Assembly: GCA_025455065.1 (NCBI GenBank)
Contig: JALONG010000005.1
Location: 1-64,000 of the forward strand
Length of the DNA stretch: 64,000 bases
Reading direction: 5' to 3'
Origin: Candidatus Kapaibacterium sp.
GTDB taxonomy: Bacteria; Bacteroidota; Ignavibacteria; Kapaibacteriales; UBA4661
In this document: positions 1 through 64,000 of the stretch, in pieces
Layout: every line of letters begins with the position of its first letter
Position numbering within the stretch: the stretch's first letter is position 1
Position numbers and translations under genes: made by a program
Notes under the pieces: generated by a model
The model's input: the letters and a program-made list of their open reading frames with translations, nothing else
Told to the model about the DNA's origin: nothing
The model's database searches: none

Positions 1-393
1 ATGCTAACTTTACAGCACGATTATTTTTTGTAAAAAAAAATGAAAATATTTTGTGCTTTGTTCGTGAATTAGTGCCAAATACCGTGTAAGGCGCTTCAGC
101 GCTGGGCTTGATGACTACTCTGGAATGATAAAGTGAGGTTCTATCAAGGGTTAGGGGGAGAAGAAAAAACGAAAAACGCCCGAATATTTGCTCAAATATT
201 CGGGCATTTTTTCTTTTTGAAGGTACTTTTTTGAAGATTCGGCAGTCAAATTTTAGGATTTTGCATGAGCAAGAATTTTTACTCATTTTTTCATACAGTC
301 TGACCACCTTCAACACGAGTTTTTATCAGGCTTTGTAGGTTTCGAGGGTAAAATCTTTACCGCATTTTTCAACCTAAAAAACCCATAAATCAT
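1..393. other. Left-edge region without a recognisable gene
   Basis: No convincing coding frame is visible here. The region is A+T-rich at its left end, holds one strong hairpin (annotated separately) and then about 190 bases of sequence downstream of the nrdJ stop. Bases 1-170 might be the tail of a gene or RNA that begins outside the window. I see no match to tmRNA, SRP RNA or tRNA signatures. Confidence 0.5.
178..212. terminator. Bidirectional rho-independent terminator
   Basis: A perfect 13-bp inverted repeat (178-190 with 193-205) is followed on the plus strand by an A/T run and T-run, and preceded by A-rich sequence that becomes a T-run on the minus strand. It therefore fits a terminator for nrdJ (minus strand, stop at 394) and for anything entering from the left. 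The two-base loop implies that the innermost pair opens. Confidence 0.75.
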
Positions 394-3300
394 TTATGAA
401 CAACCACTTGTCGTACCACAATCATCACACACCGTACACGAGCCATTGCGCTTAACCCGCATAGAACCACAGTTAAAACACTGTTCGCCAGTGTATCCTT
501 TCGCTTTTGCTTCCACAATTTTCGCAGCGCGACCATTGCCGCCACCGCTTGAAACCACGCTGTATCCGGCATCAGCCAACGCAGGTTCTTTCGCAACATT
601 CAAAACGGTGCTTGCAGTCATTGTTGTTGATGATGATGGCGTAAGTTCTGGGGTTGCAGCTTTACTAACGGGCGTTTCATCTACGGCTTTAACGTGAACA
701 AAGTCCGTACGCTTGAGATAATCGTAGCCAATAGAGCGGAATACATAATCCAGAATTGAGGTTGCATTCTTGATTGCTTCGTGTCCTTCGACCATTCCCG
801 CAGGCTCGAAGCGCGTAAAGGTGAAGGTATCAACGAGTTCTTCCGGTGGCATACCGTATTGAAGCGCTTTCGAGGCAAGCACCGCGAAGCAATTCAGCAA
901 GCCTTTGAAGGATGCGCCTTCTTTGTACATATCAATAAAAATCTCGCCGAGAGTGCCGTCCTCAAACTCGCCTGTACGCAAAAATACCTTGTGTCCACCC
1001 ACATTTGCTTCGCGGATATGTCCGGTGCGCTTTTTGGGCAAACGGCGGCGCTGTGCGCGATGATAGACTTTTTCGACGATTTGGATTTGTACTTCCTTCG
1101 GACCTTTGGTTTCATCAAGTGTTTCCTCATTTCCGAGCATGAGAATTTCATCCAAATCGCTTGCAGAAGTGCTGTTGAGCGGCTGCGAGAGTTTCGAGCC
1201 GTCGCGGTAGAGCGCGTTCGCTTTTACGCCAAGTTTCCACGATTCCAGATAGACATTCGCAACGTCTTCAATCGTCGCTTCGGCAGGCATATTCACCGTT
1301 TTGGAGATTGCACCCGAAATAAACGGCTGCACCGCAGCCATCATGCGGACGTGTGCCATGTACGCGATATAACGCTGACCTTTTGCACCGCACTTATTCG
1401 CACAATCAAAAATCGGCAAATGCTCATCTTTGAGATTTGGAGCGCCTTCGACGGTCATTGTGCCGCAGATGTATTCGTTCGCTTCGTCAATTTGCTGTTT
1501 GCTAAAACCAAGCGCTTCCAGCATACTAAACGAATAGTCATTAAGTTGTTCATCGGTGAAATTCAGCGTTTCTTTGCAGAATTCTTCACCAAGCGACCAT
1601 TTGTTAAACGCAAATTTCACATCGAACACCGCGTCAAGTTGCTTTTCAATCGCTTCCAATGCTTCGGGCGTAAACCCTTTTGCTTTAAGGCTTTGACGAT
1701 TGATGTGCGGGCAGCCGCGAAGTGTGCCGTGTCCTTTGCAATATTTCTCAATTTCCTCGATTTGCTGCGCCGAGTAGCCAAGTTGAGAAAGTGCCGCGTG
1801 AACGGACTGATTCACAATTTTGAAGTATCCGCCGCCGGCAAGTTTTTTGAATTTCACAATAGCAAAATCCGGCTCTACGCCTGTGGTATCGCAGTCCATC
1901 ACCAAGCCAATCGTGCCTGTGGGTGCGATAACGGTTGTTTGCGCGTTGCGATAGCCATGCTGTTCGCCGAGTTCCACGGCTCTGTCCCATGCTTCGCGGG
2001 CAGCTGCCATGAGGTTTGGAGGGCAAATTTCGTGATTGATGCCCATTGGCTTTACGCTCAAGCCTTCATATTGATTTTCCGCCATGTTATAGGCAGCGCG
2101 GCGGTGATTACGCATAACGCGGAGCATCGCGTCTTTGTTCGGAGCATAGCCCGGAAACGCGCCTTGTTCCTTCGCAATCTCGGCAGAGGTTGCGTAGGAT
2201 TCACCTGTCATCAGCGCAGAAATCGCACCGGCAATCGCAAGCCCTTTCGGAGAATCGTAAGGAACGCCTTGCGTCATCAGAATTGTACCGAGATTGGCGT
2301 AACCAAGGCCCAAGGTGCGGAATTTGTAACTCAGTTCAGCGATTTTCTTCGAGGGAAACTGCGCCATCAAGACAGAAATCTCAAGAATCGTTGTCCAGAT
2401 GCGTACACCATGCTTGAAATCATCTACTTTGAACGTACCGTTTTCTTCAACGAAGTGCGCGAGATTCAGGCTCGCAAGATTGCACGCAGTGTCGTCGAGG
2501 AACATATATTCTGAGCAGTTGTGAACACCAATTCCATTTGCTGTAAAGTGGCTTGTTTCAGGCTCTGTGAGGTCGAATACATCATCTTCACGCAAAAAAG
2601 TGAGTGATGCAACATAGTCGGTCATGGTGTCATTATAGGTTCCAATGTTTGCGTTCAAATCTCGCAATTTTACTGCCTTCTCCGTGCCTTCCATAAATCC
2701 AATTTCACGCTCAAAAATGATACGCGAAGAGCGGCTAATACGAAGGCTGTGCATTTCAGCAAGATTATACTCTTTTGTTCCACCATTACCATCAGGCAAA
2801 AAGCCTGTAAGTTTTCCTGCGCGGCGATTTTCGTAGATTTTGGCTTTGACACCAAAGTTTAGCAAGAGCAGTTGGACTTGTTGCAACAACTCCAGCGAAG
2901 TAGAATCCAGAGCCACATACTGACTCTTCTCACCATAGTTTGCCACGGTTCCATCGGATGTAAACAAACCGCGCAACAATGCGGCTTGTTCGTCTTTGCG
3001 CAGCAAGAACGACGCATCACGAAGAGATTTTTTCGTACTGCCTTCATTCAACACCGCAAAGCGCTTGAACATTTCCAAAATTTTTGGGCTGCCAATCGCA
3101 GTACGGCTCGTTGTGAGAGTTTCTGTTGTGTGGCTGTGTTTGTTATGTTCACCGAGTTCAGGACGAAGGGCATTGATTGTTTCGGTTGCCCAATTAACAA
3201 TAGCCTGCTCATCCTTGCTCATAGTGAGGAAGGCAACTTCACGCTGCGAGCCGTCAGCAGCCATCTCATTAAGATTTGTTAAACAACCATCGCCCAACAA

Positions 3301-4986
3301 CAGCCCAATAAGCTGTGCAATATCTTCAGAGCCGCTTGATTCCTTACCAAAGACACCCGGAATGAGGCGCACCACATCATCTTTTGTCAGTTCATTGGCA
3401 GCAACATCGCCACGGTTTTCGGTAAATACTTTGTGGTCTCCAGTTAGTTCTATGCGGTATCCTGATTTGGTTTTAAGTTCATACACAGGTTTGCGACCAG
3501 TGGGGAAAATATTCTCTACCCAGTGCATTCTTCCATCAATGCTCTTGATGCCACGGGCTTTACCAACCAAATCACCAATGCGCTCTAAGCCCTCGTGTGT
3601 AGCCACAAATGTATTTGCCGTAACGCAAGGATTCGAGCCATTAATACGCCCGTCCGCAGGACAGGTGTGCCATTCGTTGATAGTAGTGTCGTATTGCAAC
3701 CCAGGGTCGGCAGATTTCCACGCAGCAACGGCGATTTTATTCCACAAATCACGCGCTCGGACGGTCTTCGCAACCGCACCATTAGTGCGTTTGACTAAAT
3801 TCCATTCTTTATCTTCCACAACAGCTTGCATAAACTCTGCCGTTACGCGAACAGAATTATTCGAGTTCTGACCGCTAACGGTGTTGTATGCTTCGGATTC
3901 GTAGTGCGTGTCGAAGGTGTCGAAATCAAGAGTCGTGAAGCCTTGTTCAACAAGCGCGAGGGTGCGGAAGATGTAGCTGTGCGGCACTTCTGCGGCAACG
4001 GCTTCGCGGACAGCTTTTGCTAAATCCGCATTCACTTTCATATCTGCACCCGAGGCAATCGCAGCATCCATGACCTTTTGAAGGGCGTTTGCCGTTGCTT
4101 TTGAGCCTGCAACTAACGCAGCAACTTTTTCTTCTTCTTTGGCTTTCCAATCAATAAAATCTTCAATATCGGGATGGTCCACGTTCAAAATCACCATTTT
4201 TGCGGCGCGGCGCGTTGTTCCGCCGGATTTGATTGCACCTGCGGCACGGTCATAAATTTTCAAAAAGCTCATTAAGCCTGATGAAGAGCCGCCGCCGGAG
4301 AGTTTTTCGCCAGTTGCACGAAGCGAGGAGAAATTTGTGCCGGTGCCTGAGCCGTATTTGAAAATACGCGCTTCGCGGGTTACGAGGTCGAAAATACCGC
4401 CATCATTAACCAAATCATCCTCAACGCTTTGGATAAAACAAGCGTGCGGTTGCGGATGCGTGTAAGCATCTTTCGAGGAAACAAGTTTTTTCGAGTCGGG
4501 GTCCACGTAGAAGTGTCCTTGCGACTTGCCTGTAATGTTGTAGGCGAAATTCAGCCCTGTGTTAAACCACTGAGGAGAATTTGGTGCAGCCATCTGTCGA
4601 AGCAGCATATATGCGGCTTCGTCGTAAAAAGCCTGTGCATCGTCGGCACTATCAAAATACCCATACTTTTCCCCCCAGAATCGCCAACAACCCGCCAAAC
4701 GATGCGCTACTTGTTTGATAGACCGCTCTGCACCGAGTACCTGCTTGCCTTGCTCGTCCAAAATGGGCTGTCCGCCTGCATCCGTCTGAGGAACGCCGGC
4801 TTTACGGAAGTATTTTTGTGCCAAAATGTCGGTTGCTACTTGCGACCAGTGCTTCGGAACTTCAATATCATTCATTTGAAACACGACCGAACCGTCGGTA
4901 TTTCGCAGTGTCGAGGTGCGATAGGTGTATTCAAAATGGTCAAAAACATTTACGCCTGTCCGCGTAAATCGGCGCTGGATTTTCAT
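394..4986 (-). CDS. nrdJ: Vitamin B12-dependent (class II) ribonucleotide reductase, intein-containing
   Basis: Class II ribonucleotide reductase, which makes deoxyribonucleotides for DNA synthesis using adenosylcobalamin to generate the thiyl radical, independent of oxygen. The 1530-residue product is about 370 residues longer than the family norm because residues 454-823 are an in-frame intein; the joined exteins give 1160 residues. The spliced active-site motif reads N-P-C-S-E-Y, with the radical Cys at precursor residue 824, plus Asn and Glu around it as in other reductases. The finger-loop-like region rich in Gly (FKYGSGTGTNFSSL) lies near residue 210. The C-terminus carries two CxxC pairs and a final Cys (CFNCG, CTVCDDC, GCS), the usual redox tail. 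There is no ATP-cone at the N-terminus. A GGAG lies 7 bases before the ATG. The 245-base upstream gap shows no visible B12 box, so cobalamin riboswitch control is not evident. Confidence 0.95.
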   Translation of the reverse strand: MKIQRRFTRTGVNVFDHFEYTYRTSTLRNTDGSVVFQMNDIEVPKHWSQVATDILAQKYFRKAGVPQTDAGGQPILDEQGKQVLGAERSIKQVAHRLAGCWRFWGEKYGYFDSADDAQAFYDEAAYMLLRQMAAPNSPQWFNTGLNFAYNITGKSQGHFYVDPDSKKLVSSKDAYTHPQPHACFIQSVEDDLVNDGGIFDLVTREARIFKYGSGTGTNFSSLRATGEKLSGGGSSSGLMSFLKIYDRAAGAIKSGGTTRRAAKMVILNVDHPDIEDFIDWKAKEEEKVAALVAGSKATANALQKVMDAAIASGADMKVNADLAKAVREAVAAEVPHSYIFRTLALVEQGFTTLDFDTFDTHYESEAYNTVSGQNSNNSVRVTAEFMQAVVEDKEWNLVKRTNGAVAKTVRARDLWNKIAVAAWKSADPGLQYDTTINEWHTCPADGRINGSNPCVTANTFVATHEGLERIGDLVGKARGIKSIDGRMHWVENIFPTGRKPVYELKTKSGYRIELTGDHKVFTENRGDVAANELTKDDVVRLIPGVFGKESSGSEDIAQLIGLLLGDGCLTNLNEMAADGSQREVAFLTMSKDEQAIVNWATETINALRPELGEHNKHSHTTETLTTSRTAIGSPKILEMFKRFAVLNEGSTKKSLRDASFLLRKDEQAALLRGLFTSDGTVANYGEKSQYVALDSTSLELLQQVQLLLLNFGVKAKIYENRRAGKLTGFLPDGNGGTKEYNLAEMHSLRISRSSRIIFEREIGFMEGTEKAVKLRDLNANIGTYNDTMTDYVASLTFLREDDVFDLTEPETSHFTANGIGVHNCSEYMFLDDTACNLASLNLAHFVEENGTFKVDDFKHGVRIWTTILEISVLMAQFPSKKIAELSYKFRTLGLGYANLGTILMTQGVPYDSPKGLAIAGAISALMTGESYATSAEIAKEQGAFPGYAPNKDAMLRVMRNHRRAAYNMAENQYEGLSVKPMGINHEICPPNLMAAAREAWDRAVELGEQHGYRNAQTTVIAPTGTIGLVMDCDTTGVEPDFAIVKFKKLAGGGYFKIVNQSVHAALSQLGYSAQQIEEIEKYCKGHGTLRGCPHINRQSLKAKGFTPEALEAIEKQLDAVFDVKFAFNKWSLGEEFCKETLNFTDEQLNDYSFSMLEALGFSKQQIDEANEYICGTMTVEGAPNLKDEHLPIFDCANKCGAKGQRYIAYMAHVRMMAAVQPFISGAISKTVNMPAEATIEDVANVYLESWKLGVKANALYRDGSKLSQPLNSTSASDLDEILMLGNEETLDETKGPKEVQIQIVEKVYHRAQRRRLPKKRTGHIREANVGGHKVFLRTGEFEDGTLGEIFIDMYKEGASFKGLLNCFAVLASKALQYGMPPEELVDTFTFTRFEPAGMVEGHEAIKNATSILDYVFRSIGYDYLKRTDFVHVKAVDETPVSKAATPELTPSSSTTMTASTVLNVAKEPALADAGYSVVSSGGGNGRAAKIVEAKAKGYTGEQCFNCGSMRVKRNGSCTVCDDCGTTSGCS
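2518..3627 (-). other. LAGLIDADG-type intein within nrdJ
   Basis: A 370-residue protein intron. It starts with Cys1 (CVTANTFVATHEG, block A) directly after the extein motif GSNP and ends with HN, followed by Cys+1 of the C-extein (CSEYMF). Block B shows TGDH at intein residues 62-65. Two dodecapeptide-like LAGLIDADG motifs are visible: LIGLLLGDG (about 106-114) and LLRGLFTSDG (about 217-226), so the homing-endonuclease domain seems complete. Block F/G reads VFDLTEPETSHFTANGIGVHN in essence, with the terminal His-Asn needed for Asn cyclisation. All splice-junction residues look functional. The Cys+1 nucleophile is the same residue as the predicted catalytic thiyl-radical Cys, so the enzyme cannot work until splicing occurs. 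Confidence 0.93.
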
Positions 4987-5231
4987 GCCGGAACTCCGCT
5001 AAAATTACAACAAATAGGGGTTTATGGGATGTGCTATTCTTTATGCTGCACAAGACTATAAACATACGAAACTTCCCCGAAACACAAGTGACTTAAAATT
5101 TTCCACACCTAACAATTCTTGTTTCTTTTTTGCACAAAATTTTTAGAGCAAAGAAAAAACTGACACTTGCTTAAAGTATCGCAATGCAAAACAACAACTT
5201 ACACCAACCCCGTTCTTACAATTTGGCTAAC

Positions 5232-7526
5232 TCATTGTACGAGATTTGGTAACGCCGTTTCGTACACGCGGCGAAGTTCTGGCACAGAAGTTTCCACGCA
5301 ATCCGCAATAGAAAATATTCCCTCAACAGTAGTTCCAATGCGGTTTACATGGATTCCATGCTTTGCTGCCAATTCCCCCAAAGCAGCACCATTGCTTTCC
5401 GGCAAGGCAACGATGATGCGTGATTGCACCTCACCAAACAGCACTCCGGCGGACAAATCCCGCTTCAAATCTATCTTTGCCCCCAAATTACCGTGAGAAT
5501 TGATCGCCATTTCCGCCAGCGCAATCGCCAAGCCGCCTTCAGCCGTGTCATGCGCTGCATGAACAAGCCGACTACGCACAGCCTCTGTGATACAGGCTTG
5601 CAAACGTTTTTCTGCTTGAATATCCAGATATGGCGCGTCTCCGGTCATGAGTCCGTGAATTTGCTTCAGATATTCCGAACCACCCAAACCGGAATTTTTC
5701 AGTTCCATTTGCGCTTCCAAAAGAAAAATTGCGTCACCGTTAGTGGTGAAGCCATTTCCAACGACCGTCGTCACGTCATCAATCAACCCAACCATGCCAA
5801 TAGTCGGTGTCGGGAACACCGTGCGTCCTTTGCGTCCTGCCTTGGTAGCGGCTTTGGATTCATTGTGAAAACTCACGTTCCCGCCTGTTACGGGCGTTCC
5901 CAACGTGCGGCAAGCATCGCCCATACCGCGCAGAGCCTCACGGAACTGCCAATAAACTTCAGGATTGTAGGGATTACCAAAATTGAGACAGTTCGTAATG
6001 GCAACAGGCTCTGCACCCGTACAAGCCACATTCCGTGCGGCTTCTGCAACGGCAATCAGTCCACCCATGTAAGGATTCAGATAGACATAACGGCTGTTGC
6101 AATCGGTCGTCATCGCCACTGCCTTGCCCGGCAATTCTTTCAAGCGCACAACCGCAGCATCCGCCTTTGCCCGCAAGACCGTATTTGTACCGACTTCAGC
6201 GTCATACTGTTCATAAACCCAGCGTTTGGAAGCAACTGTTGGTGAAGCAAGAATTTTCCAAAAGGCTTCATCGTGCGGCGTGTCATTCGGCAAAAGATTC
6301 AGGTCATAGTTCTGCGTTTCCTGAAAATATGCGGCTTCGCGCCATTCACGTTCATACACAGGAGCGCCTCCGCCCAGCACCAGCGATTCGCCGGGGAGTT
6401 CCACAACTTGCTTACCATTGCGGAAGACGCACAGTGTCGCATCATCCGTCACTTCGCCGATTTGCGTCATCGGCACGTCCCATTTGTCACAAATACGCTT
6501 CGCTTCTGCCTCGCGTCCTTTATGAACGACCACTAACATTCGTTCTTGCGATTCGGAAAGCATAATTTCGTAAGCGCTCATTCCCTCCTCGCGGAGCGGC
6601 ACAAAATCAAGGTTGATGTTCATACCCGTTCCCGATTTTGCACTCATTTCCGATGTTGAGCAGCAAATTCCCGCAGCACCCATGTCCTGCATCCCAGCAA
6701 CTACGCCGCTTGCAATCAATTCCAGCGATGCTTCCAAGAGCATTTTTTCTGCAAAGGGGTCGCCGACTTGTACCGTCGGGCGCATAGATTCTGGGGATTC
6801 TTCAAATTCTTTCGATGCCATCGAAGCGCCGTGAATACCGTCGCGTCCTGTGCGGCTGCCCAAAATAAACACCGGATTACCAACGCCTTCCGCAACAGCC
6901 GAAGCGGTTTTACCGACTTCCACTATGCCTACAGCCATCGCGTTTACAAGCGGGTTATCGGTGTAGCACTCGTCAAAATACACTTCACCGCCAACGGTCG
7001 GCACACCAAAGGCATTGCCGTAGTGCGAGATGCCATGCACCACGCCTTTGACAAGGAACTTTGTGCGAGCGGCATTATCACCATCCAAATTGCCAAAACG
7101 CAAGGAATTAAGCGCCGCCACAGGACGAGCGCCCATTGTGAAAATATCCCGCAAAATACCACCAACACCCGTTGCAGCGCCCTGTACAGGCTCAATCGCC
7201 GAAGGGTGATTGTGGCTTTCGATTTTGAACGCCAGCGCCCAATGTTTGCCGCCATGCGAGCCAATATCAATCAATCCTGCATTTTCTTCCCCTGCTTCGA
7301 CAAGCATTCTCCCGCCGGAGCGGGGTAGTTTTTTCAATTCAAGAATGGAGTTTTTGTAAGAACAATGCTCACTCCACATCACACTGTAAATGCCGAGTTC
7401 GGTGTAGGTTGGTATGCGCCCAAGAACCTTCAAAATTGCGTCAAATTCATGGTCATGCAAACCAAGTTCCCGTGCGGTTTCGTGCGAAACAGGTATTTCA
7501 GAATACAGATGTGGAGGGGTGTTCAT
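5232..7526 (-). CDS. purL: Phosphoribosylformylglycinamidine synthase subunit PurL
   Basis: Large, ATP-dependent subunit of FGAM synthase, fourth step of purine synthesis, which converts FGAR to FGAM with ammonia from the PurQ glutaminase. At 764 residues it is of the small PurL type that needs separate PurS and PurQ partners; neither is in the window. Family landmarks are clear: MWSEHCSYKNS near the N-terminus, ESHNHPSAIEP in the ATP/metal site, and a second AIR-synthase-like half with NCLNFGNP. I use the ATG giving MNTPPHLYSEIPV; the frame stays open 45 codons further upstream but that extension is not family-like and covers the promoter. A Bacteroidota-type promoter lies just upstream. Another purine gene, purF, is 40 kb away, so the pathway is scattered. 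Confidence 0.95.
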   Translation of the reverse strand: MNTPPHLYSEIPVSHETARELGLHDHEFDAILKVLGRIPTYTELGIYSVMWSEHCSYKNSILELKKLPRSGGRMLVEAGEENAGLIDIGSHGGKHWALAFKIESHNHPSAIEPVQGAATGVGGILRDIFTMGARPVAALNSLRFGNLDGDNAARTKFLVKGVVHGISHYGNAFGVPTVGGEVYFDECYTDNPLVNAMAVGIVEVGKTASAVAEGVGNPVFILGSRTGRDGIHGASMASKEFEESPESMRPTVQVGDPFAEKMLLEASLELIASGVVAGMQDMGAAGICCSTSEMSAKSGTGMNINLDFVPLREEGMSAYEIMLSESQERMLVVVHKGREAEAKRICDKWDVPMTQIGEVTDDATLCVFRNGKQVVELPGESLVLGGGAPVYEREWREAAYFQETQNYDLNLLPNDTPHDEAFWKILASPTVASKRWVYEQYDAEVGTNTVLRAKADAAVVRLKELPGKAVAMTTDCNSRYVYLNPYMGGLIAVAEAARNVACTGAEPVAITNCLNFGNPYNPEVYWQFREALRGMGDACRTLGTPVTGGNVSFHNESKAATKAGRKGRTVFPTPTIGMVGLIDDVTTVVGNGFTTNGDAIFLLEAQMELKNSGLGGSEYLKQIHGLMTGDAPYLDIQAEKRLQACITEAVRSRLVHAAHDTAEGGLAIALAEMAINSHGNLGAKIDLKRDLSAGVLFGEVQSRIIVALPESNGAALGELAAKHGIHVNRIGTTVEGIFSIADCVETSVPELRRVYETALPNLVQ

Positions 7527-7592
7527 GGCAAAATGAAAAAGTGAGATGATGTCAAATACAAAAACCGTGAATTGAGGAAGAAATTTTCGGCA

Positions 7593-7622
7593 CAAATCTA
7601 CGAACAAACCACACGGCACAAA
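7593..7622 (-). promoter_or_regulatory. Bacteroidota-type promoter for purL
   Basis: Read on the minus strand, TTTG (7622-7619) is separated by 18 bases from TAGATTTG (7600-7593), matching the -33/-7 pattern TTTG...TAnnTTTG of the Bacteroidota primary sigma factor. It lies 67 bases before the chosen purL ATG and inside the unlikely upstream extension of that frame, which supports the shorter start. Confidence 0.6.
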
Positions 7623-7784
7623 AGCACGGAATCGAAAAAAACACGAAAAAACCTTCGCCATTCAGCGCAGTCTTTCCTACAATTTCCCTCAACATCAATC
7701 GTCATGCGGTGTGGAGAGTTTTTTCCTCAAGGCTGTATTCTCTCACAAATTCACGTCTCATTGTTTCACTTCATCATACATCCC

Positions 7785-8243
7785 ATGAATGCGACTCTTG
7801 GCAATTCCGCCCCTGATTTTACTGCACCGACAGACGGCGGCGGCACTGTTTCTTTGAAGGCTTTGCGCGGCAAACACGTTGTTCTCTATTTTTACCCCAA
7901 AGATGACACAAGCGGCTGCACGGCGGAAGCCTGTGATTTTCGTGATAATATGCAGCGTTTGACCACATCAGGCGCGGTAGTGCTTGGAGTTAGCCCCGAC
8001 AGCCCCAAATCACACGACAAATTCAAGACAAAATACGAACTCAACTTCGCACTTGTCAGCGATGAATCGCATGAAATCTCTGAAAACTACGGCGTTTGGG
8101 TAGAAAAATCCATGTACGGACGGAAGTACATGGGCGTTGAGCGCAGTACGTTTGTTATCAATCCCGAAGGCATTATTACCCACGAGTGGCGTAAAGTCAA
8201 GGTTCCGGGACACGTGGACGAAGTTTTGGCGGCATTGTCGTAA
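7785..8243 (+). CDS. bcp: Thioredoxin-dependent peroxiredoxin (Bcp/PrxQ type)
   Basis: Cytosolic thiol peroxidase that reduces H2O2 and organic hydroperoxides with electrons from thioredoxin. The 152-residue protein has the AhpC/TSA fold with FYPKDDTSGCTAEAC: the peroxidatic Cys45 and resolving Cys50 are five residues apart, as in the atypical two-Cys Bcp/PrxQ class. The start MNATLGNSAPDF matches family N-termini; the frame is open further upstream but without homology. It diverges from purL and is followed by a clear terminator, so it is probably a single-gene unit. Confidence 0.93.
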   Translation: MNATLGNSAPDFTAPTDGGGTVSLKALRGKHVVLYFYPKDDTSGCTAEACDFRDNMQRLTTSGAVVLGVSPDSPKSHDKFKTKYELNFALVSDESHEISENYGVWVEKSMYGRKYMGVERSTFVINPEGIITHEWRKVKVPGHVDEVLAALS

Positions 8244-8295
8244 CACGGTATAGCACCATTTTTACACGATTCTTGCGTCATCTCAAATTTTATGG

Positions 8296-8336
8296 CGAGG
8301 CATTTTCCTTTTGAGGAGAATGCCTCGTTTGTTTTT
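8296..8336 (+). terminator. Rho-independent terminator after bcp
   Basis: Arms 8296-8308 and 8315-8327 pair over 13 positions with one mismatch around a six-base loop, followed by TTTGTTTTT. It sits 53 bases after the bcp stop. Confidence 0.8.
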
Positions 8337-8463
8337 GGTTGTGTTTTTATTCGAGGCGAATATTCGTGCCGAATCGCAATAAACCGATACACGTTTCTGT
8401 AAAAAATCATAAATTGCCGTGCTTATTCGCATTGGCAGATTTTCTCACGAATCTTTCTCCGCC

Positions 8464-9102
8464 ATGATTTTACCACACTTGCAGCACAAACAATTCTTTG
8501 ACGGACAAAGTTTGTTATTGAGAGCAAGTTCTGTTGTGATAATGATGTTGAGCATAACATCTTGTTCGCAAAAGCAGCCTGAACCACCATTGAAGCGCGT
8601 TCCAGACGTTCTTGTGCGAACAGTGCAAGGCGACACGGTGCGCTTGTCAAATCTTTACAAACAAGCACCGGTGCTGCTTTCGGTCTATCTTGGCGTAGGC
8701 TGCCCGATGTGTGTGATGTCTATGAAACAGCTTTCGCAGCACGCTTACCGCTTCAAAAGCTACGGTTGGAATGTTGTCGGACTGAGCAATGACACGCCGG
8801 AAGACAACCGCACAGCACTTGCAGAGCCGAATTTGGACAGTAGCTTTGTACAGCCCGGTGGCGCATTTGAGATTGAACTTCTGTCCGACACGAATCATTA
8901 CGCAATGGAAGCGCTTGGATGCTACCGCAGAGCGCTTGACACCGAGCGGCACGGGATGTTTTTGATTGATACCGCAGGTTTTATCCGCTTCGAGCGCATT
9001 GACAAACGTCCGTTTCAAGATTGGGCAATGCTGACAGACAGCATGAAAGCAGTTTTTATCAAGCCGTCCCAGCAAAACCGCTCTATGGCAAAACCGCTCT
9101 GA
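8464..9102 (+). CDS. Thioredoxin-fold lipoprotein (AhpC/TSA-like redoxin)
   Basis: Predicted envelope redox protein of 212 residues. The N-terminus has a hydrophobic segment ending in the lipobox-like ITSC (Cys34), suggesting lipid attachment. A redoxin domain follows: VLVRTVQGDTVRLSNL is the usual lead-in strand, and GVGCPMC gives a CxxC at residues 80/83 in place of the single peroxidatic Cys, which suggests a thiol-disulfide exchange role or a reduced-peroxiredoxin-like activity. The motif HGMFLIDTAGFIRFERI is the conserved C-terminal strand. The ATG at 8464 is chosen over a GTG at 8419 because it begins the signal segment. Substrate is unknown; it lies next to bcp but after a terminator. 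Confidence 0.75.
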   Translation: MILPHLQHKQFFDGQSLLLRASSVVIMMLSITSCSQKQPEPPLKRVPDVLVRTVQGDTVRLSNLYKQAPVLLSVYLGVGCPMCVMSMKQLSQHAYRFKSYGWNVVGLSNDTPEDNRTALAEPNLDSSFVQPGGAFEIELLSDTNHYAMEALGCYRRALDTERHGMFLIDTAGFIRFERIDKRPFQDWAMLTDSMKAVFIKPSQQNRSMAKPL

Positions 9103-9174
9103 ATACTCTCAATATTTGCTACCGTTCTTTCGGTTCAATAGACATTATCAAAGTTAGCGTATAAACCTCTTCAC

Positions 9175-9303
9175 CGTAGCACAGACATTCTTGTCTGTGT
9201 CCGAAATGAGCGAAGCGAATAATCTTTAAGCTGTATATTCTTAACGGCTTACGTCATTACGCCTGTCGGCGTTAAGGACACAGACAAGAATGTCTGTGCT
9301 ACG
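9175..9303. repeat. Inverted-repeat element with perfect 28-bp arms
   Basis: Arms 9175-9202 and 9276-9303 are exact reverse complements over 28 bases, enclosing 73 bases. Each arm contains its own smaller palindrome (ACAGACA/TGTCTGT around TTCT), so the unit can fold either as one long hairpin or as two small ones. It fills most of the gap between the redoxin and YfhO genes. No coding frame is present. This resembles a REP/BIME- or MITE-like dispersed element. Confidence 0.8.
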
Positions 9304-9387
9304 AAGAAATTCCCAGATTCTTTACTTGGATAAACTCTAATCCCTTGCAAATCTTCTTATCTTCTCATTTTTTCAGGAGTTTCCCGC

Positions 9388-11997
9388 ATGGCAAAACAGC
9401 CACACTCTGCTTCAAAACGTGCTTCGCAGCACCACCGCTCACACGCGCACAAACCCGAAAAACCGCTCATTCCCGAACAGTACCAAACCCCCTTGTATTG
9501 GGCAGCGCTGGCGATTGCCGTGCTGGTCTTTTTGCGGGGAACGCTCTTTGGGGGCGGAATGTTCTTCGCGTCCGATAATATCGCCTCCGGCAGCTTTGTT
9601 CCTTTTTTGGAAGCAGCAAAAAAGAGCGGCGAATATCCGCTTTGGATGCCGAATATTTTTTCCGGTTTGCCCAGCTATGCTGCACTTTTGACCACCGGTG
9701 AACGCTGGTGGGATTTTATTATGGTTGCTTTTCACGGCATTACAGGCGGCTTCGGAACGCTCTTGGGAAGTGATGCAGCACGTGTGGGAACGTACTATAT
9801 TTTGTACGGAATCGGTGTATTTCTTCTCATGCGAAGCAAGGCACATAGCCGTTTTGTGGCATTTTTCACGGCGTTTGCCGCTATTTTTTCGACGTTTATC
9901 ATTGTATGGGTTATGATTGGTCATAACACCAAACCAATGGCGCTGATGACCTTCCCCTACATTCTGATGTGCCTCGAAAAACTCCGTGAGCGTTTTAGCT
10001 GGCTCTATGCGGCGTTTCTTGTGGTGATTACGCATATTTTGGTGGAATCTACGCACGTTCAAATGGTCTTTTACGGGCTGTGCTGCTTTGGGTTGTACTT
10101 TGTGTTCGAGATTGTAAGCCGTTTGCTGAAAAAAGAATCGGTGACGGGTGTTCTCAGAGCCGCAGGAATCCTCGCTGTTGCGGGTGGTTTGTCCTTTGCT
10201 ATGGCGGCAGACCGCTATTTATCGGTCATGGAATACACGCCCTATTCTACACGCGGCACCGCGCCGATTGAAAAGACCGTCGGTCAAAAGCAGGATGCAG
10301 GCGGCGGTTTCGATTACGAATACGCAACAAATTGGTCATTCAGCCCACAAGAAATGATGACTTTTGCTGTACCGAATTATTTTGGTTTTGGCAAAATGAA
10401 CGTCGGGAATGAGGTTCAAAGCACCTATTGGGGGCAGATGCCCTTTACCGATGCGGCAAATTACATGGGTATTGGTGTTTTGGCACTGGCGCTTTTTGGT
10501 GCATGGCATTGGCGGCGCGATACGTTTGTACAGTTTTTGATTGCCACAGCACTCTTCGCCTTGATTCTGTCTTTCGGAAAAAATATGCCGCTTTTGTACA
10601 ACCTCTTTTTTAACGCTGTTCCGAATTTCAACAAATTCCGCGCTCCTCAAATGGCACTTGCTCTCATGCAATTTGCCGTGCCGATTCTCGCCGGATACGG
10701 CATCACCGCGCTTTTGTGGCAACGCCACACGTACGATAACGACCGCCACAAAGCGGTAGAGCGCAAATGGCTGATGTTTGGTATCGGCGGAGCAGCATTA
10801 TTCCTTGTTGCGGGGCTGGTCTTTAGCGTTGTTGGCAAAGAATCTTACACCAAAGCCGTTGGCACAGCCACGAGCGAGCAGTACCAAAGCGTTCTTACGC
10901 AAGTACGCGATAATCCGCAGCAGTTGGAGGCATACAAAGAGCGCATTGCGCAAATCGCCAATGAGCGCGGTCAGCAGGTCTATTCCCTGATGATTGACGA
11001 CTGGTACGCAACGGCATTTATCGGGCTGCTCTTCATGGTAACGGTGTGGCTTTTGGTGCGCGGTACACTGTCGGAAACGCTTGGTTTGACGGCACTGGCG
11101 CTGCTCTTGGTGATAGACCTTTGGCGCGTAGCGGTGCGCCCGATGGAGATTTCCAAGCAGAAATACGAACAAACCGTATTCCGCAAAACTGACGCAGTGA
11201 GTTTTATTCAAAATGATAAATCACTCTTCCGCGTGGCGGATTTTAGCCAAGCGCCCAATGTCATGGCATATTTTGGTTTGCAGCACGTTCACGGGTATCA
11301 TTCGGCAAAAATGCGTATTTATCAGGACTTGCTGGATGTGGCGGGAAACGGCGGCGGTTCGGTTATTGCAAATCCGTTTTTGTGGAATTTGATGAACGTG
11401 AAATATCTGCTTTCGGAACGTCCGCTTATGGAAGGAATGCAGCCTGCCTTCAAATCACAGGAAACGCAAATGTTGGTCTATGAAAATCCGTCGGTGCTGC
11501 CCCGCGCATTTTTGGTGAATCGTGTGGAAACAGCGCAACAAATGGACATTTTGAACCACCTCAAAAACGGTGATTTTGCGCCATTGGAACTCGCATACCT
11601 CGAAAAGCCGCTTCCGCAGCCGATTGACACGGTGCCGGGCGACATGATGGAACATATCAACCGCGTTAAATCGCTTTCCTACAAAAATGAATCTATCGCG
11701 TTTGAAGTAGATGCGCCCGGAAATAACCTGCTCTTTTTGAGTGAAGTCTTTTATCCGGCAGGCTGGAAGGCGTATATTGACGGGAAAGAAACGGAAATTT
11801 TCAAGACCAATTATGCTTTCCGCAGTGTGATTGTTCCCAAAGGCAAACATACCGTCGAAATGCGCTTCACATCAAGCCGCTTTGCCACAGGGAAAAACGT
11901 GAGTTTAGCGTGTAATGTGCTGGTCATTGCCCTGCTTGGCTTTGGCATTTGGCAATGGCGCTCCGGCAAGAACAATTCAGGCTCGGAAGCCGCGTAA
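9388..11997 (+). CDS. YfhO family membrane protein
   Basis: An 869-residue polytopic membrane protein of the YfhO family. The first half is built of many hydrophobic segments (first near residues 30-50), and the last 150 residues form a soluble domain ending with NNLLFLSEVFYPAGWKAYIDG, the typical YfhO C-terminal signature, followed by one last membrane helix and a basic tail. Members are GT-C-like membrane proteins linked in Firmicutes to glycosylation of lipoteichoic acid; the role in Gram-negative lineages is not established. The N-terminal 30 residues are rich in His, Lys and Gln. CAGGAG lies about 8 bases before the ATG. A strong terminator follows, so it is monocistronic. Confidence 0.85.
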   Translation: MAKQPHSASKRASQHHRSHAHKPEKPLIPEQYQTPLYWAALAIAVLVFLRGTLFGGGMFFASDNIASGSFVPFLEAAKKSGEYPLWMPNIFSGLPSYAALLTTGERWWDFIMVAFHGITGGFGTLLGSDAARVGTYYILYGIGVFLLMRSKAHSRFVAFFTAFAAIFSTFIIVWVMIGHNTKPMALMTFPYILMCLEKLRERFSWLYAAFLVVITHILVESTHVQMVFYGLCCFGLYFVFEIVSRLLKKESVTGVLRAAGILAVAGGLSFAMAADRYLSVMEYTPYSTRGTAPIEKTVGQKQDAGGGFDYEYATNWSFSPQEMMTFAVPNYFGFGKMNVGNEVQSTYWGQMPFTDAANYMGIGVLALALFGAWHWRRDTFVQFLIATALFALILSFGKNMPLLYNLFFNAVPNFNKFRAPQMALALMQFAVPILAGYGITALLWQRHTYDNDRHKAVERKWLMFGIGGAALFLVAGLVFSVVGKESYTKAVGTATSEQYQSVLTQVRDNPQQLEAYKERIAQIANERGQQVYSLMIDDWYATAFIGLLFMVTVWLLVRGTLSETLGLTALALLLVIDLWRVAVRPMEISKQKYEQTVFRKTDAVSFIQNDKSLFRVADFSQAPNVMAYFGLQHVHGYHSAKMRIYQDLLDVAGNGGGSVIANPFLWNLMNVKYLLSERPLMEGMQPAFKSQETQMLVYENPSVLPRAFLVNRVETAQQMDILNHLKNGDFAPLELAYLEKPLPQPIDTVPGDMMEHINRVKSLSYKNESIAFEVDAPGNNLLFLSEVFYPAGWKAYIDGKETEIFKTNYAFRSVIVPKGKHTVEMRFTSSRFATGKNVSLACNVLVIALLGFGIWQWRSGKNNSGSEAA

Positions 11998-12025
11998 AAA
12001 CTGTGTTTTGGGCAAATTTTTCAGA

Positions 12026-12059
12026 AAATAAGGGGAAGCAAATCGGCTTCCCCTTATTT
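12026..12059. terminator. Bidirectional terminator between yfhO-like and vanZ-like genes
   Basis: Arms 12026-12039 and 12046-12059 form a 14-bp stem with an A/T-rich base and G/C-rich top. It sits between convergent genes and overlaps the stop codon of the vanZ-like gene by a few bases, so both transcripts probably end here. Confidence 0.75.
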
Positions 12060-12527
12060 GTTGATAGCCGCTGTGTTATCGGTAATGGCACGTTTGCTTA
12101 CTGAACAAAGCAGACCAATACTGAGCGCCGCACCCGCAAGGTCTGTCAAAATATCCTGCACACGGGCAAAACGTCCGGGAACGTACATTTGATGCGCTTC
12201 ATCAAGCACGGCAAGAATGAACGTGATGAATAGTGCAAAGCAGTATTGTCGGCGGGAAAATACCAATGATTGACGAAGTGCTACAAACACGAGAATACCT
12301 TGCACACCAAATACCCCCAAATGCGCACAAAACCTGAACATTACATTTAAGGTATCATCACCGCCAACCATTGTTTTTGTAGAGGCACTTGTTGCTGCGG
12401 GGATATGCGAAAGGTAAAAAATCACGCCATACCAAAGGGCTGCAAGACAGCATAGCACACCACGCCCAAAACGCTGCTGCGAAGCACGTTGCAAAACGTT
12501 TTCGAGAGAATGAAGAAGGGAACTCAT
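12054..12527 (-). CDS. VanZ-like family membrane protein
   Basis: A 157-residue membrane protein with about four hydrophobic segments, of the VanZ-like family. The segments around VIFYLSHIPA, FCAHLGVFGVQGILVFVAL and FITFILAVLDEAHQMYVPGRFARVQDILTDLAGA match the family, including the conserved D-E-x-x-Q and R-x-x-x-x-D-x-x-x-N/D region. VanZ itself gives low-level teicoplanin resistance, but most chromosomal members have no known role. The ATG beginning MSSLLHSLEN is preferred to a TTG five codons upstream. It starts 21 bases after the Fur-family gene, so the two probably share a transcript. Confidence 0.75.
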   Translation of the reverse strand: MSSLLHSLENVLQRASQQRFGRGVLCCLAALWYGVIFYLSHIPAATSASTKTMVGGDDTLNVMFRFCAHLGVFGVQGILVFVALRQSLVFSRRQYCFALFITFILAVLDEAHQMYVPGRFARVQDILTDLAGAALSIGLLCSVSKRAITDNTAAINK

Positions 12528-12548
12528 AGCAAGCAACAACAAACGATA

Positions 12549-13100
12549 TTACGCACGATTATGCTCGCAATTATGGGCATCATGGCACACGGCAAAAATC
12601 TGAAGCGAGTGTTTGAGGGGTTTGAAGCCGTTTTCGGTCGCAATGCGGTCTTGAATTTCACTCAGTGTATCCTCTTGAAACTCCACGATATGCCCACACT
12701 CCGTACAAATCAAATGGTCGTGGTTCGGCATTTTGTCGGCAAGTTCAAACCGTGCGCTGTCACCTTGAAAGCGGTGTTTGACGATAATGTTGCAGCGCGT
12801 GAGCAAATCCAGCGTTGAATAGACCGTTGCCCGCGAGACCTGAATGTTTTTTGTGCGCAATGCCAAATACAATTCATCGGCGCTGAAATGCTCTTCGCAC
12901 TCCAACACGCCGTCCAGCACGTAATAACGCTCCTGGGTGTTGCGATATTTTTTTTCCCGCAAAAACTCCGCAAACTGCTCTTTGATGCGCTCTGCGTCTG
13001 CTGCGGAAACCGTATTGGCATCATCAATACGCGCCAAAGCATTATCATTACTTTGGTTGGAAGGGATGACGGGCAAAGAAACAAAGGAAGCGGTTTTCAT
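12549..13100 (-). CDS. Fur family transcriptional regulator
   Basis: Metal- or peroxide-responsive DNA-binding repressor of the Fur/PerR/Zur family, 183 residues. The winged helix is around residues 40-110, with ADELYLALRTKNIQVSRATVYSTLDLL as the recognition region. The metal-binding hinge NHDHLICTECGHIVEF gives a regulatory His pair and the first structural CxxC. The second Cys pair near the C-terminus is CHDAHNC, spaced by five residues instead of the usual two, with extra His residues, so structural zinc binding may differ. An N-terminal extension of about 35 residues precedes the domain. Which metal it senses (Fe, Mn, Zn or peroxide) cannot be told from sequence alone. It diverges from speA. 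Confidence 0.88.
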   Translation of the reverse strand: MKTASFVSLPVIPSNQSNDNALARIDDANTVSAADAERIKEQFAEFLREKKYRNTQERYYVLDGVLECEEHFSADELYLALRTKNIQVSRATVYSTLDLLTRCNIIVKHRFQGDSARFELADKMPNHDHLICTECGHIVEFQEDTLSEIQDRIATENGFKPLKHSLQIFAVCHDAHNCEHNRA

Positions 13101-13413
13101 GCTGAACTTGTGCGGTAGTTGGTAAACAAGAGAAAATGCCGTGTAATAGGCTCAAAATAAGCAATAATGCGGTATTGAAGCAAGTTTTGGTATGTGGAAC
13201 ATTCGCATCATGGTTGCCATTTAGTTGCCATAGCGTGTAAAATTATCAAAATACTTCGCAAAAGCGAAATCTATTCCTGTAAAACTCTGCGAAAGTTAGC
13301 AGAATCTCACTATTTTTGCAGTTCACTTTTGAACTTCGTTGAATGACAAACTCTGCTTGTTTTGGGCTTCAACGCTATTTCCCATCCTTCACCTGTTATT
13401 TCCTGCAATCACC
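13101..13413. promoter_or_regulatory. Divergent promoter region between fur-like gene and speA
   Basis: This 313-base gap has no credible gene. On the plus strand TATTTTTG at 13311-13318 fits the -7 element TAnnTTTG, 96 bases before the speA ATG, though no good -33 TTTG is visible at the expected distance. Closer to the fur-like gene, short A+T-rich partial dyads are present but none is a convincing Fur box. Confidence 0.4.
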
Positions 13414-15315
13414 ATGAGAACTTGGTCCACCGACGATTCCTACGAACTCTATAACATGAGCGGCTGGGGTGCCGGATATTTCGGCATCAACGAACAAGGT
13501 AACATCACTGTCAAGCCGCACCGTGCCGAAGGTCCGGGGGTTGATTTGAAAGAACTTGTTGATGATTTGATTTTGAAAGACCTCGCGCTGCCAATTTTGG
13601 TGCGCTTTTCCGACATCATCGGCGACCGCATTGCGCAAATTTCCAACTGCTTCAAAACCGCCGCGAAGGAATACGGCTATGAAGGACGCTATTTCGGCGT
13701 GTATCCGATTAAAGTGAATCAACAAAAACACGTTGTCGAGGAAATTGTCCGCTACGGGCGCGAATTTAACATCGGGCTGGAAGCCGGCTCTAAACCTGAG
13801 TTGCAGGCGGTCTTGGCAGTTATGGACAATCCTGAAAGCATCATCGTTTGTAACGGATATAAAGACGAAGAATTTATCGAATTAGCGCTTTTGGCGCAAA
13901 AAATGGGTAAGGAAATTTTCCTTGTCGTGGAAAAATTAAACGAACTTAAACTCATCAAAGCCGTTGCAGAGCGCAATAACGTGCGCCCGAACATCGGTAT
14001 CCGCATCAAACTCACTAATTCGGGAAGCGGCAAATGGGAAGAATCCGGCGGCGACCAAAGCAAATTCGGCTTGAATGCATCGGAATTGCTGGAAGCGATT
14101 GAATATGCCCGTGAGAACGATTTGCTGGATTGTGTGAACATGATTCATTTTCATTTAGGTAGCCAAATCACCAACATTCGCCGTATTAAAGCGGGTTTAC
14201 GCGAGGTGTCGCACTTTTACGTGCAGCTTCGCCAACTTGGTTGTAACATTCAGTTTGTGGATATTGGCGGCGGCTTGGGCGTGGATTACGACGGCTCATC
14301 GTCAATGGCATCCAACAGCATGAATTATTCCATGCAAGAATACGCCGACGATGCAGTATATATGCTCTGCGAAGCCTGCAAAAAATATGCGCTGCCGCAC
14401 CCGAATTTGATTACCGAATCCGGTAGAGCGCTCACGGCGCACCATTCTGTACTGGTTTTGAACGTTTTGGAAGCAACGAGTTTGCCGAATTGGGACGATG
14501 AAAAAGATGTTGTTTCGGCAGAAGACCACCAGAGCGTTCAAGATATGTTCTCAATTTACAAAAATCTTGCGCCGCGCAATCTTGGTGAAAGCTGGCACGA
14601 TGCACAACAACTCAAAGAAGAGGCATTAAATCTCTTCTCGCTGGGAATTTTAGATTTACCGACCCGCGCAAAAACAGAAAAACTTTTTTGGACGGTTGCC
14701 CGCGCTGTGCGGAAAATTGCTTCCAAAATGAAAAACGCACCCGATGAATTTGAACAGCTCCAAAAGGTGCTTGCCGACAAGTATTTCTGCAATTTTTCCC
14801 TCTTTCAATCTCTTCCCGATGCGTGGGCGATTGACCAACTTTTCCCTATCATGCCGATTCACCGCCTCGCAGAGCGCCCGACACAAGAAGCAACGTTGCA
14901 GGATGTAACCTGTGATTCCGACGGCAAAATTGAGAAATATATAGGGATGTATGATTATCCCTCGTTTCTGCCCGTGCATCCTCTGAAAGAAGGCGACCCC
15001 TATTACATTGCGGTTTTTCTGGTGGGCGCATATCAGGAAATTTTGGGCGATTTGCACAATCTTTTTGGCGACACCAACGCCGTTCACGTTACGATGAACA
15101 AAAAAGGAGAATTTGACGTTGCGCAAATCATTGAAGGCGAGACGGTTGCGGATGTTTTGGAATATGTACAATTCAACCCGAAAGAACTTGTCCGCACCAT
15201 GGAAAAATGGGTTAGCACGTCGGTCAAAGAATCGAAAATCACGCTTGCGCAGGGCAAGGAATTTTTGGCGATGTACCGTTCCGGCTTGTATGGGTACACG
15301 TATTTGGAGGAGTGA
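13414..15315 (+). CDS. speA: Biosynthetic arginine decarboxylase
   Basis: PLP-dependent (fold type III) arginine decarboxylase, which makes agmatine and CO2 as the entry to putrescine and spermidine. The 633-residue length is typical of the long biosynthetic SpeA. The PLP-binding lysine is K100 in VYPIKVNQQ; the Gly-rich phosphate loop VDIGGGLGVDYDGSSS and the ESGRALTAHHS stretch are also present. I start at the ATG beginning MRTWSTDDSYELYN, which matches the family; the frame is open 25 codons upstream but includes the putative promoter. Agmatine-processing genes are not adjacent, though a deoxyhypusine/homospermidine-synthase-like gene lies 12 kb downstream. Confidence 0.95.
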   Translation: MRTWSTDDSYELYNMSGWGAGYFGINEQGNITVKPHRAEGPGVDLKELVDDLILKDLALPILVRFSDIIGDRIAQISNCFKTAAKEYGYEGRYFGVYPIKVNQQKHVVEEIVRYGREFNIGLEAGSKPELQAVLAVMDNPESIIVCNGYKDEEFIELALLAQKMGKEIFLVVEKLNELKLIKAVAERNNVRPNIGIRIKLTNSGSGKWEESGGDQSKFGLNASELLEAIEYARENDLLDCVNMIHFHLGSQITNIRRIKAGLREVSHFYVQLRQLGCNIQFVDIGGGLGVDYDGSSSMASNSMNYSMQEYADDAVYMLCEACKKYALPHPNLITESGRALTAHHSVLVLNVLEATSLPNWDDEKDVVSAEDHQSVQDMFSIYKNLAPRNLGESWHDAQQLKEEALNLFSLGILDLPTRAKTEKLFWTVARAVRKIASKMKNAPDEFEQLQKVLADKYFCNFSLFQSLPDAWAIDQLFPIMPIHRLAERPTQEATLQDVTCDSDGKIEKYIGMYDYPSFLPVHPLKEGDPYYIAVFLVGAYQEILGDLHNLFGDTNAVHVTMNKKGEFDVAQIIEGETVADVLEYVQFNPKELVRTMEKWVSTSVKESKITLAQGKEFLAMYRSGLYGYTYLEE

Positions 15316-15386
15316 TTCATCTCATTGATTCTTGATTAGAAGCCCTTTTGCAAATCCGAACAATACTACACTTTCTCGACAACTTC

Positions 15387-17222
15387 ATGTACTCCATCGA
15401 ACAAAGCGACAAACAACTCCTCGGCACAAGCTCCGCTATTCGTTATCACCTGCATTTTGAACACGCTCACCGCCACATTGTTCGTGTGATTATGGAAGTG
15501 GACGTTACCCACAAAGGGGCATTAGTGCTGGGGTTGCCCGTATGGATTCCGGGCAGTTACAAAATTCGTGATTATATCTCTACGCTCGGCAGTTTCGGCA
15601 TCACCAATCACGATGGCAAGGCTCTTGATTGGCAATGGCTCTCGAAAAATCGTCTGGAAGTACAGGCGGAAAGCGGTACACTGCGCGTGGAGTATATGTA
15701 CTACGCTTACGAAAAAGACAGCACGATTCGCTCCTCGCACGTAACGCGCAGTCACGCCTTTTTGAACCTCGTAACGTGTTGTATGTTCGTGGAAGGAAGA
15801 GAGGCAGAAGTGCATCATTTGTATTTTCACCACGACCGAACACGTTGGAAAAATATTTCAACATCGCTCTCACCGATAACAGAAGAATTTGCCCCGAATG
15901 AGCCGTTGGTGCTGGGTGCGCTCAATTACGATATTGTCGTGGATTCGCCCGTAGAAATCGGCAATCACTTTGTTACCAGTTTCGAGTATCAAGGCTCGGT
16001 TGTCGAAACTGCTATTGCGTATCGTGGAAATTTCAATCCCGAATGGCTTGCAGAGCGCATCCAAACATTGGTTGAGCGGGAAGCCGCGATTTTTGGTGGA
16101 TTACCTTTTGACCGCTATGTGTTTATCATTCACCTCTTTCCCGGAATGCGCGGCGGCGGCTTGGAACACGCACGCTCATCGGTGAATGCGATGGATTCGT
16201 GGAACGATACGGCGAAAATTCATCGTTTGCTGTCGCTTTTGGTACATGAGTTTCTGCACGTTTGGAATATCAAGCGCATACGTCCTTTGGAGCTTGGTCC
16301 TTTCGATTACAACCGCGAAAATTATACGCGGATGCTTTGGCTTGTCGAGGGTGCTACGTCGTATTACGACGACCACCTCACGCATCGGTGCGGCTTTTAC
16401 ACTCGTGCGGATTATCTCAAAGTTCTCTCGAAAGACCATTTATCGCCATTTTTCCGTCAGCCCGGGCGGAACGAAGCCAGCATCAAAGACAACAGTTTCC
16501 AAGCGTGGGTGAAACTCTATCTGCCACACGACGATTCGCTCAACCGTAATGTGTCGTATTATCTGCACGGTGGCTTGATTTTTCTGTGTTTGGATTTGTG
16601 GATTATTGCCGAATCAAACGGCACAAAACGGCTTGATGACGGCTTTCGTGCGCTGTGGGCAATGTACAAAAAGCGCCCTGAACAAGGCATTACCGAAGAA
16701 GAATTTATCACGCTCGTCGAAGACGCAACCGGCGTGGCAATCCGTGACAACCTCACCAAATGGCTGAACGGTAAAGGCGACGACCTGCCATTTCTCGCGC
16801 TCTTTGAGCGCTTTGGTCTGGAATGGAAAGAGCAGCCTCCCACAGAACCAACCAAAATCGGTGAAGATATTCCGGGAATGCCCGTACTTGCAAAACTTTT
16901 CACGGGACTCACACTCAAAACCGATGCGGGAAGACTTGTCGTTACACAGGTCGAGGATTATTCGCCTGCCTACGAAGCAAGTATTGGTGCGGATGATGAG
17001 ATTGTTTTTGTGAATGGTCAGCGCTGCACATCAAGCGAAGAATTTGATACGCTCTTAGCAAAAAAAGGCACAGAAAGCTCTTCAGAACTGGTGTTGTCCT
17101 CGGATATGGGGATGACAAGCGTTTTTCTCACGCCACGCATGATGCCGGATTTTGCACTTACCGCCCACGAGGACGCAGATGCAGCACAGAAAGCGTTATT
17201 GGAATTTTGGTTGCAGCGTTAA
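15387..17222 (+). CDS. M61 family (glycyl aminopeptidase-like) metallopeptidase with PDZ domain
   Basis: A 611-residue zinc peptidase of family M61. An N-terminal beta-rich domain (residues 1-165) resembles the M61 N-domain; the catalytic domain contains HEFLH at residues 287-291, with the further Glu ligand in WLVEGATSYYDDHL. A PDZ-like domain near residues 505-590 (VEDYSPAYEASIGADDEIVFVNG) is the usual C-terminal partner. Known members release N-terminal Gly or Ala. No signal peptide is evident with this start, so a cytoplasmic role is likely. It follows speA by 71 bases on the same strand and could be co-transcribed, although no functional link is obvious. Confidence 0.88.
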   Translation: MYSIEQSDKQLLGTSSAIRYHLHFEHAHRHIVRVIMEVDVTHKGALVLGLPVWIPGSYKIRDYISTLGSFGITNHDGKALDWQWLSKNRLEVQAESGTLRVEYMYYAYEKDSTIRSSHVTRSHAFLNLVTCCMFVEGREAEVHHLYFHHDRTRWKNISTSLSPITEEFAPNEPLVLGALNYDIVVDSPVEIGNHFVTSFEYQGSVVETAIAYRGNFNPEWLAERIQTLVEREAAIFGGLPFDRYVFIIHLFPGMRGGGLEHARSSVNAMDSWNDTAKIHRLLSLLVHEFLHVWNIKRIRPLELGPFDYNRENYTRMLWLVEGATSYYDDHLTHRCGFYTRADYLKVLSKDHLSPFFRQPGRNEASIKDNSFQAWVKLYLPHDDSLNRNVSYYLHGGLIFLCLDLWIIAESNGTKRLDDGFRALWAMYKKRPEQGITEEEFITLVEDATGVAIRDNLTKWLNGKGDDLPFLALFERFGLEWKEQPPTEPTKIGEDIPGMPVLAKLFTGLTLKTDAGRLVVTQVEDYSPAYEASIGADDEIVFVNGQRCTSSEEFDTLLAKKGTESSSELVLSSDMGMTSVFLTPRMMPDFALTAHEDADAAQKALLEFWLQR

Positions 17223-17501
17223 AGCAGGTTGTGTGCATGACGAGACTACATTAAGCAAGTAAGTTTTATTTTGCTTCCGACCATACTTCGCATTGCGCTT
17301 CATATCTATCTCTGTATCCATACCAAGAAAAAATTCCGAAGTTCACTATGCGAATCTTCGTTGATTTTTGTATCTTACGACTTCGTACAAAATAAATGCC
17401 CCTGATGAGGCTTACAGTAAGCACTCTGTGAAGTTCTCGCCTTTGCTTCGTGTGGTATTTTAGCGTTCTATGCAACTCTGAACAACGATTCAATCAAGAA
17501 T

Positions 17502-18701
17502 ATGCCTGAAATGACAAATGAACTTCTTCCAACCTCGTCAGCACAGACCGCAACCGTTATCGGCAGCGCGACAACGCTAGCAGAGGCTTCCACGACAACG
17601 ACAGAGTTGGCTGTTCACGGAGGCTCCGCATTAACGGTAGAGACACAAGTAGAAACCGCACCATATCTGCTTATTGTGGATGATGTGCCGGTCAATTTAC
17701 AGGCACTGGAGAGCATTTTGCAAACACGCGGTTTTCGAGTTGTGAAAGCAACGAATGGTGAACAGGCACTTGAAATCGTTGCGCAAGAAAAACCCGATTT
17801 GATTTTACTGGATGTGATGATGCCCAAAATGAACGGCTACGAAGTGTGCCAGCATCTCAAGGAAAATCCCGCAACATCGAAAATTCCTGTGATTTTCCTC
17901 ACCGGACGCAACGACTCGTATTCGGTTATCAAAGGCTTTGCTTCGGGGGCGTTAGATTATGTTGTCAAACCTTTCCATGCACCGGAACTGCTCGCCCGCA
18001 TCAATACTCACCTCGAACTCAAACGTTCACGGGACACAATTTTGCGGTACAATGACCTTTTGGATGCTGAAAAGCGCCGTGCAGAGCAGCTTTTGCTTAA
18101 TATCCTTCCGGCATCCATCGCAGAGCGATTGCAAAACGGGGAACGCCAAATTGCCGATAAAGTAGATGATGCAACCGTGATTTTTGCTGATGTGACTAAC
18201 TTCACCCAGCTTTCCGAAAGTTCTTCGGCAGAAGGCATCGTAAGCCTTTTGAACACGCTCTTCTCCGCATTTGACGCACTTGCCGACAAATTTGGCGTGG
18301 AAAAAATTAAAACGATGGGCGACAGTTACATGGCTGCTGCCGGAATTCCAATTGAACGCCCTGACCATGCCGAAGCGGCAGTGAATATGTCGTTGGCGAT
18401 GCTCAATGCCCTTGCAGAGGTTAATGCTGCTACAAGCAACAACCTCAATATCCGCATCGGTATTCATTCGGGACCAGTTGTCGCAGGGGTTATCGGCGTG
18501 AAGAAATTTATTTACGACCTTTGGGGCGATACCGTAAACACGGCATCACGCATGGAATCGCACGGGGAAGCAGGAAAAATTCATGTTTCCGAAGCAGTCT
18601 ATCAGAAACTTCAAAATACATTCCGCTTTCAAGAACGTGGCAACACTGAGATTAAAGGTAAAGGCGTAATGAAAACGTATTTTGTTCTTGGAGCGCCGTA
18701 A
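17502..18701 (+). CDS. Response regulator fused to class III adenylate cyclase
   Basis: A 399-residue cytoplasmic signalling protein. A Ser/Thr-rich leader (1-54) precedes a CheY-like receiver with the acidic pair D60/D61, phospho-acceptor D104, T134 and K156. A short helical linker (about 180-215, LLLNILPASIAERL) leads to a class III nucleotide cyclase domain (225-397). Both metal-binding Asp are present (D230 in FADVTNF, D274 in MGDSYM), as are the substrate Lys in EKIKT and D339/N346/R350 of YDLWGDTVNTASR, which predict ATP rather than GTP as substrate. It should turn phosphorylation by a histidine kinase into cAMP. No kinase is directly adjacent; the soluble kinase at 19850 is the nearest candidate. 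The 279-base gap upstream shows no gene. Confidence 0.9.
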   Translation: MPEMTNELLPTSSAQTATVIGSATTLAEASTTTTELAVHGGSALTVETQVETAPYLLIVDDVPVNLQALESILQTRGFRVVKATNGEQALEIVAQEKPDLILLDVMMPKMNGYEVCQHLKENPATSKIPVIFLTGRNDSYSVIKGFASGALDYVVKPFHAPELLARINTHLELKRSRDTILRYNDLLDAEKRRAEQLLLNILPASIAERLQNGERQIADKVDDATVIFADVTNFTQLSESSSAEGIVSLLNTLFSAFDALADKFGVEKIKTMGDSYMAAAGIPIERPDHAEAAVNMSLAMLNALAEVNAATSNNLNIRIGIHSGPVVAGVIGVKKFIYDLWGDTVNTASRMESHGEAGKIHVSEAVYQKLQNTFRFQERGNTEIKGKGVMKTYFVLGAP

Positions 18702-18896
18702 CAACAGCACACAAAGCAACTAAAAAAAACAATTTTCTTAAAAATAGTAAAGAATACGTGAAGGAATAACTACGGCATAATGCCCCCCCAAAGCGCATTA
18801 TTACTACGATTCCTCGGTTTCATAGTCTATCATTTATACTTCATCCTTTCTTCGTTTCCCACCTGTTTTCCGTTTTTCCATGCAAGGAGTTTTCGC

Positions 18897-19745
18897 ATGA
18901 AGATAATTCAGCCGGACGGCAAATTAGAACTTCAGAATGATGGCGCACTTGAGGTGTTTTTTATCGGCACCGGGTCTGCCTTTGCACAAGAGCATTACCA
19001 CACAAACTTCCTGATTATTAAGGGCAACGACCATATTTTGGTGGATTTCGGAGCAACCGGACCAATGGCTTTTCCAGCAACGACAGGTCGCCCCGTTACC
19101 GATATTGAAACGCTCTTCATTACGCACAGCCATTTTGACCATGTTGGCGGTGTGGAATACTTAGCGCTGCTGAATCGGTATGTCGGCATGACCACGCTCG
19201 GCAGACCGAAAATGAAAATGATTATTAACGAACAGTACCAACGCACACTCTGGGAAATGACACTCAGAGGCGGTATGGAATGGAACGAGGTAAACCGTGA
19301 AGGTGAGCGCCTGACCTTTACCGATTTTTTTGAAATAGTTCGCCCAAATTTGAAAGTATCTGTTCCCCGTGAGGTTTGGGAAGTGCAGTATGGCGCAATT
19401 AAGTTAGAAATTTTTCGTACCAATCACCTGCCAAGTCAGCCTTTTCCTTGGCAGCAGTCGTTTGTAACCTACGGCGTGTTTATTGATGACCGTATTTTTA
19501 TTTCCGGCGATACGGTTTTTGACCACGAGTTAATTTCGATGTACAGCGACCGTTCCGAATATATGTTCCACGACTGTTCGTTTATGCCGAACCCTGTTCA
19601 CGCATCGCTTCCTGAACTCCGCACCTTGCCCGAAGAGGTCAAGAAAAAAGTCTTTTTGGTGCATTATCCCGACAAAGCTGAACAGCACGATTTTACGGGC
19701 TTTGCAGGCTTGACAAAACAAGGGTATCGGTATATTTTCGATTAA
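18897..19745 (+). CDS. MBL-fold metallohydrolase
   Basis: A 282-residue metallo-beta-lactamase-fold hydrolase. The metal site motif is HSHFDH (H77, H79, D81, H82), preceded by the strand DHILVDFGATGP. Downstream His/Asp ligands are plausible in FRTNHLPSQ, ISGDTVF and the late VHYPDKAEQHDF. The fold is close to the RNase Z / ElaC / phosphodiesterase branch, so cyclic nucleotide hydrolysis is conceivable next to a cyclase gene, but the substrate cannot be assigned. The start is well supported by AAGGAG at 18883-18888; the frame is open 39 codons upstream without homology. It begins 195 bases after the cyclase gene. Confidence 0.8.
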   Translation: MKIIQPDGKLELQNDGALEVFFIGTGSAFAQEHYHTNFLIIKGNDHILVDFGATGPMAFPATTGRPVTDIETLFITHSHFDHVGGVEYLALLNRYVGMTTLGRPKMKMIINEQYQRTLWEMTLRGGMEWNEVNREGERLTFTDFFEIVRPNLKVSVPREVWEVQYGAIKLEIFRTNHLPSQPFPWQQSFVTYGVFIDDRIFISGDTVFDHELISMYSDRSEYMFHDCSFMPNPVHASLPELRTLPEEVKKKVFLVHYPDKAEQHDFTGFAGLTKQGYRYIFD

Positions 19746-19782
19746 GTTTTTTGGCTTATTCCCTCTAAATCACGCATAAAAC

Positions 19783-19812
19783 CTAGTGTTTTTGCAATCT
19801 AGTGTTTTTGCA
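19783..19812. repeat. Short direct repeat upstream of histidine kinase
   Basis: CTAGTGTTTTTGCA occurs twice (19783-19796 and 19799-19812), 16 bases apart start to start, in the gap before the histidine kinase ATG at 19850. It could be a paired regulator site or a slippage duplication. Confidence 0.45.
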
Positions 19813-19849
19813 CGTTAATTTTCCGACGTAGAATGTATTCCAACGGTGT

Positions 19850-22306
19850 ATGAGTCCCGAAACGGTGGGTTACATCATTACTGACCAAGATGTGGAACGT
19901 ATGTTTGCAAGTATTGCAACGAATCTCAGCAAAAGCGCGTTCGCTTCCCCAGACGAGCATAATCTTATCCCACAGACAGATTTTGCGCGACTGGTACATC
20001 GCTATACCATGTCGGAAAAGCCGATAGAATCACAGCTTGTTACCGATGAAGAATACGAACCCGGTAACCTGACATCGCTTTTTAAGGAATACTGGCAAGC
20101 ATCCGTGTTTCATTGGAGAACAGCAGCAATCATTAGTGCTGTTACGCCTAATGCTACACAGGATGATGTCGCCGAAGCCCATTGGAACGCCATTCTTGCT
20201 GATATTGCTGCAACGGGTATTATTCTTCGCAATACACCGCATTTTGCAGCACTGCAGCAATTAGAAGAACAAATCGGTCGCGCCCGTCAGATCTCCTATT
20301 TCAAGCACTGCCTGACCTTCCCTACCGTCGAAGCATATTCCGAAAGCCTCGCAAGACGCGATTTGACCACACTTGAGCGTATGATTCTCACCTATGGTGA
20401 AGCCTGCTGCTATGCCTCGCGCAAAGATGAGGAGCGCTTTGAACACTCCGCGCTCAAGTTTGTGAATTTATGCAGTGCGGATTTACCCGCAATGTGCGCC
20501 CCCGCATACCAACTGCTTGGTTTGCTCAGGCAATTCGGTAAATCACAGACCGAAGCAACCGAAAAACTTCGCTCTTACATTTACAACCTCCGAACCCAGC
20601 ACCCATCGCCTTTTGTGAGGTTTTATACCGAAATTTTGCATCACGAAGATATTCTCAATTTTGACTATTGGGCAGGAAGCGTTAAACAGAAAACCATCTG
20701 GAATTTTCGTGCCGTGCAGACGCTGGAACTCGCTATTTCGCTTGATTTGCCGCCTTCGTGGTACAGCTATTTGCAGTACACCATTGCCCAGCGCAGTTCC
20801 TATTCTGGCATTTACGACATTGCCCGCGAGATGATTCAAGGTTTGGAGCGCAAACACTCGCTGTATGCGCTGGTGGCGCACGGATATTTTTGGGCGGAAC
20901 AAGAACGCCATGATAAGGCAGCGACCGTCTATCAAGAACTCATCGAACTCATTGAAGAAGACCACTCCACATCAGCACGAAGCACCTACGAAAAAGCTCC
21001 GGCAATTAAGCAGCAAGACGTGGCGTTTTGTTATTACTACGCCGCACAAGCAATGTTTAACATTCGCAGCAATGAAGAACACGTAGGGCTGTGTGCAAGC
21101 TACATTGAGAAATTTTTCCTTTGGTCGGAATACCTCTCGCAATCGGCACGGCGCGTCTTGCAGAAAATTTGCCGTGCTATGCAAAGCGAACTAATGCACG
21201 ATTTACCGCAGGCTGCGGCGCATTACGAGGAATATGTCGGGTTGCTTGCCGAAGATGATTACATTAGCAAAATCAAGACGCTCTCGCATCTTGCGCAATT
21301 ATACGCCGAATATCTGCAAAATTTCACCAAAGCAGATCAACACCTGCAATCGCTCAAACACCTTCTTCCGCAAATCCAGCGCAATTCCGCACAAAACCTT
21401 GATATTGAGGCTAACGACGAAGCCCTCATCGCTGACCACACCACGCTTATTCAGCTTTGGCTGACGAAGTATTCGCTCAAAGCCACACAAAAAGTGATGT
21501 CGTCACTGGATTCGGTGACAAGCCAGCTTGGGTCGGCGTTTCAGCTTTTGGAAACCCAAAATGAGCGCTTGACAAACGTAAATCAAAACTTGGTGGATTT
21601 GAACAATGAGAAAAATGAGTTTTTGGGCATTGTGGCACATGATTTGAAAAACCCGCTTGCCAGCATTTTACTCGGAATTGAGATGCTTCAGCGCTACCAA
21701 GAGCGCATGACAACTGACCAGCAACAAAAAAAATACGGCGACATGATTTCCACCACTCGCCGTATGCAAGCCATTATCACGAATTTGCTGGATGTGAATG
21801 CGATTGACACTGGCAAAGTAAAACTTGTGCCGACGCAGTTCAATTTTACCGATGCTGTTCACGCTGTTGTGGACGATTATGCGGAACGTGCAAAAGAAAA
21901 AGGTATTGTGCTGCACTTTGAAGCCGAAACCGATGAAGTGCTGGCATTTGCCGATAACAATGCGTCGGTGCAGATTTTAGACAATCTCGTTTCCAATGCT
22001 GTTAAATACTCACCTTTCGACAAAAATGTATGGGTCGTCGTGAAAAAAGCTCGGAACAGCGCACAATGCCTCGTTAAAGATGAAGGTCCTGGCTTGTCAG
22101 AGGATGACAAAAAGAAACTTTTTGGTAAGTACGCCCGACTTTCCGCAAAGCCTACGGGCGGCGAACATTCTACGGGTTTGGGGTTGTCTATTGTCAAAAA
22201 ACTTGCCGAAGCAATGCACGGCAATGTTTGGTGTGAATCGGAACTTGGTCAAGGCGCGACCTTTTTCTTAGAATTGCCTTTGACAAATTCTGAAGAAGTA
22301 CCGTAG
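19850..22306 (+). CDS. Soluble sensor histidine kinase with long helical N-terminal domain
   Basis: An 818-residue histidine kinase with no membrane segment. Residues 1 to about 560 are predominantly helical and Ala/Leu/Tyr-rich, with TPR-like spacing (YQELIELIEEDHS, AAHYEEYVGLLAEDDYISKIKTLSHLAQLYAEYL). A short coiled coil (about 565-592) leads into HisKA with phospho-acceptor H597 in FLGIVAHDLKNPL. The HATPase domain has N-box SNAVKYSP, G1 DEGPGLS and G2 TGLGLSIVKKL. It probably senses an internal signal or partner protein through the N-terminal repeats. No response regulator is immediately next to it; the receiver-cyclase 1.1 kb upstream is a candidate target. It is followed within 110 bases by an amino-acid permease. 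Confidence 0.87.
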   Translation: MSPETVGYIITDQDVERMFASIATNLSKSAFASPDEHNLIPQTDFARLVHRYTMSEKPIESQLVTDEEYEPGNLTSLFKEYWQASVFHWRTAAIISAVTPNATQDDVAEAHWNAILADIAATGIILRNTPHFAALQQLEEQIGRARQISYFKHCLTFPTVEAYSESLARRDLTTLERMILTYGEACCYASRKDEERFEHSALKFVNLCSADLPAMCAPAYQLLGLLRQFGKSQTEATEKLRSYIYNLRTQHPSPFVRFYTEILHHEDILNFDYWAGSVKQKTIWNFRAVQTLELAISLDLPPSWYSYLQYTIAQRSSYSGIYDIAREMIQGLERKHSLYALVAHGYFWAEQERHDKAATVYQELIELIEEDHSTSARSTYEKAPAIKQQDVAFCYYYAAQAMFNIRSNEEHVGLCASYIEKFFLWSEYLSQSARRVLQKICRAMQSELMHDLPQAAAHYEEYVGLLAEDDYISKIKTLSHLAQLYAEYLQNFTKADQHLQSLKHLLPQIQRNSAQNLDIEANDEALIADHTTLIQLWLTKYSLKATQKVMSSLDSVTSQLGSAFQLLETQNERLTNVNQNLVDLNNEKNEFLGIVAHDLKNPLASILLGIEMLQRYQERMTTDQQQKKYGDMISTTRRMQAIITNLLDVNAIDTGKVKLVPTQFNFTDAVHAVVDDYAERAKEKGIVLHFEAETDEVLAFADNNASVQILDNLVSNAVKYSPFDKNVWVVVKKARNSAQCLVKDEGPGLSEDDKKKLFGKYARLSAKPTGGEHSTGLGLSIVKKLAEAMHGNVWCESELGQGATFFLELPLTNSEEVP

Positions 22307-22415
22307 ATACTTGTTTCAGGGATGTTTTCGCTTCGTTATACCGCGCTTGTTATCGTCGTTCTTCATGTGCCATAACCGCACGATTGCTTTCACCGCTCTT
22401 CCCTTCAAAGACTGC

Positions 22416-23873
22416 ATGAATACTGATACCGCACAGCAAACCGAACCACCCTCATCTTCCTCATCGCCGCGTTCCAAATTACTTCAAGTGCTTGGCATTG
22501 GGTTTGGGATTGCCGTTACGATTGGTGCAACGGTGAGCGGCGGTATTTTGCGCTCTCCGGCTGAAGTAGCAGCACATTTGCAAAGCCCTTGGCTTTTTGT
22601 AGGAATTTGGTTTTTGGGCGCGGTTTATGCGTTTGTCTGCTCAGTTTCCTTTGCCGAACTCAGCACGATGATGCCTCATTCCGGCGGTTTGTATGTTTTT
22701 ACCCATAAGGCGCTTGGCGATTACGCGGGTTTTGTGGTCGGCTGGACGGATTGGCTGACGAGTTGCGGCACGGTGAGCGCTTCGGCACTGCTTATCAGTG
22801 ACGTTGCAGCAGGCGTTGTTCCTGCTTTGCGAGGCAGCAGTGTGTGGTTGGCGTTTGCATTGGTTTTGCTTTTTACGGGTTTTCAATGGAGTGGTATTCG
22901 CACTAGCAGTGTTGTTCAGGGTTCGACCAGTTTATTGAAAGCGTTGGCATTGATTATTGTTGCCGTTGCCGCATTTTCGGTCGGGCGCGAATTTGTCACT
23001 CCACATTCAGGCGCAGCAATCGCTTCGCTGCCTGTTCCCACGCCGTTGTCAAATGTTGGAGAGCCTTCGCTCTGGTCGCTCATGATTGCGACAATTTTAG
23101 CGCTGCAAATCGTGATTTATATGTACGACGGTTATTACGGCGTTGTCTATTTCGGCGAGGAAGTACGCAATCCTGCGCGTGACATTCCCCGTTCAATGTT
23201 TACAAGCGTTCTCATTTCCGGTGGCATATACATTTTGCTGAACGTCGCGTTTGTCTATGTTTTACCGATTTCTCAAATCGCTTCATCAGATTTTATCGGA
23301 GGTGCAGTAGCAAAACTCACCTTCGGTGCATCGGGCGAAATGGTCGTGCGCTCGCTTATTATTCTTTGCGAACTTTCCACTATCAACGCATTTTTCCTTT
23401 TTGCAACGCGGACGCTTTTTGCTATGAGCCGCGACGGGCTTTTCACCTCACGGGCAGTGCGCGTGAGTAAAGGCGGTACGCCGAGAGTGAGCCTTTTTAT
23501 GAGCATGATTGTTGCATTGCTTTTTTTGCTTTCCGGCTCGTTTGAAAAAGCACTTTCAATTTTAACCTTTGCGGTTGTTGTCAATTATGCTCTGTCCTTT
23601 TGGTCTGTCTTTGTTTTGCGCCGCCGTGAACCTGAAACCCCGCGTCTGTACAAAGCCTGGGGCTATCCTTGGACAACAGGACTGGCGCTTGGTGTGTCGG
23701 TGTTGTTTCTCATTGGTGCTGCGGTAAGCGATGTACAGCATAGTTTGTTTGCGACTGCGGCGCTTGTTGCGAGTTATCCGGCGTATCTTGTATCGAAAAA
23801 ATTACTTCCTCCAAACAAAGACCATTTGCAAGATAATATCGCCACAAATACCGTAGAGGAAGGTCATGCGTAG
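22416..23873 (+). CDS. APC family amino acid permease
   Basis: A 485-residue polytopic transporter of the amino acid-polyamine-organocation superfamily, with about 12 hydrophobic segments. The first helix carries the substrate-binding GATVSGGILRSP (typical G-x-G-I unwound region), and FAELSTMMPHSGGLYVFTHKALGDYAGFVVGWTDWL is the classic APC helix 2-3 region. A cytoplasmic Ser-rich N-terminus precedes it. The exact substrate is unknown. The start at MNTDTAQQ is chosen because the upstream open frame (from 22311) looks non-coding and nearly abuts the kinase stop. Confidence 0.85.
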   Translation: MNTDTAQQTEPPSSSSSPRSKLLQVLGIGFGIAVTIGATVSGGILRSPAEVAAHLQSPWLFVGIWFLGAVYAFVCSVSFAELSTMMPHSGGLYVFTHKALGDYAGFVVGWTDWLTSCGTVSASALLISDVAAGVVPALRGSSVWLAFALVLLFTGFQWSGIRTSSVVQGSTSLLKALALIIVAVAAFSVGREFVTPHSGAAIASLPVPTPLSNVGEPSLWSLMIATILALQIVIYMYDGYYGVVYFGEEVRNPARDIPRSMFTSVLISGGIYILLNVAFVYVLPISQIASSDFIGGAVAKLTFGASGEMVVRSLIILCELSTINAFFLFATRTLFAMSRDGLFTSRAVRVSKGGTPRVSLFMSMIVALLFLLSGSFEKALSILTFAVVVNYALSFWSVFVLRRREPETPRLYKAWGYPWTTGLALGVSVLFLIGAAVSDVQHSLFATAALVASYPAYLVSKKLLPPNKDHLQDNIATNTVEEGHA

Positions 23874-23880
23874 AAGTATC

Positions 23881-23916
23881 GTTCATTACGAAGTTCATTA
23901 CGAAGTTCATTACGAA
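23881..23916. repeat. Three tandem 12-bp repeats
   Basis: GTTCATTACGAA is repeated three times exactly, followed by a degenerate fourth start (GTTCTTATCG). The array lies in the 63-base gap between the permease stop and the histidine kinase ATG, ending 20 bases before the ATG. Confidence 0.85.
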
Positions 23917-23936
23917 GTTCTTATCGTTTTTTCGCC

Positions 23937-25541
23937 ATGATTCAACTTTCGTTTCGTTTGCGTCTGACGCTTTGGTACACGCTGCTAGTGGCTTTGCCGC
24001 TTGGCTTGGTGATACTTTTTGCGTATGTCACAGTGCAAAGCGAATTGAATGATAATTTGGATTCTTCGCTTCAGCGTGTGGCTTCATCACTGGATTTCAT
24101 CATTCGTAAAAAACAAAGCGAAACGCAGCAACCGCTTTTGCCATCGCAGTCGGAACGCCCACGCAACGAAAAAACAAAACCCTCCGAAAAAGTTGATTAT
24201 TTCGAGTTTTTCCGTGCCGAAGAGCGGCGGCGATTTGTCGGACCGATACTGCCTCCCAAAGACACCTCCGCACAAAAAGAAGAAAAAGCCGATATAGTCT
24301 GGTCTGCGGTCTATGAGCATATTTTGCTGAATCCCAAAAACTACTTTATTCAAGTTGCCGATTCCGCAGGTACTATCGCATGGCGCTCTGACAATCTCCA
24401 ACAGCATAAGTGGTCATTGCCCCTGCCCTCAGTCGGGATGCTGCCCGGAGACACCTTTCCTTTTCGCTACACCATTCCCACAGTTGCCTTGGGCAAACAA
24501 CGCTTGCGCGTGTTCGTATTTCATACAGGCACAGTGCAAATGTCCGTCGGGTATCCGGTCGAAGAAATCGAAACAACACTGAATGACTTGTTTTCGTCCT
24601 TGCTTGTTGCCACGCCGATTGTTCTGCTCTTGGCGCTGGTTATCGGTTCGCTCTTGGCAAAATATTTCGTGCAGCCAGTGGAAGAAATTACGCGCCTCGC
24701 CGACGAAATCACCGAACACAATCTAAGCCAGCGCTTGCCTGTGCGCAATGTGAACGACGAAATTACGCGGCTTACGCTCACGCTCAATGCAATGATTGAG
24801 CGCCTTGAAGGCTCTTTTGCGCAAATACGACAATTCACCGGCGATGCCTCGCATGAGCTCAGAACACCTCTTGCGATTCTCATGGGCGAACTTGAGGTAG
24901 CGCTTCATTCCAAAAAAACTTCGCTCGAATACCAAGAAACAATCGCCAGCGCTCTTGAAGAAGTGAGCCGTTTGTCGCAAGTGGTAAAAAATCTTCTCGA
25001 ACTTTCTCGTGCTGACGCAGGACAAGTGCCGTTGGATTTGCACGAACTCAATATCACTGCGCTTTTGGAGGATATGGTCGAAGATGCAATGATTTTGGCA
25101 GAAGAAAAAACCATCAGCGTCAGTGCAAACATTGAGCGGCGCGTCATCATGCACGGCGACAAAGTGCGCTTGCATCAGGCATTGTTGAACATCATTGACA
25201 ATGCTGTTAAATACACACCCGCAGGCGGCACGATGACGATTGCCCTGCGTGTGCAAGACGATGAAGTGCTTATTTCCGTCAGCGATAGCGGCTATGGTAT
25301 TCCCGAAGAAGATATGCCCCATATTTTTGACCGTTTTTACCGCGTGGATAAATCACGCTCAACAAACATTAGCGGTCACGGTTTAGGGCTGTCTATCGTC
25401 AAGTGGGTTGTGGAAGCGCATCGCGGTAGAATCAAGGTTACAAGCACGGTTGGCAAAGGTACGATATTTTTTCTGTGGTTGCCTTTGGAGCAGCCGGAAA
25501 TGAAAACAGTTTCCACTAATCAAGCGCTGCAAGGCGCATAA
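23937..25541 (+). CDS. Membrane sensor histidine kinase with HAMP domain
   Basis: A 534-residue inner-membrane sensor kinase of the CusS/BaeS type. TM1 spans about residues 12-30 and TM2 about 218-240, enclosing a periplasmic domain of roughly 185 residues rich in Lys, Glu and Pro. HAMP follows (QPVEEITRLADEITEHNLSQRLP), then HisKA with H306 in DASHELRTPLAILMGELE and a HATPase domain with N-box IIDNAVKYTP, G1 DSGYGIPEEDMPHIFDRFYR and G2 GHGLGLSIVKWV. Kinases of this class usually sit next to an OmpR-type regulator; here none is adjacent, and the next gene is mnmE, so it is an orphan in this region. Confidence 0.92.
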   Translation: MIQLSFRLRLTLWYTLLVALPLGLVILFAYVTVQSELNDNLDSSLQRVASSLDFIIRKKQSETQQPLLPSQSERPRNEKTKPSEKVDYFEFFRAEERRRFVGPILPPKDTSAQKEEKADIVWSAVYEHILLNPKNYFIQVADSAGTIAWRSDNLQQHKWSLPLPSVGMLPGDTFPFRYTIPTVALGKQRLRVFVFHTGTVQMSVGYPVEEIETTLNDLFSSLLVATPIVLLLALVIGSLLAKYFVQPVEEITRLADEITEHNLSQRLPVRNVNDEITRLTLTLNAMIERLEGSFAQIRQFTGDASHELRTPLAILMGELEVALHSKKTSLEYQETIASALEEVSRLSQVVKNLLELSRADAGQVPLDLHELNITALLEDMVEDAMILAEEKTISVSANIERRVIMHGDKVRLHQALLNIIDNAVKYTPAGGTMTIALRVQDDEVLISVSDSGYGIPEEDMPHIFDRFYRVDKSRSTNISGHGLGLSIVKWVVEAHRGRIKVTSTVGKGTIFFLWLPLEQPEMKTVSTNQALQGA

Positions 25542-25577
25542 AATCTAACGCTACAAACCACATTCTAACGTTTTAGT

Positions 25578-26948
25578 ATGCTCGTTTTCGACGCAATTTG
25601 TGCCTTAGCAACACCGCCCGGAGTGGCGGGACTAGCGATTGTACGGCTTTCCGGCAATGGTGCGTTTGATATTGCCGATAAATGTTTTCGCGGAAAACAC
25701 CCACTCAGCGAGGCAAAAAGCCACACAATTCTTTTTGGTACATTTGTTTACGGTGATTCACATAACGGCGAAACACCGATTGACCAAGTAACGGCATTCA
25801 TCTACAAAGCGCCTCATTCCTACACGGGCGAAGATACGGTTGAGTTTGGTTGTCATGGTGGAACGATTGTGTATCAGGAAATTTTGGAGGCACTTATTGC
25901 TGCCGGCGCTCGCCCTGCTGCGCCCGGCGAGTTCACCAAACGGGCATTTTTGAATCAAAAAATTGACCTCACGCAAGCAGAAGCCGTCGGCGACCTTATT
26001 CACGCTGTATCGCAGCAAGGAAGCCATGCGGCGGCACGTCAGCTTATGGGCGGCTTCACACGGCGTTTGGCGGAATTACGCGAGAAACTTTTGGAATTAT
26101 GCGGGTTGCTGGAACTAGAATTGGACTTTAGTCAGGAAGACATTGAACTCATTGACAAGGGCGTTTTAGCCGAGAGAATTGAGGAAACACGAGGGTTTTG
26201 CTTAGAATTAGCGCAATCGTTCAAATCGGCGGAAATTGCGCGGACGGGCTACAGCGTTGGTATTGTGGGCTATCCCAATGCCGGAAAATCTTCGCTCTTG
26301 AACGCACTTTTGGACAGAAAACGAGCAATCGTCAGTGCGACACCCGGCACAACGCGGGATTATATCGAAGAAATGCTGCATCTGGACGGCGCAGCAGTGC
26401 GGCTTATTGACACCGCAGGCTTTCGAGAAAGCGATGATACAATCGAAGTAGAAGGTATAGAACTTGCAGTGGAACTGCTCCGGCAGTGCCATTTAATTTT
26501 GGTATTGAATGATATTTCCGAAGGCAAGAACCACTCCGCACCGCTTCTGGCAAGCCTTCGTGCGCAATTCGGTGATGCCGATGTAGAACTTGTGCAAACA
26601 AAAATTGATACGGTTTCGACCGTAGAGGCAAGCAATGACGGGCTTTTGCAGCTATCGTCCCAAACAGGCGCAGGTATCCGTGAATTGAAACAATTCCTTG
26701 CAACCAAGGCTGCATCGGCTTCGGGAGCAATGCAAGACACGCTTATCAATGCACGTCAGGCTGCTTTACTCACGCAAGCCGCAGAATCACTTGCGAAAGC
26801 ACGGGAAGCAGCATTAGCGGGAGAATCGAATGAATTTACGGCGATTGATTTGCGCACGGCACTTAAAAACATTGGTGAAATCACAGGCGCAGTCTGGAAT
26901 GATGACATTTTGAACGCTGTTTTTGGGAAATTTTGTATCGGGAAATAA
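25578..26948 (+). CDS. mnmE: tRNA uridine-5-carboxymethylaminomethyl(34) synthesis GTPase MnmE
   Basis: GTPase that, with MnmG, installs cmnm5 on the wobble uridine of several tRNAs, including tRNA-Lys(UUU). At 456 residues it has the normal length: N-terminal tetrahydrofolate-binding domain (1-120), helical domain, and an inserted Ras-like G domain. G1 is GYPNAGKSS (231-239), G2 TPGTTR (255-260), G3 DTAG (278-281). The G4 motif reads TKID (341-344), with Thr in place of the usual Asn of NKxD. The C-terminus ends FCIGK with the conserved Cys453. It is immediately followed by a tRNA-Lys(UUU) gene on the other strand, one of its own likely substrates. Confidence 0.95.
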   Translation: MLVFDAICALATPPGVAGLAIVRLSGNGAFDIADKCFRGKHPLSEAKSHTILFGTFVYGDSHNGETPIDQVTAFIYKAPHSYTGEDTVEFGCHGGTIVYQEILEALIAAGARPAAPGEFTKRAFLNQKIDLTQAEAVGDLIHAVSQQGSHAAARQLMGGFTRRLAELREKLLELCGLLELELDFSQEDIELIDKGVLAERIEETRGFCLELAQSFKSAEIARTGYSVGIVGYPNAGKSSLLNALLDRKRAIVSATPGTTRDYIEEMLHLDGAAVRLIDTAGFRESDDTIEVEGIELAVELLRQCHLILVLNDISEGKNHSAPLLASLRAQFGDADVELVQTKIDTVSTVEASNDGLLQLSSQTGAGIRELKQFLATKAASASGAMQDTLINARQAALLTQAAESLAKAREAALAGESNEFTAIDLRTALKNIGEITGAVWNDDILNAVFGKFCIGK

Positions 26949-27001
26949 TGCCGATTTCTACCCCTTTTTCACTGCACGTTAGTAAGTATTTTTTTGCACA
27001 A

Positions 27002-27036
27002 AAAAACCCTGTAATACTGGTGATTACAGGGTTTTT
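27002..27036. terminator. Bidirectional terminator between mnmE and tRNA-Lys
   Basis: A perfect 14-bp stem (27002-27015 with 27023-27036) with a seven-base loop. A-runs flank the left side and T-runs the right side, so it works for mnmE on the plus strand and for tRNA-Lys on the minus strand. Confidence 0.9.
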
Positions 27037-27044
27037 GTTTTTTG

Positions 27045-27116
27045 TGACCCCGGATGGTTTCGAACCATCGGCCCTTTGATTAAAAGTCAAATGCTCTACC
27101 ACTGAGCTACGGGGTC
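27045..27116 (-). tRNA. tRNA-Lys (anticodon TTT)
   Basis: A complete cloverleaf on the minus strand: 7-bp acceptor stem (GACCCCG/CGGGGTC), D arm GCTC...GAGC, anticodon stem TTTGA/TCAAA around the loop CTTTTAA (anticodon TTT), five-base variable loop, and T arm GATGG-TTCGAAA-CCATC. The discriminator base is A. CCA is not encoded, so it must be added afterwards. Confidence 0.97.
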
Positions 27117-27142
27117 AGCCATTGCCTAATGCAATAGAATCA

Positions 27143-27173
27143 CAAATATAGGGGGTTTTCGTATTTCCACAAA
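27143..27173 (-). promoter_or_regulatory. Bacteroidota-type promoter of tRNA-Lys
   Basis: On the minus strand, TTTG (27173-27170) is separated by exactly 19 bases from TATATTTG (27150-27143), an excellent fit to the Bacteroidota primary sigma factor pattern TTTG-N19-TAnnTTTG. The -7 element lies 26 bases before the mature tRNA 5' end. Confidence 0.8.
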
Positions 27174-27390
27174 AAAATATTTTCGTTTGCCTAAATAAGC
27201 CTATTATTTTCAACAGAAAAAAGGGTGCTTTTTATGTTCATCCTCATACCATGAGCAACATTACTAATCCGTGATTTGGAAACTTGTGTATGCGCAGATG
27301 CGAAAAATTTCCTATTTTTGCGCTTCGTTATTGTCATCGTCATCGGATGCGTCATCCGCTTTTCTTCACACTTTTGAATTATCATCAACT

Positions 27391-28365
27391 ATGCAACGCA
27401 ATACCATTTCTCGCTTTATCGAAGAACATTTTCTCCATTTTAATGCAGCAGCGCTTGTTGATGCAGCAAAGGGGTACGAAAAACACCTTGCCGAAGGCGG
27501 AAAAATGATGATTACACTCGCCGGAGCAATGAGTACGGCAGAACTCGGAAAGACGCTTGCCGAGATGATTCGCCAAGACAAAGTACAGATTATTTCTTGC
27601 ACGGGCGCGAATTTGGAAGAAGATATTATGAACCTCGTGGCGCACTCCCATTACAAGCGCGTTCCGCATTACCGCGATTTATCACCAAAAGACGAATGGG
27701 CGTTGCTCGAAGGCGGCTTTAACCGCGTTACCGACACCTGTATCCCCGAAGAAGAGGCATTTCGCCGTATCCAGAAGCACATTTTCAAACAATGGAAAGA
27801 CGCTCAAGACAAGGGGAAACGCTATTTCCCGCACGAATTTATGTATAAAATGCTGCTTTCCGGCGAAATGCAGCAATACTACGAAATTGACCCCAAAAAC
27901 TCGTGGATGATTGCTGCGGCGGAGAAAAATTTACCGATTATCGTGCCGGGCTGGGAAGATTCCACCATGGGCAATATTTTTGCTTCCTACTGCATCAAAG
28001 GCGAGTTGCAGCCAAGCGTGATGAAATCAGGGATTGAGTACATGATGTGGCTTTCCAAGTGGTATATTGACAATTCCAAAGGCAAGGGCGTTGGGTTCTT
28101 CCAAATTGGTGGCGGCATTGCAGGTGATTTCCCGATTTGCGTTGTGCCGATGCTCTACCAAGATATGGAAATGGAAGATATTCCCTTCTGGAGTTATTTC
28201 TGCCAAATTTCCGATTCGACCACAAGCTACGGCTCTTATTCCGGTGCTGTGCCAAACGAGAAAATTACGTGGGGGAAATTGGACATCACCACACCGAAAT
28301 TTATTGTCGAGTCCGATGCAACCATCGTTGCACCGCTTATTTTCGCGTGGTTGTTGAATATGTAA
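27391..28365 (+). CDS. Deoxyhypusine synthase-like (possible homospermidine synthase) protein
   Basis: A 324-residue member of the deoxyhypusine synthase superfamily. These NAD-dependent enzymes transfer an aminobutyl group from spermidine to a lysine of eIF5A in eukaryotes and archaea; bacteria lack eIF5A, and bacterial homologues are thought to act on small polyamines, for example as homospermidine synthases. The catalytic lysine is present as K296 in ITWGKLD, and the NAD-binding and spermidine-site regions (SCTGANLEEDIMNL, FQIGGGIAGDFPICV) are intact. The start at ATG 27391 gives MQRNTISRFIEEHF, which fits bacterial homologues. It is a single-gene unit with its own terminator. Functional link to speA is inference. 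Confidence 0.85.
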   Translation: MQRNTISRFIEEHFLHFNAAALVDAAKGYEKHLAEGGKMMITLAGAMSTAELGKTLAEMIRQDKVQIISCTGANLEEDIMNLVAHSHYKRVPHYRDLSPKDEWALLEGGFNRVTDTCIPEEEAFRRIQKHIFKQWKDAQDKGKRYFPHEFMYKMLLSGEMQQYYEIDPKNSWMIAAAEKNLPIIVPGWEDSTMGNIFASYCIKGELQPSVMKSGIEYMMWLSKWYIDNSKGKGVGFFQIGGGIAGDFPICVVPMLYQDMEMEDIPFWSYFCQISDSTTSYGSYSGAVPNEKITWGKLDITTPKFIVESDATIVAPLIFAWLLNM

Positions 28366-28378
28366 GTTGGAAGTTTTA

Positions 28379-28410
28379 GATGTAGCCTGCCCTACAAGGC
28401 AGGCTACATC
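28379..28410 (+). terminator. Hairpin downstream of deoxyhypusine synthase-like gene
   Basis: A perfect 13-bp stem (28379-28391 with 28398-28410) and six-base loop start 14 bases after the stop codon and are followed by TCATTTTCT. It is a plausible terminator, though the T-run is weak, and it abuts the larger inverted-repeat element. Confidence 0.65.
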
Positions 28411-28423
28411 TCATTTTCTCCAA

Positions 28424-28541
28424 TGTAGGACTTTCGCAAAACCATACTTTTGAGGCAAGGGGTTGAAACCCCTTGTTGCGTAAGTCATTGTTTAACAAGG
28501 GGCTTTAGCCCCTTGCGACTTGTGTTTGCGAAAGTCCTACA
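28424..28541. repeat. Nested inverted-repeat element with two internal hairpins
   Basis: Outer arms 28424-28440 and 28525-28541 are perfect 17-bp reverse complements. Inside are two near-identical 20-base hairpins, 28456-28475 and 28496-28515, each with 9-bp stems beginning CAAGGGG. The element fills the gap between convergent genes and ends 10 bases before the stop of the TPR gene. It looks like a mobile-type REP or MITE element. Confidence 0.8.
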
Positions 28542-28550
28542 ATGTATTCA

Positions 28551-31500
28551 TCACAACTTCATCAACTTCTCCAACCGCTCCCGCGCCGTTTTTGCGAAAT
28601 CATCTTCTCCGTGCTGTGCCATAACCAAACGATATATCTCCTTTGCCGATTCTACATCTTTTCCCGCTTCGTAACACAAGCCCAAATTGAGCAAGGCAAG
28701 TGTGTACCAATCTTCCAGCCCTGCAAACGTGTTTTTATTTTTCAAATATGCCGTGATTGCTTCGGCATATTTTTTTTCGCGTTGGTACATCTCGCCAATG
28801 CGGTATTGCGCTTCGGCAGCAAGTTCATCGGTGCGCGAAGAAGCAATCTGCTCCAACTGCGCACGGGCGCTGTCGTAAAGCGCGTTTTGGCGGAAAAACA
28901 TCGCAACGCGGTAACGACACCTGTCGCCGTAATCCGAACCTTTGTAACGCTCTGCCACTTCGCGGTATTGCCGTAGAGCGCCTGTGGTATCGCCCCGTGC
29001 TTCCCGCATCAACGCTCGCTCGAAGGATGCCCTGACAGCCGCATCATCACCCGCATACAGCCGTTCTACCCGCGCAAAAGCGCTGTCAGCTTCGGCAAAA
29101 CTTTGTGCTTGAGCCAGCATGAATGCTTGTGTTGTGGTTTGATTTAGTGCTTGCGCCTCGCGCTGTGCCTGCGCTAAACGGGCTTCGCGCTGTGCTGCGG
29201 TTTCGCGGGGATTGGTTTGTGGGGCGGTGCGCTGTGGTTGGGGCGGCGCGGGTGGGCGCTTTGCAAGGGCAATTTCTTTGCGGAGCAGCGCCGTTTCCAG
29301 CGCGGCACGAGGCGCTACGTTGCTTTGCGGATAGTCTTTTTCGACCCGTGCAAAGGCAGCAAACGCTTTTGTCGTATCATTCACAGAGGCATAACTGCGC
29401 CCGATTTGGTACATAGCTTCGGCATTACGAGGGTTTTGGCGGTTTTTCGTGATAAAATCTTCAAATTCCGCAGCCGCAGAGCTGAATTTTCCAGCATTGA
29501 AGAGCGTTTCCGCCTTTTTGAATTTCACTTCCTGCGAAAGCGTCGAGCCGGGGCTTGCGTTGATATATTTGTCCGTAACCGCCGATGCTGAATCTTCCTT
29601 GCCTTGCAACAAATAGCAATACTGCACGGCGTTCACAGCCTCCGGTGCAAGCGGATGAAGCGGAAACACGTCCGCAACGGCGCGGTATGCCTGAATTGCC
29701 GCGTCGTACTGCTCCAAATTAAAATAGCTGTCGCCCAGCGCATAATAGCTCCGCGCAGCCGCCGAACCTTGCGGATAGGCATCCAGCAAAGCACGAAATT
29801 CCTTCGCAGCATCGGCAAAACGGCGCTGTTGGAAAGAAATCCACGCCGCACCGTAGAGCGCATCGTCGGCAAGCGGCGAAGCAGAATACGACTTAGCGAA
29901 ATCCCGCATTGCTTCCAGTGCTTGGTCGTATTCCTGCAAGCGGTAGAGCGATTGCCCAAGTTGAAACGCTGCGTATTCGCCCTGCTCGGATTTCGGCTGC
30001 AAACGGGCTGCTTGGCGGTACGATTCCGCAGCCGCACGGTAGTTTTTGGTGATGTACAGCCCGTCGCCTTTTCGAGCCAGCACATCAAGCGCAAAGCCGC
30101 TTTGCGGAAATTCTCGCAAAAGCCGCGTAAAAGTGGCAGAAGATTCATTAAACTGCCTGAGGCGAAATTGCGCCCAACCCAAGCCGTAGAGCGCTTCTTC
30201 GGCACGTCCGCTTGTCCCGTATTCGCTCAAAAACACCTGATACCCGCGCACGGCATTTTGCAACAATTCCGCTTGATATTCTGCTTCGACCGTCCAGAAT
30301 GCCGCTTCGGTACGCTGGTTCAGCACGGTTTCATTATTGGGCGCATCGGGCAAATACGGATTGTCGTTCAAAAACCGCGTAAATTGCGTCATTGCATCGC
30401 GGTATTCCTTTGCACCAACGAGCGCTATTCCCCGCTTCAAAACTGCTTCGGCAAGATATTCATCGCGGTTGGAAAGTTCGTGTAACGGCACTTGCGCCAA
30501 AAGCTGCTCCGCACGTTCAAAGGAGCGTACCGCCAAGGAATACGCCTTTGCTTCGAGTGCAGTCTCACCCAACAGCAGGTTCACCCACATTTGTGTTGCA
30601 GCGTCGGGCGCTTCACGGGCGGCGCGTTCCAGCGTTTTTCGAGCATCGTCGTATTTGCCTTCCTGATAATACATTTCGCCCAATTCCAAGAGCGCTTCAG
30701 CAGGAAAAAGAAAATCCGATTGCACTGCCAGAGCGCTTAATTCCTTGCGTGCCGTCTCGCGGTCGCCTTTGCGCTTGAGACAAATTGTGCGGTACAGCCG
30801 CGCCACACCTGCCAAGCGCGAGTATTCGGGATTGGTCAAATCATCCGCTTCAATCACAATATCATACTCCTTCAGCGCAGCATCTATGCCGCTTTCGGAA
30901 GAATCCGCCAAGTTCAGCAACGCATACCCTTTGCCCAAACGCCCACGCATGGTGAGTGCGGAACGCGGAAATTCTTTCAACAGCGCTGTAAAACTCTGTA
31001 ATGCCGCATCAAACCTTCTCGCGGCGGCATTCGCTTCACCGCGAATGTACAAAATCTGCTCACGGGCATTGTCGGCGTAACTTTGTGCTTCGTAGCTTTG
31101 GTTGCTTGGGGCTTGGTTGATTGGGGCTTGGTTGCTTGGTTGTTGGGTGTTTTTTGTGTTGTTGAAAACGATGGCGGCGGTTTCTAATTCTCCCAATGCA
31201 CGAGCGGCACGGCGGTATTGCAGGTGATTCTGCGCAGCCCGTAAATGTGCAGCCAAACGGACATTGCCACGCGGATATTCAGCAATGATGCGGTCATAAC
31301 GGGCGAGTGCCGTGTCGTATTGTTTCCGAAGTTCGGCGTATCGCGCCAATAAAAAAAGTGCGTCATCGGCGTATAAACCTCGTGGATAGAGGCTTACCGT
31401 GCGCTCAAATGCCGCTTGTGCGCTGTCAGAAAAATTCGGATTCGTAAAACTTTCCTGCAAAAAACATACGCCCTGCCAATACAGACCGTCCGCCATGAGC

Positions 31501-31997
31501 GGCTTGTATGCTGAGTCGCCCCGTGAAACAAGATTTTCTGAGGCTGATGCGCTGCTTTTTACAAAATATTCCCGTGCTTCCGCGTAGTTTTCCCGCTCCA
31601 AATGGCGCTTTGCGGCAAGTTCATACGCAAAAGGAAGAAGCGGGGAGTTCGGGCGGGTAAGAGCGAAACTGTCGAGTGTTCGCCACGCATGAACGTATTC
31701 ATCGGGGTTTTCGGCACCGGCGCGAAATTGGGCATCCGCCAAAAGCAGCGTGGCACGGTCGTTTACAGGGGATTCCGGGAATTGTTTGCGCAGTGATATA
31801 ATACGCTTTTCCACTTCCTGTTGAATATCCCTGCGAAACCACATCTCAGCATCCATCTGCCCCAGAGAGCCGTAAGGAAGCGGCATTTGAGAGATTTGGG
31901 CTTGAAGCACAACGATACAATTTGCCCACAAAAGAAATGCGAGAATGAAGCGGAAACGTGAATTGGTCGGAACTGTCACGAAGAAATGATGCGTCAT
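28551..31997 (-). CDS. Large TPR-repeat periplasmic protein
   Basis: A 1148-residue exported protein made almost entirely of tetratricopeptide repeats. A signal peptide is visible (hydrophobic FILAFLLWANCIVVLQA), so it acts in the periplasm or at the outer membrane. Repeats recur about every 35-40 residues with W/Y-G-A-Y and P patterns such as AEEALYGLGWAQFRLRQFNESSATFTRLLREFPQS and similar; YbgF/CpoB- and BamD-like repeats are the closest type. A stretch near residues 910-945 is Pro/Gln/Arg-rich (PPAPPQPQRTAPQT). A GTG at 32066 overlaps the stop of the upstream gene, but the ATG at 31997 is chosen because it gives a clean signal peptide. It likely scaffolds envelope complexes; the partner is unknown. 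Confidence 0.8.
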   Translation of the reverse strand: MTHHFFVTVPTNSRFRFILAFLLWANCIVVLQAQISQMPLPYGSLGQMDAEMWFRRDIQQEVEKRIISLRKQFPESPVNDRATLLLADAQFRAGAENPDEYVHAWRTLDSFALTRPNSPLLPFAYELAAKRHLERENYAEAREYFVKSSASASENLVSRGDSAYKPLMADGLYWQGVCFLQESFTNPNFSDSAQAAFERTVSLYPRGLYADDALFLLARYAELRKQYDTALARYDRIIAEYPRGNVRLAAHLRAAQNHLQYRRAARALGELETAAIVFNNTKNTQQPSNQAPINQAPSNQSYEAQSYADNAREQILYIRGEANAAARRFDAALQSFTALLKEFPRSALTMRGRLGKGYALLNLADSSESGIDAALKEYDIVIEADDLTNPEYSRLAGVARLYRTICLKRKGDRETARKELSALAVQSDFLFPAEALLELGEMYYQEGKYDDARKTLERAAREAPDAATQMWVNLLLGETALEAKAYSLAVRSFERAEQLLAQVPLHELSNRDEYLAEAVLKRGIALVGAKEYRDAMTQFTRFLNDNPYLPDAPNNETVLNQRTEAAFWTVEAEYQAELLQNAVRGYQVFLSEYGTSGRAEEALYGLGWAQFRLRQFNESSATFTRLLREFPQSGFALDVLARKGDGLYITKNYRAAAESYRQAARLQPKSEQGEYAAFQLGQSLYRLQEYDQALEAMRDFAKSYSASPLADDALYGAAWISFQQRRFADAAKEFRALLDAYPQGSAAARSYYALGDSYFNLEQYDAAIQAYRAVADVFPLHPLAPEAVNAVQYCYLLQGKEDSASAVTDKYINASPGSTLSQEVKFKKAETLFNAGKFSSAAAEFEDFITKNRQNPRNAEAMYQIGRSYASVNDTTKAFAAFARVEKDYPQSNVAPRAALETALLRKEIALAKRPPAPPQPQRTAPQTNPRETAAQREARLAQAQREAQALNQTTTQAFMLAQAQSFAEADSAFARVERLYAGDDAAVRASFERALMREARGDTTGALRQYREVAERYKGSDYGDRCRYRVAMFFRQNALYDSARAQLEQIASSRTDELAAEAQYRIGEMYQREKKYAEAITAYLKNKNTFAGLEDWYTLALLNLGLCYEAGKDVESAKEIYRLVMAQHGEDDFAKTARERLEKLMKL

Positions 31998-32062
31998 GGT
32001 GTTTGCTGCCACGCGGGAATCATACAGCCTTTTTGCAAAAAGTCGGCATTGCATGAGGGGCT

Positions 32063-33358
32063 TCACATCGCCTCCAACGCTGATTCTACGCGCTCCAGAA
32101 GGCTTTTTACCGTTGCCGTGAGTGCCTCGCGTTCATTCGCGGTTATATGAATACTCTGCTCTGCAAGGCGCTCTAAATCTTGTGTGCGGCGTTGTTCCAC
32201 TTCTAAAATCTCTGCTTGTTCGCGGTTTTTTGCTTGCAGCAATGCGATTTCTTCCGCAAGTGCGGTGCGTTGCTGCTCGGTATCTTCGGCGTGTGCGTCC
32301 AGCATTTGCTGGTGTTGTAGGCGTGTTTCGTGCAGTTGCGTTTTGAGATTTTCGATTGCTGTTTCGTAACGATTTTTTGCAGAAGCAAGTTCAGAACTGA
32401 GATTGGATGAGGCTTCTTGACGGGCTTGCTCCAAATCGTGCGCAAGTTTTTGTTCAAATTCTTGCGTCAGTTGCTCGGTCAGATTCTGCGTCAGTTGTTC
32501 TGTCAAAACCTTTTCGGCATCTTGCAATTCGGTGATACGCTGTGTCTGCTCTTCGGCGATTTGCTGCCATGTTTGCGACTCCTGCTCCGCTTTTTCGAGT
32601 GCGGTACGAAGTTGAGTACGCTCTTCGGTTAAAACGCTGATGCGCTCATTGCTTTCACTGGCAAAGCGCTTAGATTCTTCGAGTTGCATCGTCATTTCTC
32701 CGCTATGCAGCCTTGCTTCTTCGACTTTGCGCTCCATTACTTGTTGGTCTTCTTCGACTTGCTTTTCTAAGGCTTGCAAACGCCAGCGTAACTGCTCATT
32801 TTCTTCAAAGAGCGTGTTTCTTTCGGTGCGCAAATCATCCAATTCCGCTTTTGCTTCATCTACTTCGGTAGCCACATTCAGCGCCTGTTGGCGGCTTTGC
32901 GCTAAATCATGTTTGAGCGCCTCGGATGCACTGAGAAACTGCTCTTGCTCCGCTTTCGCCTCGTCTTGCAGTTTGGCAAGTTGTTCACGAAGCGCTGTAT
33001 TTTCCTCTGTTCGTGCCGAAAGTACGGCTTCTTGTTCGCTGTAAAGACTGCGAAGTTCCTGAATCGTTTCTTCGTGTTGGCGGGTGAGGATACGATGTTC
33101 GGACTGCTCACCTTGCAGCGCCTCATGGTCATGTTGCCATTGTTTCAGTTCCGTTTGTAAATGTTCGGTGTATGCTTGAAGTTTCGCATGGCGCTCATGC
33201 TCTTGCTGCATTTGCTCATTCAGCGTATGGTATTTTTGCGCAAACGCCTTGTTTTCGGTCTGTGTGGCAGTATTCGCCTGCGCAACCTCTCGAATCACGT
33301 TCCAGAGGTTCATCACAATCGCTTGTATTTCTGCGCTGGGTTTGATTTCTGAAGCCAT
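32063..33358 (-). CDS. Long coiled-coil protein
   Basis: A 431-residue protein that is almost entirely predicted coiled coil, rich in Glu, Gln, Ala and Leu with heptad-like spacing throughout (for example EENEQLRWRLQALEKQVEEDQQ). There is no signal peptide or membrane segment, so it is cytoplasmic. The family is not recognised; similarity to SMC-, myosin- or FlhA-type coiled coils would be compositional only. Its stop overlaps the potential GTG start of the downstream TPR gene, so the two are probably one operon, which hints at a structural role linked to the envelope protein, but this is inference. The start is ATG with MASEIKPSAEIQ. Confidence 0.7.
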   Translation of the reverse strand: MASEIKPSAEIQAIVMNLWNVIREVAQANTATQTENKAFAQKYHTLNEQMQQEHERHAKLQAYTEHLQTELKQWQHDHEALQGEQSEHRILTRQHEETIQELRSLYSEQEAVLSARTEENTALREQLAKLQDEAKAEQEQFLSASEALKHDLAQSRQQALNVATEVDEAKAELDDLRTERNTLFEENEQLRWRLQALEKQVEEDQQVMERKVEEARLHSGEMTMQLEESKRFASESNERISVLTEERTQLRTALEKAEQESQTWQQIAEEQTQRITELQDAEKVLTEQLTQNLTEQLTQEFEQKLAHDLEQARQEASSNLSSELASAKNRYETAIENLKTQLHETRLQHQQMLDAHAEDTEQQRTALAEEIALLQAKNREQAEILEVEQRRTQDLERLAEQSIHITANEREALTATVKSLLERVESALEAM

Positions 33359-33527
33359 ATAACGAACAAAGAAAAATGGACGGAATGATAAGGATAATCT
33401 GTGTTGTCAAACGTCACAATTTAACAGTTTCCCAGCATTTGTGGTGAAAAATTTATGGCGAAAAATTGGTGGTAAAAAACGTTTGCAACAAGCCGATATG
33501 CGGTGAACCTGACCATGACACTTGTTT

Positions 33528-35462
33528 TTAACAATACTGCTTATGCCACAAGGCAAGATTCAGCAAGGCGTAGAGCGACTTTCCGTCATTTCGTGCGCCG
33601 CTTTGGTGCTGTTGCATCATGCGTTGAAGCATTACTTTGTCGAAAATACCGTCTTTAACGAGCCTTGATTCCAAGACCTCATGCTCCCAATAATTTTTTA
33701 ATGGTTTGCGAAACCACTCGTTTACAGGCGCGGCAAAGCCTTGTTTGGGGCGATAAATGATGTCTCTTGGCAAAATATCGGCGACAGCCCGCTTCAAAAG
33801 ATGCTTCGTTTCGCCGCCTTCGTGCATCAAACGTTGTACTTTCAGGCTTTCGGGCAGCGTCATAGTGTATTCCACCAAACGGTGGTCGAGAAACGGTACA
33901 CGCGCTTCCAAACTATGCGCCATTGAAACCTTATCAACCCGCATCAGCAGGAGTTCCGGCAGCCGATGGCGAAACTCAAACCACGCCATTTGTGTGAGGA
34001 AATCGGCATCGGGCTTTTTCGCAAGAATCTCAGCATTGATGCGCTCTGCAAGGTTGTCCGATGTTTGGGCATAGTTCTGAAATTTTTGTGCAAACAAACG
34101 TTCTTGAAGCGTTGCCGCCATATCTACGCCTCCGCCCCGGTAGAGCGTCGTTCCCAAAGCGCCACGCCGGAGATAATCAAGCGCTAAAAACTGACCGCGA
34201 TGAGAAAATACGGGCTTTGCAAGCGAGTACGCAGCGCGGCGCATTGATTCGGGCATTGCACCAAACCATTTCCACCAAGACCGATAAAACCTCAGCTCGC
34301 GGTGCATCCACGCATAACCCGCAAACTGCTCATCGCTGCCCTCGCCCACTTGCACAACGATTGTCCCGCTTTCGCGCGTCAATTTGCTCACAAAATTCAG
34401 GGGAATACACACGGGGTCGCCGTTTGGCTCGTCTTCATGCCACGCAAGGCGCTCCATGACTTCAAGCGCGTCATTGTGGTCAATCAAAATTTCGTGATGA
34501 TTGGTTCGGTACAAGTCCGCAACACGCCGTGCATACTGCATTTCGTTGTATTTCTCCAATTCTTTGAATCCCACTGAAAAGGTGTCCACAGGGCGATTCA
34601 TAAGTTCAGCCATGAGTGCAACATTGGTGCTGGAATCAATACCACCACTTAAAAACACACCAAACGGCACATCACTCATCATACGGTCTTTCACAGCCTG
34701 CCTCAAAAGCCGCATGATTTCTTGCTGCACATCTTCGGAGCTTGGGTTTTGGTTACTTGGAGCTTGGGGACTTGCGTTTAGGGGATTCCAGTATTCTTCG
34801 GTGTGGAGCGTACCATCTTTAGCGAGGCGGAGAAAGTTTCCGGGTGCAAGTTTGTGAATATTCTGAAAAAGTGTTGTTTCGCCTGTCATCGAATATGCGA
34901 GGTAATTCGGCAATTCCTCCATATTGAGCGAAGCGCTTATTTGCTCATGTTGCAGAATTGCTTTGATTTCTGAGGCAAATAAAAAACGTCCCCCTTGCTG
35001 CGTAAAATAAAGCGGTTTGATACCAATGCGGTCACGGGCGCAGAACAGTTCTTGTTTGTGGTCATCCCAAATTGCCAAACCCCACATACCAATCATTTTC
35101 GGGAGTAATTGTTCGCCCCATTCGGCAAAACCATACAAAATCGTCTCGGTATCGCTTTCGGAGCGGTATCGGTAGCCTTTTGCTTCCAGTTCTGAGCGCA
35201 ATGCGCGGTGGTTATAGATTTCGCCGTTGAAGACAATCGTAAAACGCCCGTCGGGAGTGGTCATGGGCTGATGCCCGTTAGCAGAAAGGTCAATGATAGC
35301 GAGGCGGCGAAAGGCAAATCCTGCGCGGCGATTGGGCGAAATCCACTGCCCTTCGTCATCGGGTCCCCTGTGCGCAATGACATCGCTCATTCGCCTCAGC
35401 AGGGCTTGGGAAAGCGTTGGTTCGGTGGCTGCGTATTCGATAATTCCTGCGATTCCGCACAT
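33528..35462 (-). CDS. asnB: Asparagine synthase (glutamine-hydrolysing)
   Basis: Makes asparagine from aspartate, ATP and glutamine. The 644-residue protein has an N-terminal class II glutaminase domain whose catalytic Cys2 begins MCGIAGIIEY after Met removal, and a C-terminal synthetase domain with the PP-loop SGGIDSS and the EARVPFLDHRLVEY region. Length matches the longer AsnB/AsnO subclass (about 630 residues) rather than E. coli AsnB. The ATG giving Met-Cys is required for activity, so the 12 additional upstream codons of the open frame are rejected. Some relatives amidate cell-wall or exopolysaccharide substrates rather than free aspartate; the neighbouring acyltransferase makes that possible but unproven. 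Confidence 0.93.
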   Translation of the reverse strand: MCGIAGIIEYAATEPTLSQALLRRMSDVIAHRGPDDEGQWISPNRRAGFAFRRLAIIDLSANGHQPMTTPDGRFTIVFNGEIYNHRALRSELEAKGYRYRSESDTETILYGFAEWGEQLLPKMIGMWGLAIWDDHKQELFCARDRIGIKPLYFTQQGGRFLFASEIKAILQHEQISASLNMEELPNYLAYSMTGETTLFQNIHKLAPGNFLRLAKDGTLHTEEYWNPLNASPQAPSNQNPSSEDVQQEIMRLLRQAVKDRMMSDVPFGVFLSGGIDSSTNVALMAELMNRPVDTFSVGFKELEKYNEMQYARRVADLYRTNHHEILIDHNDALEVMERLAWHEDEPNGDPVCIPLNFVSKLTRESGTIVVQVGEGSDEQFAGYAWMHRELRFYRSWWKWFGAMPESMRRAAYSLAKPVFSHRGQFLALDYLRRGALGTTLYRGGGVDMAATLQERLFAQKFQNYAQTSDNLAERINAEILAKKPDADFLTQMAWFEFRHRLPELLLMRVDKVSMAHSLEARVPFLDHRLVEYTMTLPESLKVQRLMHEGGETKHLLKRAVADILPRDIIYRPKQGFAAPVNEWFRKPLKNYWEHEVLESRLVKDGIFDKVMLQRMMQQHQSGARNDGKSLYALLNLALWHKQYC

Positions 35463-35530
35463 ACAGCGTGAAATTGGTGGAAGGAAGTTTTGATGCAAAT
35501 TGTTGATGCAGAGTTTTGATGCAAATTAAC

Positions 35531-35706
35531 TATAAAGTAACTGTTTAGGTCACAAATTTTTGACGCAGATTTTCATGATTCAACAGATTTTTATGATTGT
35601 ACAAGTACAAACGACAACCCGAAAACTATCCCGAAAGCTGCTCAAAATCAGCGTAATCAGTTTAATCATGATAATCTGCGTCGAAGAGCTAAATAGTTAC
35701 ACTATA
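35531..35706. repeat. Imperfect inverted-repeat element (GACGCAGATT family)
   Basis: The core arms 35562-35589 and 35655-35682 match as reverse complements at 25 of 28 positions. Outside them, TATAAAGTAACTGTTTA (from 35531) and the sequence ending at 35706 again pair approximately, so the whole unit is about 175 bases with sub-terminal spacer. The arm wording (GACGCAGATT...TCATGATT) resembles dispersed repeats common in Bacteroidota genomes; I cannot test copy number here. Confidence 0.65.
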
Positions 35707-35715
35707 AAACCGAAA

Positions 35716-35751
35716 GGCGCAAAAGCCGTTTCGTGAACGAACTTTTGCGCC
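35716..35751 (-). terminator. Hairpin downstream of acyltransferase gene
   Basis: Arms 35716-35725 and 35742-35751 pair over 10 bases, with a further short internal stem. Read on the minus strand it is followed by TTTCGGTTTTATAG and lies 45 bases past the acyltransferase stop. Confidence 0.55.
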
Positions 35752-35795
35752 GTTGAGATTTGATTCCACGTGATGTTTTTGTTATTTCTCAAACC

Positions 35796-36947
35796 TCACA
35801 CAAGCAAGGCGTAAAGCAGGATTGCAACAAGAGAAAAGCGAATACCTTTGCGAATCGGTTTGGAATTACGTTGGAAATAATCCAGAATGTATGCGCTCAC
35901 GAGAGTAAATCCTACCACAGCCAGAGCGACAAATGCTCCTTCTGCAAGGGTTAAAGAGCGATACGCAGCCCCCCGCGCAATGCCGCCGAACCATGGTGTG
36001 CCGAAAAGTAAGATAAGATGCGCGGTGTAGATGTAGAGCGATTTTTTGCCCAAGCGCGAGTAGTATTCTTCAAAGCGGCGCGTGTAACGGTACAAATACG
36101 TCAAAGCGCCCATCGCAAGCAGCACACAGCCAATACGAATCATCGCAAAATGTGGGCTGGTTAAATAGTAATCATGCTGCGCATAGACGGTCAGAGGAAG
36201 GTATGTTCCCGCTATGCCCAGCACTAAAGCAAGCACACCAAACCCAAAGGCATAAAGCGGAAAGTGCTTCTCGCGCTCACTGGCAGGAATTTCCGCCAAA
36301 AGCGTTCCCACGCCAACACCAACGAACATATACGCCGAAAAAGGCAGAAGCGTAAAGAGAGAGCCGTGTTTGAAGGAAAAATATGCACCCAACCATTCCG
36401 GCAGTACAGCAAACCAATTCATCGTATCGGCAACGGGCGCGAAAAGGAGAATGACTGCGGCAATACCAAGCGACCAATAGGCAAATTCGCGGTTGTTTTT
36501 TGTAGCGTTCATCAAAACCATCGTTGCAATGAGCGTTACGCCTGACACGTGAAGGATATTGGTCTGGAAGAAAGCACGCCAGCCGTCCGGCGGAACAAAG
36601 GGTAAATCAAAAATGCGATTTGCGGGAAAGACGAGTAAATACCCGATAGCAACAAGAATAAAGCCCCATTCTATGCGCTTTTGAAAGATTTTTGCTGGGA
36701 TATTGCCGTTTTCATCACGTTTGGTAGCAAAGACTTGGACTGCACCGGAAATAATCAAAAACGTAGGTGCAGTTAGCCCTCGAAGGAAATGCCAGATGTT
36801 CCAAGGAAATTCGGCAAGATTCAAGAACTGTGATGAAACCATCGCATCGAGCGTATGCCCCTGCATCATCATGACCATTGCGACAAGGCGAACAAGGTCA
36901 AGAATATAGAAACGTTGTGGTTTGGTGCTGTTGGAATTGGTGAACAT
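35796..36947 (-). CDS. Multi-spanning membrane acyltransferase (DUF1624/acyltransferase-3-like)
   Basis: A 383-residue integral membrane protein with about ten hydrophobic segments. The N-terminal helix reads RFYILDLVRLVAMVMMMQGHTLDAM, with the R-x-x-D/H pattern of the heparan-alpha-glucosaminide N-acetyltransferase / OpgC / acyltransferase-3 superfamily, followed by FLRGLTAPTFLIISGA. Such proteins carry acyl groups across the membrane onto surface glycans. The substrate is unknown. The start is at MFTNSNSTKPQ; the 30 upstream codons of the open frame are not membrane-protein-like and lack homology. A terminator-like hairpin follows the gene. Confidence 0.75.
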   Translation of the reverse strand: MFTNSNSTKPQRFYILDLVRLVAMVMMMQGHTLDAMVSSQFLNLAEFPWNIWHFLRGLTAPTFLIISGAVQVFATKRDENGNIPAKIFQKRIEWGFILVAIGYLLVFPANRIFDLPFVPPDGWRAFFQTNILHVSGVTLIATMVLMNATKNNREFAYWSLGIAAVILLFAPVADTMNWFAVLPEWLGAYFSFKHGSLFTLLPFSAYMFVGVGVGTLLAEIPASEREKHFPLYAFGFGVLALVLGIAGTYLPLTVYAQHDYYLTSPHFAMIRIGCVLLAMGALTYLYRYTRRFEEYYSRLGKKSLYIYTAHLILLFGTPWFGGIARGAAYRSLTLAEGAFVALAVVGFTLVSAYILDYFQRNSKPIRKGIRFSLVAILLYALLV

Positions 36948-37298
36948 TGCAGCAAAAAAGAGAAAACGCAAAGTGAAAATGTAGCAATAATGACGTGATA
37001 CGACTTTACAAAATTGTGCCAAACTTTCTGCATCCACAATGTATAAACGGTTAATTTTTATTCATTTTTCGTGATGAAACGGAGGCACTTGACCGAAAAT
37101 TTTCACAGAAGCAGTGATATATTCGAGAAAAATATTCACCAAGTTCGTAATCAACGTTTGTTTAATCACAAATTAAGTGCTAGATTCAGATTCTGGTTTT
37201 ACGCATATACAGTTGCATATCAGAATTTGTCGTTCGCTAGTGTTCTTGAATAAGTACGCAATTTCGGCACGGTAAAGGTTACCAAAGGTTGCCCGGTT
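36948..37298. other. Divergent intergenic region
   Basis: This A+T-rich 351-base gap separates the minus-strand acyltransferase from the plus-strand PAS kinase. Short frames exist (one of 60 codons at 37071) but show no protein-like composition. No clear TTTG/TAnnTTTG promoter pair is visible for either gene. Confidence 0.5.
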
Positions 37299-39197
37299 AT
37301 GGCTAAAAAAGCATCTCCATCCGCTACAACCCAAACATCCACAGCAGTTGCTCCAAAGCGCTCTAAAGCAAAGAGTGATATATCGAAGCATACTGCCTTG
37401 ACATCCACACAAGCGCCCATTAGTGAGAATTTGAGCGCAGAGGAGCGTATTGCCCTTTTAGAACAACGCCTTGCAGATGAAATAACTCGGCGTACCGACT
37501 TGGAATCACGCTTGCAACGCTCAACACGCGAGTTTGAGTATCTTTTGCAACAGCGCACCGAGCTTCTACAAGAACTTGTCATGCAACTTCAAACCGAAAT
37601 TGGTCAGCGTGATTCGGTCGAAGTGCAACTGCGGAAGCGTACCGATGTGATGCACGATTTTATCAAGCAACTTGAACAAGAGATGGAGGAACGACGGGAC
37701 GCTGAAGCGAGTTTACGCCTGAGTGAGGAGCGTTTTCGGAATGTTATTGAAAAATCTCCTGTCGGCATTTGCATTACGAACAGCGAAAGCGTTTTTGAAT
37801 ATGTGAACCCCGCCTATTGCGCTCTGTTTGGCTATGAAGCACACGAACTCAAGGGCAAACCCTTTACAATTCTCTTTAGTAAGGAAGAGACAGAAGCTGC
37901 ACAAACGCTGTATCGCCGTATTTTTGAAGGTAAGACGGAAATGCGCGGCGAGCGCACCTTACAAACGAAACAAGGGCAGCCAATCACGGTTTTAACGGAC
38001 TCCGTGCATAGTGATAGCGGCGAAGGTGGCGAAAAAGGAAAACAACTTCTGGTGTTTGTGTTGGACATTACACGCCGCAAACAAGCAGAAGATATGCTGC
38101 GCAGAGCAAAAGTGATTATTGACAAAAGCCCTGCGGTGATTTATCAGTTTGCGCTCAAACCGAACTACCCACTTGAATTTGTTAGCGATAATATCAAACA
38201 ATTCGGCTTCAGCGCGGGTGATTTTACCTCCGGTGCAATCTCGTTTTTACATCATGTTCATCCCGATGACCGTGAAAAAGTGTTCGACAGTTTTCGGCAT
38301 TTATCCAAGACCAAGTCGGAACATTTACGCCGCGAATATCGTCTTATTACTGCCAAAGGGCGCACCGCATGGGTGGAAGATAATCTTATGGCGGTTTATG
38401 ACAATAACGGAACAGTTATTGCCTATCAGGGTGTTTTGCTTGATATAGATGAGCGTCGTCGTGCGGAAGAAGAAATCAACAAAGCCTTATTGAAAGAAAA
38501 AGAACTTATCGAACTTAAAACCCGCTTTGTTACTATTGCCTCGCATGAGTTCCGTACACCACTTACATCTATTTTGCTTTCGGTCGGCATTTTGCGTGAT
38601 TTTGGTCATATGCTTACCGAAGAAGAACGTACCGAAAGTCTGGCGAGAATTAGCAACGGCGTTCACCATATGACCGGATTGCTGGATGATTTGCTTATGT
38701 TCGGCAGAGCTGAAGCCGGTGATATTCGCCCGAAAAAATCACCACTGAAAATACGCTCTTGGTGCGCTGATTTTGCCGCACAAGTGCAAGAGCGTTACGG
38801 CAAAAAACACACACTGCTCTACGCTCCACCGACCCGTGAACAAGAGTTCGTCGTGGATGAAGGAATGATGCGGCAAATACTGGAACATCTGCTTTCCAAT
38901 GCCGATAAATTCTCACCCGAAGGTGCACCGATTTATTTCAATGTGAATCTGGACGATGAAAAAATCATTATCAACGTGCAAGATAGCGGTATTGGTATTC
39001 CCAAAGAAGATTTACCACGCATTTTTGAGCCGTTTCATCGCGGAACGAATATCGGTAACATCGGTGGAACAGGCATGGGACTCGCTATTGTACAGAAAAT
39101 GGTCGTGTTCCTACATGGAGATATTGTTGTACAAAGCGATATTGGCAAAGGCACGACGTTTACCGTAACATTGCCTTTGACAAGACACCAAGTCTAA
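37299..39197 (+). CDS. PAS-domain sensor histidine kinase
   Basis: A 632-residue soluble histidine kinase. After a Ser/Thr/Lys-rich leader there is a coiled coil (about residues 45-135), then PAS 1 (about 140-265; NVIEKSPVGICITNSESVFEYVNPAYCALFGY) and PAS 2 of the PAS_3 type (about 275-385; HHVHPDDREKVFDSF, WVEDNLMAVYDNNG). HisKA has phospho-acceptor H416 in TIASHEFRTPLTSILL; HATPase has N-box LLSNADKFSPEG, G1 DSGIGIPKEDLPRIFEPFHR and G2 GTGMGLAIVQKM. The nearby CheY-like regulator 135 bases downstream is its probable partner. The signal (redox, ligand or light) is not evident. Confidence 0.93.
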   Translation: MAKKASPSATTQTSTAVAPKRSKAKSDISKHTALTSTQAPISENLSAEERIALLEQRLADEITRRTDLESRLQRSTREFEYLLQQRTELLQELVMQLQTEIGQRDSVEVQLRKRTDVMHDFIKQLEQEMEERRDAEASLRLSEERFRNVIEKSPVGICITNSESVFEYVNPAYCALFGYEAHELKGKPFTILFSKEETEAAQTLYRRIFEGKTEMRGERTLQTKQGQPITVLTDSVHSDSGEGGEKGKQLLVFVLDITRRKQAEDMLRRAKVIIDKSPAVIYQFALKPNYPLEFVSDNIKQFGFSAGDFTSGAISFLHHVHPDDREKVFDSFRHLSKTKSEHLRREYRLITAKGRTAWVEDNLMAVYDNNGTVIAYQGVLLDIDERRRAEEEINKALLKEKELIELKTRFVTIASHEFRTPLTSILLSVGILRDFGHMLTEEERTESLARISNGVHHMTGLLDDLLMFGRAEAGDIRPKKSPLKIRSWCADFAAQVQERYGKKHTLLYAPPTREQEFVVDEGMMRQILEHLLSNADKFSPEGAPIYFNVNLDDEKIIINVQDSGIGIPKEDLPRIFEPFHRGTNIGNIGGTGMGLAIVQKMVVFLHGDIVVQSDIGKGTTFTVTLPLTRHQV

Positions 39198-39332
39198 GAA
39201 TAACCGGATTCTATTTGCAACAGAATTTTTTGTACAAAATTATTGCACAAATCCTGTAGATTCGTTTGGACAGGTACATAAGGACTGTTAATTTTACGTG
39301 TTTTCCTACTTACGTTACATTTATCAAGTTTT

Positions 39333-39704
39333 ATGAAGAAAATTCTCGTTATTGAGGATGATGAATCCATCCGCCGCAGTGTCGGAATGATGCTCCGTAT
39401 CTCAGGTTTTGAGGCTTTTTACGCAGAAAACGGTTCTATCGGTTTGCAAATGGCAACCCAAAGTATGCCTGATGTCATCATCTGTGATATTGCGATGCCC
39501 GTGATGGATGGCTACGGCTTTATTCAAGAACTCCGTAAAAATCCTGCTACGACGAAAATTCCCGTCGTATTTCTGACGGCAAAAGCATCGGAAGAAGATG
39601 TTGCTAAAGGCAAAGCACTCGGCGCAAATGCGTATCTTACAAAGCCAATTTGGCCCGCAGATTTGCTGAAAATTGTACAAGAGCAGCTTGGTCAAAGCAC
39701 CTAA
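39333..39704 (+). CDS. Single-domain CheY-like response regulator
   Basis: A stand-alone receiver domain of 123 residues with all expected residues: acidic pair D9/D10, phospho-acceptor D52 (ICDIAMP), T82 and K104 (LTKPIWP). No output domain is present, so it must act by protein-protein contact or as a relay to another kinase or phosphotransfer protein. It follows the PAS kinase by 135 bases on the same strand and is its likely target. It is not obviously part of a chemotaxis cluster, since no che or flagellar genes are in the window. Confidence 0.92.
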   Translation: MKKILVIEDDESIRRSVGMMLRISGFEAFYAENGSIGLQMATQSMPDVIICDIAMPVMDGYGFIQELRKNPATTKIPVVFLTAKASEEDVAKGKALGANAYLTKPIWPADLLKIVQEQLGQST

Positions 39705-39958
39705 ACCTTGCCCGTAAGCAATAGCCCCATAATTGCATACACTAATTTTCGCCGACAAGCGTTTCATTGCTTTGTGAAACGCCTGTTGCGTCATCACATC
39801 CGTACTGTTTTGTTTAATGTTGTATGCCTCACTGTAGCTATTGCTTTTTTGATTTTCAAATAGTTGATATGCAAACAGTTGATACAGCAATTTGAAACAG
39901 TTCCACCGAATAATTCGATGAAGTTTACTTTCACATTTTTTCCACACGAGGTTTTTCC

Positions 39959-42259
39959 ATGTCCCACAAAATTCGCCGTGTTGCCGTTATCGGCTCAGGC
40001 ACAATGGGTGCTGCAATCGCTGCACACGTCGCAAATGCCGGTATTCCGGTATTGATGCTGGATATTCCCGCGAAAGAAGGCAATGACCGCAATGCAATCG
40101 GCAAAGCAGGTTTGGAACGCGCTACCAAAGCAAAACCCGCTTCCTTTATGAGCAAAGACCGTGTGCGCCTTATTTCCGTTGGCAACACTGAAGACGACAT
40201 CGCTAAACTTGCAGAGGTTGATTGGGTGGTTGAAGCAGTTTTGGAAGATTTGACGATTAAGCGCCAACTGTGGGAAAAAGTTGATAAGCACATCTCGCCA
40301 ACAGCTATCATTAGTTCTAACTCAAGCGGTATTCCCATGCACCTCCAAATGGAAGGGCGCTCCGAATCTTTCCGCAAGCGTTTTATCGGTGCGCACTTTT
40401 TTACGCCGCCTCGTTATATGCACCTTTTGGAGCTTATTCCCACTAAAGAAACCGCACCCGAAGTTATTGAAGAATTGAAATTTTTCGGCGACCACGTGCT
40501 TGGCAAAGGTATCGTTATTGCGAACGACGTGCCGGGCTTTGTAGCGAACCGTGTGGGCGTATATTCGCTGGTTAAAGCGATGAACATTATGATTGAAATG
40601 GGCTTGAAGCAAGATGTGGTGGATGTTCTAACGGGTCCGATTTTGGGACGTGCTTCCAGCGCTACCTTCCGCACCGCGGATTTGAGCGGTATTGACATCA
40701 TTTACCACGTCACCAAAGGCTTGAAAGATTCGACAGGCGAAGACTTTGAAATTCCGGCAATCGTAAGCAAAATGCTCGAAGCAAAACTGCTCGGAGAAAA
40801 GACCAAATCAGGCTTTTACAAAGCCACCCGCGACGAAAAGGGCAAACGCAAAATTCTTGCGCTGAATTTCGACACACTTGAATACGAAGACAGGGGCAAA
40901 ACAAAAATTGCCGACTTAGAAAAAGTCAAAGAGAAACCGCTTGCAGACCGCATCAAAGCTGCTTTTGCGATGCAAGACACCAATGGCGAATTTATCCGCC
41001 GCACAACTTTTGAAATGATTCATTACGCAGCAAGCAAAGTCGGCGTTGTGGCAAATTCTTACATCGAAATTGACAACGGCTTGTGCTGGGGCTTCGGCTG
41101 GGAATGTGGACCATTTGAGACCTGCGATATTCTGGGCTTGGATACAGTGATTGCGGGTATTAAGGCGCTTGGTAAGGATGTTCCGGCAATTTTGGACGAA
41201 TATGCAAGCAAAGGACTAAAATTCTACCCTGAAGACAAACCTATGCCGCGTCCGCAAGGTGTGGTGCATATTCCCGATGTGCGCAAAGATGCAAAGAAAA
41301 TTATCAAAGGGCTGGACAATGCCAGCATTTTAGACATCGGCGACGGTGTGTTGTTGCTGGAAAAACATACCAAGATGAACGTTCTGACGCAAGACGTTAC
41401 GACACTCATGGAATTTGCGGCAGAATATATTCCTAAAAACGGCTACGCAGGGCTTGTCATTGGTAATCAAGGTGATAATTTCTGTGCCGGCGCGAATGTT
41501 TTGGTTATGGCGATGGGAGCGCAAGCGGGACAGTTCGATGCTATTGATGCTGAAATGATTCGCTTCCAAACCGCTATTCGTGCCTTGCGCTATGCGCCTT
41601 TCCCAATCGTTTCCGCACCGTTTAACATGGCTTTAGGTGGCGGCGTAGAAATTACGATGCTTGCCGACGACCGCGTAGCAAGTGCAGAAACCTACATGGG
41701 CTTAGTCGAAGCAGGTGTAGGCTTGATTCCTGCCGGAGGCGGTTGCACGGAACTTCTCTGGCGTTTCAACCAACAACTCCACCCCGACGCAGACCCGTTT
41801 GAATCCGTCAAACGCGCATTCCAGCTTATTTCGATGGCAAAAGTTTCTACTTCAGCGTATGAAGCACAGGAACTTGGTTTGCTCTTGCCGACGGACATTA
41901 TCACCATGAACCGTCAGCGCGTTATTGCCGATGCAAAGCGCCGTGTGCTGGAACTTGCCGTTGATTATGTCGCCCCGCTACCGCGTCGCATCAAGGTTTT
42001 GGGCGAAGCGGCTTATGCGAACTTGTCTATGGCTATTTGGGGTATGCGGGAGGCAAACTATATCAGCGATTATGATATGCACCTCGCAAAGCAGCTTGCA
42101 CGTGTGCTTTCCGGCGGCACACAAAACTTTGCGACCGAAGTCAGCGAAGAATATATGCACGATTTGGAGCGCGAAGTTTTTGTGGATCTTTGGAAACAAC
42201 CCAAAACACAAGAGCGCGTTATGGCGATGCTGACAACAGGAAAGCCGCTTCGTAACTAG
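39959..42259 (+). CDS. 3-hydroxyacyl-CoA dehydrogenase / enoyl-CoA hydratase fusion (FadN type)
   Basis: Bifunctional fatty-acid beta-oxidation enzyme of 766 residues. The order is dehydrogenase first (NAD-binding VAVIGSGTMGAAIAAHVANAGIP at residues 7-29) and hydratase/isomerase last (residues about 490-700; VIGNQGDNFCAGANVLVMAMG, EAGVGLIPAGGGCTELLW), the FadN arrangement, opposite to FadB/FadJ. The hydratase glutamate of EAGVGLIPAGGG is present. It would work with an acyl-CoA dehydrogenase and thiolase not seen here. It converges with isocitrate lyase, so acetyl-CoA made by beta-oxidation could feed the glyoxylate shunt, and the genes share a terminator-like hairpin. The 254-base gap upstream contains a short near-direct repeat AGTTGATA. 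Confidence 0.93.
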   Translation: MSHKIRRVAVIGSGTMGAAIAAHVANAGIPVLMLDIPAKEGNDRNAIGKAGLERATKAKPASFMSKDRVRLISVGNTEDDIAKLAEVDWVVEAVLEDLTIKRQLWEKVDKHISPTAIISSNSSGIPMHLQMEGRSESFRKRFIGAHFFTPPRYMHLLELIPTKETAPEVIEELKFFGDHVLGKGIVIANDVPGFVANRVGVYSLVKAMNIMIEMGLKQDVVDVLTGPILGRASSATFRTADLSGIDIIYHVTKGLKDSTGEDFEIPAIVSKMLEAKLLGEKTKSGFYKATRDEKGKRKILALNFDTLEYEDRGKTKIADLEKVKEKPLADRIKAAFAMQDTNGEFIRRTTFEMIHYAASKVGVVANSYIEIDNGLCWGFGWECGPFETCDILGLDTVIAGIKALGKDVPAILDEYASKGLKFYPEDKPMPRPQGVVHIPDVRKDAKKIIKGLDNASILDIGDGVLLLEKHTKMNVLTQDVTTLMEFAAEYIPKNGYAGLVIGNQGDNFCAGANVLVMAMGAQAGQFDAIDAEMIRFQTAIRALRYAPFPIVSAPFNMALGGGVEITMLADDRVASAETYMGLVEAGVGLIPAGGGCTELLWRFNQQLHPDADPFESVKRAFQLISMAKVSTSAYEAQELGLLLPTDIITMNRQRVIADAKRRVLELAVDYVAPLPRRIKVLGEAAYANLSMAIWGMREANYISDYDMHLAKQLARVLSGGTQNFATEVSEEYMHDLEREVFVDLWKQPKTQERVMAMLTTGKPLRN

Positions 42260-42291
42260 GATTACGACAAGTTGAACAAACGGTCAATTAC

Positions 42292-42330
42292 GCAGCGAGG
42301 CTGGAATCACGGTGATTCCAGCCTCGCTGC
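42292..42330. terminator. Long hairpin shared by FadN-type and aceA genes
   Basis: A perfect 18-bp stem (42292-42309 with 42313-42330) with a three-base loop, G+C-rich, lies between the convergent FadN-type and aceA stops. It is followed by ATTTT on the plus strand. A shared bidirectional terminator is the simplest reading. Confidence 0.75.
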
Positions 42331-42371
42331 ATTTTGATACGTTCTGTCGCTTTTCAAGTATTTTCCAACAA

Positions 42372-43649
42372 TTAGGTCTCAATGTGGAATTGCTGACGCT
42401 CTGTCGAACCCGAAAGCGCGGTTGTCGAAGATTGTCCGGCGCTGATGGTTTCGGCAATCAAATCGAAATAGCCCGTGCCAACTTCGCGTTGGTGTTTGAC
42501 TGCTGTGTAACCGCGTGATTCCGCCGCAAATTCTGCTTCTTGCAATTCCGAATATGCTGCCATGCCTCTGTCGCGGTAGCCGCTTGCAAGGTTGAACATT
42601 GAAAAATTCAGCGCGTGGAATCCTGCCAATGTTACAAATTGGAACTTGTAACCCATTGCGCCTAATTCGCGCTGGAATACGGCAATTTCACTTGGTGTAA
42701 GGTTGCGCTTCCAATTAAACGACGGCGAACAGTTGTATGCCAGCATTTTGCCCGGAAACTGCGCGTGGACTGCCTCGGCGAACTTTTTCGCTTCCTGCAT
42801 ATCGGGCGTTGCCGTTTCGCACCACAGCACATCGGCATAAGGACCATAGCTGATGGCGCGGGCAATCGCAGCGTCAATGCCGGGTTTCAAACGATAAAAG
42901 CCTTCGATTGTGCGCTCACCCGTGCAGAAAGCTTTGTCGCGGTCATCAACATCGCTTGTGAGCAAGTCTGCCGCATTCGCATCGGTGCGAGCGATAAGCA
43001 CCGTCGGTACGCTGCTCATATCTGCTGCCAGACGTGCCGCAGTCAAGGTGCGAATAAAATGCGATGTGGGAATAAGCACTTTGCCGCCCAAGTGACCGCA
43101 TTTTTTCTCCGATGCAAGTTGGTCTTCAAAATGCACAGCACCCGCACCAGCTTCAATCATCAATTTCATCAATTCAAACGCATTGAGCGGACCACCGAAA
43201 CCCGCTTCTGCGTCTGCAACAATCGGTGCCATCCAATGCGTTGAAGTATCACCTTCAGAGTAAGCAATTTGGTCAGCACGGCGGAGTGCGTTATTGATAC
43301 GCCGCACCACATCGGGAACACTGTTTGCAGGATAAAGACTTTGGTCGGGGTACATCTGTCCGCCCATGTTGGCATCGGCAGCGACTTGCCAGCCCGAAAG
43401 ATATATTGCTTTCAAGCCTGCTTTGACCATCTGCATTGCTTGATTGCCCGACAATGCTCCCAAAGCGTGTACATAATCTTCGGTGGTCATCAGTTCCCAA
43501 AGGCGCTTCGCGCCTTGTTCCGCGAGTGAATATTGAATTTCTACCGTTCCGCGCAATTTTACGACATCCTCTGCCGAATAGTTACGAACAATCCCTTTCC
43601 AGCGTGGGTGCGTATGCCATTCCTGCGCAAGTTGCTGTGCTGTTTTCAT
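42372..43649 (-). CDS. aceA: Isocitrate lyase
   Basis: Splits isocitrate to succinate and glyoxylate in the glyoxylate shunt, which allows growth on acetate or fatty acids. The 425-residue length is normal for the short bacterial class. The catalytic signature KKCGHLGGK is at residues 182-190 with active-site Cys184; Mg-binding acidic residues are in the region [13 protein letters not shown] and the CSPSFNW stretch is present. A strong GGAGGAG lies 5 bases before the ATG. No malate synthase gene is in the window, so completion of the shunt must rely on a distant gene. The long A+T-rich gap upstream suggests complex control. Confidence 0.96.
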
Positions 43650-44330
43650 AATACTCCTCCGACGTGATAGAAAAAAGTGGTGTAAATAGAATTGTGAATG
43701 TTCACCAAACTTTTTGCACTTGTCTTAGTATGATGGGTAAGCAATGTTGGGAATGGCTGTCTTGATTTTGATTCAGCATCAAGTGTATAAAACCGCAAAT
43801 TTCATACATTTTTATCTTTAATTACTCACACACAATTCCTCATTCCGTTTGCTTATTATCATTCAACGACTTGATGTCGCTCAAATGCAAATTGCTTCTG
43901 GTAAAATAAGAAAAAAGAATATTCTTCAAAAGCGAAAATTTACTCTAAGCGAAATTTTTTTATTTTTTCGCTGTTGATATATCAACTATTTTTTCGAGAA
44001 CGGCTCGAAAGTTATTATTAGAGATTTTTAGTACCTAACGCTTTCTTCTATTGGTAGCTTGAGACTTCTTGTCTGTGAGGTTTTGTGCGGGTTTCACTGA
44101 CAAGAAGTCTCAATCTACCGAAGCCTGTTTTTTTTGTAACAGTAATAGAGAGGGCGTAAAATCTACATTTGTAAAAAAGCGTTAGGAACTAAAAAAGCGA
44201 CGCAAAAAGAAAAGATGCGTATTTCTGGAGCCTTAGAACCATCAATCAATGAAAAAACGATACGGACGAAAAAATCTCTCTATCAAGAGCCGAATTGCGT
44301 ATATTTGCTGAAAGATAACGATTTTTCGGG
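43650..44330. other. Long intergenic region upstream of aceA
   Basis: A 681-base gap with no credible gene, markedly A+T-rich. It contains a perfect 14-bp palindrome GTTGATATATCAAC at 43973-43986, a hairpin AGCGAAA...TTTCGCT at 43948-43972 immediately beside it, and the nested inverted-repeat element at 44025-44195. TATATTTG at 44300-44307 is a possible -7 element for the small downstream gene, without a clear -33 box. Confidence 0.6.
44025..44195. repeat. Nested inverted-repeat (MITE-like) element
   Basis: Outer arms 44025-44047 and 44173-44195 are reverse complements at 21 of 23 positions. A second inverted repeat lies inside: 44053-44073 with 44099-44119, 20 of 21 matching. The inner arm contains CTTCTTGTCTGTG, close to TTCTTGTCTGTG in the element at 9175, suggesting that both belong to one repeat superfamily. 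No coding capacity. Confidence 0.75.
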
Positions 44331-44603
44331 ATGAATTTGACTAATACAATGGAGATTACCGAGTTATTCGCATTTATTTCGTTTTCCGTCGGATTGCCGA
44401 CCGTTATTGCAGCATGGGCGCTGGGAAAGCGCTATTTGAACATTATTGAGCGGCGAACGGAAATTCAACAACAAGAACTCGCCGTTACAGAGCGGCGCTT
44501 GATTTTGGAAGAACGTGAGCGCGAGTTGGAAATGTATAAATTGGAATTAGAAATTCGTCAGTTGGAAAAAAATTCCGGTGAGCAGTCCAAATTGCCGGAA
44601 TAA
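44331..44603 (+). CDS. Small membrane protein with coiled-coil tail (PspB-like architecture)
   Basis: A 90-residue protein: one hydrophobic helix (about residues 12-32, FAFISFSVGLPTVIAAWALG) followed by a highly charged coiled coil rich in Glu, Arg and Leu to the C-terminus. This layout resembles PspB of the phage-shock system and other small bitopic membrane proteins, but sequence identity to PspB is not apparent. It starts 87 bases upstream of a sigma-54-dependent regulator, a relationship reminiscent of pspF/pspB. The family is not recognised and a function cannot be assigned. Confidence 0.65.
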   Translation: MNLTNTMEITELFAFISFSVGLPTVIAAWALGKRYLNIIERRTEIQQQELAVTERRLILEERERELEMYKLELEIRQLEKNSGEQSKLPE

Positions 44604-44690
44604 ACTACGTTGGTACAGTGTGAATTTACCTTAACTTAGGTTTACCCTGTTTCTACCATTATCATCATTAGGTTGCTTCCACCAAAAATT

Positions 44691-46100
44691 ATGGCAAAAC
44701 AGAATTACACGATTTTGATTGTTGATGACGACCCCGCCGTTCAAACGGCTTGTAGCGCACTGAGCGAGCACTACGAGAACGTCGTGTTTTTTAACGAACC
44801 GGACTATACAAAAGCCTTTGCTAATGTCGAAAAACTTCGCCCCGACCTTGTGTTGCTGGATGTCTATATGGGCGATAAAATGTGCTTTGATGCCTTAGAT
44901 ATGTTGCATGACAGGGGGCTGAAAATTCCGTCTATAATTATGACCGGCTCTTCCGATATTCGCATCGCCGTTCACGCCTTAAAATCCGGTGCAGAAGATT
45001 TTATCGTCAAACCTTTGGACCCGATTCAGGTAGAATCTGCCGTACAACGTGCTTTGCGGAATCATGATTTGCGCCGTCAAATGGACGTTTTGCAAGAACG
45101 CCTCCAAGAAGAAGAACAAAACGAACTGCTCGGAAACTCAGAAACCATGCGTCTAGTCAAGCAGTTTGCCGATATTTTCGCACAAACCGACGATACCACA
45201 GTCCTCATTTTAGGCGAATCCGGCACGGGCAAAGAACTTATGGCGCGGTATATTCACCGCCGTTCGCCTCGCGCAAGTGGTCCTTTTGTCTCGGTGAATT
45301 GCGGCGCTATTCCAAGAGAATTGGCAGAGAACGAACTTTTTGGCTATGAGCGCGGCGCATTTACGGGTGCTACGGAAAAAGTGAAGCAGGGCCGCTTTGA
45401 AATGGCACATAGAGGAACAATTTTGCTGGATGAAGTCGGTGAACTGAGTTATGAAATGCAGATTAAATTATTGCGCGTTTTGCAAGAACGTTCATTTTAT
45501 CGGCTTGGCGGCAATAAAGAAGTTTCGGTGAATGTGCGCGTCATTGCAGCAACAAACCGCAATTTGGAAAAAATGGTCGAAGAAGGAAAATTCCGCGAAG
45601 ACTTGTATTTCCGCCTCAATGTGGGAACAATTATGATGCCGCCGCTTCGGGAACGCCCGGGCGACATTATGCTTTTGGCAACGGCGTTTTTGAACGAGTT
45701 CAACAAAAAATTCGGTAAGCGCATTAGCGGCTTTACGCCTGACGCAATCGAAGCGCTGGAATCCTATGAATGGAAAGGTAACGTCCGCGAACTCCGCAAT
45801 GCGATTGAGCGCATAACGCTTTTAGAATCCGGCGACATGATAACGAAAGATTCCATTCGCTTTTTGCGCGTCGGCACAGGAACAGCGGCTTCGCTTACTC
45901 AACTCGCCAACGGACAGCACACGCTGACGCTCTCCAAGCAAGGTGCAGTACTGGAAAACGTCATGCGCGACCTTTTGGAACAGACCTTAAAACTCGCAGA
46001 AGGCAATCAAACCCAAGCCGCAAAAATGCTCGGCATCACCCGTGCAGTGCTGAAAACCCGCATGGAACAATTTGGCTTGGTTGGGAATGACGGTGAATAA
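44691..46100 (+). CDS. Sigma-54-dependent response regulator (NtrC family)
   Basis: A 469-residue transcription activator. Receiver domain 1-125 with D12/D13, phospho-acceptor D57 and K107; a coiled-coil linker; AAA+ domain with Walker A GESGTGKE (175-182), the sigma-54 contact loop GAFTGA (222-227), Walker B ILLDEVGEL and sensor residues in RLNVGTIMMPPLRERPGD; and a C-terminal Fis-type helix-turn-helix (TLKLAEGNQTQAAKMLGITRAVLKTRM). It therefore activates sigma-54 promoters when phosphorylated. No cognate kinase is adjacent. The start at MAKQNYTILIVDD is chosen over the upstream Met six codons earlier. Its targets are unknown; the small membrane protein upstream may be co-regulated. Confidence 0.93.
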   Translation: MAKQNYTILIVDDDPAVQTACSALSEHYENVVFFNEPDYTKAFANVEKLRPDLVLLDVYMGDKMCFDALDMLHDRGLKIPSIIMTGSSDIRIAVHALKSGAEDFIVKPLDPIQVESAVQRALRNHDLRRQMDVLQERLQEEEQNELLGNSETMRLVKQFADIFAQTDDTTVLILGESGTGKELMARYIHRRSPRASGPFVSVNCGAIPRELAENELFGYERGAFTGATEKVKQGRFEMAHRGTILLDEVGELSYEMQIKLLRVLQERSFYRLGGNKEVSVNVRVIAATNRNLEKMVEEGKFREDLYFRLNVGTIMMPPLRERPGDIMLLATAFLNEFNKKFGKRISGFTPDAIEALESYEWKGNVRELRNAIERITLLESGDMITKDSIRFLRVGTGTAASLTQLANGQHTLTLSKQGAVLENVMRDLLEQTLKLAEGNQTQAAKMLGITRAVLKTRMEQFGLVGNDGE

Positions 46101-46101
46101 A

Positions 46102-46138
46102 GAAATTTGATGAGGTATTTTTTTAAAACCTCAAATTT
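46102..46138. terminator. Weak hairpin between NtrC-family gene and purF
   Basis: TGAGGT (46111-46116) pairs with ACCTCA (46128-46133) around an A/T-rich loop, extended by AAATTT on each side with a bulge. Only 36 bases separate the two convergent genes, so a shared terminator is expected here. Confidence 0.4.
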
Positions 46139-47756
46139 AATTCTGCTCCGTCGAAAGTTTACCGCCGCTTGTGTCAATCGGCACGGGATATTTGCCCGTA
46201 AAACACGCCGTGCAGTATTCGGCATCTTGGGGAACGGATGCCAAAAGTTTTTCGACTGACAGATACCGCACAGAATCTGCCTCCACAGCTTTGGCAATTT
46301 CTTCTTCGTTATTGTGATATTGATTAGCGATGAGTTCTTCGCGGTCAGGAAAATCCATGCCGTATTGACAAGGATGCGTTACGGGCGGCGAAGAAATGCG
46401 CAAGTGTACCTCACGAGGACCGGCTTCGCGGACTAAACGCACGATAGAACGAGACGTAGTGCCACGTACAATCGAATCATCAATAAGCACCACTTTCCGA
46501 TTATTCAGCACTCCGCGCACAGTATTAAACTTCGTTTTTACCTTAAACTCACGCTGGTCTTGCCCGGGAGCAATAAAGGTGCGACCAACGTAATGACTGC
46601 GAATCAGTCCAATTTCGTACCGCGTCGGCACACCTTGTTTTGTGGCACTTTGCGCAAAGCCGATAGTAGCTGTGTTTGCGCTGTCCGGCACGGCTATTGC
46701 TCTCACGGGTTCAACGTCGTTATCCGGCAACACGGGGTGTTCTTCCGCAAGTGCCTTACCGAGTTTGCGGCGTACTTTATCCACGTTATGCCCGAAAATA
46801 CGGCTGTCGGGACGGGAAAAATAAATGTACTCAAAAATACAGTGACATGATTTTGGCGTAGTTTTTTCAATCGGAAATGACTTGATTTCTCCTGTTTCCA
46901 CGGTCATGCGGTCAATCATAATAATTTCGTTATGCCCCACTTCCCGCACAAATTCTGCACTGACAATATCCAACGCACACGTTTCCGAAACGACAAAATA
47001 GGCATATTCTTCCTTACCATTCATTTCTACTTTTTTCCGCCCGATGCACAAAGGGCGGAAACCATGCGGGTCTCTGGCAGCATAAAGCGCATTTTCGGTC
47101 AAAACAACGAGTGAATATGCGCCTTTGGCGGTGTGCAGCGATTCGTGAAGTTGCGCAAACTGCGTTTTTGCTTTGCTGCGAGCGATAAGATGCAAAAAAA
47201 GCTCGCTGTCGGTTGTGGTTTGAAAAATCGCACCGTCATTTTGAAGTTGTTCCCGCAAAAGCCGTGTATTGGTCAGGTTTCCATTATGTGCCAAAGCGAT
47301 ATTTCCCGCACGGTACTTAATCCAAAACGGCTGAATGTTCGCAATTTTTGAACTGCCGGTTGTGGAATAGCGATTATGCCCAATGGAAGCCGTTCCCGCC
47401 AAGTGTTCGGTTAAAATTCCCTGCTCCGAAAACACATCCAACACCAACCCCTCATCTTTATGCGCCGTGAAGCGGACTTTGCTATCGTCAAACGTCCGAG
47501 CGGCAACAATTCCTGCGGCTTCCTGACCGCGATGCTGCAAGGCGTGAAGCGCGTAGTACGTCATCAGCGCTGCCTGCGGATGATTAAAAACTCCCACAAC
47601 ACCGCAATTACACTGCGGTTTGTCTAAATTTTCCCGAAAACGCCGTAAAACCTCGGCTGCCGGGGATTCTTGCGAAGGAGAAAATGAGGCGGGATTCGTG
47701 AGATCCAATGGCTCTTCAAAGGGTTTAACGGGAGCAGTAGGGCGCTGCGAAGGCAT
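46137..47756 (-). CDS. purF: Amidophosphoribosyltransferase
   Basis: First committed enzyme of purine synthesis, transferring glutamine-derived ammonia onto PRPP. A 539-residue precursor whose mature N-terminal nucleophile is Cys51 in QCNCGVVGVFN, so a propeptide of about 50 residues would have to be removed; this is long compared with the roughly 11 residues of Bacillus PurF. Cys residues in KSCHCIF, RISSPPVTHPC and YCTAC suggest a Bacillus-type 4Fe-4S cluster. The PRPP-binding loop VVLIDDSIVRGTTS is intact. The start at MPSQRP is chosen because the upstream open frame overlaps dnaX. It follows dnaX by 134 bases and probably shares its transcript. Confidence 0.95.
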   Translation of the reverse strand: MPSQRPTAPVKPFEEPLDLTNPASFSPSQESPAAEVLRRFRENLDKPQCNCGVVGVFNHPQAALMTYYALHALQHRGQEAAGIVAARTFDDSKVRFTAHKDEGLVLDVFSEQGILTEHLAGTASIGHNRYSTTGSSKIANIQPFWIKYRAGNIALAHNGNLTNTRLLREQLQNDGAIFQTTTDSELFLHLIARSKAKTQFAQLHESLHTAKGAYSLVVLTENALYAARDPHGFRPLCIGRKKVEMNGKEEYAYFVVSETCALDIVSAEFVREVGHNEIIMIDRMTVETGEIKSFPIEKTTPKSCHCIFEYIYFSRPDSRIFGHNVDKVRRKLGKALAEEHPVLPDNDVEPVRAIAVPDSANTATIGFAQSATKQGVPTRYEIGLIRSHYVGRTFIAPGQDQREFKVKTKFNTVRGVLNNRKVVLIDDSIVRGTTSRSIVRLVREAGPREVHLRISSPPVTHPCQYGMDFPDREELIANQYHNNEEEIAKAVEADSVRYLSVEKLLASVPQDAEYCTACFTGKYPVPIDTSGGKLSTEQN

Positions 47757-47890
47757 GATGGGTGTGAAAATGATGGTGAAAAATGCGAAGTCATTGCTTG
47801 GAGCGGCTGGTAATTGCAAGACCAAACCACACACAAAATTACGAAAATTGCTTTGGCTGCGATGCAGAATAATTGCCCTACTCACACAAA

Positions 47891-49843
47891 TCACCCCCGA
47901 ATCGGCACGGCGACGGCATCAAACAGTTCTACAATCATTTTGTCTAAATCGGGTAATTCTGCTTTGGGCTGTTGTTGTGCGCTTGGCGCAGCGCTGCTCT
48001 TGTTTTCACTATCGCCATTGGCAAGGGGAAAATCTGTGGGAAATAGTGGGGAAAATTCGTTCAAAGGCTCTTCCGTGCTGAACAGTGAAGCCGTTTTGTC
48101 TTGCGAACCGCCTTGTACGCGCACCCCAACGTCATTGCCAAATGCTGCGGTCAAAATTTGCCGTAGTTGCGCTTGCTTTTCCACGAGTTTATCGGCAACA
48201 AAACCCATTGCACAGTGGAAAATAATCTCACCGTCATTACAACCGGCACGCACCATTTCCGGTTGTTGGATATAGGTTTTAACGGCTGCATCGGTCGTTT
48301 CATCATCGGTAAGCACCTGTAACCAGCGCTGTTGAAGGTCGGCAGCAGAAACAAAACGTTTTGGTGTGGGTTTTCCAACGGTTTCAACAGGATCTCCCAA
48401 CTTCTCCCCAACGTTTTCCACATTTTTGGGGTTTTCCCCAACGTTTTCCACACTTTTTCCCTCAATCTTTTTTCCCTCAACTTCGCTTGCAAAAGGATTT
48501 GCTTGAGGTTGAGAAGTATTATTTGATGGAGCAATATTGTGTTGTTGAGAAATCGAACTATGCGTTTCAGCCTCAAAACCCAGATTTGACACGGTTTGTG
48601 GACGCTCTTGCGGAACTTGGGCAGGAATGATTTTTTGCGGAGTAGGCGCGAAAACCTGACCAATGCTTAGTTCTCCTTGCTCAAGTTTTTTTTTTAGCTC
48701 GGCTAGTTCAGCGAGAAGTTCGGAGATTTGGACTGCGGAATCAAGTTTTGCCATTTGCACCAATGCAAATTCAAAGCGCAACCGAGGCTGCGGAGCAAAG
48801 CGCAACGCCTGTTCGGTGTTCATAATTATCGTCATAAATTGCAGCGTATCGGCTTGCGTAAAGTGCGCAGCTTCGGCGATATACTGTTCGCGGTGAAGTT
48901 TCGAGGCTTCAATGAGTGTGCTGCTCTGCGTCGCCAGCACAGTAAGAATGTTGCGAAAATGCTCCGCAAGCCCGTGCAGACACTCTTGCAAGTCGTAACC
49001 CCGCATAAACACTTCGCGGGCAATGCCTAAAATCGTTGCAACGTCGTGCTGACGAATCGCCCGACCCAAGGTGAAGTAAAATTCGGTGTCAATAAGGTTT
49101 AATGCCTCATTGACGCGGGAATACTCGACATCGCGTCCGCAAAAAGCAATCACTTGGTCGAAAATACTCTGCGAATCACGCATGGAGCCGTCGCCTTTTT
49201 TACCGATAATTGCCAGCGATTCGTCGTCAATCCTTATTCCTTCTTGCGTGGCGATGTGCCTTAGTTGTGCGGCAATTTCGTCAATTTGCATTCGCCGAAA
49301 ATCAAAACGCTGGCAACGGCTTAAAATCGTCGCCGGAACTTTGTGCGGCTCTGTGGTGGCGAAAACAAACAGCAAATGGCGCGGCGGCTCTTCAAGCGTT
49401 TTGAGAAGCGCGTTAAATGCCGATGTGGAAAGCATATGCACCTCGTCAATGATATACATTTTATACTCACCTTTGACAGGCGGATACTTGGCATTTTCGC
49501 GGAGTTTGCGAATATCATCCACGCTGTTGTTCGATGCACCGTCAATTTCAATCACATCTAAGGAGCGCCCCGTGTTGATTTCCACACACGACGGACACGT
49601 GTTACATGGCTCAAAATCTGCTCCGGGATTTTCACAATTCACCGCTTTGGCGAGAATGCGTGCGGTTGTTGTTTTCCCAACACCACGCGGACCATTGAAA
49701 ATATAGGCGTGGTGAATCCGCTTTGATTCCACCGCGTTGCGCAGCGTCCGCGAAACGTGTTCTTGACCAACCACATCGGCAAAGCGCTGTGGTCGCCACT
49801 TGCGGGCTGTAACGATGTACTGTTCTTGAGGTGTGTCGGGCAT
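47891..49843 (-). CDS. dnaX: DNA polymerase III subunits gamma and tau
   Basis: Clamp-loader ATPase and replisome organiser, 650 residues as tau. Walker A GPRGVGKT (51-58), zinc site Cys70, Cys80, Cys83 and Cys86, Walker B IDEVHMLS, and the sensor region FATTEPHKVPATILSRCQRF are all present. Domain III ends near residue 375. An A10 run at codons 383-386 offers a frameshift or transcript-slippage site (separate entry) that would yield a shorter gamma form. The tau-specific part (about 387-650) is Gln/Glu/Pro-rich with three VENVGE-like repeats before a basic, more ordered C-terminal domain. It is followed by purF and preceded by two membrane-protein genes. Confidence 0.95.
   Translation of the reverse strand: MPDTPQEQYIVTARKWRPQRFADVVGQEHVSRTLRNAVESKRIHHAYIFNGPRGVGKTTTARILAKAVNCENPGADFEPCNTCPSCVEINTGRSLDVIEIDGASNNSVDDIRKLRENAKYPPVKGEYKMYIIDEVHMLSTSAFNALLKTLEEPPRHLLFVFATTEPHKVPATILSRCQRFDFRRMQIDEIAAQLRHIATQEGIRIDDESLAIIGKKGDGSMRDSQSIFDQVIAFCGRDVEYSRVNEALNLIDTEFYFTLGRAIRQHDVATILGIAREVFMRGYDLQECLHGLAEHFRNILTVLATQSSTLIEASKLHREQYIAEAAHFTQADTLQFMTIIMNTEQALRFAPQPRLRFEFALVQMAKLDSAVQISELLAELAELKKKLEQGELSIGQVFAPTPQKIIPAQVPQERPQTVSNLGFEAETHSSISQQHNIAPSNNTSQPQANPFASEVEGKKIEGKSVENVGENPKNVENVGEKLGDPVETVGKPTPKRFVSAADLQQRWLQVLTDDETTDAAVKTYIQQPEMVRAGCNDGEIIFHCAMGFVADKLVEKQAQLRQILTAAFGNDVGVRVQGGSQDKTASLFSTEEPLNEFSPLFPTDFPLANGDSENKSSAAPSAQQQPKAELPDLDKMIVELFDAVAVPIRG
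48683..48697 (-). promoter_or_regulatory. A10 slippery site for gamma/tau production in dnaX
   Basis: On the minus strand the codons read CTA AAA AAA AAA CTT (residues 383-387), i.e. ten consecutive A (48695-48686). A -1 shift, or one extra A in the transcript, leads straight to ACT TGA, adding one residue and then stopping, to give a 387-residue product; loss of one A stops after a few codons at TAA. In Thermus thermophilus a similar A9 run produces gamma by transcript slippage, and in E. coli a ribosomal -1 shift does so. Confidence 0.7.
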
Positions 49844-49959
49844 AATTCAAATTCCAAATTTCGGGGAGCAGTAAAGGGTAAATTCAAGTGGTTAATGGAG
49901 GGGTATTCTTGCGGCACAAAATTAGTAAAAAACTCAACGAAGCGTGAGGAAAATGGAGA

Positions 49960-50682
49960 TTACTGCGTCCGAACAAGAAAAAACAACGCAACTATCAGCG
50001 CCCCCGACAAAATCACAATCGCTGGTTCGGCAATTTGCTTCCAAAAATTGGGCTTTGCTTCCGGTAGCGACGAGGCGGCAAAGGCGTATTGCTTGCTTTC
50101 CAGCGCAGAAACGCTTTGTCGGGGAATGGTGTCACGGTACTGTTCTTGAACAGTTTCGAGGGGTTGGACGGCACCGTCGCTTGTTTCGACTGTTCCCGCA
50201 ATGGCGCAGGAAATTTCACGTACAACCATATCAAACTCATTTTGCACACCAAAATAGCGTGTTGCCAATTCGGTTATGCGCAGCGAAAGTTTCGTGCGAT
50301 GCGCGGCAAGACTGTCTTGTGGGCGAAAACGTTTCAGTTTTTTGAACTCGGAAAAAAGCGCTGTTTCCAGCATCCATGCGCCTTCGTGCTGTAAAGGGGT
50401 TACATACAGCGTGTCTTGAGGAAAAAGCGGGGTGCGAAGTTGTTTGACAATACGGCGAGAGGACTGACGCAAAAGTGTATCACAAATGTCGAGGTTTTTC
50501 GCTGAAGCGCTTGATTGCTGTTGCTGCGCTGGTGATTGCTGTGCCGATGATTGCTGTGCCGATGATTGCTGTGCAGGAAGTGATGCCAAAGCGCACAGCA
50601 CAAAAAACACACTAACAATAACTCGCCAAAGCAAGGTTTGATGAGTTAAAGCGCCATTTGGTGTTGTGGTGTTCAACAGCAT
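49960..50682 (-). CDS. Unrecognised exported protein with C-terminal membrane anchor
   Basis: A 240-residue protein. It begins with a signal-peptide-like hydrophobic segment (about residues 20-36, VIVSVFFVLCALASLPAQ), followed by a low-complexity Gln/Ser/Ala tract made of tandem copies of QQSSA/QQSPA, a folded-looking middle (about 65-200) and a single C-terminal hydrophobic helix ending in VALFFLVRTQ. This predicts a periplasmic domain anchored at its C-terminus. The family is not recognised. It starts 17 bases after the PH-like gene and precedes dnaX by 116 bases, so it is part of a minus-strand gene string. The DNA in the Gln tract is a short tandem repeat and could vary in length between strains. 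Confidence 0.7.
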   Translation of the reverse strand: MLLNTTTPNGALTHQTLLWRVIVSVFFVLCALASLPAQQSSAQQSSAQQSPAQQQQSSASAKNLDICDTLLRQSSRRIVKQLRTPLFPQDTLYVTPLQHEGAWMLETALFSEFKKLKRFRPQDSLAAHRTKLSLRITELATRYFGVQNEFDMVVREISCAIAGTVETSDGAVQPLETVQEQYRDTIPRQSVSALESKQYAFAASSLPEAKPNFWKQIAEPAIVILSGALIVALFFLVRTQ

Positions 50683-50699
50683 AGTTATCCACTGCCGAA

Positions 50700-51221
50700 C
50701 TAGTTAGAGGGAGAAGATTTAGCAGCAAGGCGGCGTTTGAGCGCAATAAGCGCTTGCACAAGTTCCTGTTCGCGGTCATACAGCGAAGGACGGACGCGCA
50801 GAAGGCGGCGACGTGAGCGGAGGCGAATTTTTACCACTTTGTGCGCACCCCGCACCTTGAGTATTTTTTGTTTGCCAATCGAAATAACGTCAATGTCGGA
50901 TTGGTGAAAGGTGCGAGTGCGGAAGCGATTTGTGAAGCGCAAATAGGTTTCGCCGACGATAATAGAGCGCCGCGTAAACCAATTCCCCAGCGACCAAACG
51001 CACGAACCCAGCACCAATGCGCCCAGCACAACGACAATCGGGTCTTGCAGCGTGAGCGTGATTGAGCCGTCCCAAAACGTCCCGCGCACCAGCGCATACC
51101 CAATCAGCGCTAAGGCGTACATTGCAATGGCTTGCCAATAAAAATCCATCCGAAGCGGAAACTCGCGTTCGGTGGGGTTTTGGCTGCGAGCCGTGTATTC
51201 AAGCGTTTCAGAGGCGTTCAT
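50700..51221 (-). CDS. PH-like domain membrane protein
   Basis: A 173-residue protein with two hydrophobic segments (about residues 29-48 and 62-84) followed by a bacterial PH-like domain (about 85-150): SIIVGETYLRFTNRFRTRTFHQSDIDVISIGKQ is the typical beginning, where a hydrophobic strand is followed by a turn and another strand. A basic tail (IRLRSRRRLLRVRPS) follows. Similar proteins (DUF304/bPH families) are widespread membrane proteins with unknown role. It lies 17 bases before the exported protein gene, suggesting an operon, and the pair probably acts at the inner membrane. Confidence 0.7.
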   Translation of the reverse strand: MNASETLEYTARSQNPTEREFPLRMDFYWQAIAMYALALIGYALVRGTFWDGSITLTLQDPIVVVLGALVLGSCVWSLGNWFTRRSIIVGETYLRFTNRFRTRTFHQSDIDVISIGKQKILKVRGAHKVVKIRLRSRRRLLRVRPSLYDREQELVQALIALKRRLAAKSSPSN

Positions 51222-51339
51222 ATCGCTGTAATTTTGTAGGAAAGGATTCGGGCTGTTAAATTACGGATTTTTTGCAAGCGAACAATGCTTAACTTAAATA
51301 CGTAATTCTTGTTAACCCTTTTGAGGGATCCCCCTTCAC

Positions 51340-52146
51340 TCACCGTCCCACAAACTTCGGTGCTTGTTTGGTGGCAAACGCCATCAGTCCGATTGTACAA
51401 TCTTCGCTGTTTCCTGCGACTTCCTGCATATCTGCTTCCATATCCAACACCTCGTCAAGCGACATTCTCAGCGCTTTTTGGAGCATTTCTTTCACAAGCC
51501 CGAGTGTTTTGGTCGGTGCTGCTGCAAGGCGTTCTCCCATTGATTTGAGGGCATTGTCAAAATCCGCCGCAGGCACAACACGATTGACCAAGCCCATTTG
51601 AAGCGCTGTTTGAGCGTCCATCGGCTCATTCAACGCGGCAAATTCAAACGCCTGCGGGTAGTTCATCATTCGTGCCAGAAAGTACGTTCCGCCCGAATCC
51701 GGTACAAGAGCAATACCCGTAAACCCTTCCACCAAACGTGCTTCCGCATTCATAATGCGCATATCGGCGGCAAGGGCGATTGCTAAACCCGCTCCGGCTG
51801 CAACGCCGTTAATGCCTGCCAAAATCGGCTTCGGGAGGTTTTTCATTGCGCGAATGATAGGATTGTAGCCGTGTTGAATCATTCCGCGAAAATCAATCTT
51901 CCCGTTTTTACTCAGTTCCATTGCCTCCTTCAAATCCTGACCGGACGAAAAGGCTTTACCGCTTCCGCGCAGCACAACGGCGCGGACGGCTTCGTCTTTT
52001 GCTGCATCGTGGTTAATGGCGTGGGCGAGTTCTTTTTTGAGAGCGCTGTTAAAGGCGTTATAGACATCGGGGCGGTTCAGCGTGATAGTTGCTACGCCGT
52101 TTTCGACCGAATACGTGAGCGTTTCGTAGGTGGATGTTTGGTGCAT
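51340..52146 (-). CDS. Enoyl-CoA hydratase/isomerase family protein (PaaG-like)
   Basis: A 268-residue crotonase-fold enzyme. The oxyanion-hole sequences are SGKAFSSGQDLKE and GVAAGAGLAIALAAD, and the acidic position reads ALVPDSGGTYFLARMM, with Asp as in PaaG (ring-1,2-epoxyphenylacetyl-CoA isomerase) rather than the Glu of classical hydratases. It may act in phenylacetate breakdown or as a general delta3,delta2-enoyl-CoA isomerase, but no other paa gene is in the window. The start at MHQTSTYETLTYSV follows family N-termini; the frame extends 26 codons upstream without homology. It is 118 bases upstream of the PH-like gene on the same strand. Confidence 0.88.
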   Translation of the reverse strand: MHQTSTYETLTYSVENGVATITLNRPDVYNAFNSALKKELAHAINHDAAKDEAVRAVVLRGSGKAFSSGQDLKEAMELSKNGKIDFRGMIQHGYNPIIRAMKNLPKPILAGINGVAAGAGLAIALAADMRIMNAEARLVEGFTGIALVPDSGGTYFLARMMNYPQAFEFAALNEPMDAQTALQMGLVNRVVPAADFDNALKSMGERLAAAPTKTLGLVKEMLQKALRMSLDEVLDMEADMQEVAGNSEDCTIGLMAFATKQAPKFVGR

Positions 52147-52256
52147 GGTTTTGGTGGGAAAAGTCGGAGTAAAGCAGTTTTGGAAATTGGCGGGAAAATT
52201 AGAGAAAAGCCCCGTCAAAACCAAGTGCGATGTGCATAAAATCTCTTTGCAACGAT

Positions 52257-52970
52257 TTACTTCTCACCCAAAACCAAGGAAACATTCAGCGAAACAAAGG
52301 TGCGATTGAGTTCATTGGCTTCGCGCAAAAGCAAGTTCGCCCAATGATACCGTACCGAAATATCCGCACCAAGCCCGAAAATCGTTGCTTCCACACCCAA
52401 TGCCGCGCTTGCGCCCACTCTGCCTAACGTCGTTTGAATGCTTTGAAGACCGCTTGTCGGCTGCACATTATCGTTTTGCAACACCATGAGATTATACGAG
52501 CCTTCTCCGGCAATGTAGGCATGAAGAATCAGCAATGATAAAAAGCGATATTCAAACCCCAAACCAAGCGGAATAAAGGTTTGCGAAACTTTGACCGATG
52601 TTGCAGACTGTGGTAACGACGGGTCATAGACAGAAAAAATCGGCGTTTCAAATTGATGAATACCGGCAGAAAGCGTGAATCCACGCCCTTTTTCAAGCGA
52701 AAGCAAATACCGCCCTGCAATGTGATAGCCCAGATTTTGCCCCTGCGGAACGGGATAGACAAAAACTCCGCCTTGCGGCAATGCAAAGCGCACGGCGACA
52801 ATTTGGTCGAAGGGTGCGGAAATACCACCGCCAAAACGAAAACTTTGCGCCAAAACATTTCCCCCGCATCCAAGAAGAATTACGGTGCAAAAAAGCACAA
52901 AAAAGCGCTTAAAACCTATACTTTGTCGCTGTTGTTGTACTGACCAAGAGTGCTGTTTGAAGAGTGTCAT
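52257..52970 (-). CDS. Probable outer-membrane beta-barrel protein
   Basis: A 237-residue exported protein. The N-terminus has a hydrophobic segment (FFVLFCTVILLGCGGNVLAQ) that could be a signal peptide or lipoprotein signal with Cys near residue 35. The mature part shows alternating hydrophobic-polar strands and aromatic girdle residues, such as YFSAGIHQFETPIFSVYD and PLGLGFEYRFLSLLILHAYIAGEGSYNLM, typical of small outer-membrane beta barrels; it ends in the strand FVSLNVSLVLGEK. AAGGAG lies 6 bases before the ATG. No specific family is recognised. It is the first gene of a minus-strand run and diverges from the lolD-like gene. Confidence 0.65.
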   Translation of the reverse strand: MTLFKQHSWSVQQQRQSIGFKRFFVLFCTVILLGCGGNVLAQSFRFGGGISAPFDQIVAVRFALPQGGVFVYPVPQGQNLGYHIAGRYLLSLEKGRGFTLSAGIHQFETPIFSVYDPSLPQSATSVKVSQTFIPLGLGFEYRFLSLLILHAYIAGEGSYNLMVLQNDNVQPTSGLQSIQTTLGRVGASAALGVEATIFGLGADISVRYHWANLLLREANELNRTFVSLNVSLVLGEK

Positions 52971-53097
52971 TTGTTTCTCCTTGCGGCTTGTGGTGGAAAG
53001 TCCGATATTTGCGTGTGGTTGTTCTCAGAAAAAGACCTCACACAATAATTCGTTACAATCATCGTTTCATGCTTTTCGACTTTATTCTGCAAGAATC

Positions 53098-53817
53098 ATG
53101 CCGACACTTCTCACTGCTGAAAACCTTGTTAAATCATACGCTTCCGGCACATCCGGCGAAAAAACGACTGTGTTGCACGGTGTGAGTTTGTCTATTGAGC
53201 AAGGCGAAATTCTTGCTATTGTCGGCTCCTCCGGTGCAGGAAAAAGTACGCTCTTGCACCTTCTGGGCGCGTTAGATGAGCCGGATGAAGGCTGGATTAC
53301 CCTCACCTACCACGTAGGAATGCAAGAAGGTGAGCCGGAAACGATGATTCGGCAGGAATATCGGCAATTAAGCGACGTTGGGCTTTCCGATTTGCGAAAC
53401 ACGATGTTGGGATTTATTTTTCAATTTCACCATTTACTGCCGGAATTTACTGCGCTTGAAAACGTGATGATGCCTGCACTCATTGCGGGAAAATCTCACA
53501 CGGAAGCACGAGAAAAAGCGAAGGAATTACTGAGCCGCGTCGGTTTGGCACACCGTTTGGAGAACAAGCCTGATGCGCTCTCCGGCGGTGAACAGCAGCG
53601 CGTGGCGTTTGCCCGTGCGATGATGAACGACCCCGTGTTGGTGCTTGCTGACGAACCCACGGGCAACCTTGATGCCGCAAACAGTGCATTATTGCTTGAT
53701 TTGATGAAACAATTCCGTGAAGAATCCGGCATTACCTTTGCAATCGTTACGCACAGCAGCGAGATTGCAAGCGGCGCGGACAGGATTATTCGCTTGCACG
53801 AAGGGCAGTGTGTTTAA
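53098..53817 (+). CDS. lolD: ABC transporter ATP-binding protein (LolD type)
   Basis: A 239-residue ABC ATPase of the MacB/LolD family, which energises release of lipoproteins or extrusion of substrates from the inner membrane. Walker A GSSGAGKST (43-51), Q-loop QFHHLLPEFTALENVMMP, signature LSGGEQQR and Walker B VLVLADEPTGNLD are all conserved. An insertion between Walker A and Q-loop (YHVGMQEGEPETMIRQEYRQ) makes it slightly longer than E. coli LolD. The permease partner (LolC/E) is not adjacent. The start at MPTLLTAENL is family-like; the open frame continues upstream antisense to the outer-membrane protein gene. LolD versus another FtsE/MacB-like ATPase cannot be settled. Confidence 0.85.
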   Translation: MPTLLTAENLVKSYASGTSGEKTTVLHGVSLSIEQGEILAIVGSSGAGKSTLLHLLGALDEPDEGWITLTYHVGMQEGEPETMIRQEYRQLSDVGLSDLRNTMLGFIFQFHHLLPEFTALENVMMPALIAGKSHTEAREKAKELLSRVGLAHRLENKPDALSGGEQQRVAFARAMMNDPVLVLADEPTGNLDAANSALLLDLMKQFREESGITFAIVTHSSEIASGADRIIRLHEGQCV

Positions 53818-53917
53818 CGTCAAAGCGGCTTCAAATCGGCGTATCTCATTTCACGAATTAAGACAACAAAAAATCCCAAACATCCCCAACATCCCTACAA
53901 TCCCAGTCCCGACAGAA

Positions 53918-56900
53918 ATGTCAATGGTAAACCGCAGCTATATTGTTGCTTCATCCCGCTTTGCCCTTGCGGTTTTGCTGTTCCTCATCGAAACAGCATG
54001 GGTGCTTATTAGTCAAATGCAACCACAGGCAAATCCTGTTTTTGAGCGCATTTCGGTTGAGCAGGGGCTTTCGAGTGCGAACATTAACTACATTGCGCAA
54101 GACCGAAGGGGAATGTTGTGGTTTGCAACCGAAGACGGCATCAATCGTTACGACGGCATCACCTTTACGCCGTTTCGCCAAATGCTGCCTGATTCTCTCG
54201 GAACTGGCGCACAGAGTGTTTTGACGATATACCAAACCACGCACAGCAGCACTGATGCGCTTTGGCTGGCAACGAGCAACCGCCGCACAGTTTCGCGTTT
54301 TGTACTGATGACACAATCGTTTCAGGCATTTCTCTTTCCAAACGGAGTAGAAACAAGTGTCCACGCTTTTGCAGAATTGCAAAACGGGCAGGTGTTGATT
54401 GGAACGAGCAACGGATTGTTCAAAACCGCCATAAACGAGGCAACAAGAGTGCTTCAGCGTGAACAAGCCGTGCCGACAACACTTGCTATACAAGTAATGG
54501 TGCGGGATAGTGGCGATACGTTTTGGATTGCTGCGCAAAACGGACTGCACTATTTTCATGCGGGAAAACGCACCTTGACTGCCGTTCAAACAAGTGTTCA
54601 AGACCCAATTACGCTTCTTTTACCACACTTTGACAAGATGCGTAATGACAGTGCAGGGCGGGAACGCCCGTCGGCATTGTGGATAGCCACACGCGATAAC
54701 GGGCTTTGGCTCTACTTCCCTCGTGAACAACGCAGCCTTCGCGTGGCAACGGCAGAACAGATTGGCAGCCGAAACATCAAAACAATTTGTGCCACAAACC
54801 CGCATCAAATCTGGATTGGAACGGATAATGGTGTTGCTGTGGCGGAGCAGCGCGGCGACAGCAAAACGTGGCATATTACACGCCGTTTCACGCACGATTT
54901 ACGCAACGAGCAAACGCTTTCAGGAAATCTCGTAAACCATATCTATCAAGATTTTTCCGGCGTTCTTTGGCTTGGTACGGGATATTACGGGCTAAGTAAG
55001 TATTCCTCTTTTCGGCAGAAATTTCGCCATTATGGGGTGAATCTGCTCAAAGACAATGCAAGTTTAAATAGCGGCTATGTGCGCGATATTGCCGAAGAAG
55101 GTGATAATCTCTGGATTGCCACGCAAACGGGCGGTATTAACCGTTTGAATCGTAAAAATGATTCATGGACATATTTTCGCGCAAATATTCTTGGCACAGA
55201 CACCGCATGGGCGCTGCGTTTCGACCACAAAGGGCAGCTTTGGTTGGGAACAGTTGGCGGCGGACTTTGGCAGTGGAATAGCACGAAACAATCATTTGTA
55301 CGCTTTGCAGCAATTCCCGCTCAAGTAAGTATTCAACTCCTTTACGAAGACCGCTTTGGAACGCTTTGGGCAACAGGCGACAACGCACCATTGTACGCCA
55401 TTTCTCCCGATCGCACCCGCATTCAAGCGCATACTATCATGCTTTCTAACGCTTCCAAAGCCTCCGGCAAACGCATCCTGTCTATGGTGGAAACCGCACA
55501 GGGACAGCTTTTGCTGGGTTTGCCGACAGGTATTGCAGCATTTGACCGAGCGCAAGGGCAAGCCCACAGCCTACTTGGGCGCTATGCTGTTCGCACGATG
55601 CTCCAAGACGCACAAGGCGACTTTTGGCTTGGTACTCGTGGTCAAGGTTTACTGCATTACCGCATAAAATCAGGGATTCTCACCAAGATAGATACATCGG
55701 CACTTTTTGCAATCACCGAGCGCGAAGGTTTGCCGAGTAATCTCGTTAGCGCTATACTGCAAGACAGCGCACAGCACTTGTGGGTTAGCACCAAACAAGG
55801 TTTGGCAGAGATTGATATCGCAACGCGCAAGGTAGTTCGCACCTTTGGTATGGATGACGGCTTGCAAGGGCGCGAGTTTCATCATGGTTCGGCGTTTCAA
55901 AGCCCACGCGGCGAGATGTTTTTTGGCGGCACAAACGGCTTCAATGCCTTCTTTCCAAGCAATGTGCGCATCAATGCTCATGCACCGCATATTGAAATCA
56001 CATCGGTAAAAAAATTCGGACGCGATGAAATGCTGACCGATTCCGGTGTAGCAGCAAGCCGCACTATTCACCTTCGGTATGACGAAAGTACTGTGTCGTT
56101 TTCCTTCGTGGCACTTGATTTCCACACGCCCGAAGCAAACGTGTATGCGTACCGCATGGAAGGTTTGGATAAAGGCTGGATACAGTGCGGTACTAGACGC
56201 GAAGCTACCTACACCAGTTTAGATGCGGGAGAATACGTGTTCACTGTTCGCGCAGCCAATAACGACGGCGTTTGGAACGACGTAGGAACATCGTTTCGTG
56301 TGATTGTAACACCTCCAATCTGGCGCACATGGTGGTTTATCGGGCTTTCGGTTGCAAGTGTTGTTTGTATCGGCTTTGTGTTGTATCGTATGCGGATTCG
56401 CAGCATTGAGGTTCGCAACGCATGGCTGGAGCGGCAAGTGGAAGACCGCACCGCCGAAATCAAAGAAAAAAATAAGGAATTGCAACAATCGCTGGATGAA
56501 ATCAATATCTTGAGTTCCGTCTTGGAAGGTGAACGGAATAAATCGGAGGACCTTTTGCTCAACATCCTGCCGTCCTCCATTGCAGAGCGCTTAAAATGGG
56601 GCGAAACGACGATTGTAGATACCTTCGATAGCGCAACAGTGCTGTTTACCGATATGGTCGGCTTTACCAAAATTGCTTCGCGTGTGTCGGCGGAAGAATT
56701 GATTGTGATGCTGAACAGAATGTTTTCCGAGTTTGACAAACTCGCCGAAAAGCATGGCGTGGAGAAAATCAAAACCATTGGCGATGCGTATATGGCGGTT
56801 GCCGGAGTACCGATTCCGAATGATTATCACGCAGAGGCAGTTGCAGATATGGCGCTGGACATTATGCAGGCTATTCGGAATTTAGCGGAGCAGGAAAATT

Positions 56901-57166
56901 TGCCGATTCAAATTCGCGCCGGTATTCACACAGGGTATTTAACGGCGGGAGTGATTGGTGAGAAAAAATTTGCTTACGACCTTTGGGGAGACACGGTAAA
57001 CACGGCAAGCCGTATGGAATCAAGCGGTGAGGCTGGAAGAGTGCAATGTTCCGAAGCCACTTACAATGCGCTCAAAGACCTGTTCGATTTTGAAGAGCGC
57101 GGCACGATTGAGGTGAAAGGCAAAGGAGCAATGAAGACGTATTTTGTGTTGGGTAGGAAGAAGTAA
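53918..57166 (+). CDS. Double beta-propeller, Y_Y_Y and adenylate cyclase sensor protein
   Basis: A 1082-residue inner-membrane signalling protein. After an N-terminal hydrophobic segment (about 14-34), residues 45-700 contain 14 propeller repeats of the form G-x-L-W-[IL]-[GA]-T-x-x-G-L, enough for two seven-bladed propellers as in Bacteroidota hybrid two-component sensors. A Y_Y_Y domain (about 715-800) and one membrane helix (about 803-823) follow, then a coiled coil and a class III cyclase domain in place of the usual histidine kinase. Metal-binding D912 and D956, substrate Lys in EKIKT, and the D/N/R of YDLWGDTVNTASR are present, predicting adenylate cyclase. It follows lolD by 100 bases. 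An upstream in-frame start at 53717 would overlap lolD and is rejected. Confidence 0.92.
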   Translation: MSMVNRSYIVASSRFALAVLLFLIETAWVLISQMQPQANPVFERISVEQGLSSANINYIAQDRRGMLWFATEDGINRYDGITFTPFRQMLPDSLGTGAQSVLTIYQTTHSSTDALWLATSNRRTVSRFVLMTQSFQAFLFPNGVETSVHAFAELQNGQVLIGTSNGLFKTAINEATRVLQREQAVPTTLAIQVMVRDSGDTFWIAAQNGLHYFHAGKRTLTAVQTSVQDPITLLLPHFDKMRNDSAGRERPSALWIATRDNGLWLYFPREQRSLRVATAEQIGSRNIKTICATNPHQIWIGTDNGVAVAEQRGDSKTWHITRRFTHDLRNEQTLSGNLVNHIYQDFSGVLWLGTGYYGLSKYSSFRQKFRHYGVNLLKDNASLNSGYVRDIAEEGDNLWIATQTGGINRLNRKNDSWTYFRANILGTDTAWALRFDHKGQLWLGTVGGGLWQWNSTKQSFVRFAAIPAQVSIQLLYEDRFGTLWATGDNAPLYAISPDRTRIQAHTIMLSNASKASGKRILSMVETAQGQLLLGLPTGIAAFDRAQGQAHSLLGRYAVRTMLQDAQGDFWLGTRGQGLLHYRIKSGILTKIDTSALFAITEREGLPSNLVSAILQDSAQHLWVSTKQGLAEIDIATRKVVRTFGMDDGLQGREFHHGSAFQSPRGEMFFGGTNGFNAFFPSNVRINAHAPHIEITSVKKFGRDEMLTDSGVAASRTIHLRYDESTVSFSFVALDFHTPEANVYAYRMEGLDKGWIQCGTRREATYTSLDAGEYVFTVRAANNDGVWNDVGTSFRVIVTPPIWRTWWFIGLSVASVVCIGFVLYRMRIRSIEVRNAWLERQVEDRTAEIKEKNKELQQSLDEINILSSVLEGERNKSEDLLLNILPSSIAERLKWGETTIVDTFDSATVLFTDMVGFTKIASRVSAEELIVMLNRMFSEFDKLAEKHGVEKIKTIGDAYMAVAGVPIPNDYHAEAVADMALDIMQAIRNLAEQENLPIQIRAGIHTGYLTAGVIGEKKFAYDLWGDTVNTASRMESSGEAGRVQCSEATYNALKDLFDFEERGTIEVKGKGAMKTYFVLGRKK

Positions 57167-57181
57167 TGCCACTTACCGTAA

Positions 57182-57213
57182 CCCGTGCTACGCCGAAGAA
57201 GGCGTAGCACGGG
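57182..57213. terminator. Hairpin between cyclase and nuoL
   Basis: A perfect 13-bp stem (57182-57194 with 57201-57213) with a six-base loop between convergent genes. There is no strong T-run, so termination efficiency is uncertain; it may also be a relic repeat. Confidence 0.55.
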
Positions 57214-57238
57214 GTGAGAATCTCAACAGTTATTACCT

Positions 57239-59230
57239 TTAGGAAAACATTAACCATGCCATAACAGCAATAATGCCAATAACGAGAACCAAGGCATAAT
57301 TCTGTGCAATGCCCGATTGTGTCCGGCGAAACACCTCTGCAAGTGCCGTTACTACTGAGCCGGAGCGGTTTACAACGTTGTCAATACCGTAGGTTTCAGC
57401 GCCTTTCCAGACAACCGTTTCAGCGATTTTGTGCATGGGGTTCACAATCAAACCATAGTAGATTTCATCAATAAAATATTTTTTCCAGAGCAGGTTGTAA
57501 AGCGCACCCATGCTTGTTGCAAGCGAGTTTGGCGTTTCGGAAGATTTGCTGTACCACGCTCTTGCAAGCAGGATACCAATAATCGCAATCACCAGCGAAG
57601 CCAGCATCAGCACATATTCGATAGCGTGAATCTCATGCGCTTCGCCATGCCCCAAGACTTTGTGCGCCGGAGCGAGAACAGGCGCAAGCCAATGTTCAAT
57701 CCAATTTCCAATGTGCAAAGGTGCACCCAAAGCGTGTGGAATGCCCAGAAAACCGCCTACAACTGACAGAACTGCCAGCACGATAAGCGGAATCGTCATC
57801 GTCGCAGGGGATTCGTGCGGGTGAACGTGCTTGTGGTCAAAACGCTCCGTACCATTAAAGGTGAGGCTCACAAGGCGGAACATATAAAACGCTGTGCAAA
57901 ATGCGGCAATTACCAGCAAGCCCCACATTACGGGAGAGCCATGCGAAAAGACATTCCACAAAATTTCATCTTTCGAGAAAAAGCCTGCGAAGGGAAAAAT
58001 TCCGGCAATAGCAATCGAAGCAATAAGGAACGTGCGGTATGTTACAGGCATATAGTTCGACAGACCGCCCATTTTCTGAATGTCCTGCTCTTCGTGCATA
58101 CCGTGAATAACCGAGCCGGAACCAAGGAACAAACAGGCTTTGAAGAAGGCGTGTGTCATCACATGAAACACCGCCGCCGTGTAAGCCCCAACGCCAAGCG
58201 CTGCAAACATAAACCCAAGTTGGCTGACGGTCGAATATGCCAATACTTTTTTGATATCGTTCTGCACCAAGCCCATTGTCGCAGCTAAAAGCGCCGTAAT
58301 GACACCAACAACAGCCACAACATTCATCGCATCATGCGACAACGCAAAGATAGGCGCAGTGCGGGCTACAAGGAAGATGCCCGATGTAACCATCGTTGCA
58401 GCGTGAATCAGCGCAGAAACAGGCGTTGGACCTGCCATAGCGTCCGGCAACCAAACAAAAAGCGGCGCTTGAGCGGATTTACCCGTACAGCCCAAAAACA
58501 GCAGCAGTGCTGCGGCAGTTATCAATCCTTCGCTATAAGCAGAGCCATTGGGAAACACTCCTTTTGCTTGCGAGGCGATAGCTGCCGTGTTTACGTCGTC
58601 GTAGCGAAGTGAACCAAACAACACGTAGAGAATAAACATTGCAAGCAGCATCCCGAAATCACCGATACGATTGACGATAAAGGCTTTTTTTGCTGCATCG
58701 CCTGTCCAGGCGATGTTTGTTCCGGCAAATTCGCGATCGTACCAAAAACCGATAAGCAGGAATGAAGCCAATCCTACGCCTTCCCAGCCTAAAAATGTTA
58801 CCACGTAATTGTCTGCCAACACGAGATTCAGCATCATAAAAATAAAGAGGTTCAAATACGTGAAAAACCGTATAAAGCCCTCGTCATGCGACATATAGCC
58901 AATCGAATAGACGTGAATCAGAAAACCGATTCCCGTAATAATCAACGTAAACAAAAGTGAGAGTTGGTCAAGTTTGTAGGCGAGGTCAATCGAAAAATCT
59001 CCAGCCTGAATCCACGTGAAAAGTTTGTAGGTAGCGGGTTGCAATGCGCCTGACGACATCTGCACAAAAAGCAGACAGGCAAACACAAACGGCAGCCCAA
59101 CCATCGCGCTGGCAAATGTTCCGGCAAGTGTTTTGCCTTTCTCGAAGTAGTTCAATTTTGCGCCAAAAAGCCCTAACAAAACAAAGCCGACAAGCGGCAA
59201 TGCGGGAATCAGGTACACGAGTGTATTCAT
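57239..59230 (-). CDS. nuoL: NADH-quinone oxidoreductase subunit L
   Basis: Largest antiporter-like membrane subunit of respiratory complex I, a proton-pumping channel. The 663-residue length, some 15-16 membrane segments, the Lys/Glu residues of the proton path (VGKSAQAPLFVWLPDAMAGPTPVSALIHAATMVTSG), and the long C-terminal helix region all fit NuoL rather than shorter Mrp or DabB relatives. Unusually, it is alone: no nuoK, nuoM or nuoN flanks it, and its neighbours are a Uma2-family gene and the convergent cyclase. The other nuo genes must be elsewhere on the chromosome if complex I is complete. Confidence 0.93.
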   Translation of the reverse strand: MNTLVYLIPALPLVGFVLLGLFGAKLNYFEKGKTLAGTFASAMVGLPFVFACLLFVQMSSGALQPATYKLFTWIQAGDFSIDLAYKLDQLSLLFTLIITGIGFLIHVYSIGYMSHDEGFIRFFTYLNLFIFMMLNLVLADNYVVTFLGWEGVGLASFLLIGFWYDREFAGTNIAWTGDAAKKAFIVNRIGDFGMLLAMFILYVLFGSLRYDDVNTAAIASQAKGVFPNGSAYSEGLITAAALLLFLGCTGKSAQAPLFVWLPDAMAGPTPVSALIHAATMVTSGIFLVARTAPIFALSHDAMNVVAVVGVITALLAATMGLVQNDIKKVLAYSTVSQLGFMFAALGVGAYTAAVFHVMTHAFFKACLFLGSGSVIHGMHEEQDIQKMGGLSNYMPVTYRTFLIASIAIAGIFPFAGFFSKDEILWNVFSHGSPVMWGLLVIAAFCTAFYMFRLVSLTFNGTERFDHKHVHPHESPATMTIPLIVLAVLSVVGGFLGIPHALGAPLHIGNWIEHWLAPVLAPAHKVLGHGEAHEIHAIEYVLMLASLVIAIIGILLARAWYSKSSETPNSLATSMGALYNLLWKKYFIDEIYYGLIVNPMHKIAETVVWKGAETYGIDNVVNRSGSVVTALAEVFRRTQSGIAQNYALVLVIGIIAVMAWLMFS

Positions 59231-59263
59231 GCGGGTTGTGGGAGATTGATGATTGTGAGAATA

Positions 59264-59887
59264 TTATTCAAAAATTGTGGCAATATCTAGAGAAAAGCCT
59301 TCCAACACTGCGGAGCGCACCACACCTGATCTACGAGCTTGATTCAGCACAACAAAACCATCAGCAGTGTTTTGCAAAACCTCGACGCGGCGCTCATTCG
59401 GATAGACTAGCCAGTATTCACGCACACCTTCTTGCTCATAAACGGCTTTTTTGCCAGAGAGATCATAGTAGCCTGTGCTTGGTGAAAGCACTTCAACAAC
59501 AAGGTCTGGTGCACCTATGACGCGGTTTTGGGTAAGGAAATGCAGATGTTCATTGCGAATAACAATAACATCGGGTTCATAGTAATCTGTATCGCTAAAA
59601 TGAACATCAACAGGTGCGATAATCACCTTACCAAGAGGATTTGTACGCAAATATGTCTTGATTGCAGAACCAATATTGAGTACAATGTCCTGATGAAAAA
59701 TACTTGGCGCAGGCATTTCGACACCTTTTCCGTTAATAAATTGAAAAAACGGCGGACCTTCAGGCATAGCCAGGTATTCCGCAACCGTCTTCGGATGCTG
59801 ATGAATGCTTGGTTCTGCTAAAGATTCAACGGCAACATCATCGTCTGCGAATGCCGTTTCAGCCTCGTATTTGTCAAATGCAGCCAT
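59264..59887 (-). CDS. Uma2 family endonuclease-like protein (DUF820)
   Basis: A 207-residue protein of the Uma2/DUF820 family, a PD-(D/E)XK nuclease-fold group expanded in cyanobacteria and Bacteroidota. The core is visible: YYEPDVIVIRN (first acidic residue), GAPDLVVEVLSPSTGYYD, then KKAVYEQEGVREYWLVYP with the E/K metal-site pattern. The first 30 residues are acidic and divergent. Cellular roles are not established and many copies are thought to be mobile or toxin-like. It sits 33 bases upstream of nuoL on the same strand. Confidence 0.85.
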   Translation of the reverse strand: MAAFDKYEAETAFADDDVAVESLAEPSIHQHPKTVAEYLAMPEGPPFFQFINGKGVEMPAPSIFHQDIVLNIGSAIKTYLRTNPLGKVIIAPVDVHFSDTDYYEPDVIVIRNEHLHFLTQNRVIGAPDLVVEVLSPSTGYYDLSGKKAVYEQEGVREYWLVYPNERRVEVLQNTADGFVVLNQARRSGVVRSAVLEGFSLDIATIFE

Positions 59888-59949
59888 ACTGTTTCAAGAA
59901 ACTGGTATCGTCAAAAAACTTTGCCTTTATCTTTTCGCCCTTTGCCTTC

Positions 59950-60855
59950 TTACGGCGTATAAGCAGGTTCTTGTTCCAAATCCTCCACAGGCAAACGGAG
60001 GCTTTGGAACTTGATTTGCTTGTTTTCATCTACGACCATCATCACATTACGCTCAACTTTCATCCAGTCGGAGCGGCGCGTTGTGAAAGGCTCGGAAGCA
60101 ATAATCACCGATTCGGGGCGGCTTCCGCCCGAACCGTCCATGCGACATTCTCCGCCTTCGCAGTGGTATTTGCTGCCGTACATATAATACAGCGTAGAAG
60201 GCTGTACAAGCGGGTTTGTGGTGTAGCGCGTCGCCACGATTGCTTTGCCGTTAGTTACGCAAAAATTCAAGTAGGAATGTTTGTTCAAGCCACATTCCAT
60301 GTAGAGTTCGCAGTAATCATCCAGCATTTTGTGCATTGCATAGACCAATTCGTCTGTGGAAACATCACCAAACGGGTCGTCAATGTGATTCAAGAACAAA
60401 CCAAACATATGCTCGGAGTCCGTCGAACCCAAGATTGCTTCGTATGCCACATCATTCAAGCGGCGCAAAAGCGGACGGCGAATTTTGTTGAACTCGCCCA
60501 CCATGCCATTGTGCATAAACACGAGTTTTCCGCATTGAAAGGGGTGCGAATTAACTTCTTCTACTGACGAACCGGGCGACGCTGCGCGGACGTGCGCAAT
60601 GAAAAGCGGTGAATGAATTTTCTTTGTAAGATTTTTCAAATTCATATCGCTCCACGCAGGTTTGATACTACGGAATACACACGGGTCTTCGTCGAGTTCG
60701 GGTTGATACCACGCCACGCCGAAACCGTCGCCATTAACCGCAACGGACATTTCTTCCGCCTGCATACTTTGTGCAACAATAAGGGAAAACCTGGGCTTGT
60801 ACAATAAATCCTCTGCGAGTACCGGTGGACCTGAATACGCTAAAAATCTACACAT
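59950..60855 (-). CDS. Class II glutamine amidotransferase (YafJ/EgtC-like)
   Basis: A 301-residue Ntn-hydrolase-fold protein. It begins MCRFLAYSGPP with the nucleophile Cys2, followed by the family signatures NGDGFGVAWYQ, FIAHVRAASPG and FMHNGMVGEFNKIRRPLLRRL. Relatives include the gamma-glutamyl hydrolase EgtC of ergothioneine synthesis and the uncharacterised YafJ; no other egt gene is in the window, so hydrolysis of a gamma-glutamyl compound is probable but unspecified. It lies 62 bases from the Uma2-like gene on the same strand. Confidence 0.85.
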   Translation of the reverse strand: MCRFLAYSGPPVLAEDLLYKPRFSLIVAQSMQAEEMSVAVNGDGFGVAWYQPELDEDPCVFRSIKPAWSDMNLKNLTKKIHSPLFIAHVRAASPGSSVEEVNSHPFQCGKLVFMHNGMVGEFNKIRRPLLRRLNDVAYEAILGSTDSEHMFGLFLNHIDDPFGDVSTDELVYAMHKMLDDYCELYMECGLNKHSYLNFCVTNGKAIVATRYTTNPLVQPSTLYYMYGSKYHCEGGECRMDGSGGSRPESVIIASEPFTTRRSDWMKVERNVMMVVDENKQIKFQSLRLPVEDLEQEPAYTP

Positions 60856-60983
60856 AACACAAAATTAAAAAGTGGTGGAACGATGTCTCATGCAGTCATG
60901 AATGACGTAGAGTAAATGTATGAAAAACAAACGATAAAGTCTCCAAATTATTGCCTGAAAAGCCTGTTTTTACCGCTTGCTCC

Positions 60984-62084
60984 TTAGGCAGTAGGAGGGC
61001 GGCGAACAGCGACGGAGTGCATATCCACACCGCACGGATTCAGGCTTTTGAACATGAATTTTTTTGCGATTTGCAGCGATGGAGTTGAAAGAGAAGAAAA
61101 CGAGTGTAAGCCGCTTCCCACCAAGATTGGTGCGGTGAAAATATGCAATTCGTCTATCAAATTTTCTTGGGCGAAGGACGAAAATACCCGCGAACCACCT
61201 TCGACCAAAATCGAAGCCACATTTTTCGAGGCAAGCTGCTCCAAAATTGCCCGTAAACTGAGATAATCTCCCGTGCCGGAACCTGCCGGAAACACATTCA
61301 CACCGCTAATTTTGAGCGCCGTTGCTTTTTGTTTTGCCATTGCTGCCGGAGTGCAGAAAACAAACGTGTTGTGGCGGTCTTCTTCGGAAAAAACTTTGGA
61401 TTTAAGCGACATTGCAAGCTCCGAATCCAAAATAACCCGTTTCGGATTGCGCCCTTCCACAAGTCTTACCGTTAATTCGGGGTCATCTTTCGCCACCGTA
61501 ACCGCTCCAACCAGCACTGCATCTACTTCCGCACGGAGAGCATGAGTAACTTTGCGGCTTTCCTCGCCGGTAATCCACTTCGATTGCCCATAGACCGTTG
61601 CAATGCACCCGTCCATTGACTGGGCGATTTTGGCAATGATATAGGGTTGTCCGGTGGTGATGTACTTTGTAAAAAAGCGATTTATCCACTGTGCATCTTC
61701 TTCCAGAACGCCCGTCGTTACTTCGATTCCGGCTTCACGGAGTTGGGCAATGCCTTGTCCTGAAACTTCCGGATTGGGGTCATTCATACCGATAACGACG
61801 CGCTGAAATTTTTTCTCAATAAGCAAATTCGTACATGGCGGGGTTTTTCCGAAGTGGTTGCATGGTTCGAGATTGACATACAAAGTCGCTCCTTCGACGG
61901 CACGGGTGCTATTGCGAATCGCTTCCACTTCGGCGTGCGGTCCGCCAAATTCATGGTGCCAACCTTCGCCGATAATTTCGCCGTTGTGGACAATCACCGC
62001 TCCCACACGCGGATTGGGACTAACTTTTCCCGTACCGTTCATGGCAAGGTCGAGTGCGCGGCGCATCGCTTGTTCATCGGTCAT
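60984..62084 (-). CDS. ribD: Bifunctional riboflavin biosynthesis deaminase/reductase RibD
   Basis: Second and third steps of riboflavin synthesis. The 366-residue protein has an N-terminal zinc deaminase domain with HAEVEAI and PCNHFGKTPPC (the usual Zn ligands and catalytic Glu), and a C-terminal dihydrofolate-reductase-like reductase domain (about 148-360) with NAD(P)H-binding ASILVEGGSRVFSSF. Length is normal for RibD. The 304-base upstream gap shows no recognisable FMN riboswitch (RFN) sequence. No other rib gene is adjacent. Confidence 0.95.
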   Translation of the reverse strand: MTDEQAMRRALDLAMNGTGKVSPNPRVGAVIVHNGEIIGEGWHHEFGGPHAEVEAIRNSTRAVEGATLYVNLEPCNHFGKTPPCTNLLIEKKFQRVVIGMNDPNPEVSGQGIAQLREAGIEVTTGVLEEDAQWINRFFTKYITTGQPYIIAKIAQSMDGCIATVYGQSKWITGEESRKVTHALRAEVDAVLVGAVTVAKDDPELTVRLVEGRNPKRVILDSELAMSLKSKVFSEEDRHNTFVFCTPAAMAKQKATALKISGVNVFPAGSGTGDYLSLRAILEQLASKNVASILVEGGSRVFSSFAQENLIDELHIFTAPILVGSGLHSFSSLSTPSLQIAKKFMFKSLNPCGVDMHSVAVRRPPTA

Positions 62085-62388
62085 AATGCTTGGCTCCAGC
62101 TAAGAACGTAGAAGTGTTTTGCTTAGAAAATATGTGGTTTTGCTGCCGTTAAATTTGGCATACAACAGAATCAGAAATTACAAACTACGTCGGTTTTTTC
62201 CCACAAAAAAGTTCAATGTCTGTGAATAGGTGTGGTTTCATCTGAACTTGATGGTGGTATTTTTTGCGCAATCTTCTCTTTTTGCAATTTGTGTATTCGT
62301 CCCCTTCGTCGTATTTTGCTGATAATTCCGCTCAAAGCGTGTTTTGAAGCGCTTTTCGGCTTTTTTTTGGTGTTCTTTTTCCGATGTT
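62085..62388. other. Divergent intergenic region between ribD and polA
   Basis: A 304-base A+T-rich gap. I looked for an FMN riboswitch on the minus strand and saw none, and no clear TTTG/TAnnTTTG pair for either gene. It contains several T-runs (for example near 62365-62385) just before polA but no good hairpin. Confidence 0.5.
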
Positions 62389-64000
62389 ATGAAATTTTTT
62401 CTCGTTGATGCCATGTCGCTCGTTTTTCGGGCGTATCACGCTATGTCGAAAATGGGCTTGCAAGCGCCCAACGGCGAACTGACGGGCGCTGTCTTTGGCT
62501 TTGCAAACATCTTAGCAACGATTTTGAACAAAGAAAAGCCTGATTACATCGGCATTGCCTTCGACACGCCTGCGCCGACCTTCCGCCATGAAAAATTTGA
62601 GCAATACAAAGCGCATCGCCCCGAATTTCCGCAAGAACTCGTGCCTCAACTTGCTCGCATCAAAGAAATGATTCGCCTTTTGAACATTCCTCAAGTAGAA
62701 CTTCCCGGTTACGAGGCAGACGACATTATCGGCACCTTCACAAAGCGCTTCAGTGCTGACGGTGCGGTGGATTTGTACTGCGTTACCAGCGACAAAGATT
62801 ATTGCCAACTTGTCAATGAACGTGTTCGGCTCTTTCGCCCCGGCTTTTCGATGGGCGAATACGATGTGATGGATATTGCGGGAGTTCATACAAAATTCGG
62901 TGTTGCGCCGAATCAAGTGATTGATGTATTGGCGCTTATCGGCGATGCTTCGGATAATGTTCCGGGCGTAAAGGGTGTTGGTGAAAAAACGGCAATTCCC
63001 CTTATTCAAGAATACGGCTCGGTGGAAAAGGTCTATGAAAACCTTGGTGCAATCAAGGATTCCGTGCGGAAGAAATTAGAAGCAGACCGCGACATGGCGT
63101 TTCTTTCCAAAGAACTCGTTACCATTCACACCGACGTTCCGATTGACCACAAATTAGAAGATTTTCTCCGCCAAGAACCCCAAGCTGAGCCGCTTCGAGA
63201 GTTTTTTCTGAACCTTGGTTTTCGCACGATTGTCGGAAAATTTCTTGTCGGCTCTCCGCCAAATCTTGCGGATACAGCCTCAAGCGGACAAAACGGCTCG
63301 GAAGCAAGTAATGATACAGCTTCTACGGCACAGCACTCAAAGCCGCTTCAAACCTTGAAAGACATTCCACACGAATACGTCATTGCAGACACATCAGAGA
63401 AAATCCGTGCTATGGCAGAAGAGCTACAGACCTCACCAATGCTTGCCTTTGACACCGAAACCGACGGCTTAAATGCGATGCTCTGCAATATCGTCGGTTT
63501 ATCGCTTGCCGGAAAAGAAGGCAAAGCATACTACGTGCCGATGGCTGCATTTACAGATATTTCGCAAACACCAATCCCAAGCGCCTCAACACTTGCTTCA
63601 GCGCCTGTTTCACACGATAACGCACAAGGTGGACTTTTTGACGCACCTCTTGTTGAAACACCGCAGCAAAAAGCACCCGCAAAGATTGATTCTACGGGCA
63701 TTTCTGGGCATTGGCATTTTCCCGAAGCACTACGTCCCGTCAAAGAACTTTTGGAAAATCTTCGTGTTCCCAAATGCGGACAAAATGCGAAATTTGACAC
63801 GCTTATTTTGAAACGTTACGGCGTGGAGGTCGCTCCCGTCGGCTTCGATACGATGCTTGCAAGCTATATTCTCAATTCCGATATGCTGCACGGTATGGAT
63901 GCACTCGCCCAAAAGTGGCTTCGATACTCGCCGATACCGATTTCTGCGCTTATCGGTGAAAAGAAAAAAGAGCAGATTTCGATGACGGATGTAGCATTGG
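62389..64000 (+). CDS. polA: DNA polymerase I (5' part, runs off the window)
   Basis: First 537 codons of DNA polymerase I. The 5'-3' exonuclease domain (about residues 1-290) has MKFFLVDAMSLVFRAYHAM, the metal-binding YEADDIIGT and DKDYCQLV regions and the helix-hairpin-helix GVKGVGEKTA. The 3'-5' exonuclease domain follows from about residue 345 with FDTETDGLNAML, retaining the D-x-E pair, which suggests active proofreading. A roughly 55-residue insertion between the Exo I and Exo II regions (residues about 385-445, rich in Pro, Ala and Gln) widens this domain. The polymerase domain lies beyond the window edge. Confidence 0.95.
   Translation, partial: MKFFLVDAMSLVFRAYHAMSKMGLQAPNGELTGAVFGFANILATILNKEKPDYIGIAFDTPAPTFRHEKFEQYKAHRPEFPQELVPQLARIKEMIRLLNIPQVELPGYEADDIIGTFTKRFSADGAVDLYCVTSDKDYCQLVNERVRLFRPGFSMGEYDVMDIAGVHTKFGVAPNQVIDVLALIGDASDNVPGVKGVGEKTAIPLIQEYGSVEKVYENLGAIKDSVRKKLEADRDMAFLSKELVTIHTDVPIDHKLEDFLRQEPQAEPLREFFLNLGFRTIVGKFLVGSPPNLADTASSGQNGSEASNDTASTAQHSKPLQTLKDIPHEYVIADTSEKIRAMAEELQTSPMLAFDTETDGLNAMLCNIVGLSLAGKEGKAYYVPMAAFTDISQTPIPSASTLASAPVSHDNAQGGLFDAPLVETPQQKAPAKIDSTGISGHWHFPEALRPVKELLENLRVPKCGQNAKFDTLILKRYGVEVAPVGFDTMLASYILNSDMLHGMDALAQKWLRYSPIPISALIGEKKKEQISMTDVAL

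What the first reader, a model, noticed from the sequence alone, without database searches (positions are those of the whole stretch)
48683..48697. A10 slippery run in dnaX with stops in both alternative frames
Codons 383-386 are within ten consecutive A. The -1 frame stops one codon later and the other frame also stops within six codons, right after clamp-loader domain III, which is where gamma ends in other bacteria. This predicts a roughly 387-residue gamma product by transcript slippage or ribosomal frameshift.
Basis: partly seen in the sequence, partly recalled or inferred. Interest (0 to 1): 0.5.

Follow-up and report, generated by a model that had tools for sequence, protein, structure and literature searches.

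The report
Slippery A-run splits dnaX products
A run of ten A's in a DNA-replication gene of an uncultured bacterium very probably lets the cell make a long and a short protein from one gene by miscounting A's, a trick known from Thermus and here seen at the matching place in about half of the related genera examined.

Summary
In detail: A10 lies at 48686-48695 on the coding (minus) strand of dnaX (49843-47891). One extra A gives a 387-residue product, one missing A gives 391, both ending just after clamp-loader domain III.

Alone, the window is unremarkable: resampling its synonymous codons gives an A9+ there 48% of the time. The comparison makes the case. Of 154 dnaX genes of the class, 71 have A9-A11 (10 of 10 in the window's family), at codons 366-395; codons 1-340 have none, those beyond 430 have four. 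None has A8 as longest run there. Resampling predicts 19.6 +/- 3.4 genes, not 71. In 62 of 68 one-ORF genes both other frames stop within 10 codons, against 35 of 249 control positions.

The threshold at nine, stops in both frames, and no clear Shine-Dalgarno-like element or significant hairpin favour RNA-polymerase slippage (as in Thermus thermophilus) over E. coli-type ribosomal frameshifting. Tighter -1 stops and a single detected tRNA-Lys keep the latter possible. No transcript or protein was seen. A new member of a known kind; its breadth is the useful part.

The parts
47891..49843 (-). dnaX: DNA polymerase III clamp-loader subunit tau, 650 aa
   Evidence: (TIGR02397, 465 bits against a cut-off of 250)
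48686..48695 (-). A10 slippery run, codons 383-386 (CTA AAA AAA AAA)
48681..48683 (-). TGA stop used after a +1 A insertion (or a -1 ribosomal shift); product 387 aa
48667..48669 (-). TAA stop used after loss of one A (product 391 aa) or gain of two (392 aa)
48710..49843 (-). Codons 1-378: ATPase domain, lid and domain III, common to tau and the predicted gamma
47891..48457 (-). Tau-only C-terminal region from about residue 463, behind the variable linker; 28-45% identical to 8 family members listed, so kept by selection (inference)

Best explanation
The A10 run is a programmed slippage site that makes dnaX yield two proteins. RNA polymerase slips on the run and makes transcripts with more or fewer than ten A's. 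Transcripts with ten A's (or ten plus a multiple of three) give full-length tau (650 aa, or a lysine or two more); the others meet a stop after one or six codons and give a gamma-like protein of about 387-392 aa that has the clamp-loader domains but lacks the tau C-terminus. Shown: the run, the stops, the conservation, and the excess of runs of nine or more at this place. Inferred: that slippage happens, at what rate, and that the short protein is used in a clamp loader.
For: (1) A10 or A11 at the same codon in 10 of 10 genomes of the family, in phase 2 in nine and phase 0 in one, G008, while the tau C-terminus behind it has diverged to 28-45% identity in the 8 family members listed. (2) 154 dnaX genes: longest A run in codons 345-430 is 2:9, 3:26, 4:19, 5:14, 6:10, 7:5, 8:0, 9:42, 10:26, 11:3. 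A9+ runs: 0 in codons 1-340, 71 in 345-430, 4 beyond. Resampling synonymous codons gives 19.6 +/- 3.4 genes, largest 29 in 300, against 71. (3) Both other frames stop within 10 codons in 62 of 68 one-ORF genes with A9+, against 11 of 83 (after their own longest A run) and 35 of 249 (fixed positions) in genes without A9+, and 24.8% of positions in codons 100-340 of the A9+ genes; by genus 32 of 36 against 7 of 46, Fisher p 1e-11. (4) At least 24 changes of the trait on a quick dnaX tree. (5) Runs of seven and eight in codons 345-430 (17 and 2) just continue the fall-off of shorter runs although seven A's would suffice for a ribosomal A_AAA_AAA shift; in-phase A_AAA_AAG with a -1 stop within 8 codons was found in 1 of 83 genes without A9+, A_AAA_AAN of any kind in 6 of 83. 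(6) A Shine-Dalgarno-like match longer than 4 bases in only 1 of 23 order genes with A9+ (L046). No significant downstream fold in the window (z -1.06; 0.37; 0.07) or in L032, L038, L040 (z -0.17 to 0.78).
Against: No RNA or protein data. Given KKK and AAA-rich codon use, the window's run alone has about 48% chance. The -1 stop is the tighter one (68 of 68 within 10 codons; +1: 62 of 68; medians 2 and 5 in the 55 genes), which would also suit -1 ribosomal frameshifting. Only tRNA-Lys(UUU) was found among 38 tRNAs, as in E. coli; PMC5009743 (section 21) links polymerase slippage in Thermus to two lysine tRNAs, and also says that Chlorobium phaeobacteroides dnaX has potential E. coli-like stimulators (unpublished data of its authors). 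The tRNA list is incomplete, with no tRNA-Ile, so a CUU tRNA may be missed. 83 of 154 genes lack the run, so the short form is not needed throughout the class. In the named loci one gene has A8 as longest run (L124) and five have A7, of 75. An amidase-like gene of the genus has A10 over a conserved KKK in 6 of 8 genomes without steadily close stops, so an A10 can persist within a genus for protein reasons. Downstream folds reached z -2 or lower in 3 of 23 order genes (L034, L036, L050). Six of the 68 one-ORF genes are the short DnaX of family f15, where it is unclear that frame 0 gives a full tau.
Confidence: 0.72

Rival explanations
1. -1 programmed ribosomal frameshifting on A_AAA_AAA makes the same 387-residue gamma, as E. 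coli does on A_AAA_AAG.
For: A slippery heptamer is present in phase; the -1 stop is one codon away and is the tighter stop in the class: 68 of 68 within 10 codons. Only one tRNA-Lys, UUU, was found. PMC5009743 (section 21) mentions potential E. coli-like stimulators in Chlorobium phaeobacteroides dnaX.
Against: No upstream SD-like element and no significant downstream hairpin in the window. Runs of 7-8 A, enough for a ribosomal slip, are not in excess of the fall-off, whereas runs of 9-11 are. +1 stops are also close (62 of 68), which -1 frameshifting does not need. [quoted passage not shown] coli.
Confidence: 0.17
2. Neutral coincidence: a lysine-rich helix end coded with AAA-biased codons; slippage is low and without function.
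For: Given the amino acids the window's run has about 48% chance. A conserved KKK in an amidase-like gene of the same genus also carries A10 in 6 of 8 genomes. A9+ genes are somewhat richer in AT (mean 0.551 against 0.495).
Against: 71 genes observed against 19.6 +/- 3.4 expected; no A8 as longest run in the 154 and no A9+ in codons 1-340 of the same genes. Both-frame stops in 62 of 68 against 35 of 249. Different phases and positions in different families.
Confidence: 0.08
3. A hypermutable tract: the run changes length in the DNA and switches tau on and off between cells (phase variation).
For: A10-A11 tracts are prone to replication slippage (general knowledge); lengths 9, 10 and 11 occur and 3 of 71 genes have tau out of frame.
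Against: 68 of 71 keep frame 0 open past the run; cells without tau should be unfit because tau joins the polymerases (PMC3290774, passage; inference). No read data were available.
Confidence: 0.03

Closest known systems
Thermus thermophilus dnaX transcriptional slippage (A9)
   Same: Tau is one ORF; a run of nine or more A lies after the clamp-loader domains; stops are close in both other frames (as described in passages of PMC1088944 and section 21 of PMC5009743).
   Different: Different phylum; the run here is A10 and lies directly after domain III; slippage is not shown here; one lysine tRNA found instead of two.
Two-ORF dnaX with poly-A, including Chloroherpeton and Chlorobium (Antonov et al. 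2013, PMC3711429)
   Same: Poly-A at the gamma/tau boundary: of 17 such genes 12 have it, nine with ten A and the three named ones with nine, eight and seven (passage); slippage proposed by the authors.
   Different: There gamma is in frame 0 and tau needs the slip; here tau is in frame 0. Three relatives in the survey (G011, G123, G146) have the reversed layout.
Escherichia coli dnaX -1 ribosomal frameshift
   Same: Same outcome: gamma ends one codon after the slip in the -1 frame; one lysine tRNA.
   Different: E. coli uses A_AAA_AAG with an upstream SD element and a downstream stem-loop (PMC3711429 and PMC5009743, passages). The first two are not found here, and no significant stem-loop is predicted.

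Membership tests
Thermus-type dnaX transcriptional slippage | Run of nine or more A inside a single tau ORF | tested here: met
   A10 at 48686-48695
Thermus-type dnaX transcriptional slippage | Nearby stops in both non-zero frames | tested here: met
   1 and 6 codons after the run; class-wide 62 of 68 within 10 codons
Thermus-type dnaX transcriptional slippage | Run placed after the clamp-loader domains and before the tau C-terminus | tested here: met
Thermus-type dnaX transcriptional slippage | Transcripts of mixed run length | not testable with these tools
   no RNA reads
Thermus-type dnaX transcriptional slippage | Two DnaX proteins in about equal amounts | not testable with these tools
   no protein data
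E. coli-type -1 ribosomal frameshift | Heptamer A_AAA_AAG | tested here: not met
   the run is followed by C; A_AAA_AAA only
E. coli-type -1 ribosomal frameshift | Upstream Shine-Dalgarno-like stimulator | tested here: not met
   longest match 3 bases in the 22 bases upstream
E. coli-type -1 ribosomal frameshift | Downstream stem-loop | tested here: inconclusive
   a weak long-range fold, z -1.06, 29 of 200 shuffles as good; z 0.37 and 0.07 with other ends
Two-ORF (Chlorobium-type) dnaX | Frame 0 stops just after the run; tau C-terminus in another frame | tested here: not met
   264 codons open in frame 0 in the window; met in G011, G123 and G146

The most novel reading that the evidence does not exclude
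Making gamma by polymerase slippage on runs of nine or more A is a common and repeatedly gained or lost trait of dnaX throughout this Kapabacteria/Ignavibacteria-like class (71 of 154 genes, 38 of 78 genera, 15 of 26 families; at least 24 changes on the tree), in both layouts (tau in frame 0, or gamma in frame 0). A short clamp-loader subunit would then be under far wider selection than the handful of known cases suggests.
Probability: 0.65. Interest if true: 0.58.

Novelty: new member of a known kind. Interest (0 to 1): 0.45.

Why it matters
A 2012 review (PMC3290774, passages seen) says that bacteria other than enterobacteria and Thermus mostly do not keep frameshift signatures in dnaX and may make no gamma. 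In this class 38 of 78 genera examined keep one. What gamma is for was long disputed (PMC5009743, section 21), so a group in which closely related genera have and lack the signal, and in which the layout sometimes reverses, is a natural experiment. It is also a clean case of selection on run length, with a threshold at nine A.

Tried and rejected
Rejected or led nowhere: Rfam over 47800-49900 gave no match at E up to 1. Looking for a stimulatory stem by folding gave no consistent signal. Ribosomal heptamers as a substitute in genes without A9+: 15 of 83 genes have some in-phase X_XXY_YYZ with a -1 stop within 8 codons, of mixed kinds, so no common alternative. Conservation inside the genus alone was judged too weak, because an amidase-like gene shows A10 persisting over a conserved KKK. 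First statistics on 12 genera of the order were replaced by the class survey.

Rows dropped: L088 (G054, contig end) was left out of the 154. G040, G046 and G050 gave only weak hits to the window protein (best E 1.4e-12, 6.7e-6 and 1.2e-10) and were not fetched. G077, G104, G144 and G160 gave no match at 1e-60, and G092 and G120 were partial and not fetched. One search listed again 16 genomes of the order, the window's own included; they were counted once. One search lost 15 genes by a too narrow motif; they were added back, with a slightly different anchor. Five of 80 named loci had no ORF by my motif (L150, L157, L164, L175, L192). In the region counts one gene (L297) was mis-sliced; one search corrects this, and the counts of runs of four or more in codons 1-340 and of nine or more anywhere are unchanged. 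Counts are per genome and related genomes are not independent; the genus-level test only partly mends that.

Papers: PMC5009743 passages and section 21; PMC3711429, PMC1088944 and PMC3290774 passages only. Larsen et al. 2000 (PNAS) is not held. Searches for this in print. Those for dnaX with Ignavibacteri and frameshift and for dnaX with Kapabacteri returned no paper; the other listings I judged by title and start of abstract. Most subscription journals are not searched.

Full report
What is there. The window carries dnaX on the minus strand, 49843..47891, 650 aa, matching TIGR02397 at 465 bits, Pfam delta-subunit/AAA, lid and domain III models and E. coli DnaX structures. Codons 383-386 are CTA AAA AAA AAA, so ten A lie at 48686-48695. 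Domain III ends at residue 378 by Pfam. One extra A leads to KKKT and a TGA (387 residues); one A fewer leads to KKNLSKEN and a TAA (391 residues).

How unusual the single case is. The run is the only one of ten or more in the window, where A9 words are rarer than in shuffles. The genome has 30 exact A10 runs; seven lie well inside five long sense ORFs, dnaX among them. But if the amino acids are taken as given, codon resampling makes an A9+ in the window's codons 345-430 about 48% of the time. The window alone therefore proves little.

Close relatives. A dnaX-like match was found in 61 of 61 genomes, own included; three (G040, G046, G050) had only weak hits, which leaves 58. In the window's family all ten genomes carry A10 (eight) or A11 (two) at codon 370-371 counted from the RKWRP motif, nine in phase 2 and one in phase 0, with stops after 1-2 codons (-1 frame) and 1-8 codons (+1 frame). 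The tau C-terminus behind it is 28-45% identical to the window's in the eight family members that the cut blastp list shows.

Class survey. I assembled 154 dnaX genes: 57 of the order and 97 of the rest of the class, 78 genera and 26 families. The longest A run in codons 345-430 is 2 (9 genes), 3 (26), 4 (19), 5 (14), 6 (10), 7 (5), 8 (0), 9 (42), 10 (26), 11 (3). All 71 genes with A9+ have it at codons 366-395. Elsewhere run counts fall off steadily: codons 1-340 hold 29 runs of seven, 3 of eight and none of nine; the part beyond codon 430 holds four of nine. Resampling synonymous codons from the rest of each gene gives 19.6 +/- 3.4 genes with A9+, at most 29 in 300 trials. The dearth at eight and the excess at nine to ten is what a threshold for polymerase slippage would give; PMC1088944 (abstract and passages) finds that the length at which selection against such runs shows is nine in a large share of genomes.

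Stops. In 62 of 68 one-ORF genes with A9+ both other frames stop within 10 codons, against 11 of 83 genes without A9+ after their own longest A run, 35 of 249 fixed positions in those genes, and 24.8% of positions in codons 100-340 of the A9+ genes themselves. By genus it is 32 of 36 against 7 of 46. The -1 frame stops within 10 codons in 68 of 68 and the +1 frame in 62 of 68; the six exceptions are G086, G126, G110, G116, G128 and G129. Six of the 68 belong to a family (f15) with short DnaX ORFs, where the status of frame 0 as tau is unclear.

Layout and history. Three genes (G011 in the order, G123 and G146 in f15) have frame 0 closing three codons after the A10; a longer frame follows in the -1 frame (215, 102 and 102 codons) and matches other DnaX C-termini by blastp, weakly (best E 2e-7, 2e-8 and 1e-8). 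That is the layout Antonov et al. 2013 (PMC3711429, passages) reported for Chlorobium and others. On a quick tree of the N-terminal 345 residues the A9+ trait changes at least 24 times; the tree is a short search, some long branches meet in it, and it cannot tell gain from loss.

Mechanism. For polymerase slippage: the run-length threshold, the stops in both frames, the rarity of a Shine-Dalgarno-like element (a match of more than 4 bases in 1 of 23 order genes with A9+) and no significant downstream fold in the window, though 3 of 23 order genes fold at z -2 or lower. For ribosomal slippage: the tighter -1 stops, and tRNA-Lys(UUU) as the only lysine tRNA among the 38 tRNAs found, a list that lacks tRNA-Ile and so is incomplete. 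PMC5009743 (section 21) suggests that two lysine tRNAs may explain why Thermus uses the polymerase; by that argument this genome looks more like E. coli. I weigh the run-length threshold most, and give 0.72 to polymerase slippage and 0.17 to ribosomal frameshifting. The two may also act together.

Who it is. Named records that match loci in contig length are labelled Ignavibacteria bacterium (G005, JAAFIV010000003.1) and Candidatus Kapaibacterium sp. (G013, JALWUI010000191.1), so I infer a Kapabacteria-like order; NCBI places Kapaibacterium in Bacteroidota. Of the 75 named loci with a readable ORF 30 have A9+, one has A8 and five A7 as longest run (counted from its listing); these overlap with the survey. 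Three of the 30 are labelled Lentisphaerae, Pontiellaceae and Kiritimatiellales.

Verdict. A well-supported prediction of a known kind of mechanism in a new group; the broad, repeated occurrence is the part worth following.

Noticed in passing
G000:C51:22774-22900 (L101-L103, L300): An N-acetylmuramoyl-L-alanine amidase-like ORF (my reading of its VIVLDAGHGG motif; no family search was run) has three A10 runs in the linker just before that motif; the last is kept in 6 of 8 genus genomes. Slippage would cut off the catalytic domain, but stop distances vary.
   Followed up: partly
G000:C54:132299-132310 (L104), G000:C66:12951-12962 (L107), G000:C75:18226-18237 (L109): Three more long ORFs with sense A10 runs inside: a GAF-like, a TPR/histidine-kinase-like and a DNA-methyltransferase-like one by eye.
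   Followed up: no
G065, G110, G123, G134, G140, G146, G151, G162 (family f15; L284-L288, L293-L295): A family with short DnaX ORFs, two of them closing just after the run, in which 8 of 8 genomes carry A10 at the site.
   Followed up: partly
L086 (G011): Reversed layout inside the window's order: gamma in frame 0, a 215-codon tail in the -1 frame after A10; an assembly miscount of the run is not excluded.
   Followed up: partly
window 46137-47894, strand -: A PurF-like (amidophosphoribosyltransferase) ORF, by eye, lies directly downstream of dnaX on the same strand and its longest form overlaps the end of dnaX.
   Followed up: no
window 27044-27116, strand -: The only tRNA gene ARAGORN finds in the window is the one tRNA-Lys (UUU) detected in the genome; the 38 tRNAs found include no tRNA-Ile, so the list is incomplete.
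   Followed up: yes
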